From contig JAHECO010000033.1 of NCBI GenBank assembly GCA_024641705.1, positions 1 through 41,930 of the forward strand: a stretch of DNA of 41,930 bases. The letters run 5' to 3'. The DNA is from Candidatus Kryptoniota bacterium. Lineage in GTDB: Bacteria; Bacteroidota; Ignavibacteria; Kryptoniales; JAKASW01. A program made the position numbers and the translations under genes. The stretch's first letter is position 1, and each line of letters starts with the position of its first letter. Under the pieces are notes generated by a model, which saw nothing but the letters and a program-made list of their open reading frames with translations, was not told the origin of the DNA and did not search any database. Shown one piece after another: positions 1 through 41,930 of the stretch.

Positions 1-810
1 ATACAGGGACTGGGTTATGACCGGGAGCGACACGCCGAGATCAATGGCCTCGAGCGCAGTCCATCTCCCTTCGCCGGAATCCGCCACGAAAGGCGCTACG
101 CTGCTAAGCTCCTGGTCAGTCTTCAGCGCGTCCGCCGTCAGGTCCAGAAGCCAACTCCTCACGACGCTCCCGAACCGCCATATCTCCGCAACCTGGTGGA
201 TGTCCAGGTCGAATTCGCTTTTCTTCCTCAGCAATTCGAACCCTTCGGCATACGCCTCCATCAGCCCATATTCTATTCCGTTATGAACCATTTTCACGAA
301 GTGGCCGGAACCGGAGGGCCCGACGTGTCCCCAACCTTTGTCCTTTCCGGGAGCAAGAGTCTCGAAAATAGGCTTCACATAATCTACCGATTTGGCATCG
401 CCTCCGACCATCATGCTGTAGCCTTCTTTCAGTCCCCATATGCCTCCGCTCACCCCGGCGTCGATCATGCTGATCCCGTTTTCGGCAAGCTTCTTCGCGC
501 GGCGCATCGAATCTTTGTAATATGAATTGCCGCCGTCGATGACGATATCCCCGGCCTTCAATTTTGGAATCAACATTTCTATCGTATCGTCGACCGGTTT
601 CCCTGCCGGGACCATTATCCAGACGACTTTCGGCGATGTCAATTTCGACAGGAGCATATCTACGGAATCTGCACCTTCGTTGCCCTCATCGATGATTCGT
701 TTCACCGCTTGCTGGTCTCTGTCATAGCCTACGACTTTATGTCCGCCCTTCAGGAGCCTTTGCGCCATGTTGGCTCCCATTTTTCCTAATCCAATCATTC
801 CTATTTGCAT
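1..810 (-). CDS. gnd: 6-phosphogluconate dehydrogenase (decarboxylating), 3' end outside window
   Basis: Oxidatively decarboxylates 6-phosphogluconate to ribulose 5-phosphate in the cytosolic pentose phosphate pathway. The 270 residues present start with the Rossmann motif GLGKMG (residues 6-11) and continue through IDGGNSYY, SGGIWGLKEG and the substrate/catalytic stretch KMVHNGIEYG. The spacing suits the short (about 300-residue) form of the family, so only a small C-terminal part should be missing beyond the left edge. The ATG at 810 follows an AAGGAG Shine-Dalgarno sequence (SD). It overlaps the end of the upstream glucoamylase gene by 10 bases, so the two are very likely one transcript, linking release of glucose units to the pentose phosphate route. 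NAD or NADP preference cannot be read with confidence. Confidence 0.95.
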   Translation of the reverse strand, partial: MQIGMIGLGKMGANMAQRLLKGGHKVVGYDRDQQAVKRIIDEGNEGADSVDMLLSKLTSPKVVWIMVPAGKPVDDTIEMLIPKLKAGDIVIDGGNSYYKDSMRRAKKLAENGISMIDAGVSGGIWGLKEGYSMMVGGDAKSVDYVKPIFETLAPGKDKGWGHVGPSGSGHFVKMVHNGIEYGLMEAYAEGFELLRKKSEFDLDIHQVAEIWRFGSVVRSWLLDLTADALKTDQELSSVAPFVADSGEGRWTALEAIDLGVSLPVITQSLY

Positions 811-3209
811 TTTCGTTCTCCTTGATCTACTGAAACCGAGTAATCGGTACCTTCCCAGTTATTGGACTGCCTCCAATAGAATGTAAACAAAATTTTCCCG
901 CCTTCGTTCAATCCGCGAGTATCGATGTCGGCAACATGCAATCCGAGGCGGGAATCCCTGGTCTCCGTATCGTGGATCGTCGCCCAGTTGTCGGCCGACC
1001 AATGCACCACCGCCGGGGACAGTACCTCTATTCTCAGTCTCAATCCCTTGTTCATTATTCTGATCTTGTGATTGAATCTCCATGACGCGTAAGCGGAAGG
1101 ATGTTTCTCCTTTATGTACCTCGCGACCGTCTGTGGCGGAGTATCGAAGACGGCATTCTCCTCCAGTGATCTCACGAGTTTCACATATTCCGCGTGCGCC
1201 CATACGAGCGGCATTGCCGAACCCGATGGCTTGCCGAAGAACAACTCCTTCTCGGGAATATCCGGTGAATCCCAAACCTGCTCCGGGAGCAAGCCGCCGC
1301 CGCCTGCGAAAGACTCCATCGCGGCGAGCAATGCTTTCGAGGCTCCGGCATTTCCTAAGGCGAGTTCGTAATGTGCCCTTTCGCCGGTAAGGAGCGGCCA
1401 CACCCTGCCGACACCTGTTCCGTCGAACGGGCTCCCGTCTTCATGCTCGCCGTATCCGTCGTCGTTGTACCTGTGCCACGACGGGCCCTGAGGGAACTCG
1501 ACTTTCAGCAGCCTGTCGATTGCCTTCACCGTATTTGCGATCCTCGGGTCCTTCGCGTCGCGCAAGCCGAGCCGCACAAGTGCCAGAGCGTCAGGGCTGA
1601 TTATGTGCGTTGCTTTCATGTTCGTATCCGAGGGAGGCCGGTTCTTGATCGGCACATAACCGTCTTTCGGTGACCCGGACTCGGCCACGTCGATGGGGGA
1701 GACGCGGACGTAGTACCCATCCATACCGAGCTCACGTGCAAAATTGGTATTTGAGACATATATCCAACGCTCGATGCTGGAGTTCCACGTATCCGCCGTC
1801 TCCAGCAGGAAATTCGCAAGCTCATCGTTTTCGTATTTCCGTGCGTAATCGGCGGCAACGACAAGTCCGGCAATCTCGGCCGCAAGTGTGAATGGCGTGT
1901 AGCCCGCATCCTCTTCCCATCTGTCCTGCTGACTTACCGGGCCGTTTCGAACGATGAAACCGGCCGCGCGCCGCATCATCGGCCAGAATCTTTTGACCTC
2001 GCCGCCCGTGATGGCCTTCTGTCTGCATGCGAGGTCCGCGAGAAGTATCGGCAATGCCGATTCGTCCATCTGTATCCCGCCCCAGTAGGCTCGGCCGTCC
2101 ATCCACATATTCTGCGGCCAATGTCCGTCGTCTTCCTGGGTCGCTTCGAGATACGTCAATGCCTGTCTCGCCTCGTCCCCTGCTCCGACCGCGAGGAATG
2201 CCCCTCCCGCCTCGACCATGTCGCGCGGCCATACCAAATGGTACCCTCCCAGATCGTCGTCACCCTTGGAGAAGCCCCAGGGGATCGAGAGGCTTGCGAT
2301 GATTCCGCCCGCCATGCAGACGCCGAGATGAGATTTGAGAACGATTCTGCTGATTCCCAAAAGAGGAGCCTTGCTCTTCGGTGCCCACTTCTTTTTGTTC
2401 CATCCGTTCCAGAATCTTACGTAAGATTCCATCGAGCTCTCGAAACCGTCGTAGATTGATGCGAGCGCCTGATGAGCGGCCTCCTCGGCGGTACGACCGA
2501 AGCCGAGCGACAACAGAAACTCACCATTCCCCGATTCGGCATCGATCTCCGCCGCGAGCGCTACATTGCCGTTCTCGGCTCTGTCATAAACCGCAGTGAG
2601 TTTCTTGTTCGCCTTAAGATCCTGCCATCCGTCCGAGGCACCGACAAAACCGACGCTCCCTTGCCTGATCGGCACGGAAGCCAGCATAGCCAGGGCATAG
2701 CCGTCCCTGGATGCCATGAGGGCGGTTTTCCCCTTGAATTCTCCCAGCCATCCGGTATTCCCGGCCCCTCTGTTGGCCACGTGAGGCGACACCAGGACAT
2801 AAACCCGGTAATCCGACAGTTGTCCTTCCAGGGGAGTGAATTTGACTTTCTGGATTACGACGGGACGGCGCGGATCTGTAAGGATGGTCTTCTCTATCGT
2901 GTATCGTTTCAGCAGGCAGTTGTTCGTGAGCCGGTAGACTGGAACGTCGGGGTATGCGAATGCAATCGAATGCGCCGCATCTCTTTTCTCTTCCGAAAAG
3001 AAATCGGCGCCATCGGTAATTATCAATTCCGCATCACGGATCATGGCCTGGTCCATGCGCGGGTAGTACACTTCGTTCAGGATCCCGTGCGATATGGTGA
3101 ACCACACCGGGCTGACGCCCGAGTACGCGACGCCGATTCCGTTCTTGGCGCTTGAAGTCCAACGCGCGGGTATGCCGGGCCAGCCCGGAGCATTAACGGG
3201 GTTTGGCAT
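801..3209 (-). CDS. GH15 glucoamylase / glucodextranase-type glucan 1,4-alpha-glucosidase
   Basis: Predicted to release glucose from the non-reducing ends of maltodextrins or related alpha-glucans. The 802-residue protein has the bacterial two-part layout: an N-terminal beta-sandwich of about 270 residues, then the (alpha/alpha)6 barrel. The barrel carries WPRD (327-330), the RWEED motif whose first Glu (E432) aligns with the general acid of GH15, and LLPEQVWD with E643 as the probable general base. There is no signal peptide, which suggests a cytoplasmic role in storage-glycogen or imported dextrin breakdown. The start at 3209 has an AGAGGAAAA SD and a well-spaced promoter upstream. The 3' end overlaps gnd. 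Substrate within GH15 (maltodextrin, dextran or trehalose) is inferred only. Confidence 0.92.
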   Translation of the reverse strand: MPNPVNAPGWPGIPARWTSSAKNGIGVAYSGVSPVWFTISHGILNEVYYPRMDQAMIRDAELIITDGADFFSEEKRDAAHSIAFAYPDVPVYRLTNNCLLKRYTIEKTILTDPRRPVVIQKVKFTPLEGQLSDYRVYVLVSPHVANRGAGNTGWLGEFKGKTALMASRDGYALAMLASVPIRQGSVGFVGASDGWQDLKANKKLTAVYDRAENGNVALAAEIDAESGNGEFLLSLGFGRTAEEAAHQALASIYDGFESSMESYVRFWNGWNKKKWAPKSKAPLLGISRIVLKSHLGVCMAGGIIASLSIPWGFSKGDDDLGGYHLVWPRDMVEAGGAFLAVGAGDEARQALTYLEATQEDDGHWPQNMWMDGRAYWGGIQMDESALPILLADLACRQKAITGGEVKRFWPMMRRAAGFIVRNGPVSQQDRWEEDAGYTPFTLAAEIAGLVVAADYARKYENDELANFLLETADTWNSSIERWIYVSNTNFARELGMDGYYVRVSPIDVAESGSPKDGYVPIKNRPPSDTNMKATHIISPDALALVRLGLRDAKDPRIANTVKAIDRLLKVEFPQGPSWHRYNDDGYGEHEDGSPFDGTGVGRVWPLLTGERAHYELALGNAGASKALLAAMESFAGGGGLLPEQVWDSPDIPEKELFFGKPSGSAMPLVWAHAEYVKLVRSLEENAVFDTPPQTVARYIKEKHPSAYASWRFNHKIRIMNKGLRLRIEVLSPAVVHWSADNWATIHDTETRDSRLGLHVADIDTRGLNEGGKILFTFYWRQSNNWEGTDYSVSVDQGERKCK

Positions 3210-3236
3210 ATGATTTTTCCTCTCTTTCCCACTTTC

Positions 3237-3265
3237 ATTTTAAAGAACCCGTACCATATTGGCAA
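3237..3265 (-). promoter_or_regulatory. Sigma-70-like promoter for the glucoamylase-gnd operon
   Basis: On the minus strand TTGCCA (3260-3265) is separated by exactly 17 bases from TAAAAT (3237-3242), about 30 bases before the glucoamylase start. The rest of the 172-base gap between the two minus-strand genes shows no other clear signal. Called from base pattern only. Confidence 0.55.
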
Positions 3266-3381
3266 GGAAAGACAGGTTAAAACGAAATTAAAGAGTTTTC
3301 ATCGTGGTACTGAGTTGAGATTACGGATGGGTATTCGGCTTTCAGAGAAGATATTTTCAGAGCTCCTGCTGCAGTATGCTG

Positions 3382-6300
3382 TCAGTCTATCTTGCGGTCC
3401 AATATCTTTCTGACCCTCTCCGCGAATTCGAACGCGGTGAATGGTTTCTGCAGGAAATCGACCTTCTCGTCGAGTATGAAGCCGTGATGCACGGCGCTGT
3501 CCGTGTAACCGCTTATGAACAGAAATTTCCTGCCGGGGAAATTCGCGTCGATGGCATCCTTGAGTCCTTTCCCGCTCATCTTCGGCATCACGATGTCCGA
3601 AATCACGAGGGAAATATCGTCTGCGTGGTTTTCGAAGACCGCGACTCCTTCTTCCCCTTCGCGTGCGGTAAGCACGGTATAGCCGCTTTCGACCAGGAGG
3701 GTTTCCATGAATTCCCGCAGCTCTTCGTTGTCCTCGACGACCAGCACCGTCTCAATTCCCCTGCTGATGGGCTTTGCCTTGTCGGCCTGGATGGGGCTCT
3801 TACCCGCGACTCCCTTCGACGCCGGGAAATAGACACTGAACGTAGTCCCTTTCCCTTTCTCGCTGTAAACCCCGATAGTACCGCCGTGTTGTCTGATTAT
3901 GCCGTGCACCACAGAAAGGCCGAGCCCCGTGCCTTTCCCCACCTCCTTCGTTGTGAAGAAGGGTTCGAAGATCCGCTCGATTGTCTTCGCGTCCATGCCG
4001 GCGCCGGTGTCGCTGACCGTAACGACAACGTATCCTCCCGGCTTAACGTTAGTGTGCGTCCGGCAGTAGAACTCATCAAGATAAGTATTCGCGGTCTCTA
4101 TGGTGAGCCTTCCGCCGTACGGCATCGCGTCGCCTGCATTCACAGCGAGATTCATTATTACCTGCTCCACCTGAGCAGCGTCCGCCAGGACAACATTTAG
4201 CTCGCTTGCCGGCAAAAACCTGATCTGGATCTGTTCGCCGAGGAGGCGTTTCAGCAATTCGAGGATGTCCCCTATTAACTCGTTCAGGTTCAGTTCGCGC
4301 GGCATCAGTATCTGACGGCGGGCAAATGCAAGGAGTTGTTTCGTAATCTTGGCAGCTCTGTCTGCAAGCCCGTAGATCCTCATCAGGTAGCTGTTCACGG
4401 GGTGGCCCTCTTCTATCTTGCCGAGGGCAAGCTCCGTGAAGCCGATTATTCCGCCAAGGACGTTGTTGAAATCGTGGGCTATTCCGCTCGTGAGCTGCCC
4501 GAGACTTTCAAGCTTCTGGGACTGGAGAAGCTGTTCTTCAAGCTTTCTCTTTTCGGTAACATCCCTGAGAATCCCGCGGTATGCCACAGGTTTGCCCTCG
4601 GCATCGCGGAGTACCGTAGCCGAATCAAGAACGGTCAAACGGGTCCCGTCTTTTCTCTTCAGCGTTATCAGGAGGTCCCGCATAAAACCGTCGGTTTCCA
4701 CGATGTGTTTCGATCTCTCCCTCTCGTCCGGGTTGTCGTAGAGGACTTTCACATTCTCCAGTGCCAGCATCTCGTCCCTGGAATCGAAACCGAAGAGGTT
4801 GACCGCCGCCGTGTTTATGTCGAGTATTTTCCCGGCGGGTGTGGTGACATATATGGCGTCTATCGATTCCTCGAACAGGCTTCTATACATCTCTTCCGAA
4901 CGCCTGAGCTTCTCCTCTGCGATCTTCCGCTCTGTAATGTCTTCGGCCGTTCCGATGACGGCCGGGCGGCCGTGGAATGTCGTCCTAGAACCGAAGACTT
5001 CCACACTCATCCTTTCCCCGTCCTTCCTTAGCCCTGCAAAGTCATACTTCATCGACTCAGTGTCGCCGTCGATCCTTCTCCTGATGTTCTCGGTAACGAC
5101 ATGGTGGTCTTCGGGTACGACCGTCTCCAGCACCGACTGCATTGCAAGGAACTCCGCCGCCGAGTATGCGAACATTCTCGTCATCGCAGGGTTGGTGTAT
5201 ACGAACCTTCCGTCCTGTATGATGTAAACACCCACCAGAGAGGACTCGACGAGGGTCCGGAATTTCTCCTCGCTCTCGCGTATTGCCACTTCGGCCCTGG
5301 TCATGTGCGTAAGGAGGGCGGCGTTCTCGAGCGCCACCGATGCACTTGCCGCCAGACCTTCCAGCATCTCGATGTCGTTTCCGGTAAAGGGTCTCCTGTC
5401 GGAGCTGTTGTGTATCGCGAAGGCTCCCAGCACCTCGCCCTGGCGGCTGAGTATAGGTACATCGATGGCATTGTAGATCCCGAACTTATCGTGTAGTTCC
5501 CGGATAACGAGGGGGTCTTTGGCCGAATCGTTTGTTATCCTCGACTTCTTGGAAGCAAGGACAAACCCCGGCGTACCCTGACCCGGCCCGAACCTGACAT
5601 CGATGGGGAGTACCTCTCCCGCCCTGAAATATTCTCTGAACACCAGCATGCCGTTTTCGAGAAGCCCGACTGTACCCGCACCGGCGCCGACAAGCTCGAT
5701 ACCCGATAACACGAGAGTCCGCAATATGTCGCTTACGTTCAGCACGGCATTGATCTTCACCGATGCCGTCGAAAGGATCTTCAACTGGCGGTTTCGTTCC
5801 GCGATAGCCTCTTCTGCTTTTTTCCGCTCGGTAAGATCGCGTGCCGTCGCCAACAAAACCGGTTTGCCATCAAAGACCACGGCACGACTGCGGACTTCCA
5901 CCGGAATCTTCGCACCGTCTTTCCGCATGTGAACCGTTTCGAAAGTGAGCTCTTTCTCACTGAACACGTGCTTCACGCGGTCGTCCGTCATGCCTGTTAC
6001 TTCCGGAGCCACGATTTTATGTATGCTTTCCCCTATGATCTCCTCGCGGGTGTAACCGAGCATCTCGCATCCCGCCTCGTTCACCTGCATGAACTTGCCG
6101 TTCTCGTCTATCATAAAGAACTCGTCAATCGAACTCTCGAATAGAAACCGGTAACGGTTCTCACTTGCAGCAATCGCCTCGTTGGCGGCGGTAATCTCGG
6201 CAAGATCTACGAGTATTCCTCTCAAACCCACAACTTTCTGGTCCCTGACGATCGGACTGGCTGAGACGAGTGCAGGGAACACCACGCCGTCTTTTCCGAC

Positions 6301-7743
6301 GGCGTTATAACGCTCAGGCTCGCCGGGGGCCCCGGCGAATACCTTCTCTATCTCCCTGAGGGCTCTCTTTCTCTCATCCGGCGCGACGAAATCGAGCAGG
6401 CTCAGGCCGCGCTTGTAGTCCTCTTCAGTGAGGCCGAAGATCTCAAGACACGCGCGGTTTGCGAAGCTGACGGTTCGGGACTCGTCTACTTCGAACACCG
6501 GCTGCGGGAGAAGATCGGCGAGTTCCTTGAACCTCATTTCGCTTCGCCGAATCTCGTCCTCCGTCCGAATCTGATCCGTTATGTCCTGCGCCGCACCGTA
6601 GATTCTGACGACATTTTTGGTACCCGGCTCCTGGATAGGTCTGGCGGAGTCACGAAGCCATACCAACTCCCCCGACCGGGTCACGAACCTGAACTCGGCG
6701 ACGTCGAATTTGCCATTCAGGACCTTCGCAACGTGTTCCGTGATGACCTTGTGGTCCGCCGGGTACACCATACTCTCCCAGCCTCCGCGTTTCGCCACTT
6801 CCGATTGCGTGTAACCGAACTTCCGTTCAAAAGACTCGGATATCCATTCTCCTTCGAGCTTGCCGTCGCGAGCTACATTGAACACGTAGGCGTAGTCGGA
6901 TATCAGGTCGGAAATAATTCTGTATCTCTCTTCGCTCTGCCGCAGCGCCTGCTGTTCCCTGTCCAGCCTCGCCTTCCGAACCGCATTCTCGAGCACGGCA
7001 GGGAGGCGGAGCTGGAAAGACTCTGCCTTGACGATGTAATCATCCGCGCCGATTTTCATCGCAAGAGCGGCGGTCTCCTGATCGCCCCGGCCGGCTATCA
7101 CGACGATCGGGACAGCCTGTCCCCTCCCGACCCTTATCTCCTTGATCAACTCCAGCGTGCTCATCCCCGGAAGGTCGTAGTCAAGAAGGAGCACTTCAAA
7201 GCCGATCTCCTTGCGCGAGACTCTCGCGATCACCTCCGAAGCGGAAGTCACAACTTCGAGCTTTATATGCGGCGCCTTCTGGCTTAAGTGCTCTTCGACA
7301 AGTTTTGAATCGGCGGACTTGCGGCCGGCAAAGAGAACATTCATCCTCGCTTCCCCCCTTCGCGGGACGGCAGCAAGGTTCTCAACATTCTTCGACAGAA
7401 TCATGGGGAGCTGCCTGTAATGCTTCCCGGATTTCACGACATAATCGTCCGCCCCGGCCTTCAGCGCTCCCACGGCCACCTCTTCATCGCCGAAAGCCGT
7501 CATCACTATCACGCACGCAGGGAGTCCCAGCCGTCTTACCTCAGAGAGTACGGATATTCCATCCCCATCGGGGAGACGAAGGTCAAGGAGGACAACATCG
7601 TAACCGGGCTCTTTCTTAAGACTTAAAAAAGCCTCTTCGCACGACGCGGCAACATCGACAAGGAAATGGGTCGCACTCTTCTTCAGCTCCCGCTTTACCA
7701 GATTGACATCAGCTGGATTGTCTTCGACGTACAGGACCTTCAT
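3382..7743 (-). CDS. Hybrid sensor histidine kinase: REC-REC-PAS3-GAF-PAS2-HisKA-HATPase-REC
   Basis: A 1453-residue cytoplasmic signalling kinase with no membrane segment. In order: receiver 1 (about 1-120, phospho-acceptor D54, K104), receiver 2 (about 134-255, D188, K239), three PAS/PAC units (about 270-395, 400-515, 525-640), a GAF domain (about 655-810), two more PAS units (about 820-940, 945-1065), a HisKA dimerisation domain with H1090 in GIAHDFNN, an HATPase with the N box near N1202 and the G boxes DTGAGM and GKGTGLGL, and a C-terminal receiver (about 1333-1450, D1383, K1433). Receiver 2 lacks the usual acidic pair at its first strand (NVLFAGRKSAD). The class is that of PAS-rich kinases taking phosphate from other proteins and sensing small ligands. 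The signal and output are unknown, and no separate response regulator is adjacent. The ATG at 7743 has only a weak SD and sits on the stop codon of a possible upstream small ORF. Confidence 0.93.
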   Translation of the reverse strand: MKVLYVEDNPADVNLVKRELKKSATHFLVDVAASCEEAFLSLKKEPGYDVVLLDLRLPDGDGISVLSEVRRLGLPACVIVMTAFGDEEVAVGALKAGADDYVVKSGKHYRQLPMILSKNVENLAAVPRRGEARMNVLFAGRKSADSKLVEEHLSQKAPHIKLEVVTSASEVIARVSRKEIGFEVLLLDYDLPGMSTLELIKEIRVGRGQAVPIVVIAGRGDQETAALAMKIGADDYIVKAESFQLRLPAVLENAVRKARLDREQQALRQSEERYRIISDLISDYAYVFNVARDGKLEGEWISESFERKFGYTQSEVAKRGGWESMVYPADHKVITEHVAKVLNGKFDVAEFRFVTRSGELVWLRDSARPIQEPGTKNVVRIYGAAQDITDQIRTEDEIRRSEMRFKELADLLPQPVFEVDESRTVSFANRACLEIFGLTEEDYKRGLSLLDFVAPDERKRALREIEKVFAGAPGEPERYNAVGKDGVVFPALVSASPIVRDQKVVGLRGILVDLAEITAANEAIAASENRYRFLFESSIDEFFMIDENGKFMQVNEAGCEMLGYTREEIIGESIHKIVAPEVTGMTDDRVKHVFSEKELTFETVHMRKDGAKIPVEVRSRAVVFDGKPVLLATARDLTERKKAEEAIAERNRQLKILSTASVKINAVLNVSDILRTLVLSGIELVGAGAGTVGLLENGMLVFREYFRAGEVLPIDVRFGPGQGTPGFVLASKKSRITNDSAKDPLVIRELHDKFGIYNAIDVPILSRQGEVLGAFAIHNSSDRRPFTGNDIEMLEGLAASASVALENAALLTHMTRAEVAIRESEEKFRTLVESSLVGVYIIQDGRFVYTNPAMTRMFAYSAAEFLAMQSVLETVVPEDHHVVTENIRRRIDGDTESMKYDFAGLRKDGERMSVEVFGSRTTFHGRPAVIGTAEDITERKIAEEKLRRSEEMYRSLFEESIDAIYVTTPAGKILDINTAAVNLFGFDSRDEMLALENVKVLYDNPDERERSKHIVETDGFMRDLLITLKRKDGTRLTVLDSATVLRDAEGKPVAYRGILRDVTEKRKLEEQLLQSQKLESLGQLTSGIAHDFNNVLGGIIGFTELALGKIEEGHPVNSYLMRIYGLADRAAKITKQLLAFARRQILMPRELNLNELIGDILELLKRLLGEQIQIRFLPASELNVVLADAAQVEQVIMNLAVNAGDAMPYGGRLTIETANTYLDEFYCRTHTNVKPGGYVVVTVSDTGAGMDAKTIERIFEPFFTTKEVGKGTGLGLSVVHGIIRQHGGTIGVYSEKGKGTTFSVYFPASKGVAGKSPIQADKAKPISRGIETVLVVEDNEELREFMETLLVESGYTVLTAREGEEGVAVFENHADDISLVISDIVMPKMSGKGLKDAIDANFPGRKFLFISGYTDSAVHHGFILDEKVDFLQKPFTAFEFAERVRKILDRKID

Positions 7744-7937
7744 CGGATTTCCAGCACGTCTTTCTCACCTGAAAGCCCGGGTATCGGCTCAAATCGGGTG
7801 TCGACGTGACGCGGAAACAGGCATCCCCGGCGTACACGCTCATCGTGATAGGAAGGGCAGTTTCTTCCATCGACGGTTGTCAATCTGGATTTCGTCGCCG
7901 GTGTGTGCAGACCCGAGCCCGGTAAGCACAAGATCAC
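7740..7937 (-). CDS. Possible small protein translationally coupled to the hybrid kinase
   Basis: A 65-codon frame from GTG (7935-7937) ends in TGA, overlapping the kinase ATG as ATGA, the junction style used throughout this window. An AGGAG lies 13 bases before the GTG, slightly long spacing, and a consensus-like promoter lies about 65 bases further upstream. The product has no membrane segment. Its centre carries Cys and His residues in the pattern C-P-x-Y-H...R-G-C-L-F-P-R-H, which could bind a metal, but I recognise no family. It may be a real leader protein, a leader peptide used only for coupling, or chance. Confidence 0.35.
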   Translation of the reverse strand: MILCLPGSGLHTPATKSRLTTVDGRNCPSYHDERVRRGCLFPRHVDTRFEPIPGLSGEKDVLEIR

Positions 7938-8001
7938 TTGAATTATTGTTCTCCTAATTTTCGAAAGAGATCTCGACGATCTTCCGGAGAAGATTACACG
8001 A

Positions 8002-8030
8002 ATTTTATGGATTTTTCCCCTGATTTACAA
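8002..8030 (-). promoter_or_regulatory. Sigma-70-like promoter upstream of the kinase and its leader ORF
   Basis: On the minus strand TTGTAA (8025-8030), 17 bases, then TAAAAT (8002-8007). It would start a transcript near 7995 that reads the small ORF and then the kinase. The AT-rich bases here resemble a kind of intergenic filler common in bacteria, so the match may be fortuitous. Confidence 0.4.
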
Positions 8031-8183
8031 CTGGTCGCATCGCCCTGCTCTGCATCTTCGGTCCGGCCTTCCCGACGCCAACCCACGGGCTCATCCCCCA
8101 CGGCGCCCACAACGCGCAGATCTTCGCCGTTAGGTCGATTCCCGGGTTCAGTGCCTGGATACGCCCGATGCCCGGTTGCTGGT
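8031..8183. other. Gene-free GC-rich stretch between the hydrogenase protease and the kinase promoter
   Basis: The 440-base gap 7744-8183 contains the possible leader ORF and promoter described separately, plus this GC-rich portion. Frames through it stay open for some distance on both strands, but none has a convincing start, SD or family resemblance. It could be a decayed gene end or a structured 3' region of the hydrogenase transcript. No clear terminator hairpin with a T-run is visible. Confidence 0.3.
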
Positions 8184-8657
8184 TTATTTTTCCTTGACCT
8201 CTTCACCCCCTATCTCCGCAAGGACAATTTTCACGGCCCCCTTGAGCCCCGATTCTACCTCCGGAGAGAGGAGGACCGAACTGGACACATTCTTGGGTTC
8301 GATCCCCACAAGCAAAAGGCGCGGCAAGTGTGAAGAAGCCAGCCTCAAGATCGACACGAGATCCTTCGCGCCGACGTCATGCATGGAGACGGCCGGAGCG
8401 CGGTCCGTTTGGATCTCCTCGTCCCGGAACACTCTGACCTCGCCGTATTTCCCGCCGAAGCGGACGGAGTCGATGAGAATTACAAGATCGGCTTCCTCGA
8501 CATGGGGCAAGATAGCTATGCCGGCTGTTTCCCCTCTGACCAGACTGACGTTACCGGGAAGGCTTCCGAGTCTCTCCAGGGATTCGATCACCCGGACCCC
8601 TGCGCCGTCGTCGCCCATCAGAATATTTCCGAGGCCGACGACGGCCACCTTCGTCAT
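8184..8657 (-). CDS. hyaD: [NiFe] hydrogenase maturation protease (HyaD/HupD/HybD family, peptidase M52)
   Basis: Cleaves the C-terminal extension of the hydrogenase large subunit after nickel insertion, allowing the active site to close. The 157-residue protein has the family signature GLGNILMGDDG (about residues 8-18), whose Glu/Asp region binds nickel, and the conserved SMHD histidine motif in the middle. Length is typical. Its ATG overlaps the stop of the large-subunit gene (8654-8657, ATGA), so it is the last gene of the hydrogenase operon and matched to that substrate. No hypA-F accessory genes are in the window and must be elsewhere. Confidence 0.93.
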   Translation of the reverse strand: MTKVAVVGLGNILMGDDGAGVRVIESLERLGSLPGNVSLVRGETAGIAILPHVEEADLVILIDSVRFGGKYGEVRVFRDEEIQTDRAPAVSMHDVGAKDLVSILRLASSHLPRLLLVGIEPKNVSSSVLLSPEVESGLKGAVKIVLAEIGGEEVKEK

Positions 8658-10357
8658 GGCATGATTACCTCAGCTTCCGATTTCTGATGCACGGCGTCAT
8701 AGACATGGACAGCACAGGCTATGCAGGGGTCAAAAGAGTGTATCGTTCTCAGCACTTCGACCGGTTTAGCGGGATCCGCGACCGGAGTTCCGACAAGAGC
8801 CGCTTCATAAGCGCCTATCTGGCCCTTCGGATCGGGCGGCGACGCGTTCCAGGTAGTGGAGACCACGATCTGGTACCGGTCGACCTTGCCGTTCTTTATT
8901 TTAATCCAATGCCCCAGAGCGCCCCTCGGCGCCTCGGCGAGCCCGACTCCCAGCGCCTCCGCGGGCCAGGTCCTCGGCTCCCACTTTTCCATAGTTGCCG
9001 TAACGAAATTACCGGCGCTTACATTCGCAACGAACTTGTCGTACCACTCCCACATCTTGTCTGCGACCGCGACCGTTTCGACGGAACGGGCCAGCGTCCT
9101 CCCGAGGGTGGAAAAGAGCGCCGCGTTCCCGACCCCCAGTTGTTTCGTCCCTTTGTCGACCAACTCGCGAATCTGTTTGTGCCCTCTCCCGTAAGCGATG
9201 AGTACCCGCGCCAGCGGACCGACTTCGACAGGTTTATCTTCATAACGTGGAGCTTTAATCCAGGAATATTTGCCGTCTACATCGAGGAAGTCGTAAGGCG
9301 GGTTCGGCCCTGTATATTTCGGATTCGTCTCGCCGTCGAAGGGGTGTTTCGCTTTTGCCTGGTCGTCGGAATATGTGTACCACGATCTCGTAACGTATTC
9401 AGACACGTTCTTCTGGTCAAAGTCTTTGACGTTATCGATCTTCCTTTTCCATATCACGCCGCCGGGCATGAACAATTCGTCTTTCTTTCCGAAGGCCGGG
9501 AAATCGCCGCAGGCCAAAAAGTTTCCGACACCCTCGCCGAGTTTGGTCCACTCCGGATAGAAAGAGGCTATGGCAAGGACATCCGGGAAATAGACCTTCT
9601 CGACGAAATCCTGCGCTTCCTGGAGAGTCTCTCTCATCATGAGTATCCTCGACGCGTTCAATGCCTGGTCGCTGTCGGGGTTTATTGCGGTCGCCATTCC
9701 GCCGACAAGGAAATTCGGACAGGGATGCCTGCCTCCCAGCAGGGCGATGAATCTGGCAACGCTCTTCTGCCACTCCAGGGCGTTTATGTAATGTGCCACG
9801 GCAATCAGGTTCACTTCAGGCGGGAGCTTGTAAGCGGAATGGCCCCAGTAGCCGTGTGCGAAGATGCCCAGCTGGCCGGAACCTATGAACGCCTTCAGCT
9901 TGTCTTTCACTTCCTGGAAGTATCGCGGATTGCTCTTAGGCCAGTCCGAAATCGATTCCTGGAGCAGGGATGCCTTCTTCACATCCGCATTGAGAGCGGC
10001 GGTAATGTCGACCCAGTCAAGGGCGTGTAGATGATAGAAATGCATCACGTGATCGTGAATCAGCTGCATCCCTTCGATCAGGTTTCTTATGAGGAGGCCG
10101 TTTTCCGGGATGGTTATGCCGAGCGCGTTCTCGACCGCCCTCACCGAAGCGATGGCATGAACTCCCGTGCAGACGCTGCAAATGCGCTGGACGAAATACC
10201 AGACATCTCTCGGGTCACGATCCTTCACGATCGTTTCTATTCCGCGGAACATTGTGCCCGAGGCCCATGCCTTTCTCAGCACACCGTTGTCCACCTCGGC
10301 CTCGATGCGCAGATGCCCTTCTATCCGCGTTACCGGATCTATCACCATTCGTGTCAT
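8654..10357 (-). CDS. hyaB: [NiFe] hydrogenase large (catalytic) subunit, periplasmic group 1 type
   Basis: Carries the Ni-Fe(CN)2CO centre that splits or forms H2. The 567-residue protein has both ligand motifs: RICSVCTGVH (C60, C63) near the N-terminus and DPCIACAVH (C545, C548, H551) near the C-terminus. After H551 sixteen residues (VYDAVH...VIMP) remain, the extension removed by the protease encoded next. The first motif has Ser where Gly is usual (RICGVC). The first L2 cysteine is an ordinary TGC codon, so this is not a selenocysteine enzyme. No signal peptide is present, as expected for export with the Tat-bearing small subunit. Starts and stops overlap both neighbours by ATGA. Confidence 0.96.
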   Translation of the reverse strand: MTRMVIDPVTRIEGHLRIEAEVDNGVLRKAWASGTMFRGIETIVKDRDPRDVWYFVQRICSVCTGVHAIASVRAVENALGITIPENGLLIRNLIEGMQLIHDHVMHFYHLHALDWVDITAALNADVKKASLLQESISDWPKSNPRYFQEVKDKLKAFIGSGQLGIFAHGYWGHSAYKLPPEVNLIAVAHYINALEWQKSVARFIALLGGRHPCPNFLVGGMATAINPDSDQALNASRILMMRETLQEAQDFVEKVYFPDVLAIASFYPEWTKLGEGVGNFLACGDFPAFGKKDELFMPGGVIWKRKIDNVKDFDQKNVSEYVTRSWYTYSDDQAKAKHPFDGETNPKYTGPNPPYDFLDVDGKYSWIKAPRYEDKPVEVGPLARVLIAYGRGHKQIRELVDKGTKQLGVGNAALFSTLGRTLARSVETVAVADKMWEWYDKFVANVSAGNFVTATMEKWEPRTWPAEALGVGLAEAPRGALGHWIKIKNGKVDRYQIVVSTTWNASPPDPKGQIGAYEAALVGTPVADPAKPVEVLRTIHSFDPCIACAVHVYDAVHQKSEAEVIMP

Positions 10358-11340
10358 TGCGGATTCCTCCCTTCAGCCAGCGCATAAAACGGCGTAAACT
10401 TGTCCCAGAAATCTTTCTCGGAACATCCGACACAAGGATGCCCGGCACCGACACACCAGTTCGATCCCATGTTCCAGCGGATGACCGTACACGCATTCTT
10501 TGTGAAAGCTCCCTTGCACCCCATGGGAAAGAGGCAGTAACCTCCCCTGTAGGCCTCATCGTCGAATGAAGTGCTCATCTCCGCATTCTCGAAGTGATAA
10601 TGCCGGCGGCACTGTTCGTGAATGAACTTCCCGTAGGCGAAGCGGGGCCTCTTCTCCGAATCGAGAGATGGCAGCCTTCCGAAGAACAAGTAGTGTACTA
10701 TCGTCGCCATCAGGACATCGCCGATCGGCGGGCAGCCCGGTATTTTCACGACGGCGGCCGGGGCAACCGCATCATCGATGCTCCGCGCATCGGTCGGATT
10801 AGGCGAGGCAGCAGGAAGTCCACCGTACACCGCACACGTTCCCAGCGCAATGACGCACGCCGCGCCCCCCGCCATCTTCTTGAGAAATGTCTCCCCGGTC
10901 TTGCCGCACATCACGCAATATCTGCCGCTGTCGGCCGCCGGCAATGAACCCTCTACGACCAGGATGTACTTCCCGTGGTTTTCTTTCATCGCGGCTTCAC
11001 ATGCCGCTTCCGCCTCGGTCCCTGACGCCGCCTGAAGAGTCTCGTTGAAGTCGAGAGAGATCATGTTAAGCACGGCCTCCGCGACCGAAGGATGATCGGC
11101 TCGCGTAAAGGACTCTGTACAGCCCGTGCATGACTGAAGGTTCAGCCAGAGAACCGACGGTCGTCTCTCTTTCACGAACGGCATTCTGTTTTCAAGTGCC
11201 CTTGCTACCCGCGCGGTGAACACCGGAGGAAGTCCAAGGAGCGCTGTCATCGCCCCGCAGAACTTCATAAAATCCCGCCGCGATACACCCACGCTTTCGA
11301 ACGCGGCGTCAAGGTTCCTCTCAACCCTTTCACTGTTCAT
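10354..11340 (-). CDS. hyaA: [NiFe] hydrogenase small (Fe-S) subunit with Tat signal; medial cluster has a fourth Cys
   Basis: Carries the Fe-S chain that takes electrons from the NiFe site. The start at 11340 (328 residues) is preferred over a longer open frame because it has AAGGAG at good spacing and overlaps the upstream stop as ATGA. The Tat signal SRRDFMKF (R21, R22) and hydrophobic stretch are followed by the mature protein. Proximal cluster ligands are C71, C74, C169 and C203. The CTGC motif and the Gly at 174 lack both extra cysteines of oxygen-tolerant enzymes. Distal ligands are H241, C244, C269 and C275. The medial site has C284, C303 and C306 plus C296 in the place of the usual Pro, predicting [4Fe-4S] rather than [3Fe-4S]. 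The C-terminus ends without a membrane anchor, and no cytochrome b gene follows, so the enzyme is probably soluble and periplasmic. Confidence 0.95.
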   Translation of the reverse strand: MNSERVERNLDAAFESVGVSRRDFMKFCGAMTALLGLPPVFTARVARALENRMPFVKERRPSVLWLNLQSCTGCTESFTRADHPSVAEAVLNMISLDFNETLQAASGTEAEAACEAAMKENHGKYILVVEGSLPAADSGRYCVMCGKTGETFLKKMAGGAACVIALGTCAVYGGLPAASPNPTDARSIDDAVAPAAVVKIPGCPPIGDVLMATIVHYLFFGRLPSLDSEKRPRFAYGKFIHEQCRRHYHFENAEMSTSFDDEAYRGGYCLFPMGCKGAFTKNACTVIRWNMGSNWCVGAGHPCVGCSEKDFWDKFTPFYALAEGRNPQ

Positions 11341-11798
11341 GTCAGACTCCTTGATTCTTTTTGAATTGAATCCCCCTGTTCGTTCATCTGCAGGAAAAGT
11401 CTTATGAAATGCTTCGTGTCTTCGATCTTCTCGGGGGGTACGAGATCCAGAATTCTCTCGAACATTTTCCCTTCCCACTCCTCAATTTTCTGTGCAAGTG
11501 CAGTCCCTTCTGCCGTGAGAATCACATAGACATATCGCCTATCCTTCCTGGACAGCGAACGTGCGATCAGCCCTCTGTCTTCGAGTGCATCGAGAATTCT
11601 CGAAAGCTGACTACCCCCTTTGTGGAGAATGTCCGTCAGATCTTTGATGGAATATTGTGGAGAGCCGCGCATGGCGCAAAGGCACTGGAGTTCACCTCCC
11701 GACAGGCCCAGTTCCTGCGCCATTCTTGCCTCCTCGCGGGAAAAGACGCTTGCCAACTCTGCAAGGAGGCGGTAAAGCTCGCATGCGGTGGGATTCAC
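11337..11798 (-). CDS. MarR-family transcriptional regulator of the hydrogenase operon
   Basis: A winged-helix DNA-binding repressor or activator of the MarR family. The start chosen is GTG at 11796-11798, five bases after AGGAGG, giving 153 residues; an upstream TTG would add 19 residues but lacks an SD. The core shows the helix-turn-helix GLSGGELQCLCAM...SIKDLTDILHKGGSQLSRILDALEDRGLI and the wing RSLSRKDRRYVYVILTAEG, with dimerisation helices at both ends. The stop overlaps the ATG of the hydrogenase small subunit, so regulator and enzyme are made from one message. Two palindromes upstream are candidate autoregulatory sites. The inducing ligand is unknown. One cysteine pair (C-L-C) in the HTH region could make it redox-responsive, which is speculation. 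Confidence 0.88.
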   Translation of the reverse strand: MNPTACELYRLLAELASVFSREEARMAQELGLSGGELQCLCAMRGSPQYSIKDLTDILHKGGSQLSRILDALEDRGLIARSLSRKDRRYVYVILTAEGTALAQKIEEWEGKMFERILDLVPPEKIEDTKHFIRLFLQMNEQGDSIQKESRSLT

Positions 11799-11810
11799 TT
11801 GCACCTCCTG

Positions 11811-11838
11811 ACGCACGAATGCTGCAAAATTTGTGCGT
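11811..11838 (-). promoter_or_regulatory. Hairpin abutting the ribosome binding site of the MarR-hydrogenase message
   Basis: Arms 11811-11820 and 11829-11838 match in 9 of 10 positions (ACGCACRAAT and its complement) around an 8-base loop. In the mRNA the stem ends directly before the AGGAGG used by the regulator gene. It may modulate initiation or stabilise the 5' end, or act as a further DNA site. Confidence 0.45.
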
Positions 11839-11891
11839 TTGTAAAAGTTGCCCAATCAGGACAGTTTCACACGTCACAAAGTTGCGCAGTG

Positions 11892-11923
11892 TTGAAATTC
11901 TCAACCCGTGTTTGAAATTTCAA
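11892..11923. promoter_or_regulatory. Paired palindromes, probable MarR operator
   Basis: TTGAAATTTCAA (11912-11923) is a perfect 12-base palindrome. TTGAAATTCTCAA (11892-11904) is the same motif with one inserted base. Their centres are about 20 bases apart, two helical turns, roughly 100-125 bases before the regulator start. MarR proteins commonly bind such short palindromes in their own promoters. No convincing -35/-10 pair could be fixed next to them. Confidence 0.55.
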
Positions 11924-11969
11924 CGAGAGTACTGCCAGCGACTGCAGGAGTTGGAAGAGGAGACTGGTG

Positions 11970-12644
11970 TCAGGTCGCGTATCGTCTTCGCCTGAAAATG
12001 GGGACCAACGCTATCCCCGCCACGAACCCGCCGACATGGGCCCACCATGCGATGCCTCCGGTAGTGTCGACTCCCAACGACTGGATTCCGCTGAAGAACT
12101 GTATCATGAACCAGAAGCCTATGAAGAGAATGGCGGAGATATCGATGATATCGAAGAAAAAGAAAATCGGGAGGAGCGTCACGATCCTGGCACGCGGGAA
12201 CATGACGAGGTACGCTCCGAGGACACCTGATATCGCCCCGCTCGCACCGATCGTCGGAACTGACGAACCCGCAGAGAGAAATACTTGCAGTGCGGCTGCG
12301 GCGAGACCGCTCAGCAAATAGAAGAGAAAATACCGGCGATGACCGAGACGGTCTTCTACGTTGTCTCCGAAAATGAAGAGGAACCACATGTTCCCGATGA
12401 TGTGCAGCCAGCCTCCGTGGATGAACATCGAAGTAAAGAATGGGAAGTATCTCGTTACAGGGTGGGTGTGTGCCGCAACCATTTCAAAATACCTGCTCGG
12501 GACGAGGCCGTACTTGACAAAGAAATCGCCGAGCCCCGAACCCAGCGATAACTCATAGAAGAACACGGCCGCATTCGCAGCAATAAGGATGTAGTTGACG
12601 AAGGGAACCGTGGAGGAAGGATTCTTGTCCTTCAGAGGGATCAT
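11970..12644 (-). CDS. Rhomboid-family intramembrane serine protease
   Basis: A 224-residue polytopic membrane protease predicted to cleave transmembrane segments of other proteins. The start at 12644 follows AGGAAAAC and overlaps the glcF stop as ATGA; a longer open frame exists only because it runs back through glcF. Motifs in order: a first membrane helix (YILIAANAAVFFYEL), the loop with W-R-like basic residues and H-G-G-W-L-H-I-I-G-N-M, the nucleophile GASGAISG, and the catalytic His in WWAHVGGF in the last helix. Its placement after GlcD/GlcF suggests cotranscription, but a functional link is not evident. Substrate unknown. Confidence 0.93.
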   Translation of the reverse strand: MIPLKDKNPSSTVPFVNYILIAANAAVFFYELSLGSGLGDFFVKYGLVPSRYFEMVAAHTHPVTRYFPFFTSMFIHGGWLHIIGNMWFLFIFGDNVEDRLGHRRYFLFYLLSGLAAAALQVFLSAGSSVPTIGASGAISGVLGAYLVMFPRARIVTLLPIFFFFDIIDISAILFIGFWFMIQFFSGIQSLGVDTTGGIAWWAHVGGFVAGIALVPIFRRRRYAT

Positions 12645-13963
12645 GTTTTCCTGTCCGATTTGTACAATCTGTTCAGGGCGGTCGCGGGATGAACAACTTC
12701 CACATCCATTCGCGCATTCTTCACCCCGGCTGTTATCTGCGCCATACAGCCCGGGTTGCCGGTGACCAGCGTTCCCGCGCCGCACGCTCTGATGTTTTCC
12801 ACTTTTCTCTCAAGCAACTTCGAAGCTTCTTCATAATGCACGACATTATAGATACCCGCACTACCGCAGCACCATGTCGCCTCGTTGAGCTCACGATAAT
12901 TTTCTCCGGATATTTCGTTGACGATCGCTCTCGGCTGACCGCTGACCTTCTGCGCATGAACAAGATGACACGGCTCGTGGTAGGTGACCACGCCGCCGAG
13001 CTTTGTCGTCGGCTTTCTGTAGCCGGTTTCGTAAAGGAACTCGGAGAAATCCTTGACCCTCGCGCTGAACTCTACAGCTCTGGCGCAATTCTGCGGGTCT
13101 TCTTTGAGAAGCTCACCGTATTCCTTCATGAACGCGCTACAGCCTGCGGAGTTTACGACATAGTAGTCCGCGCCTGTCTTCTCGAAGTCACGAATGTTCC
13201 TGACAGCAAGAGACTTGGCCAGTTCAATGTCGCCGGAGTGGGCACTGACCGATCCGCAGCAGACCTGTCCGGTCGGGGTCGCAATTCGCCACCTGTTCTC
13301 CAAAAGTACTTCGACGGTGTCGATGTTGACGTCTGAGTACATGGCATCCATCACGCAACCCGTGAGGATCGCGACCGTCCCCCGCGCTTCGCCCTTCGGG
13401 TCCAGCATCTCCGGAAGAACATCTATCGCAAACTTGTCCGACATACAAGGTAGCATTCCCGCACGCTTATAAAGTCCGGGCATGAGGACTTTCAAAACTG
13501 GAAGAAGGATCTTTTCCGCCCCACTTTTCTGGTAGAACCTCAGGACGGCAGCAGCAACTCTTAGCCCCTTCTTTCCCGCAACGAAGTTTGTGAGGATGAA
13601 CTTCTTGAGACTGAAACCCTTTCTACGGGATTCGATGAGAACCCTGGCAGACTCGACCAGCTCGCCGTACTTAACGCCGGCCGGGCAGGCGGTCTGACAA
13701 GCCTGACAGTCCAGACAAAAGTTCATCTCGTATTCGAACGTGCCGGACACCGGAATGATCCCATCCTGGACGCTCTTCATTAGGCGGATCCGCCCCCGCG
13801 GAGAGCTCCTCTCCAGTCCGGTCAGGGCATAGGTGGGACAAACTGAAAGACAAAGCCCGCAATGCATACACTGCGTGATCAGGTCATCCGAAATCTCGGT
13901 CAACCGTCCCCGACTCCCCACGGATGGTGCGTGACCGGTTACATCCGGATTAGAGACCGCCAT
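12641..13963 (-). CDS. glcF: Glycolate oxidase-type iron-sulfur subunit (GlcF-like)
   Basis: Passes electrons from an FAD-linked 2-hydroxyacid oxidase to the respiratory chain. The 440-residue protein has two ferredoxin-type [4Fe-4S] motifs near the N-terminus (CMHCGLCLSVCP and CLDCQACQTACP) followed by two cysteine-rich CCG domains, each with a CCGS motif (CCGSVSAHSGD, CCGSAGIYN). This is the standard GlcF/heterodisulfide-reductase D-like layout and length. Its ATG shares one base with the glcD stop (TGATG) and its stop overlaps the rhomboid start. No glcE is present, so the enzyme is a two-subunit version, and D-lactate or another 2-hydroxyacid remains possible as substrate. Confidence 0.92.
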   Translation of the reverse strand: MAVSNPDVTGHAPSVGSRGRLTEISDDLITQCMHCGLCLSVCPTYALTGLERSSPRGRIRLMKSVQDGIIPVSGTFEYEMNFCLDCQACQTACPAGVKYGELVESARVLIESRRKGFSLKKFILTNFVAGKKGLRVAAAVLRFYQKSGAEKILLPVLKVLMPGLYKRAGMLPCMSDKFAIDVLPEMLDPKGEARGTVAILTGCVMDAMYSDVNIDTVEVLLENRWRIATPTGQVCCGSVSAHSGDIELAKSLAVRNIRDFEKTGADYYVVNSAGCSAFMKEYGELLKEDPQNCARAVEFSARVKDFSEFLYETGYRKPTTKLGGVVTYHEPCHLVHAQKVSGQPRAIVNEISGENYRELNEATWCCGSAGIYNVVHYEEASKLLERKVENIRACGAGTLVTGNPGCMAQITAGVKNARMDVEVVHPATALNRLYKSDRKT

Positions 13964-15435
13964 CAGAAGTATGCCTCCGACGGATTGTCCATTCTCCCCA
14001 GGGCTTTCTCTATCTGTTCACGACTCCTGGGCAACGCTCCCTCACAGCGCGGGCTGACCGAGATCACCTTCCCGGGATTGAGTACGCAGTTCGGATCGAG
14101 CATCTCCTTTGTGGTCTTCATAAACCTTATGAAGGGTGTATCGTACAGGGACTCAAGAAATTTTTTCTTGGCGAGTCCGACACCATGTTCGCCGGTTATT
14201 GTTCCGCCGAGATCGACAGCTCTCCTGAATATTTCATCGAACGCACCCTCGACTCTTCTTATTTCATTCTTGTCTCGCTCGTCCGTCAACCCGGTCGGAT
14301 GGAGATTGCCGTCACCAGCATGGCCGAACGTCCCGATCCGTATCTCATGCTTCTTTGCCGTCGTTTCGATGAAGTCGACCATTGAGGCAAGCTCACTTCG
14401 CGGGACAGTGGCGTCTTCCAGTATGGTCGTAGGCCTTATCCGTGCGAGTGCGGCGAACGCCGATTTCCTCGCAGCCTTCAGCTTCATCCCTTCTGCTTCG
14501 TCTCCCGCCACACGAACGGCCTTCGCGCCCGACTTCCTGCATATCTTCTCGATGGCCGCGGCATCCTCCTCGACCGCAGAGCGCGGACCGTCGACTTCGA
14601 CAAGGAGCACAGCCCCCGTGTTTGTGTCGAGACCGAGCCGGGCAAAATCCTCAACGGCCTTTATGGTGGAATTATCGAGGAACTCCAGCATCGCGGGCAT
14701 TATTCTCGCCGATGTAATTGATGAAACGGTCTCGGCGGCTCCCGCCATAGAATCGTAGAAGGCCAGCATCGTCCTGCTTGTTTGCGGCAGGGGGATAAGC
14801 CGGAGAAGTATCTTCGTAAAAATTCCCAGTGTGCCCTCCGAGCCTATGAGAACATCTTTGAGATTGTATCCCGCGACATCCTTCATGTTCTTCCCGCCGA
14901 TTCGCATCAGGTCGCCGTTCGGCAGGACGACCTCGAATCCCAGCACATAATTCTTGGTGACGCCGTACTTGAGTCCGCGCAGACCGCCGGCATTCTCTGC
15001 GACGTTCCCGCCGAGCGTACATATCTGGGAGCTGCCGGGATCAGGTGGATAGAAAAGCCCGTGTGATTCCACGAGCGACTGGAACTTTCCCGTTATGACT
15101 CCGGGCTCGACCCAGGCGGCAAGGTTGTTCCTGTCGAGTTCGATCACCTTGTCCCAGCGGTTCATGAGTAGGACAACTGAGTTCTCCGTAGGTATCGACC
15201 CGCCGCTCAGGCCGGTTCCGGAGCCGCGAGGTACCACCGCGAATTTCTCCTCGTTGGCCAGCTTCATGAGAAGGCTTATCTGTTCTACCGCGGCGGGAAT
15301 CACTATTGCATCTGGGAGCGACCCGAAAAGGGGCGTCCCGTCGTAGGAATAGGCGATCCTGTCCTCCGTCGAATCCAGGAGGTTCACCTTCCCGAATATG
15401 TCCCTCAACTTATGTTTTGTGGCATCATTGATCAT
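13963..15435 (-). CDS. glcD: FAD-linked 2-hydroxyacid oxidase subunit (GlcD-like)
   Basis: Predicted flavoprotein oxidising glycolate or D-lactate, with GlcF as electron acceptor. The 490-residue protein has the PCMH-type FAD-binding domain with PRGSGTGLSGG (about 70-80) and PDPGSSQICTLGGNVAENAGG, then the C-terminal FAD-oxidase domain ending with EHGVGLAKKKFL and a LDPNCVLNPGKV tail typical of the family. The ATG at 15435 has only a weak purine-rich SD. It reads away from the carotenoid operon across a 328-base gap, and no clear promoter for the leftward direction was found in that gap. Substrate specificity cannot be read from sequence. Confidence 0.92.
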   Translation of the reverse strand: MINDATKHKLRDIFGKVNLLDSTEDRIAYSYDGTPLFGSLPDAIVIPAAVEQISLLMKLANEEKFAVVPRGSGTGLSGGSIPTENSVVLLMNRWDKVIELDRNNLAAWVEPGVITGKFQSLVESHGLFYPPDPGSSQICTLGGNVAENAGGLRGLKYGVTKNYVLGFEVVLPNGDLMRIGGKNMKDVAGYNLKDVLIGSEGTLGIFTKILLRLIPLPQTSRTMLAFYDSMAGAAETVSSITSARIMPAMLEFLDNSTIKAVEDFARLGLDTNTGAVLLVEVDGPRSAVEEDAAAIEKICRKSGAKAVRVAGDEAEGMKLKAARKSAFAALARIRPTTILEDATVPRSELASMVDFIETTAKKHEIRIGTFGHAGDGNLHPTGLTDERDKNEIRRVEGAFDEIFRRAVDLGGTITGEHGVGLAKKKFLESLYDTPFIRFMKTTKEMLDPNCVLNPGKVISVSPRCEGALPRSREQIEKALGRMDNPSEAYF

Positions 15436-15696
15436 GCTGCATTCTCTGGTGAAATTTAAACACAGGAGACCGAGAGTTCACAACGCTACGAGCGTGAAAT
15501 ATGAATAAAACGCCATTTGTAGGACCGGATACTGACAGTCTTGAGCAAATCGCCGGAAATCTCGGATGTCGTACACCTATCGCAAACTTATGAAGCGTTC
15601 AGCCGGGTGCAGGAAGCCCTACTCATTTGGCTGATGTTTAATCGCTTGGATTCCCTCGGAAATCCCACCCCCCACAAAAAGTTAATCCCTCCCCTC

Positions 15697-15725
15697 TTGA
15701 CAAAGGATTCCTGTCGGGCTATATT
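15697..15725 (+). promoter_or_regulatory. Consensus sigma-70-like promoter of the carH-carotenoid operon
   Basis: TTGACA (15697-15702), 17-base spacer, TATATT (15720-15725), 38 bases before the carH start: the strongest promoter match in the window. The remainder of the 328-base divergent gap (15436-15696) shows no gene and no other clear site. Confidence 0.75.
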
Positions 15726-15728
15726 AAT

Positions 15729-15745
15729 CGTGCAAACCGTGCAAA
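15729..15745 (+). promoter_or_regulatory. Tandem-repeat operator, probable CarH binding site
   Basis: CGTGCAAA occurs twice in direct orientation (15729-15736 and 15738-15745) with a 9-base period, starting three bases after the -10 box and covering the predicted transcription start. CarH-type repressors bind direct repeats as tetramers over their own promoters, so position and architecture fit light-relieved autorepression. The actual binding sequence is inferred. Confidence 0.6.
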
Positions 15746-15763
15746 TCAGGAATAACGACCACA

Positions 15764-16657
15764 ATGAAGAACAGCTACTCAACGCGGGAACTGGCCGACA
15801 TGCTGTCGGTCAACGAGTCCACCGTCAAGAGGTGGGCAGACAGCGGGTTCATCGAGTGCGTCAAAACCAAAGGCGGACACCGGAAGTTTCCAGTCAGAAG
15901 CGTCCTCAAATTCGTACACGAAAACAGGATGAACGCCCCCTCCCTTTCGCTGTCGGAATTCGACGGGAAGGACGTACAGGCGCATCTGAGCGCGGGATTC
16001 GTGGACGTCCTTGTCCCTCCTCTGAAAGAGGCGGCCCTCCAGGGCGACTCCTATGAAGTCCAGAGGATAATGCGCACGGGGTTCGTTTCACAGCCCGACC
16101 TCATCATATTCTACACGAAGCTCGTATTCCCTTCCCTCGTCGAGATAGGCACCGGATGGGAAAACGGCGAACTCGGAGTGGACAGCGAACATCTCGCAAC
16201 GCAGGCCATCAAGTCGGCGCTCTTCAGGTTTCAGTCGGAGATATTCGTAAAAGAACCGAACGGACTTACCGCGGTCGTTTCGTGTTTCGAGGGTGAGGTA
16301 CACGACATCGCCATCATGTGCGTCGCAAGCTACCTGACTTCGGAGGGATGGAGAGTCTACCACCTCGGCCAGGACATACCCACCGCAGATCTCGCAGCTT
16401 TCACCAGGGTGAAGAAGCCGAACCTTGTCGCCATGAGCGCAGACATCGTCGAAAACGAGAGAAGTTTCGTTTTCAGTATCAACAACAAGATCGTGCCTGC
16501 CGCCAAGAAGGTTGGAGCGATGACGATCCTGGGCGGGTCAGGTGTACCCGCCCGGTTCGCAGGACGCGTGAAGTGCGACCTCCTGTCTGAAGATATCTCG
16601 GACATGAGGAAGGTCCACGAAGGAATGTTGAACGAGAGAACTGCGGGGACAAAATGA
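15764..16657 (+). CDS. carH: CarH/LitR-like MerR-type regulator with cobalamin-binding photoreceptor domain
   Basis: A 297-residue DNA-binding light sensor. In the family, adenosylcobalamin-bound tetramers repress in the dark and light breaks the Co-C bond and releases DNA. Residues 5-52 form a MerR/excisionase-type helix-turn-helix ending GGHRKFP. About 75-160 is the four-helix bundle with the diagnostic W-x9-EH motif (W132, E142, H143). About 167-290 is the B12-binding Rossmann domain with E-x-H (E178, H180) and the GG-S-G pattern near 257-260. Two family positions differ: Glu133 follows W132 where the Thermus protein has the His that caps cobalt after light, and Ala183 replaces the last Gly of ExHxxG. 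The gene heads the carotenoid operon behind a promoter and repeat operator, and its stop overlaps the next gene (ATGA). Confidence 0.9.
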   Translation: MKNSYSTRELADMLSVNESTVKRWADSGFIECVKTKGGHRKFPVRSVLKFVHENRMNAPSLSLSEFDGKDVQAHLSAGFVDVLVPPLKEAALQGDSYEVQRIMRTGFVSQPDLIIFYTKLVFPSLVEIGTGWENGELGVDSEHLATQAIKSALFRFQSEIFVKEPNGLTAVVSCFEGEVHDIAIMCVASYLTSEGWRVYHLGQDIPTADLAAFTRVKKPNLVAMSADIVENERSFVFSINNKIVPAAKKVGAMTILGGSGVPARFAGRVKCDLLSEDISDMRKVHEGMLNERTAGTK

Positions 16658-17583
16658 AGATAGCGATAACCGGCGGGACCGGCCTCATCGGCAGAGGACT
16701 GACTGCATTCCTTCTCGCCAAGGGACACGAAGTAACCGTGCTGTCCCGGGATCCGAGCGGTGCAGTCAGGCGTTCCGACCCGAAAGCCCGAGCCTTGAGA
16801 TGGGCAATGGATAACAGAATCGAGCTCGTGAGGGAACTGGGCGGCGTAGACATATTCGTCAACCTGGCGGGCGAGAACATCGGCTCGTCCCTCTGGACCC
16901 GCTCGAAACGGAAGCGCATACTGGAAAGCCGGCTGTCCGCAGGGATCCTCCTGACCGACATCGTCACTTCCCTTCCCAGGAAACCTGAGGTGCTTGTCCA
17001 GGCTTCTGCAGTAGGAATCTACGGCTCCCGCGGAGAAGAGATCCTCGACGAAACCTCTTCAGCGGGCGATGGTTTCCTGGCAGACGTGGTCCGCCGGTGG
17101 GAGGATTCGACAAAGGATGCCGAAACAGCGGGTGTCCGGCGAATAATCATCAGAACAGGAGTCGTGCTCGCTCCACATGGCGGCGCTTTTCCGAAGCTGG
17201 CGATACCTTACAGGCTCCTGTTCGGGATGGTGCTCGGCTCCGGCAAACAGTGGCTCCCGTGGATTCACTATTCGGACGAGCTGGAAGCGATCTACTTCCT
17301 TATGACACAGAAGTCCTCTTCCGGAGTTTACAATCTCGTATCACCAAACCCTGCACGGATGGAGGAGGTCTGCGCGGCAATAGGCGAGGCGCTGCACCGG
17401 CCCGGTAGCTTACACATCCCCGGGTATCTGCTGAGACTGGGGCTCGGACAGATGGCCGAGGAAACAATCCTGACGAGTCAGAGGGTCAAGCCTTCGCGAT
17501 TGGCTGAGGCGGGGTTCGGATTCAAATACGCGGCCTTAAAAGCCTCGATCGCCCGGATCATTTCCGAAGGAGACACAGAATAA
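16654..17583 (+). CDS. TIGR01777/YfcH-type NAD(P)-dependent epimerase-like protein
   Basis: A 309-residue short-chain-type oxidoreductase of unknown substrate. The N-terminus has GGTGLIGRGL, the nucleotide-binding motif of extended SDR proteins, followed by NLAGENIGSSLW and the ASAVGIYGSRGEE block typical of TIGR01777 proteins; the C-terminal domain (LGLGQMAEETILTSQRVKP) is also family-like. It is embedded between carH and the lycopene cyclase genes with overlapping start (ATGA) and stop (TAATG), so it is presumably light-induced with them. Homologues are known near light-response and photolyase genes in some bacteria, but a carotenoid reaction is not established. Confidence 0.85.
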   Translation: MKIAITGGTGLIGRGLTAFLLAKGHEVTVLSRDPSGAVRRSDPKARALRWAMDNRIELVRELGGVDIFVNLAGENIGSSLWTRSKRKRILESRLSAGILLTDIVTSLPRKPEVLVQASAVGIYGSRGEEILDETSSAGDGFLADVVRRWEDSTKDAETAGVRRIIIRTGVVLAPHGGAFPKLAIPYRLLFGMVLGSGKQWLPWIHYSDELEAIYFLMTQKSSSGVYNLVSPNPARMEEVCAAIGEALHRPGSLHIPGYLLRLGLGQMAEETILTSQRVKPSRLAEAGFGFKYAALKASIARIISEGDTE

Positions 17584-17903
17584 TGGTGGGAATACACAAT
17601 CTGACCTACCTCGCCGTCGATCTGTTTATCCTTCTTCCGTTCGTGATCAAGATCAACGACCCGAGGCTCCGACTCCGAAAGAATCTTCGTTCGATCGCAA
17701 TCTCAACGTCTGTCGTGTTAGTCATCTTCATCATCTGGGATTTCTTCGCGGTGCAGGCGGGCGTTTGGGGATTCAATCCGCACTACATAATCGGCATCGA
17801 TCTGGCGGGAGTTCCGATAGAAGAGATATTGTTTTTCGTTGCCGTGCCTGTGACTTCAGTGCTGGTCTGGGAAGCTACCGGTTTCTGGGAAGGACGACAA
17901 TGA
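17583..17903 (+). CDS. crtYc: Lycopene cyclase small subunit CrtYc-like
   Basis: One half of the heterodimeric membrane lycopene cyclase that forms beta-ionone rings on lycopene. The 106-residue protein has three membrane segments and the signature P-I-E-E-I-L-F-F (PxEExxFF) in the loop before the last segment. The ATG shares a base with the upstream stop and its own stop overlaps crtYd as ATGA. In Bacteroidota and Actinobacteria the two halves are either separate, as here, or fused to a CarR/CrtYcd protein. Assignment rests on the motif, topology and context. Confidence 0.87.
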   Translation: MVGIHNLTYLAVDLFILLPFVIKINDPRLRLRKNLRSIAISTSVVLVIFIIWDFFAVQAGVWGFNPHYIIGIDLAGVPIEEILFFVAVPVTSVLVWEATGFWEGRQ

Positions 17904-18199
17904 GTTATACAATCCCGGCCGTGATAGCAGCAGTTTTAACTGTGTCGCTGGATCTGCTGATATTACGCACGAAGGTTTTACTGACGCGGCACTTCCGAAG
18001 GATGATCGGATTCATGGCGATTGGATTTCTTTTGTGCAACGGCGTGCTGACGGCCGTGCCGGTCGTCACTTACAATCCATCCGACATGCTGGGAATAAGA
18101 ATCTTCACCATACCGATCGAAGATTTCGTCTACGGTTTTTCTCTGATCACACTGACGATCTCGATCTACGAGTTTATAAATAGAAGGGAACAAAAATGA
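17900..18199 (+). CDS. crtYd: Lycopene cyclase small subunit CrtYd-like
   Basis: The partner half of the heterodimeric lycopene cyclase. The 99-residue protein starts at the ATG overlapping the crtYc stop; an open frame further upstream lies inside crtYc and is discounted. It has three hydrophobic segments and the matching signature [11 protein letters not shown], the second acidic PxE(E/D) motif. Only the paired product is expected to be active, which fits the tight coupling of the two genes. The stop overlaps folE as ATGA. Confidence 0.86.
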
Positions 18200-18858
18200 A
18201 CGCCTATCCGTTGACAATAAGGAAGCGCAGGGAGCTTGCCTATAACCATCATACAAACGACCCGGTTTCTGAAATGGAAGCCCGGTCGGATAACCACCTT
18301 GAGATCGCAAAGGCCAGTTACCGGGATCTGATAATTCAGGCCGAAGAAAACGTGTACCGCGAGGGGCTGCTGAAGACTCCTCACCGGGCAGTGAAAGCCT
18401 GGGATTTTCTCACAAGCGGATACTCATCCGACCCGGCAGAAATCCTCAGGGCAGCTGTTTTCGAGGAAGATTTCGACAACATGGTCCTGGTGAAAGACAT
18501 CAAATTCTACTCGCTTTGCGAACACCATCTCCTTCCCTTCTTCGGGAAGGTCCACGTCGCCTACATACCTGCAGGGAGAATAGTCGGACTGAGCAAGATA
18601 CCGCGTGCCGTAGACGCTCTCGCGAGGCGGCTCCAGGTGCAGGAGAGGCTGACGAAAGAGATTGCCGACGTGATCGAAGAAACGCTTCACCCGAGCGGCG
18701 TCGCAGTCGCCGCAGAAGCGTTTCACATGTGCATGATGATGCGTGGCGTCGAGAAACAGAACTCCACAACCGCGACGACCTACTTCACCGGGTCATTCGA
18801 CAGTGACCCGAAAGTCCAGGAAAGGTTCTTCAACTCACTGAGAGGAAGTGTCCGATGA
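18196..18858 (+). CDS. folE: GTP cyclohydrolase I (FolE)
   Basis: Converts GTP to 7,8-dihydroneopterin triphosphate, the first step to folate and other pterins. The 220-residue protein has the zinc ligands C108 and H111 in [12 protein letters not shown] and C179 in FHMCMMMRG, plus the GTP-site motifs GLSKIPR and RLQVQERLT. The first 35 residues are a variable extension. It is unusual in sitting inside a carotenoid operon, overlapped at both ends (ATGA). In several bacteria LitR/CarH regulons include folE together with photolyase genes, whose antenna cofactor is a folate; no photolyase is in this window. It may be a light-induced second copy. Confidence 0.95.
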
Positions 18859-20348
18859 GGAAAAGAATAGCCATTGTGGGCGCAGGGCTTGCGGGACTAT
18901 CAGCGGCCGCGCTTCTCGCGAAGAAAGGATTCGACGTAACCGTCTTCGAGAAGAACGCGACCCCCGGAGGCAGGGCCAACCGCCTTGTCACCCCCGAAGG
19001 TTTCACATTCGATACGGGCCCGACGCTCCTGCTGATGCTCAGTTCACTCAAAAAGCTTTTCAAGAAGCTCGACAGAGACCTGAACGACTACATGCAGCTT
19101 AAGCTTCTCGAACCAAGCTACCGGGTTTTCTACAGCGACGGCACCGAGTTCAATTCGAGTACGAACATCGCCCTGATGACGAAGGAGATCAGGGAGAAGC
19201 TTCAAAATGAAAAGGAGATCGAGAGCTACCTGAGATTCTTTAGTTATCTTTCCAGGCTGTACAGGCTGACGATACCGCATTTCGTCGACAGGAATTACCG
19301 GAGACTCTCAGACTTCATTAATCCGAAATCGCTTTACTACCTGGCGACTCTCAAGATGCTAGGCTCCCTCTACCGTAAGGTTAGCAGCTACTTCGAGGAC
19401 GAGCGGCTGAGGATGCTCTTCAGTTTTCAGACGATGTATCTGGGAATTTCTCCGTTCGAGGCCCCTTCGGTCTACGGTGTCGTGACGTACATGGAGAGCG
19501 GCGAGGGCATTTACTTCCCTGTCGGGGGGATGTATAAGATTGTGGAGAGTCTTGAAAGAGTTGCCAAAGAATACGGAGTTAATTTCAGATACAACTCCGA
19601 GATCACGAAGATAGAGAAAGAGGGAGGACGGGCAGCCTCTCTCACGATCAATAATTCCACGACAGAAAAGTTCGACGTCTACCTTGTAAATGCGGATCTT
19701 CCCTACGCCTACGAGACGCTGCTCGGGGAAACACCGAAGAAGAACGTCGTTCCTCAGAACGGCGATCTCAAAACATCATCATCGGCTTACATGATGTATC
19801 TGGGGGTGGACAAGCAGTACACCCACCTTCTTCACCACAACGTCGTATTCTCCGCCGACTACAAGCGCAACCTCGACGACATCTTCGAAAGACAGGTACT
19901 GCCGGACGATCCGGCCTTCTACGTCTGCATACCGAATCGGTCAGACCCGTCGCTGGCGCCGGAAGGGAGCGACGCGATATACGTGCTCGTGCCGGTACCG
20001 CATAGAACACCGAATGTCGACTGGGAGAGGGATGAGCCCGCATTTCGTGAGACGGTCCTTAAGAGGATGTCCGAAAGGCTCGGCATGACTGACATAAAGG
20101 ACCACATAGTTTACCAAAAGACATTCACCCCCGACGACTGGGCGAGCCAGTACAACTTGTGGAAAGGATCGGCATTCGGGCTGAGCCATTCCTTCTTCCA
20201 GTCGGCATACTTCAGGCCGCAGAACAAGTCGAAGACGCTGGAGAACGTGTACTTTGCCGGCGCCAGCACGGTCCCGGGGAACGGGATCCCGATGGTGATC
20301 ATTTCAGGAAGCCTGGCCGCGGCAAGAATAGAGGAGGATATGTCATGA
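18855..20348 (+). CDS. crtI: Phytoene desaturase (CrtI)
   Basis: FAD enzyme introducing the double bonds that turn colourless phytoene into lycopene (usually four steps). The 497-residue protein starts with the dinucleotide motif [17 protein letters not shown] and [12 protein letters not shown], and ends with the CrtI signature region [20 protein letters not shown]. It is of normal length. Some residues around 60-75 ([12 protein letters not shown]) replace the usual loop near DTGPT but do not affect recognisable motifs. A neighbouring cyclase pair and CrtB support the lycopene product. Overlaps folE and crtB by ATGA. Confidence 0.95.
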
Positions 20349-21304
20349 CCCATATCTCGCCTAATTCAGACAGGGTTCAGCACCTTCGGTTATCGCTCAA
20401 GTGGTCGAGAGAGATGACGAAGGTATTCTCGAAGGGCTTCTATCTTTCGACCTTTCTCATGCCCGCCCGGCTCAGACGGGACGTTTTCGCGCTGTACGGG
20501 TACTGCCGGTACACGGACAACATCGGAGACTCGCCCAGGGAGCGGAGCCTTGAAGAAGTTGGATTCGAACTCGATCACTGGCGGAAGGAGCTGAAATCGG
20601 CCTACAAGAGCGGGGAATCGCAGAACCCGATTATGAACGCGTTCGTGCACGTGGCGCTGGAAAAGGAAATACCGATCGAGCTTCCCCTCGAACTCATCGA
20701 CGGTGTTCAGTCCGACATCCAGTGCGATTCGTACCCCGACTTCAACTCGCTCCGGAAATTCTGTTACCAGGTGGCATCCGTTGTCGGCGTGATGATGACT
20801 CACGTGATCGGTTACCGCGACCGAGCGGCTTTCCAGCACGCGGAGTCGCTCGGCATCGCGATGCAGCTCACGAACATTCTTCGCGACGTCAACGAGGACT
20901 GGCAGCTTCACAGGAAGATCTTCATCCCCGTGGACGACATGGCACGATTCGGCGTGACAAGCGACGACATCGCATCAGGAATCGTATCGGAGCGCTTCGT
21001 TTCCCTGATGAAGTTCGAGATAGAACGCGCGAGAGGATATTACCAGGACGCCCAACGGGGCATAGCTCTTCTGTCGAAACGCGGACGCTCATCCATCACA
21101 GCCGCGGCTGAGATATACGCGTCCATACTCGACGAGATAGAAAAGCGGGACTACGATGTATTCTCGTCGAGGCCCGTAGTCAGTGTCCCGAAGAAGATTG
21201 CCGTCATGGTCCGGACCAGGGCTCTCAGCCCCTTCCCAAGCAAGGGCGAGACCCATCAAGGAAATCTGGTGCCGGAAAGGACGAAGGAAATCGATGCATA
21301 CTGA
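20345..21304 (+). CDS. crtB: Phytoene synthase (CrtB)
   Basis: Condenses two geranylgeranyl diphosphates to phytoene, the committed step of carotenoid synthesis. The start is the ATG overlapping the crtI stop, giving 319 residues; the longer frame lies in crtI. Both Asp-rich Mg-diphosphate motifs are present: D58-N-I-G-D62 in YCRYTDNIGD and D-V-N-E-D in LTNILRDVNEDW, plus the C-terminal YYQDAQRG region. The first motif is DNIGD instead of the common DDIVD, keeping both outer aspartates. No geranylgeranyl diphosphate synthase gene is in the window. Confidence 0.95.
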   Translation: MTHISPNSDRVQHLRLSLKWSREMTKVFSKGFYLSTFLMPARLRRDVFALYGYCRYTDNIGDSPRERSLEEVGFELDHWRKELKSAYKSGESQNPIMNAFVHVALEKEIPIELPLELIDGVQSDIQCDSYPDFNSLRKFCYQVASVVGVMMTHVIGYRDRAAFQHAESLGIAMQLTNILRDVNEDWQLHRKIFIPVDDMARFGVTSDDIASGIVSERFVSLMKFEIERARGYYQDAQRGIALLSKRGRSSITAAAEIYASILDEIEKRDYDVFSSRPVVSVPKKIAVMVRTRALSPFPSKGETHQGNLVPERTKEIDAY

Positions 21305-21334
21305 GAGAGCCGGATCACCGAAAAGGGAGAATGA

Positions 21335-21796
21335 ATGACAGCGATAGATATATTAATCAGGATCGTAGTGACATTGTTCTTCTTTGGTTTCATGGAAATC
21401 ATGGCCTGGGCAACGCACAAATACGTGATGCACGGATTCCTCTGGGTTCTTCACAAGGATCACCACATGCCAGACCATAAGAAGCTGGAGAGGAACGACC
21501 TCTTCGCGCTATTTTTCGCGCTGCCGAGCATCGTCCTAATTGCGCTCGGAGCAGCTGACGATTTCAATCTGCTCTTCTTCGCCGGGCTGGGCATAGCCTT
21601 CTACGGGATGACATATTTCTGGTTCCACGACATCGTCGTTCACCAGCGGCTTAACATTCTCAACAAGTACCGGAACAGGTATCTTGACTCGATAATCTCG
21701 GCGCATCTCGACCATCATCGCGGCAGGGGCAACTACGGGTTCCTGTTCATGGTTCCCCCGCGCTATTTTGCCGACCGAAACCCGGCGGTAAAATAA
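21335..21796 (+). CDS. crtZ: Beta-carotene hydroxylase (CrtZ)
   Basis: Di-iron membrane enzyme hydroxylating the beta-ionone rings at C3, so the operon end product is probably zeaxanthin or a derivative. The 153-residue protein has the four histidine clusters of the fatty-acid-hydroxylase superfamily in order: HKYVMH, HKDHH, HDIVVHQR and HLDHH, between hydrophobic helices. An SD (GGGAGAATGA) precedes the ATG. It lies 30 bases after crtB, the only non-overlapping junction in the operon. Confidence 0.93.
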   Translation: MTAIDILIRIVVTLFFFGFMEIMAWATHKYVMHGFLWVLHKDHHMPDHKKLERNDLFALFFALPSIVLIALGAADDFNLLFFAGLGIAFYGMTYFWFHDIVVHQRLNILNKYRNRYLDSIISAHLDHHRGRGNYGFLFMVPPRYFADRNPAVK

Positions 21797-21834
21797 CGGC
21801 CGCCGCGCGCAACAATGTAGAATCAGGCGCCAAG

Positions 21835-21847
21835 CTAGTCGAACTAG
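21835..21847. promoter_or_regulatory. Palindrome CTAGT-CGA-ACTAG against a -35 box
   Basis: Perfect 5-base arms around 3 bases, ending one base before the TTGACA of the next promoter; the embedded AACTAGTT is itself palindromic. Position suits a regulator of the downstream methyltransferase gene. Called from symmetry alone. Confidence 0.4.
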
Positions 21848-21876
21848 TTGACAATATGCTGGGACCTTTCTAAATT
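21848..21876 (+). promoter_or_regulatory. Sigma-70-like promoter of the methyltransferase gene
   Basis: TTGACA (21848-21853), 17 bases, TAAATT (21871-21876), leaving about 80 bases of leader before the start at 21962. It suggests that this gene is transcribed separately from the carotenoid operon. Confidence 0.6.
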
Positions 21877-21961
21877 CGGCGGTCAGGTTTCTATCCATAT
21901 CCCTAAAGCACCTCTAACTGGAACACGAGAGTTCAAACAAAGTCTGTGTGGAGATGAGGGC

Positions 21962-22723
21962 ATGAAACAGTGGTATGAAATGCTGTTCGAGAATTACGGC
22001 GCGAAATACGACAAGGAGCCGTTTACACAGGGAACCGTTGGAGAGTGCGATTTCATCGAGACTGAAATCTGCCGCGACAAAACAGCCAGGATACTCGACG
22101 TCGGATGCGGCACGGGGCGACACGCCATAGAGCTCGCTAGGCGCGGGTACTCAATCACCGGCATCGATCTCTCCGACTCGATGCTTCAGCGGGCACGTGA
22201 GAAAGCAGCACGTGAAAATGTCCGTGCAGATTTCAGGAAGGAAGATGCCAGGGATCTTCCCTTCGAGGACGAATACGATCTGGTTATAATGCTGTGCGAA
22301 GGAGCGTTCCCTCTCATGGAAACCGACGAGATGAACTTCCTGATATTGAGTGGCGCAGCAAAGGCGCTGAGGAAAGGCGGGAAACTAATCTTTACGACCT
22401 TGAACGGTCTCTTTCCCCTTTTTCATTCGATCAAAGATTTCATAGACTCGCATTCAAGCGAAGGGGGCGCCACTTCCGAACGGATGAGTTTCGACCTGAT
22501 GACTTTTAGGGACCGCAACATCACACGCGTGGAAGACGACTTGGGAAACTCGAAAGAAGTGCAGTGCGACGAGCGGTACTACGTCCCCTCCGAAATAACA
22601 TGGATGCTGAAGTCGTTGGGATTCCGTACCGTGGAGATATTCGGCGCAAAACTAGGCGAGTTCAGTCGGAGCGACAAACTGACGACGGAAGACTTCGAAA
22701 TGCTCGTCATAGCCGAGAAGTAA
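21962..22723 (+). CDS. SAM-dependent methyltransferase (class I, Methyltransf_25/11-like)
   Basis: A 253-residue cytosolic protein with the class I SAM motifs: ILDVGCGTGRHAIELARRG (motif I), GIDLSDSML (acidic end of strand 2), KEDARDLPF (motif II) and LRKGGKLIF (motif IV region). The start at 21962 follows GGAGATGAGGGC and is preferred over an earlier in-frame ATG at 21848, which lies inside the promoter. The acceptor substrate is unknown. Proximity to the crt genes makes carotenoid modification conceivable, but the separate promoter argues for caution. Confidence 0.85.
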   Translation: MKQWYEMLFENYGAKYDKEPFTQGTVGECDFIETEICRDKTARILDVGCGTGRHAIELARRGYSITGIDLSDSMLQRAREKAARENVRADFRKEDARDLPFEDEYDLVIMLCEGAFPLMETDEMNFLILSGAAKALRKGGKLIFTTLNGLFPLFHSIKDFIDSHSSEGGATSERMSFDLMTFRDRNITRVEDDLGNSKEVQCDERYYVPSEITWMLKSLGFRTVEIFGAKLGEFSRSDKLTTEDFEMLVIAEK

Positions 22724-22765
22724 CTTCCCTACAGTATCCGCGAAGTAGCAGGCCCTATCCGGCAT

Positions 22766-23182
22766 TCACTGCGGACGTGGCCTGGGGGTCTGATTCTGCT
22801 GAGGCTGGTTCGCCGCGCGCTCCCGGGCTGCACCCTGGCCTGATTGGGGATTCGGGTTGTTGACGGCAGGAGCTGGCGTCTGTGTGCCGGAACCTGAGGA
22901 TGGCGCCACTGCACGCTCTCTAACGGCGTTCGAGCTTGCCGGTGCATTGACGACCGGACTTCTCGTTGAGCCTTGAGTGCGTGCCCTTGTCGGCTCGGTG
23001 CTGACGGGCTGTTCGACCGGCGTCGATACCGGCGCATAGATTACGGGAGGTGGCGGCGGCACGTAAGGTGGAGGGGGCGGGCAGCTTCCGTCATTCGTCG
23101 CGGAATACTGATCCGTAATGTAGACGACCGCATAGCACGATTGGATGAAGAAGGCTGTCAGGATCAGGAGAAGTGGTTTCAT
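22766..23182 (-). CDS. Proline-rich low-complexity probable lipoprotein
   Basis: A 138-residue exported protein of unknown function. Residues 1-16 form a short signal with a lipobox-like I-Q-S-C16; a second Cys lies at about 34. The remainder is disordered-looking: a polyproline tract (PPPPPYVPPPPP) followed by Pro/Gln/Ser/Ala/Arg-rich sequence ending in PRPRPQ. Such tails typically span or line the cell envelope. AAGGAG precedes the ATG. It converges on the methyltransferase gene with a 42-base gap. No homology-based function can be given, and the lipobox is non-ideal. Confidence 0.7.
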   Translation of the reverse strand: MKPLLLILTAFFIQSCYAVVYITDQYSATNDGSCPPPPPYVPPPPPVIYAPVSTPVEQPVSTEPTRARTQGSTRSPVVNAPASSNAVRERAVAPSSGSGTQTPAPAVNNPNPQSGQGAARERAANQPQQNQTPRPRPQ

Positions 23183-23538
23183 GGTTCGCGCTCCTTTCTT
23201 CGTTTGCTTTCCATCTGCTCTCTAATCTCTATGACGTTCCAACCCGAAGTCGGTTGCTTGTGTCCAATGACAACCGCGATTAATCTTTGTTAATTTTTAA
23301 TCCAATCATTCTCCTGTCGGTCAATATGTCTGTGGTCCGCAACTCCGTTTCGCTACTTTTCCCCGGGAATACTTGCCCAAAAGAGGCGCGGGCCTCATCG
23401 ACCGCAAAGATTGACCCCGTGTAGCGGATCACGACGAGTTGATGTTTTGCGAACTCCGGCATAATTTGCTTCAAACCAAGACATCGAGTTGCGCGATTCA
23501 GGGCGCAACATACGCCGAGCAAAATAAGGGGATGTTTT
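23183..23538. other. Divergent intergenic region between the lipoprotein and the AsnB-like gene
   Basis: 356 bases without a convincing gene. It must hold the leftward lipoprotein promoter, for which no clear match was found, and the rightward promoter at 23439-23467. A minus-strand open frame across it (23280-23627) overlaps the start of the AsnB-like gene and has no start signal or family resemblance. Confidence 0.5.
23439..23467 (+). promoter_or_regulatory. Possible promoter of the AsnB-like gene
   Basis: TTGATG (23439-23444), 17 bases, TAATTT (23462-23467), about 70 bases before the start codon. Moderate match to the sigma-70 consensus. Confidence 0.4.
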
Positions 23539-25257
23539 ATGAGCTGGGTCTTTGGGTTCTGCGGGGCATCCGATGTAGAGGGTGTAAGGAATGGATTGGG
23601 GTCGGCCTTGTTGTTCAGACTTTCCATTCCAGGCCTGTATCTGGAAGCGGGCGGAATTCCGGATACGAGTTTCTATGAGACCACACCGGATGGATCTTCC
23701 GGATGGGTGGCGGTAGGAACCGGGATAAGACTTACCGATTCTCAAGCCGGCTTCCTGACAAAGGACGACTGGAGGTCAGCGATCGCTGCAATGCCTTCCG
23801 GCAGGGCGGGTATCGACGGTCACTTCGTCGCCTTGAGGTGGAACGGCGACAAGGTTGAATGTTTCACAGATCAACTGGGTCTCCGGTCCCTGTATTTCGC
23901 GCAGACACCGCGGGGTGTCTTCCTCTCGACAAGGCTGGATTGGGTAGCGCGGTCCGCCGGGTTGCATCGGATCGACCTAGCCGCCCTCGGCAGCCGGTGG
24001 CTAATGTTCAACCAACTTTCGTACGCCTCGTGTGTCACCGGCATTCAGCGGCTCGGCCCTGGCGGCGAGGCGTGCTTTCAGTCCGGATCAATCGCAAGAC
24101 ACAGCAACAGTCCGTGGTCCCCTTCATTCTCAGACGGACAAGGCGATGGCTCTCCCATTCTCAGTTCACTCTTGGAGTGCGGCTTCGACACCGGCCGCAC
24201 ACCTTCCCTGGGTCTTTCCGGAGGTCTCGATTCGAGGCTGGTGCTCGCCTTCCTCGAAAAGAGGGGGAAAAGGGATTTCGCCGCTCATACCCTTGGCGAC
24301 TCTGAAGATCCGGATGTCAAAATTGCGGATACGATCGCAGGGATCACTGGCCTCGAACATCAACATTTCAGCCCCCCGGCTCCGGATGTGAACTCCCTGA
24401 TAACAATTCTGAGATCGTACGCTCCGCAGTTGATCCTGACCGAACCGGTGACGTCGATCGCGAGGCTCGGATTCGCGATGACACTGCATTCGCAGAACAA
24501 GCTCATGGTGGATGGAGGATTCGGGGAGCTTTCCAGGCGCCAATTCCTTAACCGGTTGGTGACCGCCGGCAAGTCCGCCATTCGCTCACGCGATTCATTG
24601 CGATTGATGAGGATGATGCGATGGCGGCGAGGAGACATCTTCTCTCATGAAGCAACGGAGCAGATGGAGCAGGCTGTACCTGGGGAAATCGAGGAAACAC
24701 TTGAGACGATGCCTCTCCTGCACGAAATAGGTATCGAGAACTTCGTGGATCTCTTCTCGGTCAGGACAAGGTTACCGAACCAGGCCGGACCGGAGCAAGC
24801 ACTGCTCGACAGTGAAGTACTCAACTACATGCCGTTTGCACAGCCATCATTCCTCCGGAACACATTTGCCACTTCGGTCTCGCTCAGATCGAACGGACGG
24901 AATTTCAAAAGGCTCATCAAACAGCTTGACCCGAGGCTCACGAGAATTCCCCTGACGAAATCCGGTCTTATATACCCGTTTCGCCTCTCCCGCCGCATTG
25001 CATGGCTTCTTCTCAACTTCAAAGCGAGACTAGGAAAAGGTTTCAGAGACCCGTTCCCCGATAATATCCTGCACATTTTGAAGGAATATGTCTTCGATGT
25101 GGCACATTCGAAAGAGGTCACGACATGCGATTTCTACGACCACGCAAAGATAACAACGGCTATAGAGAGATATTACAGGGGTGATGCAGACTTCAGATCA
25201 AGTGTGGATTGGTGGCTGGCATTTGAGTTGTGGCGACAATCTCTGCACACCGAATGA
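23539..25257 (+). CDS. Asparagine-synthetase-like ATP-dependent amidoligase without the glutaminase Cys
   Basis: A 572-residue member of the AsnB family. The N-terminal half (about 1-190) looks like the class II glutamine amidotransferase fold (DGHFVALRWNGD, FTDQLGLRSLYFA) but begins MSWVFGFCG, so the catalytic Cys2 is missing and glutamine hydrolysis is not expected. The second half has the PP-loop ATP pyrophosphatase motif LGLSGGLDSRLVLAF (about 220-235) and a YP-x-R-like region late. Glutaminase-dead relatives act in beta-lactam, lasso-peptide and polysaccharide-modifying pathways using other nucleophiles or ammonia. No partner gene of such a pathway is adjacent; it is flanked by gaps and appears monocistronic. 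SD AAGGGG supports the start. Confidence 0.82.
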   Translation: MSWVFGFCGASDVEGVRNGLGSALLFRLSIPGLYLEAGGIPDTSFYETTPDGSSGWVAVGTGIRLTDSQAGFLTKDDWRSAIAAMPSGRAGIDGHFVALRWNGDKVECFTDQLGLRSLYFAQTPRGVFLSTRLDWVARSAGLHRIDLAALGSRWLMFNQLSYASCVTGIQRLGPGGEACFQSGSIARHSNSPWSPSFSDGQGDGSPILSSLLECGFDTGRTPSLGLSGGLDSRLVLAFLEKRGKRDFAAHTLGDSEDPDVKIADTIAGITGLEHQHFSPPAPDVNSLITILRSYAPQLILTEPVTSIARLGFAMTLHSQNKLMVDGGFGELSRRQFLNRLVTAGKSAIRSRDSLRLMRMMRWRRGDIFSHEATEQMEQAVPGEIEETLETMPLLHEIGIENFVDLFSVRTRLPNQAGPEQALLDSEVLNYMPFAQPSFLRNTFATSVSLRSNGRNFKRLIKQLDPRLTRIPLTKSGLIYPFRLSRRIAWLLLNFKARLGKGFRDPFPDNILHILKEYVFDVAHSKEVTTCDFYDHAKITTAIERYYRGDADFRSSVDWWLAFELWRQSLHTE

Positions 25258-25293
25258 GGAGGGAACCGGACTCGATTCACGACTCCGTCCAAA

Positions 25294-25322
25294 TTGATAC
25301 TCACCCTGCTCGCGGTTAAATT
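25294..25322 (+). promoter_or_regulatory. Sigma-70-like promoter of the M16 peptidase operon
   Basis: TTGATA (25294-25299), 17 bases, TAAATT (25317-25322), in the 191-base gap before the first M16 gene. Confidence 0.5.
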
Positions 25323-25448
25323 TCCAGTGTGAACATTAGGGCATGTTCGAAACGCGATCTTTTCGCGTCCACCTTCGTTGATACATCGACTAACGGGGTT
25401 GCCAAGACCTGCTCTTGAATAACCATTTAACCAGGAAGGAGTAACTTC

Positions 25449-26804
25449 ATGACAAGAACCGTCATCGGTATATGTCTGTCCCTTCTGGTTTTGTCGGCAG
25501 CGGGCGCTGCAGAAGCGGGCTCGACCTTTCCGTACAAGTACCAGAAGGAGACTCTCCCGAACGGCCTCACCGTATACATGATCCCGATGGAGACACCGGG
25601 ACTCGTGTCCTACTACTCTGTGGTACGAACCGGGAGCCGCGATGAGGTAGAACAGGGGAAAACCGGATTCGCGCACTTCTTTGAACACATGATGTTCCGC
25701 GGCACCAAGAAATATCCGGCCGCGGTGTACGACAGCATCGTGACGAGCATCGGTGCCAGCGCAAATGCGTACACGACGGATGATCTCACGGCCTATTATC
25801 TGAACTTCGCAAAGGAAGACCTGGAAAAAGTGATCGACCTTCAGAGCGACCGGTTCCAGAATCTCTGGTACGAAGAACCGGACTTCCAGACCGAGGCCGG
25901 TGCGGTCTACGGGGAGTACAGGAAGAGTATCACGCAACCTTTTCTCCTTCTCATGGAAAAGATGCAGAACACTGCCTACGATGTGCACACGTATAAACAC
26001 ACGACCTTCGGATTCGAAGAAGACATCAAGGCGATGCCCCAGGCTTACGAGTACAGCAAGTCTTTCTTCCACAGGTTCTACCGCCCCGACAATGTCGTCA
26101 TACTTATCGCCGGAGACATCGATACGGCACAGACGATGAGCCTCGTGAAGAAATACTACAGTTCATGGGAAAAGGGCTATGTTCCGCCCGCCGTCAAACC
26201 CGAGCCGCCTCAGAAGGGCGAACGAACCGCAGAAGTATCTTACCCCGGCAGGACTCTCCCTATCATCGACATCGCGTACAAGGGCGACGCCTTCGATCCG
26301 GGCAACAGAGACTATGTAGCGGCACTTCTGCTCGGTGACCTCGCCTTCAGCGAGAACAGCGACCTATACAAGAAACTTGTCATCCAGGAACAGAAGGTGC
26401 AGTTCCTCGGCGCCGATATACCGATGAACAGGGACCTCCCTCTCTTCCAGATATTCTCGATGGTCAAAGATGTGAACGATGTTGCTTATGTGCGGGACGA
26501 AGTCTACCGGACCCTCGATGAATTCAAAACCAAACCGGTCGACGAAAGGAAGCTTAACGACCTGAAAAAGAGAAACAAGTACGGCTTCATCATGTCTCTG
26601 AATACGCCCGACAATGTCGCTGGTGCACTCGCCCGTCTAGTGGCGCTCACGGGCGGCATCGAGGTTGTCGATCAGCTCTATACAACCATGGATTCTATCA
26701 CGCCGGAAGACGTGATGGACGCCGCGAAGAAGTATTTCAGCCCGGAACGCCGGACGGTTGTCGTGCTGAAATCAGCGACTGACGGGAAGGGAGACCAGCA
26801 ATGA
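25449..26804 (+). CDS. Secreted M16 zinc peptidase (active-site subunit)
   Basis: A pitrilysin/mitochondrial-processing-peptidase-type metalloprotease. The 451-residue protein has a cleavable signal (1-23, ending AAEA-G) and the inverted zinc motif H76-F-F-E-H80 with the distal Glu in the conserved TEAGAVYGEY helix about 75 residues later, then the second M16 lobe. Members of this two-gene arrangement act as heterodimers in the periplasm on unfolded peptides. AAGGAG precedes the ATG, and the stop overlaps the partner gene by ATGA. Confidence 0.93.
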   Translation: MTRTVIGICLSLLVLSAAGAAEAGSTFPYKYQKETLPNGLTVYMIPMETPGLVSYYSVVRTGSRDEVEQGKTGFAHFFEHMMFRGTKKYPAAVYDSIVTSIGASANAYTTDDLTAYYLNFAKEDLEKVIDLQSDRFQNLWYEEPDFQTEAGAVYGEYRKSITQPFLLLMEKMQNTAYDVHTYKHTTFGFEEDIKAMPQAYEYSKSFFHRFYRPDNVVILIAGDIDTAQTMSLVKKYYSSWEKGYVPPAVKPEPPQKGERTAEVSYPGRTLPIIDIAYKGDAFDPGNRDYVAALLLGDLAFSENSDLYKKLVIQEQKVQFLGADIPMNRDLPLFQIFSMVKDVNDVAYVRDEVYRTLDEFKTKPVDERKLNDLKKRNKYGFIMSLNTPDNVAGALARLVALTGGIEVVDQLYTTMDSITPEDVMDAAKKYFSPERRTVVVLKSATDGKGDQQ

Positions 26805-28312
26805 AAAGCGCACTGACTATTCTGCTCGCACTTTTGCTCACTGCACCGTCACCGACCACGGCCGGAGTACCGACGGTGCCGGAGAGCAACCTGGTGCTGC
26901 TCCCCGTGAAGAACGATCCGACGATATCCTTCCGCATCTGGTTCAAGGTGGGGTCGCAGAACGACCCTGCCGGCAAGGAAGGTCTCGCTGCAATCACCGC
27001 CGAGATGGTCGCAGATGCGTCCACGCAGAAAAACAGCTACGACCAGATACTCGACAAGCTCTTCCCGCTCGCCGCTAGCTACAGCGCGACGTGCAACGTC
27101 GAAATGACAGTAATCTACGGGAGGACCCACAAAGACAACCTTGACGATTACTACCCTCTCCTGACCGACGCAATACTCTCCCCGGCGTTCAAGCAAGAGG
27201 ACCTCGACCGGATAAAGAGCAGGACGCTCAACTACCTCGAGAACATGTTGCGGTATGCCAGCGACGAAGAGCTCGGCAAGGCGGTGCTGTACAATGAGAT
27301 ATTTGCAGGCACGCCGTACGGGCATATTACACAAGGATTCATTGCAAGCGTCAAGGGAATCACGCTCGACGATGTAAAGAGTTTCTACCAGATGTACTAT
27401 ACACGCGACAACGTTGTGATAAGCCTGGGCGGCGGATATGACGCCGATCTCGTGGAGAAGCTCCGCGGAGACCTCGGCACCTTGCCCGCGGGCGCGCCTA
27501 CCGCGGTATCGAAGCCTCAACCGCAGAAAATCGACGGGCTCAACGTGACGATCGTCGAGAAGGACGCGAAAGCCACGGCGATCAGCATGGGATTCCCGAT
27601 CGACATCAACCGCGGGACGAAAGATTGGTACGCCCTCGCGATCGCGAACTCGTGGCTCGGGGAGCACCGCAACTCGTCAAGCCACTTGTACCAGGTCATC
27701 CGAACGGCGAGAGGCCTCAACTACGGCGACTACTCCTACATCGAGAATTATCCCAACGGCGGCAGATTGGAGCTCCCTCCGCAGAACGTCTGCAGGAGGC
27801 AGCAGATATTCGAGATCTGGATACGTCCCGTACCGAACGAGGCACGCCACTTCGCGCTGCGGGCTGCGATCCGGGAGTTCAGAAACCTTGTCAACAACGG
27901 GATGACCGAGAGCGAGTTCAACCTGACCAGAAATTTCCTGAAGAAGTATGTACTCCATTACGCCGAAACTACTTCGGAACGGCTCGGTTACGCTCTTGAC
28001 GACAGGTTCTATGGCATCGACGGCAGCCACCTCGACATATTCAGGAAGATGATGGACGAGGTTACACTGGCCGACGTGAACAACACCATGAAGAAATACT
28101 GGAACACCGAGAATATGGAGATCGCGATCATCACGAAAGATGGCCAGTCTCTTAAGGAGGCGCTGGTCAACGACACCCCGAGTCCGATAACATACCAGAC
28201 TCCAAAGCCCGAGTCGGTACTGAATGAAGACAAGGTAATAAGCGTCTATTCTTTGAAAGTGAAGGCGGAGAATATCAAAATACTGCAGGTCGCTGATCTG
28301 TTTGAGAAGTGA
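26801..28312 (+). CDS. Secreted M16 family partner subunit lacking the zinc motif
   Basis: A 503-residue protein with a signal peptide (about 1-22) and two M16-type domains. The region that should carry HxxEH reads GKEGLAAITAEM, so the metal site is absent and it is the non-catalytic subunit. The C-terminal lobe contains the R-x-x-x-x-L-x-Y-G-D-Y-like pattern (RTARGLNYGDYSY) corresponding to the substrate-binding Arg/Tyr region of the family. Translationally coupled to the active subunit, matching known M16B pairs. The last about 70 residues are an extension after the canonical fold. Confidence 0.9.
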   Translation: MKSALTILLALLLTAPSPTTAGVPTVPESNLVLLPVKNDPTISFRIWFKVGSQNDPAGKEGLAAITAEMVADASTQKNSYDQILDKLFPLAASYSATCNVEMTVIYGRTHKDNLDDYYPLLTDAILSPAFKQEDLDRIKSRTLNYLENMLRYASDEELGKAVLYNEIFAGTPYGHITQGFIASVKGITLDDVKSFYQMYYTRDNVVISLGGGYDADLVEKLRGDLGTLPAGAPTAVSKPQPQKIDGLNVTIVEKDAKATAISMGFPIDINRGTKDWYALAIANSWLGEHRNSSSHLYQVIRTARGLNYGDYSYIENYPNGGRLELPPQNVCRRQQIFEIWIRPVPNEARHFALRAAIREFRNLVNNGMTESEFNLTRNFLKKYVLHYAETTSERLGYALDDRFYGIDGSHLDIFRKMMDEVTLADVNNTMKKYWNTENMEIAIITKDGQSLKEALVNDTPSPITYQTPKPESVLNEDKVISVYSLKVKAENIKILQVADLFEK

Positions 28313-28358
28313 CAACCAGGCCCAAGAAAGACGAAGAGGCTGTCCAGAAAGTCTTGTC

Positions 28359-28440
28359 TGTCATGCTGAACGAAGTGAAGCATCCATTTTTCAGAACGAA
28401 TAAGTGGATTCTTCAGTCGCTCCGCTCCTTCAGAATGACA
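28359..28440. repeat. REP/MITE-like imperfect palindrome
   Basis: Outer arms TGTCATGCTGAA...ATCCA (from 28359) and TGGAT...TTCAGAATGACA (to 28440) pair over most of about 28-36 bases, the right arm carrying a small insertion (GTCGCTCCGCTCC against ACGAAGTGAAG), with an AT-rich centre. This sequence type resembles dispersed intergenic palindromes I associate with several environmental bacterial genomes. It lies between the convergent M16 partner and fucosidase genes and could act as a bidirectional terminator. Confidence 0.7.
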
Positions 28441-28503
28441 TTTTCCTTGTTTTGGGACAACCTCTTTTGTTACCATCCTGTTTCTAATACGGCGGGAATC
28501 CGT

Positions 28504-30519
28504 TCACTTCTTGAAGTAGAGCATCGAATCTGGTACGGCCTGCTTCGTCATTCCGCCCCCCTCAACCTCAAGCTTGAGACCATCGCTGCCCTGCCCCTGG
28601 AAATAGTCAATGCGAACGGGGTGATACCCTTCGGAGAGTGCGATGAGGCCCTGCTTCTCGGTCATGCCGTGAAGCCCGTCGTCGTCGGCCACAAGTTCAT
28701 CGCCGATGTACAGTTTGCTCCCGTCATCGGAACTGAGGTAGAAGGCGTAGACTCCGTCCTTCGGGATCTTGATGTAGCCAGTGTACTCCATCCCGTAATA
28801 CTCCTGCGCCCGCTTGGCCGGCAGAACGACGGCGGGTAGCACCGCTTCGCGCTCAGGGGTAAGCTTTCCGAAGTCGGGCATAGAAGTCCACTTTCCTTCG
28901 AAGTATTTGTACTCTATTCCACTTGATGTATCCTCGACTCTCACTGCGGGTTTCGCTTCAACTCTATTGAAGACCGCCGTGGAGACACCGCTCACGGGCT
29001 GACTGTCCCGGAAATATCCGGCCGTGACGGTCGTCGTGGCATTTATTGCAATCGGTCCCTTGTAAAGAGGAGAGCTCGCCGTCGGCTGCTGTCCGTCCAG
29101 GGTGTAATGAATTTCAGCTCCGGGCACCGGTTGCACCGTCGCTTCAGTCGAGCCCAGAAACATCTTCAGCTCCGGCCCGATCACAGGCGGGTTGTAGATT
29201 TCCGGTTTGCCGGTGAACTCCAGCACTACCACGGTGCAGATGCTGTCCGGCTCGGCTTTAGGGACCGATATCACCAGCGCGTCACCTTTCCTGTCAACCT
29301 TAAGCGGAGCATGCGCTTTATCGGACAGGATAAAGGTGCGCTGCGGCTTGCTGGTTACACCGTGGAGGACAAGCTCTCCATCGGCCGGCCAGTCGAACAC
29401 TTCGAGGTACAGCTTGCCCGGCTTCTGAGTGCAACGTCCCCATGGAAGTTGCGTCGTAAACGGACTGGCAGTCGTGCCGTAAATGGCGTCTCCGTTCATC
29501 TTCAGCCACATTCCCATCGTGTCGAGACGCGCCACTTCCGGCTCGGGGACAATGCCTTCGGCCGTCGGTCCGACGTTCAGCAGGTAATTCCCGCCTTTGC
29601 TCGCGATGTCGATAAGGTTTCGTAACAGGGTCTTCGACGATTTGAAATCGAAATCCGATGAGTTGTACCCCCAATTATTATTGATAGTCATGCACGTTTC
29701 CCAATCGTGTCCTGGGATGCCGTTCGGAGGAATTTGCTGTTCAGGCGTCTCGTAGTCTCCGGCCCCGCCCACGCGATTGTTTATGATCAACGTGGGATCG
29801 AGCTTCCTGAGGTAATCGTATATCTCCTGCCCGTCCTTCTCAGTCCAGCCGTTCATCCAGCCGCCGTCGAACCAGATGACAGCCGGATGATATTGAGTGA
29901 CGAGCTCCTTGAGTTGAGTCTTCATGTAGTCGATATACGCCCCTTTCTCACCGGGCTTGAAATGAGTCGGGTTATAAGTGGGGTGTTCGGGGTCCGGGTC
30001 GGCGGCCGCCTGGTACGGACTGTGCCAGTCCATGATCGAGTAGTAGACGGAGAACTTCACGCCGTATTTCCGACACGCGGCGCTCAGGGCTTTGAGAGGA
30101 TCCTTGTGCCAGGGTGTCGCTTCGACGACGTTGTAGGATGTTGCTTTTGTATCGAACATGCAGAACCCGTCATGGTGTTTCGAAGTGATGACCAGGTACT
30201 TCATGCCGGCGTCGTGTGCCGTCTTCGCCCACAGGTCGGCGTCGAACTTGGTCGGATTGAACTCCTCAGCATACTTCTCATATTGCCCGCGGGGAACGTG
30301 GCCGTTCGTCATATACCATTCGCCTTTTGCGGGTATAGCGTAGCTCCCCCAGTGGATGAACATGCCGAACCTTGCATCCACCCACCACTGCATGCGGGCC
30401 TCTTTCTGCTTCGCCATTTCAGTCTGGGCGAACGTATCTCTGAAGCCTAATGTCATAAGAAGCAATCCGCACGCCAACAGAGTGGGAATGCGCAGTTTTC
30501 CGTAACCCATTTGTCTCAT
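28504..30519 (-). CDS. Exported GH29 alpha-L-fucosidase with CHB_HEX-like and PA14 domains
   Basis: Hydrolyses terminal alpha-linked L-fucose from glycans. The 671-residue protein has a signal peptide (about 1-31, ending TFA-Q), then the GH29 barrel with WWVDARFGMFIHWG, SKHHDGFCMF (H115, H116) and the nucleophile D218 in AVIWFDGGW, running to about residue 360 with the standard LLNVGPTAEG motif. Next come a beta-sandwich, a chitobiase-C-like module (about 470-525, YTLDGQQPTASSPLYKGP) and a PA14-type carbohydrate-binding domain (about 570-660, DGVYAFYLSSDDGSKLYIGD). It is monocistronic behind its own promoter and operator-like repeat. Polysaccharide-utilisation genes such as SusC/D are not adjacent. 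Confidence 0.94.
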   Translation of the reverse strand: MRQMGYGKLRIPTLLACGLLLMTLGFRDTFAQTEMAKQKEARMQWWVDARFGMFIHWGSYAIPAKGEWYMTNGHVPRGQYEKYAEEFNPTKFDADLWAKTAHDAGMKYLVITSKHHDGFCMFDTKATSYNVVEATPWHKDPLKALSAACRKYGVKFSVYYSIMDWHSPYQAAADPDPEHPTYNPTHFKPGEKGAYIDYMKTQLKELVTQYHPAVIWFDGGWMNGWTEKDGQEIYDYLRKLDPTLIINNRVGGAGDYETPEQQIPPNGIPGHDWETCMTINNNWGYNSSDFDFKSSKTLLRNLIDIASKGGNYLLNVGPTAEGIVPEPEVARLDTMGMWLKMNGDAIYGTTASPFTTQLPWGRCTQKPGKLYLEVFDWPADGELVLHGVTSKPQRTFILSDKAHAPLKVDRKGDALVISVPKAEPDSICTVVVLEFTGKPEIYNPPVIGPELKMFLGSTEATVQPVPGAEIHYTLDGQQPTASSPLYKGPIAINATTTVTAGYFRDSQPVSGVSTAVFNRVEAKPAVRVEDTSSGIEYKYFEGKWTSMPDFGKLTPEREAVLPAVVLPAKRAQEYYGMEYTGYIKIPKDGVYAFYLSSDDGSKLYIGDELVADDDGLHGMTEKQGLIALSEGYHPVRIDYFQGQGSDGLKLEVEGGGMTKQAVPDSMLYFKK

Positions 30520-30582
30520 TGATCTTCTCGATTAGTTAGTTCACTGGTGAAATTCCGCACTCTGGCAGAATCCGGAGCGCCG

Positions 30583-30603
30583 GTACCGCGCCAATCCCGG
30601 TAC
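30583..30603. promoter_or_regulatory. Inverted repeat at the fucosidase transcription start
   Basis: GTACCG (30583-30588) and CGGTAC (30598-30603) flank nine bases, placed directly after the -10 box on the minus strand. The position is typical of a repressor site, for example a sugar-responsive regulator. No regulator gene is adjacent. Confidence 0.4.
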
Positions 30604-30609
30604 GGTTCA

Positions 30610-30638
30610 ATTCTACCAAACAATTCTCTCTTTATCAA
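30610..30638 (-). promoter_or_regulatory. Sigma-70-like promoter of the fucosidase gene
   Basis: On the minus strand TTGATA (30633-30638), 17 bases, TAGAAT (30610-30615). The leader before the start codon is about 85 bases. Confidence 0.6.
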
Positions 30639-30738
30639 CTCGGCGATGTACGATTCCAAACCAAGATCAACAATCAAGAGACCAAACTGTCAGAATGACA
30701 AATAAAGCCATCGCGTGTTCCTCTTGTTTTGCGTTGGG

Positions 30739-30763
30739 ACTCAAGCGGAAACTTCGCTTGAGT
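30739..30763. repeat. Perfect 9-base-stem hairpin in the fucosidase / unknown-gene divergent gap
   Basis: ACTCAAGCG (30739-30747) and CGCTTGAGT (30755-30763) around a 7-base loop. No T-run follows, so it is not an obvious terminator. The 475-base gap 30520-30994 otherwise holds the promoters listed and no credible gene. Confidence 0.5.
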
Positions 30764-30809
30764 TCAGCAATGCCTCTCAAACGAGAACATCGCCCGATTG
30801 AGTATCGTG

Positions 30810-30838
30810 TTGATTTTGAGATGGGACAGTTCTACATT
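30810..30838 (+). promoter_or_regulatory. Possible promoter of the 30995 gene
   Basis: TTGATT (30810-30815), 17 bases, TACATT (30833-30838), giving a leader of about 155 bases. Moderate match only. Confidence 0.35.
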
Positions 30839-30994
30839 TTCTCCGTCAGATATCACGGGCTGTCAGAACCAACCACACACCGACCTGTATTTAGCTGCCT
30901 CCAGGACCAGACCACGAAGAGCCGCACGTCAGACAAAGTGCAGCCGCGTGACGTTGGTTTCAACAAATTTCAACAGACAACAGTGGAGGGTGTC

Positions 30995-31492
30995 ATGACG
31001 GACGAGAAACGAAATTCCGACGAATGCTGCCCAAAATTCGACCCTGCTCCATGGGATGGGAAGGCGCACTACTGGACCGACAAACTCTTCATCAGGGATA
31101 CGATCCCTGAAGTATTCCACGTACCTCTCCCCGGCACTATCAAGCGGATGATGGGAAGGATGTGGAAGATGGCTCAGGCATCGCACGCGGATCCCGAGAT
31201 GAAGGACTTCATTGCTATGGCATACGACCCGAGTCCATGGAAGTCGGAGTTCTACATGGCGGTAACGAAAGAAGTTCCGGGCGCCGACAACGTAAAGCTT
31301 TCCGGGACCTTCCTGACCAAGGTATTCGACGGCCCGTACAACGCCGTGCCGAAATGGATCAAGGAAATGGACGGCTACGTCGCGACGAACGATAAGATCA
31401 CCAAGAAATATTATTTCTACTTCACGACCTGCCCCAAGTGCGCAAAGAAGTACGGGCACAATTACGTGGTGGCCTTCGCGGAGGTGGCGTAG
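30995..31492 (+). CDS. Conserved protein of unknown function with C-terminal CPKC motif
   Basis: A 165-residue soluble protein with no signal peptide. The start at 30995 follows GGAGG at good spacing; the open frame upstream lacks one and is discounted. The N-terminus has a Cys pair (ECCPKFDPAPWDGKAHYW), the middle the conserved-looking DPSPWKSEFYMAVTKEVPG and LSGTFLTKVFDGPY, and the end YYFYFTTCPKCAKKYGHNY. I recall this pattern from a widespread uncharacterised family sometimes labelled 'hydrolase' without evidence. The fold may be of the GyrI-like ligand-binding type, which is conjecture. The four Cys and a His could bind a metal. Confidence 0.75.
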   Translation: MTDEKRNSDECCPKFDPAPWDGKAHYWTDKLFIRDTIPEVFHVPLPGTIKRMMGRMWKMAQASHADPEMKDFIAMAYDPSPWKSEFYMAVTKEVPGADNVKLSGTFLTKVFDGPYNAVPKWIKEMDGYVATNDKITKKYYFYFTTCPKCAKKYGHNYVVAFAEVA

Positions 31493-31638
31493 GAGAAACA
31501 CGGAGAGCGAATCCCCGGACGAGCTGCCGCAGCACATGGTAGTACCCTGCGCCGTGCATCGCGGGGATGGCGAACTAATCGTTCGTCATCTCCCGGCAGC
31601 GGACCTGGCAGATGCTTCACAAAATGACAGAGGGTAAG

Positions 31639-32220
31639 ATGGACAGAAAAGATTTCCTAAGGTCCTGCGGCTTCCTGGGCGCAGGTTCGTGTTTGTTCCC
31701 GAGTTCGGTCGGTGTCGCCGCAGAGTTTCTCTCTGACGACCCGAAGGAAACGCCCTGCAAAGAGAAACAGGAATTCGCCCTGAAGTGGGTGAAGCGATTC
31801 TTCGACAACTTCGACGCGAGCCTGGACGAACCGAAACGCAGAGAGATCATGGAGAAATGCGGAAAGTCATGCTTTGAAGGGAGCATGCAGGGGAGGAAAG
31901 TCAACACGGTAGATGTGGACCGGCTGATCGAAGCCATCAACAAAAGCACGGGTGAAATCGCAGCGAAACGCGACGGAAACGTCGTCGATTTTCATTTTGT
32001 AGGAAACCCGGACGGGCTGAAGATCGCCGACGGTTATTGCCTTTGCCCTCTTGTCGAGAATGGACCGGAAGATTTGTCAGGGACTTACTGCGATTGTTCG
32101 GTAGGATACGTACGGGAGATGTTCAGAACATATACCGGCAAGGCGGTTTCCGTCGAACTTCTCGAATCTCTGAAGCGTGGCGGAAAGACGTGCCGGTTCA
32201 GGGTTACAATCAATACGTGA
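31639..32220 (+). CDS. Exported Cys-rich protein of unknown function (Tat-like signal)
   Basis: A 193-residue protein starting at the ATG preceded by GAGGG. Residues 1-30 (DRKDFLRSCGFLGAG followed by a hydrophobic stretch) resemble a Tat signal with R-K in place of R-R. The mature part has a helical region with paired Cys (MEKCGKSC) and a C-terminal domain with YCLCPLVENG, YCDCSVGYVREMF and CRFRV motifs, resembling an uncharacterised family (DUF6144-like in my recollection). About eight cysteines suggest a metal or redox role. It is in the same direction as the 30995 gene with a 146-base gap. No function can be assigned. Confidence 0.72.
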   Translation: MDRKDFLRSCGFLGAGSCLFPSSVGVAAEFLSDDPKETPCKEKQEFALKWVKRFFDNFDASLDEPKRREIMEKCGKSCFEGSMQGRKVNTVDVDRLIEAINKSTGEIAAKRDGNVVDFHFVGNPDGLKIADGYCLCPLVENGPEDLSGTYCDCSVGYVREMFRTYTGKAVSVELLESLKRGGKTCRFRVTINT

Positions 32221-32257
32221 CATCGTCCGGGAACATTGGCAAGCGGTAGGGATTCAG

Positions 32258-32331
32258 TAGCGGAGGAGGGATTCGAACCCCCGACACGCGGATTATGATT
32301 CCGCTGCTCTAACCAACTGAGCTACTCCGCC
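32258..32331 (-). tRNA. tRNA with CAU anticodon, probably elongator tRNA-Met
   Basis: A 74-base cloverleaf on the minus strand: acceptor GGCGGAG pairs with CTCCGCT (a G-U first pair), the D arm is GCTCAGTTGGTTAGAGC, the anticodon stem GCGGA/TCCGC encloses loop ATCATAA with anticodon CAT, and the T arm contains GGTTCGAAT. The 3' CCA is not encoded. A CAU anticodon is shared by initiator Met, elongator Met and lysidine-modified Ile2; the absence of initiator features favours elongator Met, but Ile2 is not excluded. Confidence 0.92.
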
Positions 32332-32378
32332 GACTCTGAATTAATTTAGCTGTTACGGCCGTGCCGTTCAAGACAGAA

Positions 32379-32525
32379 AACTCCAACTTCCAAACGCCAA
32401 GCCCCAAACAAACAGCAAATAGTGAACTAAGAAGAGCAACTCCAAATCTGATCAATCCCTCTCTCTTCTTCATTTACTTTTTTGAAGTTGTTTGGAACCT
32501 GGATTTTGGCATTGGGAATTTATTC
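32379..32525. repeat. Long imperfect inverted repeat, A/C-rich to T/G-rich (copy 1)
   Basis: The left part (from AACTCCAACTTCCAAACG) and the complement of the right part (TTTGAAGTTGTTTGG...GGGAATTT) agree in most positions over about 33 bases, with the pattern AA-TCC-AA--CCAAA--CCA. The centre is ATCAATCCCTCTCTCTTC. A similar layout with the same CTCTCTCTTC centre occurs at 36616-36738, so this looks like a dispersed element. It lies downstream of gpmA and touches its stop codon. Confidence 0.6.
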
Positions 32526-33125
32526 CAGGTATTTCTTGCTGACTGTCTTTTCGCCATTGAATTCGTAAACAAGGGGAACCCCGGTCGGTATGTTGAGCTC
32601 GAGCACCTGTTCTTTCGTCATGTTGTCCAGGAACATCACAAGCGAGCGCAGGCTGTTGCCGTGCGCGACTACGAGGACTTCCTTCCCTGCCTTCACGTCG
32701 GGCTGGATCTTGAATTTCCAGTAAGGAAGGACTCTTGCCGCAGTGTCTTTCAGGCTTTCGCCGTTCGGCGGCGGCACGTCGTAGCTCCTGCGCCAGATGT
32801 ATACCTGCTCGTCGCCGAACTTCTTCGCGGTCTCCGCTTTGTTGAGGCCCTGCAGATCACCGTAATGCCTTTCGTTCAGCGCGGTATCGTATTCAACCGG
32901 AAGGTCGGTCTGTCCTGTCTTTTGCAGAACTATTTTCAGCGTATCGATGGCCCTTATAAGCTTCGAGCAGTAGCCCAGATCAAATCTGTAGTCCTTCAGT
33001 TTCTCGCCGGCGGATTCCGCTTCTTTCACTCCTCGCTCAGAAAGCGGGATATCCACCCAGCCTGTAAAACGATTTTCGAGATTCCACTGCGATTCGCCAT
33101 GACGGATTAAAACTAACTTAGACAT
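32520..33125 (-). CDS. gpmA: 2,3-bisphosphoglycerate-dependent phosphoglycerate mutase
   Basis: Interconverts 3- and 2-phosphoglycerate in glycolysis and gluconeogenesis. The 201-residue protein has the phosphohistidine motif LIRHGES (H9), [13 protein letters not shown], the [12 protein letters not shown] block with its catalytic Glu, and the second His in [12 protein letters not shown]. It is at the short end for dPGM, lacking part of the C-terminal tail, as in several bacterial forms. TTGGAG precedes the ATG. It ends a run of minus-strand genes before the tRNA. Confidence 0.95.
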
Positions 33126-33181
33126 TTCAACTCCAATGAGAATTTGCTTTTCTTGTTCGTTTATAACTGCAGCACAATCAC

Positions 33182-33451
33182 TCAGGATCCGAGCAGCTGT
33201 TCGAAAACTTCCACATGGATCTTATGATTCAATATCAATTTGTTTATTCCGTGCTTCGCACGCAAGTCAGAAAGCCCCTTGAGCGGTTCGCCGATGTTGG
33301 AACCGACCGACACAATCTCCATGAACAATTCCGGCTGGTCATCCCTCTGCATCAGCTTCTCGAGTCCGAATTTCCTGGCCTCTTCGAAATAGGCCGCGAT
33401 CCTGTTTTTGAAATCCTCGACTGATGTTACGTGGTAGTAAATATAAACCAT
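33182..33451 (-). CDS. Small conserved protein, possibly DUF4936-like
   Basis: An 89-residue cytosolic protein beginning [14 protein letters not shown], predicted as a ferredoxin-like alpha/beta domain with strand YIYYHV, helix [10 protein letters not shown], and strand [10 protein letters not shown]. The start at 33451 is chosen because the longer frame runs into the upstream gene. The I-Y-Y-x-V opening and ...LMQRDD...ME.. pattern recall small monooxygenase-like proteins of the DUF4936 type; that match is from memory. It lies 10 bases after the O-methyltransferase stop, so it is probably cotranscribed. Function unknown. Confidence 0.65.
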
Positions 33452-33461
33452 TGTGCATCTC

Positions 33462-34133
33462 TCAAATTTTGTAAGCCACGGCGACCCCATCCCTCACCGG
33501 GACGATCGAAGCCGCGAAATCTGTTCTGGTGAAAAGTCTGCGGTTGAATTCCTTGATTGCCTCAGTGGAGATATCGGCCTTTTTTTCGGTTACTTTACCG
33601 GACCAGAGCACGTTGTCCGCAACGAGGAGTCCTCCTTCCCTGATACGCGGCACGGCCTTGTCGAGCGCGGCAGGGTATCCCTGCTTATCAATGTCGATAA
33701 AGATTATGTCGAAATCACCTTCGACCTGGTCGATTATCTCGAGCGCGTTGCCGACATGATATTTGACGCGGTGTTGAAGACCCGCCTCCCGAAGATAGGT
33801 CTCCCCTTTCTCGCGGTTCGCCTCGCTTCCTTCAGTACAGTGGATCTCCCCGCCTTCTGCCGCGAGCGCCCACCAGTACCGCTCAATTATCACATATATG
33901 TATGCGGCATGCCGCAAAGCGGCAAATGCAGAATAACCGAACCCGGAACCCATTTCGAATATACGCCGGGCATTCACCATCCTGGCGAGCTGGTACAGCA
34001 GCTTCCCCACGAGGGGGCCAACTATCGGGAAATCTCTTTCCCGCGCCTCGGCCTCCATCTTTGCCAGCACTTGATGACGGGGACCGTAAAGGTCTCCCAG
34101 ATATTTTTCTATATTCGAATCGACTATTTGCAT
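33462..34133 (-). CDS. Caffeoyl-CoA-type O-methyltransferase with a palindromic in-frame insertion
   Basis: A SAM-dependent O-methyltransferase (Methyltransf_3/24), predicted soluble, substrate unknown. The 223-residue protein has IFEMGSGFGYSAF (motif I, 58-70), HCTEGS, GNALEIID, the metal/catalytic IIFIDIDKQGYP and LVADNVLWSGKV, the family's landmarks. Between FGYSA and YWWAL there is a 16-residue stretch (70-85) that I do not expect in the family and that is encoded by palindrome-rich DNA (33879-33926). The ATG follows GGGAGGG. Located downstream of the flippase gene with a 46-base gap. Confidence 0.88.
   Translation of the reverse strand: MQIVDSNIEKYLGDLYGPRHQVLAKMEAEARERDFPIVGPLVGKLLYQLARMVNARRIFEMGSGFGYSAFAALRHAAYIYVIIERYWWALAAEGGEIHCTEGSEANREKGETYLREAGLQHRVKYHVGNALEIIDQVEGDFDIIFIDIDKQGYPAALDKAVPRIREGGLLVADNVLWSGKVTEKKADISTEAIKEFNRRLFTRTDFAASIVPVRDGVAVAYKI
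33879..33926. repeat. 48-base in-frame palindromic insertion within the O-methyltransferase gene
   Basis: Contains three palindromes in series: ACATATATGT (33892-33901), GCGGCATGCCGC (33904-33915) and GCCGC-AAA-GCGGC (33911-33923). The length is divisible by three and the frame stays open, adding residues 70-85 of the enzyme. Boundaries are inferred from the family pattern. Confidence 0.5.
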
Positions 34134-34179
34134 CCGACCCTCCCGAAAGACTTTCAGTCGTGGATATTGCCTGGAAGGC

Positions 34180-35634
34180 TTAGTTCACTATGAATTGCAT
34201 TTTCCTGAGGTTGACCACGCGGACCGACTTCGTGGCCAGCGCCACACCGGCAAACACGCCGGCAAAAGCCACACATTCAACGACGAAACGCAGATATACA
34301 TTCCCGAAGAGTCCGCGGACGAACAGGAGTGGGACCAGCCCGACCGCAGAAATGATCACGACCTTGAACATCTTCATCCACGGAAACATCTCCACGACAT
34401 TCGATTTGAGCAGGAACGTAAGAACTCCGACCAGGACGACAACCTGCAGGTACGTCACAATCACCTTCCCGATCGCCGCGCCTTCCAGCCCGTAAATCCG
34501 GAGGAGGAAGTACGATGCGAGACCGCTGAGGAACATCTCCGCAACCGAAGCGTACATATAGAATTTCTGTTTGCCGAGTGAGAAAAGAGCCTGGCTGTAA
34601 AACGCGAGTCGAAGAGGAAGAAGGAGTAGGAAGATCCTGAAGATGCCCGCGCTCACTACGTACTTGCTGCCGAAAAAGAAACCCATGAAATCGTTCGCCG
34701 AGAAAAGGAGGAACACCATGAGTGGGAGGAGAAAGAATCCCGTTTTTGATATGGAATTGCGCCAGATCTGGATAAACTTCCCGCGCATCTCCGTCGAGCC
34801 GAGCTCGCTGAACACCGGGAAAAGCACGGCGGATGCGGAACCTGTAATCACGGCGATCAACGGCAGCTCTTTCGAGCCGATAGCGTAAACAGCAAACTTG
34901 TCGGGTGAAAAAAACAAAGTGACGAGGTATCTGTCTATCTGCTTGCTGATCGTGCCGGCGATTCCGCTGACAAGGATCGGAAGCGCGTAGAGGAGCTGCG
35001 CCTTCATTACCGTCGAAAGCCCGCCTGAAAAGAATTTGCGCGCACGCGCCAGGAAAATGAAGAGGTAAACCGATTTCACCGCGCCGATGAAGGCGATGGA
35101 GATAAAGACAATCGTCAGGCTGTGGAAAAAGAGGGCCGCTATCAGGACCGACGCCGCAAAGAGGACGGCGAGGATGAGATTCCCCCAGAGCAGGAGCCCT
35201 ACTTTCCGTTCCGTCACGAATATCGATTCGAACATTAGCGAAGGCGAAGAGAGAACGGCGTACACCGCGAAGATGCGAATGTATTCGGTCAGCGCTTCGG
35301 CGCCGAACCAGCGAGCTATCAGCGGGGCGAAAACGGCGAGGACTATTCCGGATGCCACACCGATTATGGTGGCAGCGGCTATGGCGGAGGAGTAGACCGC
35401 GCGTCTGTCCTCGCGGGCGGAGAAGTAGTAGACAGAACTGCTGAGCCCGTACCCGACCAGCGGCAGGAAGGAGTTGTACACGAGCCAGACCTGCTCGTAG
35501 TTGCCGTACTCCGAACGCGTGAGGAGACGCGTCAGAATCATCGAAGCAGCCAGGAGCCCGAGAATGTTTACGAGCTTCGACACACCGACGAGGCCGGCAC
35601 TCTGCGTCAGCGAAAACTCTTCGGGCTTCTCCAT
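34180..35634 (-). CDS. Polysaccharide/oligosaccharide flippase (Wzx/MATE-like)
   Basis: A 484-residue inner-membrane protein with about 12-14 hydrophobic segments, beginning with the family-typical TQSAGLVGVSKLVNILGLLAASMILTRLLTRSEYGNYEQ. It is predicted to flip lipid-linked sugars or related amphiphiles across the membrane. The start at 35634 shares a base with the preceding gene's stop (TGATG); a frame extending further upstream lies within that gene. With a FemAB-like transferase ahead and an O-methyltransferase after it, it may serve cell-surface glycan or exopolysaccharide export, but no glycosyltransferase is nearby. Confidence 0.88.
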   Translation of the reverse strand: MEKPEEFSLTQSAGLVGVSKLVNILGLLAASMILTRLLTRSEYGNYEQVWLVYNSFLPLVGYGLSSSVYYFSAREDRRAVYSSAIAAATIIGVASGIVLAVFAPLIARWFGAEALTEYIRIFAVYAVLSSPSLMFESIFVTERKVGLLLWGNLILAVLFAASVLIAALFFHSLTIVFISIAFIGAVKSVYLFIFLARARKFFSGGLSTVMKAQLLYALPILVSGIAGTISKQIDRYLVTLFFSPDKFAVYAIGSKELPLIAVITGSASAVLFPVFSELGSTEMRGKFIQIWRNSISKTGFFLLPLMVFLLFSANDFMGFFFGSKYVVSAGIFRIFLLLLPLRLAFYSQALFSLGKQKFYMYASVAEMFLSGLASYFLLRIYGLEGAAIGKVIVTYLQVVVLVGVLTFLLKSNVVEMFPWMKMFKVVIISAVGLVPLLFVRGLFGNVYLRFVVECVAFAGVFAGVALATKSVRVVNLRKMQFIVN

Positions 35635-36602
35635 CAAATCTTCTTTACCAGCGATGCGAGTCGGGCGGTAAAACTGTTGGCGCGCCATACCCTGAAGTAT
35701 GTTGCCAGCCGCGGTCCGAAGGAGGATTTGAAAAGGTTGATCGTAGGTGTGTTGGCGCCAACGAAGTCGACGAACCCGCGGCCGGCTTCTTTCTCAGCCG
35801 CGAGGATGCCGTCGTAAAGCATGTGCGAAGCCCCCTTCTCCGCCTGTGCGTCCGTCCCGCTGACGAAGAAATAATTAGCGCGTTCGGTACGCAGCGACGC
35901 AAGTCCCGCTATCACCTCACCGCTCTTGTTCCTGACGCACGACATTGCGAGCAAACCCGCTTCGTTGAGCTTCTTCAGGAGACCGGCGAGTAAGTCCTGC
36001 GTGACGGGAGGTTTTCGCCCGTGGCGCTCATAACTGAGCAAATTGAGCGATATCAGCTGATCCACCGAACATGTCCCGCCTGTCAGTCCGGCCTGCTCGG
36101 CAGATCGGAGAACCTCCCGCAGCGATTTCGTGTAGTTCTCGCGCGAGAAATTCTCGATGTCGACAATATACGTGTACTGCGGAGCGACGGTCGCCCCTGC
36201 CCATTGGAAAGGCCGGACGTCGGCAATCCCCGGCTGAAAAACCACCTGGTAAAAACTGAAACGCTCCCGCAAGTATTTCTCCAGCACCTCGAGCGCCATT
36301 AACCTGTCGTATTCCTGCTTCTGCGCCTTCGAGGTTTCGAGCGAACGAAAGTGGACGCCATCGTAGGCCCTGACCGGCATGAGTTTCACGAGCGGCTGCA
36401 TCAGTCTTGTCCCCGTGAAAAAAGCGCACGACGCTACGGGAGTTTCTTTCCTCGTTATCTGGATGAACTCAATATCGCGGGAGAAGACATCCCTGTAAGC
36501 GTCCAGGAATTTGGGTAGAGAGTACGGGTCCGCGGGCGGGTTTTCGGAGAGGAATTTTTCGTGGGCGGCTGAATCTACTTTCTCTACTTTCAGCTCGGCC
36601 AT
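35634..36602 (-). CDS. FemAB/GNAT-like acyl- or aminoacyltransferase (Acetyltransf_6 type)
   Basis: A 322-residue protein with two GNAT-like halves. Indicators are LPKFLDAYRDVF near the N-terminus (like the PFQSPEWL region of CelD/FemAB proteins), YTYIVDIENFSRENYTKSLREVLRSAEQAG in the centre (KxxREVLR block) and the C-terminal VIAGLASLRTERANYFFVSGTDAQAEKGASHMLYDGILAAEK acetyltransferase core. Such proteins are common in exopolysaccharide loci. Substrate unknown. Coupled to the flippase by a one-base overlap, supporting a shared surface-polymer role. Confidence 0.8.
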   Translation of the reverse strand: MAELKVEKVDSAAHEKFLSENPPADPYSLPKFLDAYRDVFSRDIEFIQITRKETPVASCAFFTGTRLMQPLVKLMPVRAYDGVHFRSLETSKAQKQEYDRLMALEVLEKYLRERFSFYQVVFQPGIADVRPFQWAGATVAPQYTYIVDIENFSRENYTKSLREVLRSAEQAGLTGGTCSVDQLISLNLLSYERHGRKPPVTQDLLAGLLKKLNEAGLLAMSCVRNKSGEVIAGLASLRTERANYFFVSGTDAQAEKGASHMLYDGILAAEKEAGRGFVDFVGANTPTINLFKSSFGPRLATYFRVWRANSFTARLASLVKKI

Positions 36603-36615
36603 ATCAGGGAAGACA

Positions 36616-36738
36616 AATCCTAAACTCTAAACTCGAAACTCTAAATGAATTCAAAAGGCGGAAACCCAGGGTAGAGCCCCTCTCTCTCTTCAATTTTGAG
36701 TTTTTGGTTTGTTTAGAGTTTAGCATTTAGGATTTAGA
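36616..36738. repeat. Long imperfect inverted repeat, A-rich to T-rich (copy 2)
   Basis: The left arm (36616-36657), with CTAAACT units, and the right arm (about 36692-36738) pair over about 40 positions, starting AATCCTAAA on one side and ending TTTAGGATT on the other. The centre is CCCCTCTCTCTCTTC. It fills almost the whole 144-base gap between hslU and the FemAB-like gene and matches the style of the repeat at 32379-32525. Confidence 0.65.
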
Positions 36739-36746
36739 ATTTCCCG

Positions 36747-38144
36747 TCAGAGGATATACTTGCTGAGGTCTCGATCCTTCACGATCTTGCTCAGCTTGTC
36801 GCGTACCATGTCCCGAGTTATTTCGACGTCGGTCGAAACGATTCTGTCCGGCACATCGAACAGGATATCCTCGAGCAGAGTTGTCATGATCGTATGAAGT
36901 CTTCGTGCACCGATATTCTCGACCTGTTCGTTGACTTCGGTCGCCACGCCGGCAATTTCACGGATAGCGTCGTCGGTGAACTTTATGGATATTCCTTCGG
37001 TCGCGAGAAGCGCCGTGTATTGCTTTATGAGCGCGTTCTCCGGCAGCGTGAGTATCTTGAAGAAGTCTTCCTCGTTGAGGCTGTTGAGCTCCACTCTTAT
37101 CGGGAATCTTCCCTGCAGCTCGGGGATGAGGTCGGATGGTTTCGTCGTATGGAAAGCACCGCTCGCGATGAAAAGGACGTGGTCGGTCCTGACGGCGCCG
37201 TACTTCGTCATGACTGTCGAGCCTTCGACGATCGGCAGTAGGTCCTTCTGCACGCCTTCGCGCGATACGTCCGGGCCCCGCGTCTCCCCGCCGGTAGAAG
37301 CCACCTTGTCTATCTCGTCGACGAAGACTATCCCGTTGTTTTCGGCGCGGCTGATCGCTTCTCTCACCACGCCGTCCATGTCGACGAGTTTCTGCGACTC
37401 CTCCTGCTCGAATATCTTCAGCGCCTCCGGAATCGGCACGCGCCTGTTCTTCGTCTTCTTCGGCATTATGTTGCTGAGGAGATCCTGAAAATTCGCTCCC
37501 AGGTCCTCTCCCCCGAACGGGCCGAACACCTGCATCATGGGGATATTATCCGACGTCACCTGTACTTCTATCGTACGTTTGTCAAGCTCGCCGTTCTGAA
37601 GCATCTTCCTGAGCTTCTCCCTTGTCTGCCGGCGCTCCTCTTCCTCTTCGGCACTGCCGTTGGCTTCGACGCCGACTTTCCTGGAGGGCTTCATCGGTAT
37701 CAGCTCGTCCAGTACCCTTTCTTCCGCCAGCGCCTTGGCGCGGTCATGAACTTCGGCCGTCTTCTCGGAGCGCACCCCCGAGACCGCAATTTCTGCGAGA
37801 TCGCGGATCATCGATTCTACGTCTCTCCCGACATAGCCGACCTCGGTAAATTTCGAGGCTTCGACCTTGACGAAGGGGGCGTTAGACAGTCTGGCCAGCC
37901 GGCGTGCGATCTCCGTCTTGCCGACTCCCGTCGGACCGATCAGGATAATATTGTTCGGCATTATTTCTTCGCGGAGGTCGTCAGGCACCTGCTGCCGCCG
38001 CCAGCGGTTTCGAAGGGCGATGGCCACGGACTTCTTCGCCGCATCCTGGCCGATGATGTATTTATCGAGTTCCTTGACTATCGAACGAGGAGTCAGCTCA
38101 CGCTTTGATGGGTCGCTCTTTATAAGTTTCGCTGATTTCGTCAT
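36747..38144 (-). CDS. hslU: HslU ATPase, unfoldase of the HslUV protease
   Basis: AAA+ ring that unfolds substrates and feeds them to HslV. The 465-residue protein starts at 38144, one base after the hslV stop; the longer frame overlaps hslV. It has [25 protein letters not shown], Walker A GPTGVGKT, the pore loop GYVGRDVE, an intermediate (I) domain with [13 protein letters not shown], Walker [11 protein letters not shown], sensor 1 FIASGAFH and the C-terminal tail DLSKYIL that docks into HslV. Complete and of usual length. Confidence 0.97.
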
Positions 38145-38145
38145 T

Positions 38146-38676
38146 TCAGATTTCTTCGATGGAAAAATTCTTGTTCGTGTAGATACATATGTCGGAGGCG
38201 GCATTCAGGGATTCGAGCACTACCTCCTTTGCCGTCATGTTAGTGTGCTTGAGAAGGACTCTCGCTGCAGCGAGCGCGTAATTTCCTCCCGAACCTATCG
38301 CGACGATCTTGTCGTCCGGTTCGACGACGTCCCCGTTTCCGGAGATCAGAAGCGACGTATCGCTGTTCATCACGGCCAGCAGTGCCTCGAGGCGGCGCAG
38401 GTACTTGTCCATTCGCCAGTCCTTGGTCAGCTCGACGGCGGCCCTGCTGAGGTTGCCGTGATATTGCTGGAGCTTGTCCTCGAAGCGCTCGAACAGCGTG
38501 AACGCGTCGGCGGATGCACCCGCAAAACCTGCAAGCACGGTGTCGTTATACAGTTTGCGGACCTTCTTCGAGTTGTTCTTCATTACGGATTGACCGATAG
38601 TTACCTGCCCGTCACTCCCTATCGCGCATTTCCCGTCTTTGATGATCCCGATTACAGTCGTTCCGTGAATTAGCAT
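38146..38676 (-). CDS. hslV: HslV peptidase subunit
   Basis: Threonine peptidase of the HslUV (ClpQY) complex in the cytosol. The 176-residue protein begins MLIHG, a short propeptide, then TTVIGI, so Thr6 should become the N-terminal nucleophile after cleavage. GSDGQVTIG and the conserved Lys in the [10 protein letters not shown] block follow, and the end [14 protein letters not shown] is family-typical. AGAGGA precedes the ATG. Paired with hslU directly downstream. Confidence 0.97.
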
Positions 38677-38736
38677 TGCGATCCTCTGGATATTGGGAAT
38701 CCGGTTAAAGCGATAAAACCGGCCCCGACCCGACTC

Positions 38737-38973
38737 TCAGCCGGGTTTGTTCATTTCGCCCAACACTCTCTCATATACGCTCAGCATTAGCAGCGCCTCC
38801 TTCCAGTCCAGGAGGTCGTCTTCCATTTGCGGTGTCAGGCCTGATTCCGATGTCTTCTTCTCCAGGTCCTCGTAGGACGCAGAGTACTTGGACTCGTAAC
38901 GGAGCACGACTTCGTGGTAATGCCGGATCTTTCCTTCAACGGTTTCCCGGTCAAGTGTGTCTATTATTCCCAT
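38737..38973 (-). CDS. Small helical protein of unknown function between rpoN and hslV
   Basis: A 78-residue acidic, all-helical-looking protein (MGIIDTLDRETVEGKIRHYHEV...). The start at 38973 follows AAGGAC closely and lies four bases after the rpoN stop; the longer frame would overlap rpoN by 90 bases. No membrane segment or known motif; the middle part (YSASYEDLEKKT) suggests a coiled coil. It may be an antitoxin- or adaptor-like partner of its neighbours, but there is no direct evidence. It ends 60 bases before hslV. Confidence 0.6.
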   Translation of the reverse strand: MGIIDTLDRETVEGKIRHYHEVVLRYESKYSASYEDLEKKTSESGLTPQMEDDLLDWKEALLMLSVYERVLGEMNKPG

Positions 38974-38977
38974 GTCC

Positions 38978-40429
38978 TTATGCCTCTCGCCGCATCCGGG
39001 CCGGCGGAATCCGAAGCTGCTCTCGGTATTTGGTGACCGTCCTGCGTGCGACCTTGTAACCATGCTGGTTCAACAGCTCCGTTATCTTCTCGTCGTTGAG
39101 CGGAGTTGTCTTCGCCTCCGCCTCGATCATGCTCTTTATCTTGTTCTTAATCTCGCGGGTCGCGACTTCCTCGCCATCCGTCGTCTTCAATCCTTCGCTG
39201 AACAGATCGCGCAGCCTGAAAACGCCGTAATCGGTCTGGACATACTTCGCGCTGACGACACGGCTGATCGTGGATATGTCGAACCCGGTCCTGTCCGCTA
39301 TGTCGCGGTAAATCAGAGGGTGGATATTGTCCGGCCCTTCGGTAAAGAACTCGCGCTGGGTTTCGATAAGCGCCTGCATCACCCTGGTCATAGTCTGCCG
39401 CCGCTGCTGCAGGGCGTTGACGAACCATTTCGCCGATTCGAGTTTCCTCTTGAGAAAATCCTTTGTCTGCGCATCGGTCTTGTGTCCGCGGGCCTGCTTC
39501 ATCATGTCGAGGTATCTCGGGCTTATCCGGACCTGCGGCATGTCGCGCTCGTTCAGCGTTATTACGAGTTCGTCCTGCTCATTTTCATGGACGACGAAAT
39601 CCGGGACGACCACCGTCGTCTCGAGCGGGAGGAGGAACCCCTCGCCCGGTTTCGGGTTCAACTTCTTTATGACCGCGTCGGCAATCTTCAATTCCTCCAC
39701 CGTCATATTCAGCTTCTTCTCAAGCTGGTCGTAACGGTGGTTTGAATAATCCTCGAAGTCCTCCTCGATGACCCTCAGCGCGATAGCTCTCTCGGCCGGC
39801 TCGATATCCGTGCGGGCTTTCAACTGAACGAGGAGGCATTCACGCAGGTTGCGCGCGCCAACTCCAAGCGGATCTAGAGTCTGAATGCCTGCAAGAACCC
39901 TCTCCGCATCCTCTACAGTCATTTCAAGTTGGAACGACAGGTTGGCATCTTCGACTATCTTCACCAGGTCCTCGCGCAGATAGCCGTCGTCGTCTATGTT
40001 GCCGATGATCTCTTCACCGAGGAGTTTCTCTTTCTCGTTGAAGTCGAGCAGCTGCAGCTGCTGGATGAGGTGGTCGTACATGTTCTCGAGCGCCGGAGGG
40101 GCAAACTCGAATTCATCTTCGTCTTGAGAACGCTTCCTGAGGCGTATATCGGTATCGTCGTTCCGGAACTCGTCGAGGTCAACGTCGCTGAACTCAGGCT
40201 CGTCTATCGGGTCGTCGGCCTTCTCCTCCGTCTCCTTGAGCTCCATCTCCGGCTCTTCGACAAGCTCTTCTGTTTCTTCGAGTTCAAGGACGGGATTCTC
40301 GTCGAGTTCAGTCCTGAGCCTCTGCTGCAGTGCAAAGATAGGCTGCTGCAGGAGGTCGTAGTATAATATCTGCTGCGGCTGGAGTCGCAACTCCTGACTT
40401 AGCCGCTGTGTCTGTCCAAACTTCAGCAT
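38978..40429 (-). CDS. rpoN: RNA polymerase sigma-54 factor (RpoN)
   Basis: Directs RNA polymerase to -24/-12 promoters that need an AAA+ activator. The 483-residue protein has the Gln/Leu-rich region I (LRLQPQQILYYDLLQQPIFAL), a long acidic linker (about 45-110, many E/D), the core-binding domain, a helix-turn-helix region (DIADRTGFDISTISRVVSAKYVQ) and the C-terminal RpoN box A-R-R-T-V-T-K-Y-R-E. Complete. The SD is weak. It follows the DUF3109-like gene by 18 bases and is probably cotranscribed with it and with the small gene after it. I saw no clear sigma-54 promoter in this window. Confidence 0.97.
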   Translation of the reverse strand: MLKFGQTQRLSQELRLQPQQILYYDLLQQPIFALQQRLRTELDENPVLELEETEELVEEPEMELKETEEKADDPIDEPEFSDVDLDEFRNDDTDIRLRKRSQDEDEFEFAPPALENMYDHLIQQLQLLDFNEKEKLLGEEIIGNIDDDGYLREDLVKIVEDANLSFQLEMTVEDAERVLAGIQTLDPLGVGARNLRECLLVQLKARTDIEPAERAIALRVIEEDFEDYSNHRYDQLEKKLNMTVEELKIADAVIKKLNPKPGEGFLLPLETTVVVPDFVVHENEQDELVITLNERDMPQVRISPRYLDMMKQARGHKTDAQTKDFLKRKLESAKWFVNALQQRRQTMTRVMQALIETQREFFTEGPDNIHPLIYRDIADRTGFDISTISRVVSAKYVQTDYGVFRLRDLFSEGLKTTDGEEVATREIKNKIKSMIEAEAKTTPLNDEKITELLNQHGYKVARRTVTKYREQLRIPPARMRREA

Positions 40430-40447
40430 TTCAGAAATCTACTTCCA

Positions 40448-41029
40448 TCATGTTTTCTCGACGGGTTTCAGTCCCGCATGAGTCTCCAGTTTGCCGAACC
40501 ACTCTTCCCCGTACAGCCGGGTAAGCGCACTCCTCAAGAACTCTATTACTCCGACGTTTTCGGATTCACCTTTTGTTACGGCAGGCCTGCATTCGGCAAG
40601 CTCATGATAGCGCAAAATGTCTCCGCCGAACCTGCCGACGCGGATAGGATAAAGGTGACAGGAAATGGGCTTCCTGAAACCCACTTTGCCGTTATTGAAG
40701 GCCTTTTCAATCGCACACTTGGCAATGCCGTTTTCTCTATATACGAAAACACAGTCTTCGTCGTCGACGCATGTCGTGGCGTAATCGCCGCGCGGTCCTT
40801 CGTAGAACCCCGATTTTTCTATCAACTTCCGCTTCTCTTCACTCAGCAGAGGGAGCACTTCTGTCAGTACCCCCTCGATTTCGGGGATCTCTAAATCGAG
40901 CAGCGGCGCACCTCTTCCTCCGGGAAGGCTGCAGCAGGCGCCCTTACATTTCAGAAGGTCGCATGCAAACTTCCTTTCGGTGAGACTGCCTTCGACAGTC
41001 ACGTCATCTATGACAATTAATTCCCTCAT
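40448..41029 (-). CDS. DUF3109-like Cys-rich protein
   Basis: A 193-residue protein of unknown function. It has the cluster CDLLKCKGACC (positions about 23-33) followed by TTCVDDEDCVFVY, a later C-A-I-E-K and RKPISCHLYPIRV, with about nine Cys in all, resembling the YkgJ/DUF3109 group in which such residues bind zinc or an Fe-S centre. N-terminal RELIVIDDVTVEGSLTERKFACDL is characteristic in Bacteroidota members. It begins the putative operon with rpoN and hslVU. A redox or metal-handling role is possible but unproven. Confidence 0.82.
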   Translation of the reverse strand: MRELIVIDDVTVEGSLTERKFACDLLKCKGACCSLPGGRGAPLLDLEIPEIEGVLTEVLPLLSEEKRKLIEKSGFYEGPRGDYATTCVDDEDCVFVYRENGIAKCAIEKAFNNGKVGFRKPISCHLYPIRVGRFGGDILRYHELAECRPAVTKGESENVGVIEFLRSALTRLYGEEWFGKLETHAGLKPVEKT

Positions 41030-41058
41030 GACCTGATTAAGTTAACAACTCATAGACT

Positions 41059-41080
41059 AACATGAAACAAACATGGAACA
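41059..41080. promoter_or_regulatory. Tandem 11-base direct repeat upstream of the DUF3109-rpoN operon
   Basis: AACATGAAACA (41059-41069) followed immediately by AACATGGAACA (41070-41080), one mismatch, about 30-50 bases before the start codon. One helical turn per unit suits a protein binding one face of DNA. No -35/-10 pair could be defined. Confidence 0.35.
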
Positions 41081-41124
41081 GAAGTTGCAGCGAAATGTGG
41101 CTGAATTGAGTTTAGAGAGGGAAT

Positions 41125-41511
41125 TTAGAGCGACGAATCGAGGAATTCGGTACTACGGATCAGCATGAGAATGGAGGAATGGGCGAGTATGAAGTATTTT
41201 TCTCCCTCGTACTCAATTTCAACGGCCTGGTCGCGCAGGAAAAGAGCATAGTCGCCGGGCTCTGCTTGAAGCGGAATGTACTTCACCGGGTCTTTTGGGG
41301 ATGTTGACCAGGGTTCCTGGTCGATGAAGTTCAGGTTTGCAATCGCGTATCCCGGCCCGGACTGGACGACGATTCCGCCCTGGACCTTTTCTTTGTCCTT
41401 TACACCGGGGGGAAGGTAAAGGCCGTGTTCGGTTCGTTCCTGATCTTTGTCGGGGGCGACAAGCACCTTGTCCCCAACCAACACTATTTTCCTGCGGGCC
41501 TTTATATCCAT
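41125..41511 (-). CDS. GroES-like co-chaperonin family protein
   Basis: A 128-residue protein of the Cpn10 fold: KIVLVGDKVLVAPDKDQERTEHGLYLPPGVKDKEKVQGGIVVQSGPG matches the GroES N-terminal barrel with its mobile-loop-like T-E-H-G-L-Y-L-P segment, and the end EPGDYALFLRDQAVEIEYEGEKYFILAHSSIL matches the second half. It is about 30 residues longer than GroES owing to an inserted segment (YAIANLNFIDQEPWSTSPKDPVKYIPLQ). No groEL is adjacent, so it is a divergent paralogue, not the main co-chaperonin. Start chosen at the ATG at 41511; SD weak. Confidence 0.82.
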   Translation of the reverse strand: MDIKARRKIVLVGDKVLVAPDKDQERTEHGLYLPPGVKDKEKVQGGIVVQSGPGYAIANLNFIDQEPWSTSPKDPVKYIPLQAEPGDYALFLRDQAVEIEYEGEKYFILAHSSILMLIRSTEFLDSSL

Positions 41512-41567
41512 GTGAACCACAATAAATATAGACAATTCATTTCAAAGAAGCCGGGATGCCGGGCGAT

Positions 41568-41596
41568 TTGAAAGTTACAAAGGAGTTGCATAGTAT
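41568..41596 (+). promoter_or_regulatory. Sigma-70-like promoter of the right-edge membrane protein gene
   Basis: TTGAAA (41568-41573), 17 bases, TAGTAT (41591-41596), 50 bases before the start codon. Confidence 0.55.
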
Positions 41597-41598
41597 TG

Positions 41599-41611
41599 AC
41601 TCGTGTCGAGT
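41599..41611. promoter_or_regulatory. Palindrome ACTCG-TGT-CGAGT at the transcription start
   Basis: Perfect 5-base arms around 3 bases, directly downstream of the -10 box, where a repressor would block transcription. Same 5-3-5 geometry as the palindrome at 21835-21847 but a different sequence. Confidence 0.4.
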
Positions 41612-41645
41612 AAATAACCCGGAAAACCTTAAAAATGGAGGTAAA

Positions 41646-41816
41646 ATGGGCAGGAAGTTTTGGCTCGGGGTTCTGGTAGTTTTCGTGGTCCTCGAATTGC
41701 TGATGCTTCTGGTGGACGGCGTGCTGTTGGCGAGCGCATACCAGTCGGTTACGATCTGGCGCCCCGACATGATGTCGCTGATGTGGGTCTACCACGTGAT
41801 TACCCTGATGGTAATG
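41646..41816 (+). pseudogene. Membrane protein gene, apparently interrupted by an insertion sequence
   Basis: An ATG at 41646, after a strong GGAGGTAAA SD and promoter, opens a frame starting MGRKFWLGVLVVFVVLELLML and continuing through a second hydrophobic segment after YQSVTIWRPDMMSLMWVY. About 57 codons look like a genuine membrane protein. After 41815 the frame remains open to the window edge, but its composition changes to non-membrane sequence that instead reads as a transposase end on the other strand. I therefore read the gene as split by an insertion. The family is unassigned. Confidence 0.5.
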
Positions 41817-41930
41817 TCAAGAGTTATGTGTAAAATTTTTGAGGATCGGCAAATTACTTTTGCCGAAAGGCGCGCTTCTCCAATTTGCCTCCATCTTGTA
41901 GGCTATGAAGCCCAGGATAACGTAAGCGGA
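41815..41930 (-). mobile_element. End of an insertion sequence with the transposase C-terminus, continuing beyond window
   Basis: From 41815 the DNA begins TGTCAAGAGTTATGTGTAAAA, reading like an IS terminal inverted repeat. On the minus strand a frame enters from the right edge and stops at 41817-41819, inside that terminus. Its last 37 residues include GFIAYKMEANWRSAPFGKSN and end KNFTHNS, with the last codons in the terminal repeat as is common for transposases. The family is not fixed. The other end and a target-site duplication lie outside the window. Confidence 0.5.

Follow-up and report, generated by a model that had tools for sequence, protein, structure and literature searches.

Palindromic elements of Rickettsia (RPE) were reportedly described by Ogata et al. 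in 2000 and 2002. In that genus palindromic inserts kept in frame within genes are established, and RPE are described as stretches of 100-150 bp encoding a conserved peptide (PMC10969869, PMC3767692). A CGTC end is reported for some RPE, including those of R. conorii. A study of tagged REP repeats reports in-gene, in-frame copies in other bacteria, states that the host species of CGTC repeats carry RAYT or IS200 genes unflanked by the repeat, and gives for MITEs a length of 70-300 bp with terminal repeats of 15-30 bp (PMC3733652). In-frame palindromic inserts are discussed mainly for Rickettsia and Wolbachia; the elements considered here would form a separate family of Bacteroidetes for which close empty alleles are at hand. 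A literature search, with most subscription papers outside reach, returned no earlier description of this 48-bp element family, and nothing was found on in-frame palindromes in Bacteroidetes.

The window, that is the whole stretch of 41,930 nucleotides analysed, belongs to contig JAHECO010000033.1 of a Candidatus Kryptoniota bacterium. The original prediction, made from the letters alone, placed in one of its genes, coding for an O-methyltransferase, a palindrome-rich insertion of 48 bases that keeps the reading frame and recalls the elements of Rickettsia. The features concerned are the following.

33462 to 34133, minus strand: host gene, SAM-dependent O-methyltransferase (Methyltransf_3), from the ORF, Pfam, homologue alignment and PDB comparison
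33877 to 33924, plus strand: inserted copy of the 48-bp palindromic element, a repeat with two hairpins; absent from 19/19 other aligned homologues and matched by model R1
33877 to 33882, plus strand: hairpin 1, 5' arm TACCGC, whose second base (S in the family) is mismatched in this copy, from copy comparison and covariation
33892 to 33901, plus strand: AT-rich palindrome ACATATATGT within the long hairpin-1 loop, seen in the sequence; this loop differs among copies
33904 to 33909, plus strand: hairpin 1, 3' arm GCGGCA, from copy comparison and covariation
33910 to 33915, plus strand: hairpin 2, 5' arm TGCCGC, from folding and covariation
33919 to 33924, plus strand: hairpin 2, 3' arm GCGGCA, with a three-base loop AAA at 33916-33918, from folding and covariation

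The O-methyltransferase ORF is uninterrupted and codes for 223 amino acids, and the Pfam match (E 6e-28, residues 38-223) spans the insert, which bears out the proposed frame-preserving insertion. Relatives of the gene were matched in 24 of 41 genomes (the own genome and 40 relatives); the viral collection gave none for the structure alignment. The alignment comprised 20 loci, the window gene and 19 others, with L058 and L060-L063 excluded. The 16 extra residues (A71-Y86 or F70-R85) are present solely in the window's enzyme, and in all 19 other homologues, seven of which are from the same genus, GYSA-x or its equivalent runs straight into the next helix. The direct continuity that had been expected between the motifs FGYSA and YWWAL is thus the rule, and the segment is not one conserved among close orthologues. 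Same-genus orthologues (80-82% identity) measure 621 bp against 669 in the window, and the DNA alignment with four of them (80-82% protein identity) showed exactly 48 bases missing, between the GYSA-F codons and the WWAL codons. A gap of 16 residues was also found against PDB 3c3p, the best match among solved structures, and a single-sequence structure model of the enzyme reached a mean pLDDT of 49.7, too low for use.

The DNA alignment upheld the length of 48 bases and moved the coordinates, first given as 33879-33926, by two bases. The bounds 33877-33924, running from a T to an A, carry an uncertainty of one to three bases and were preferred because they agree with other copies having unambiguous ends. 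The three palindromes noticed at the outset were confirmed as ACATATATGT (33892-33901), GCGGCATGCCGC (33904-33915) and the hairpin TGCCGCAAAGCGGCA (33910-33924). Folding of this single copy is unremarkable (z -0.9 and -1.4), so that the argument is carried by the further copies and the empty sites. An open frame of 246 codons on the plus strand (window 33453-34193) covers the whole methyltransferase gene in antisense and is probably a by-product of codon usage.

A BLAST search with the 48-bp stretch returned more copies from the own genome, the best two with E 1.6e-6 and 85-87% identity. A covariance model, R1, was built from six copies, and its best match in the own genome is the window copy (E 3.9e-13), itself one of the six model-building sequences; this genome gave 50 matches at E <= 10, of which 22 had E < 0.03. 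Many copies thus exist, both outside and inside genes, and the chance that the genome holds no others, which had been left open, is removed. Across the genus, all 13 genomes were matched at E <= 0.1, with 2 to 67 matches per genome. In a sample of the class, 23/149 genomes were matched at E <= 0.001; they comprise all 13 genomes of the window genus, six from genus g6 and a further four. The sister family of the window genus gave matches in none of its seven listed genomes. In a sample of the phylum only 5/296 genomes were matched at E <= 1e-4, all from the same class. An exact-pattern search of a named genome collection found 11 stretches, every record being titled Bacteroidetes bacterium, and the exact pattern was not found in viral contigs. 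The range of the element family is therefore narrow and patchy. In genus g6 of the same class (L280-L283) the elements share this plan but differ in the loop, and none were seen in the sister family.

Manual removal of opposite-strand doubles and overlapping-locus repeats brought the 191 model matches down to 170, and filters for flank similarity leave 132, 131 and 98 element copies for different tests. Genomes contain up to tens of copies, most of them outside clear genes. When the codon usage of both flanks was tested over 168 copies, with a sensitivity of 46%, only those in O-methyltransferase and leuB were called in frame, which hints that the majority are extragenic. Pfam was applied to the ORFs of 20 loci drawn from 37 element-spanning ORF rows, small ORFs being counted as chance; the element falls within a domain in ccmF (in G000, the own genome, and in G002) and in leuB, and at the remaining loci it is outside the domain, at its edge, or no domain is present. 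We consider, with a probability of roughly 85%, that this genus has a short mobile repeat, non-coding and non-autonomous, and that the 48 bases are one of its inserted copies.

The element consists of two adjacent hairpins, TSCCGC..GCGGSA followed by TSCCGCnnnGCGGSA. The loop of hairpin 1 has about 20 bases and is variable and AT-rich, that of hairpin 2 has about three bases, and in the six-base arms the pairing is kept while the letters change. In an alignment of 118 distinct rows 95% of the stem cells pair, with 99 double-changed cells against 29.5 in shuffles; the covariation score was reached in 0/500 shuffles and slid structures scored far lower. The model served to fit this alignment, and its rows are related to one another, with some palindromes present in both strand readings; a MAFFT alignment of the six founding copies points the same way, though less strongly. 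The commonest lengths among 131 copies are 51 and 48 bp, and a variant ends in GGCGCnnnGCGCTCA. No Rfam family was matched in a search with the element.

The likeness to RPE lies in short palindromic repeats that occur in frame in unrelated conserved genes and also outside genes, that are missing from some orthologues, and that possibly have hot spots where different elements share one place. In-frame insertion in conserved genes, absent from orthologues, is found in O-methyltransferase, ccmF and leuB. The differences are that the element is mostly 48 or 51 bp long and a double hairpin, against 100-150 bp for RPE, and that it is read in different frames and strands where RPE have a conserved peptide. 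Its host is a class of Bacteroidetes, unlike that of RPE, and at the sequence level the comparison with RPE covered the CGTC tag. The suggested kinship with the Rickettsia elements thus stood for the behaviour (in frame, in conserved genes, at several sites) and not for the membership, given 48 bp against 100-150 and no CGTC end. The view of in-gene palindromes as a speciality of Rickettsia needs softening, in-gene REP repeats being described for other bacteria (PMC3733652).

REP repeats (GTAG/CGTC) and the REPIN/RAYT system resemble the element in being small, GC-rich, dispersed hairpins, mostly outside genes and sometimes in frame inside them, and a further resemblance to CGTC repeats is that no transposase adjoins (PMC3733652). 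The differences concern the tags, the stems and the plan. The tag GTAG was found in 0/132 copies, with GGAG once, as its complement on the right flank; CGTC was found in 0/132 and CCTC in none, with TGTC once on the right flank (complement) and once as the first four bases. The stem of CGTC REP has 8-9 bp, whereas here there are six pairs, and the element is made of two unlike hairpins side by side. GTAG REP and REPIN have a RAYT gene flanked by the repeat; here two weak matches were found in 50 Y1 loci. The element shares the behaviour of RPE and REP but, with neither GTAG nor CGTC in any of 132 copies, stands outside the tagged families. MITEs usually make target duplications, whereas the element has about 48 bp, six-base arms and no target duplication. 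Its likeness to MITE and ERIC/RU sequences is that they are non-autonomous and can make in-frame fusions (PMC10969869, PMC2759123).

Three conserved genes of the own genome contain the element in frame: O-methyltransferase, ccmF (twice) and leuB. The ccmF alignment covered 13/13 genomes of the genus, 10 of them empty at this gene. The own genome (G000) has inserts of 48 and 48 bp and G002 one of 48 bp, all in frame, and G001 has a segment of 45 bp with an eroded appearance at the same place as an insert. In leuB of the own genome a double hairpin of 30 bp adds 10 residues in frame, which form a gap against PDB 3u1h and 1a05. Nine of ten other leuB orthologues examined are empty; the tenth, from G004 (L263), has at the same place a different palindromic insert of 84 bp, also in frame and independent of the former. 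In G010 one element copy is in frame in an IS21-like transposase gene and a second copy in that gene breaks the frame, leaving the downstream part out of frame. Near gene ends, further copies appear in frame from the sequence itself, among them a C-terminal one in a gene of M16-type peptidase in the own genome and one near the N-terminus of a peroxiredoxin-like gene of G006, both genes being named by reading the sequence.

Concerning the ends, T is the first base in 126/131 copies and A the last in 109/131, and the inner four-base ends match perfectly in 24/131 only. In G008 (L213/L214, 1501-1594) a 46-bp element is cleanly inserted within another 48-bp element; this nested copy (L214) has unambiguous ends T...A and no duplication. 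At the sites in O-methyltransferase, ccmF and leuB and at the nested one, any target duplication is limited to an ambiguity of one base. The junction of ccmF insert 1 is ambiguous by one base. Among 98 copies outside known genes, T is found two bases before the element in 80% and G as the fourth base after it in 57%. The preference was learned on these 98 copies, outside the genes whose empty sites were scored. In the element's own orientation the empty site of ccmF insert 2 ranked in the top 0.2%, that of ccmF insert 1 in the top 4% and the nested one in the top 16%; the leuB site, where the element is symmetric, stood at 9% in either orientation. The O-methyltransferase site stood at 30% in the element's orientation (p 0.30) and in the top 0.8% when either orientation was allowed (p 0.008), that is, this junction fits the motif only when read against the orientation of the element. 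Fisher combination of the five empty sites gave p 9e-4 with own orientation and 2e-4 with either orientation. A weak sequence preference of the junctions is in part shown by these data.

At ccmF an allele pair was found in which 2,048 bp of a contig binned with G007 align to G002 with two mismatches and one 48-bp gap. The whole contig of 5,997 bases (L304, G007:C59, against L305, G002:C73) is about 97-99% identical in long pieces, but leuB of G002 and G007 is only 81% identical, so the G007 contig was either transferred or wrongly binned. Whichever its origin, it holds a ccmF allele differing by the element, and the direction may be gain or precise loss. The ccmF inserts of G000 and G002 have 45/48 bases in common by hand count, the surrounding loci are 72% identical, and in the tree empty relatives are placed between the two genomes. 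We infer that the shared site is better explained by independent insertion, or by transfer of a tiny tract, than by inheritance from a common ancestor followed by numerous precise losses. The allele pair, together with the recurrent ccmF and leuB sites, makes the mover enzyme and the tolerance of residues testable.

For random landings of the 131 copies, about 33% would keep the frame and stay open. Lengths divisible by three were found in 72/131, above one third; this excess is no clean test of frame selection because subfamilies share lengths. The element is read in different frames and strands in O-methyltransferase and in the two ccmF copies, so no peptide is conserved and selection for one would be absent. 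Copies inside genes may persist through their size and composition, since lengths of 48 or 51 bases preserve the frame and roughly half of the frames through the element are free of stops, and a host gene would gain 16-17 tolerated residues per insertion. It is tempting to speculate, with considerable reserve, that an active family of untagged double hairpins of about 48 bases inhabits one lineage of Bacteroidetes, inserting as a single strand, with sequence preference and without duplication, landing recurrently at the same ccmF and leuB codon positions across species, readable in about one third of its landings, and still adding 10-17 residues to working enzymes.

Other readings of the segment were weighed against these data. 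A segment of purely protein-level origin, either an ordinary insertion or a loop ancestral to the enzyme, with palindromes arising by chance, would agree with the kept frame and the unremarkable residues; the segment is nevertheless absent from every other homologue aligned, and the same DNA recurs elsewhere, outside genes and inside unrelated ones in different frames. This reading was rejected on the other copies and the empty sites and is extremely improbable. Hardly better placed is a bypass in which RNA hairpins would make the ribosome or a nuclease skip or remove the segment, the protein being made without it. Short hairpin inserts are bypassed in some yeast mitochondria, and the hairpins and clean ends of the element would suit such a process; the inserts in conserved genes are, however, in frame and stop-free, which bypass would not need, and the frame-breaking copy in the IS21-like transposase leaves its downstream part out of frame, so that this candidate too was rejected. 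The possibility that the insert inactivated the methyltransferase, leaving a young pseudogene whose frame is not yet lost, is compatible with a mobile-element origin and appears doubtful rather than remote. The insert follows, by alignment, directly on a segment which we take to be SAM-binding motif I, and the window enzyme has slightly more residues unique at otherwise invariant columns than its relatives (five against 0-3 in four relatives). The gene may also be called dispensable because 3/12 same-genus genomes have no match to it, with only partial weak matches in 2. On the other side, it has no stop and no frameshift or other frame damage, and dN to the four relatives is low (0.11-0.13) with dS saturated, beyond range, though most of this divergence may predate the insertion.

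If the 48 bases are a mobile repeat, as preferred here, an enzyme supplied in trans would move it, most plausibly one recognising DNA hairpins, such as a Y1 (IS200/IS605-like, HUH) transposase. Such an enzyme is favoured because its chemistry uses hairpins, does not duplicate the target and favours a short target sequence on the 5' side, in keeping with the hairpins, the absent duplication and the target preference of the element; it would act in trans on single-stranded DNA, in the manner of RAYT on REP and REPIN. Y1_Tnp genes above the Pfam cut-off are present in 12/13 genomes of the genus, and the one genome devoid of them has the fewest element matches (2). Between element copies and Y1 number the Pearson coefficient is 0.80 (p 0.001), but the rank correlation falls short of significance (Spearman 0.53, p 0.065). 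Moreover, the element was found beside Y1 genes at only 2 of the 50 Y1 loci scanned (50 of 61 Y1 rows), both matches weak, and the lack of the GTAG tag also argues against this route. On the Y1-gene, correlation and flanking evidence together the Y1 route is therefore possible, with the odds somewhat against it. Rather less probable is a very small MITE on whose terminal arms, T-SCCGC...GCGGS-A, an ordinary DDE or other transposase would act. The prevalence of T as first and A as last base, and the ability of the arms to pair end to end, speak for it; the scarcity of perfect inner ends and the empty sites devoid of target duplication speak against it, and no larger sequence sharing these ends was noticed, the search for autonomous parents having covered the Y1 loci.

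Other repeats were observed around some copies and near one transposase gene. In L068, L097, L100, L107 and L109, from several genomes, similar flanks surround the element, with GCCATTTTTTC..CCTTGA..TTTTC on one side and, in some, TTTGGTTCTTTC..TCAAG on the opposite side; by their letters, these copies would lie within one same larger intergenic repeat. In G006 (L135, 1200-2500) a Y1 transposase gene is situated amid a series of short palindromes of other sequence (CCATCCGTTGAAACGGACGG, CCGCCTCTGGCGG), an arrangement which looks REP/RAYT-like and probably has no relation to the 48-bp element. In three genomes of the genus (L092, L093 and L094, about 1461-1590) an outer inverted repeat ATTCCCGA...TCGGGAAT, or similar, encloses the element, and presumably it resembles a CGTC-type REP sequence.
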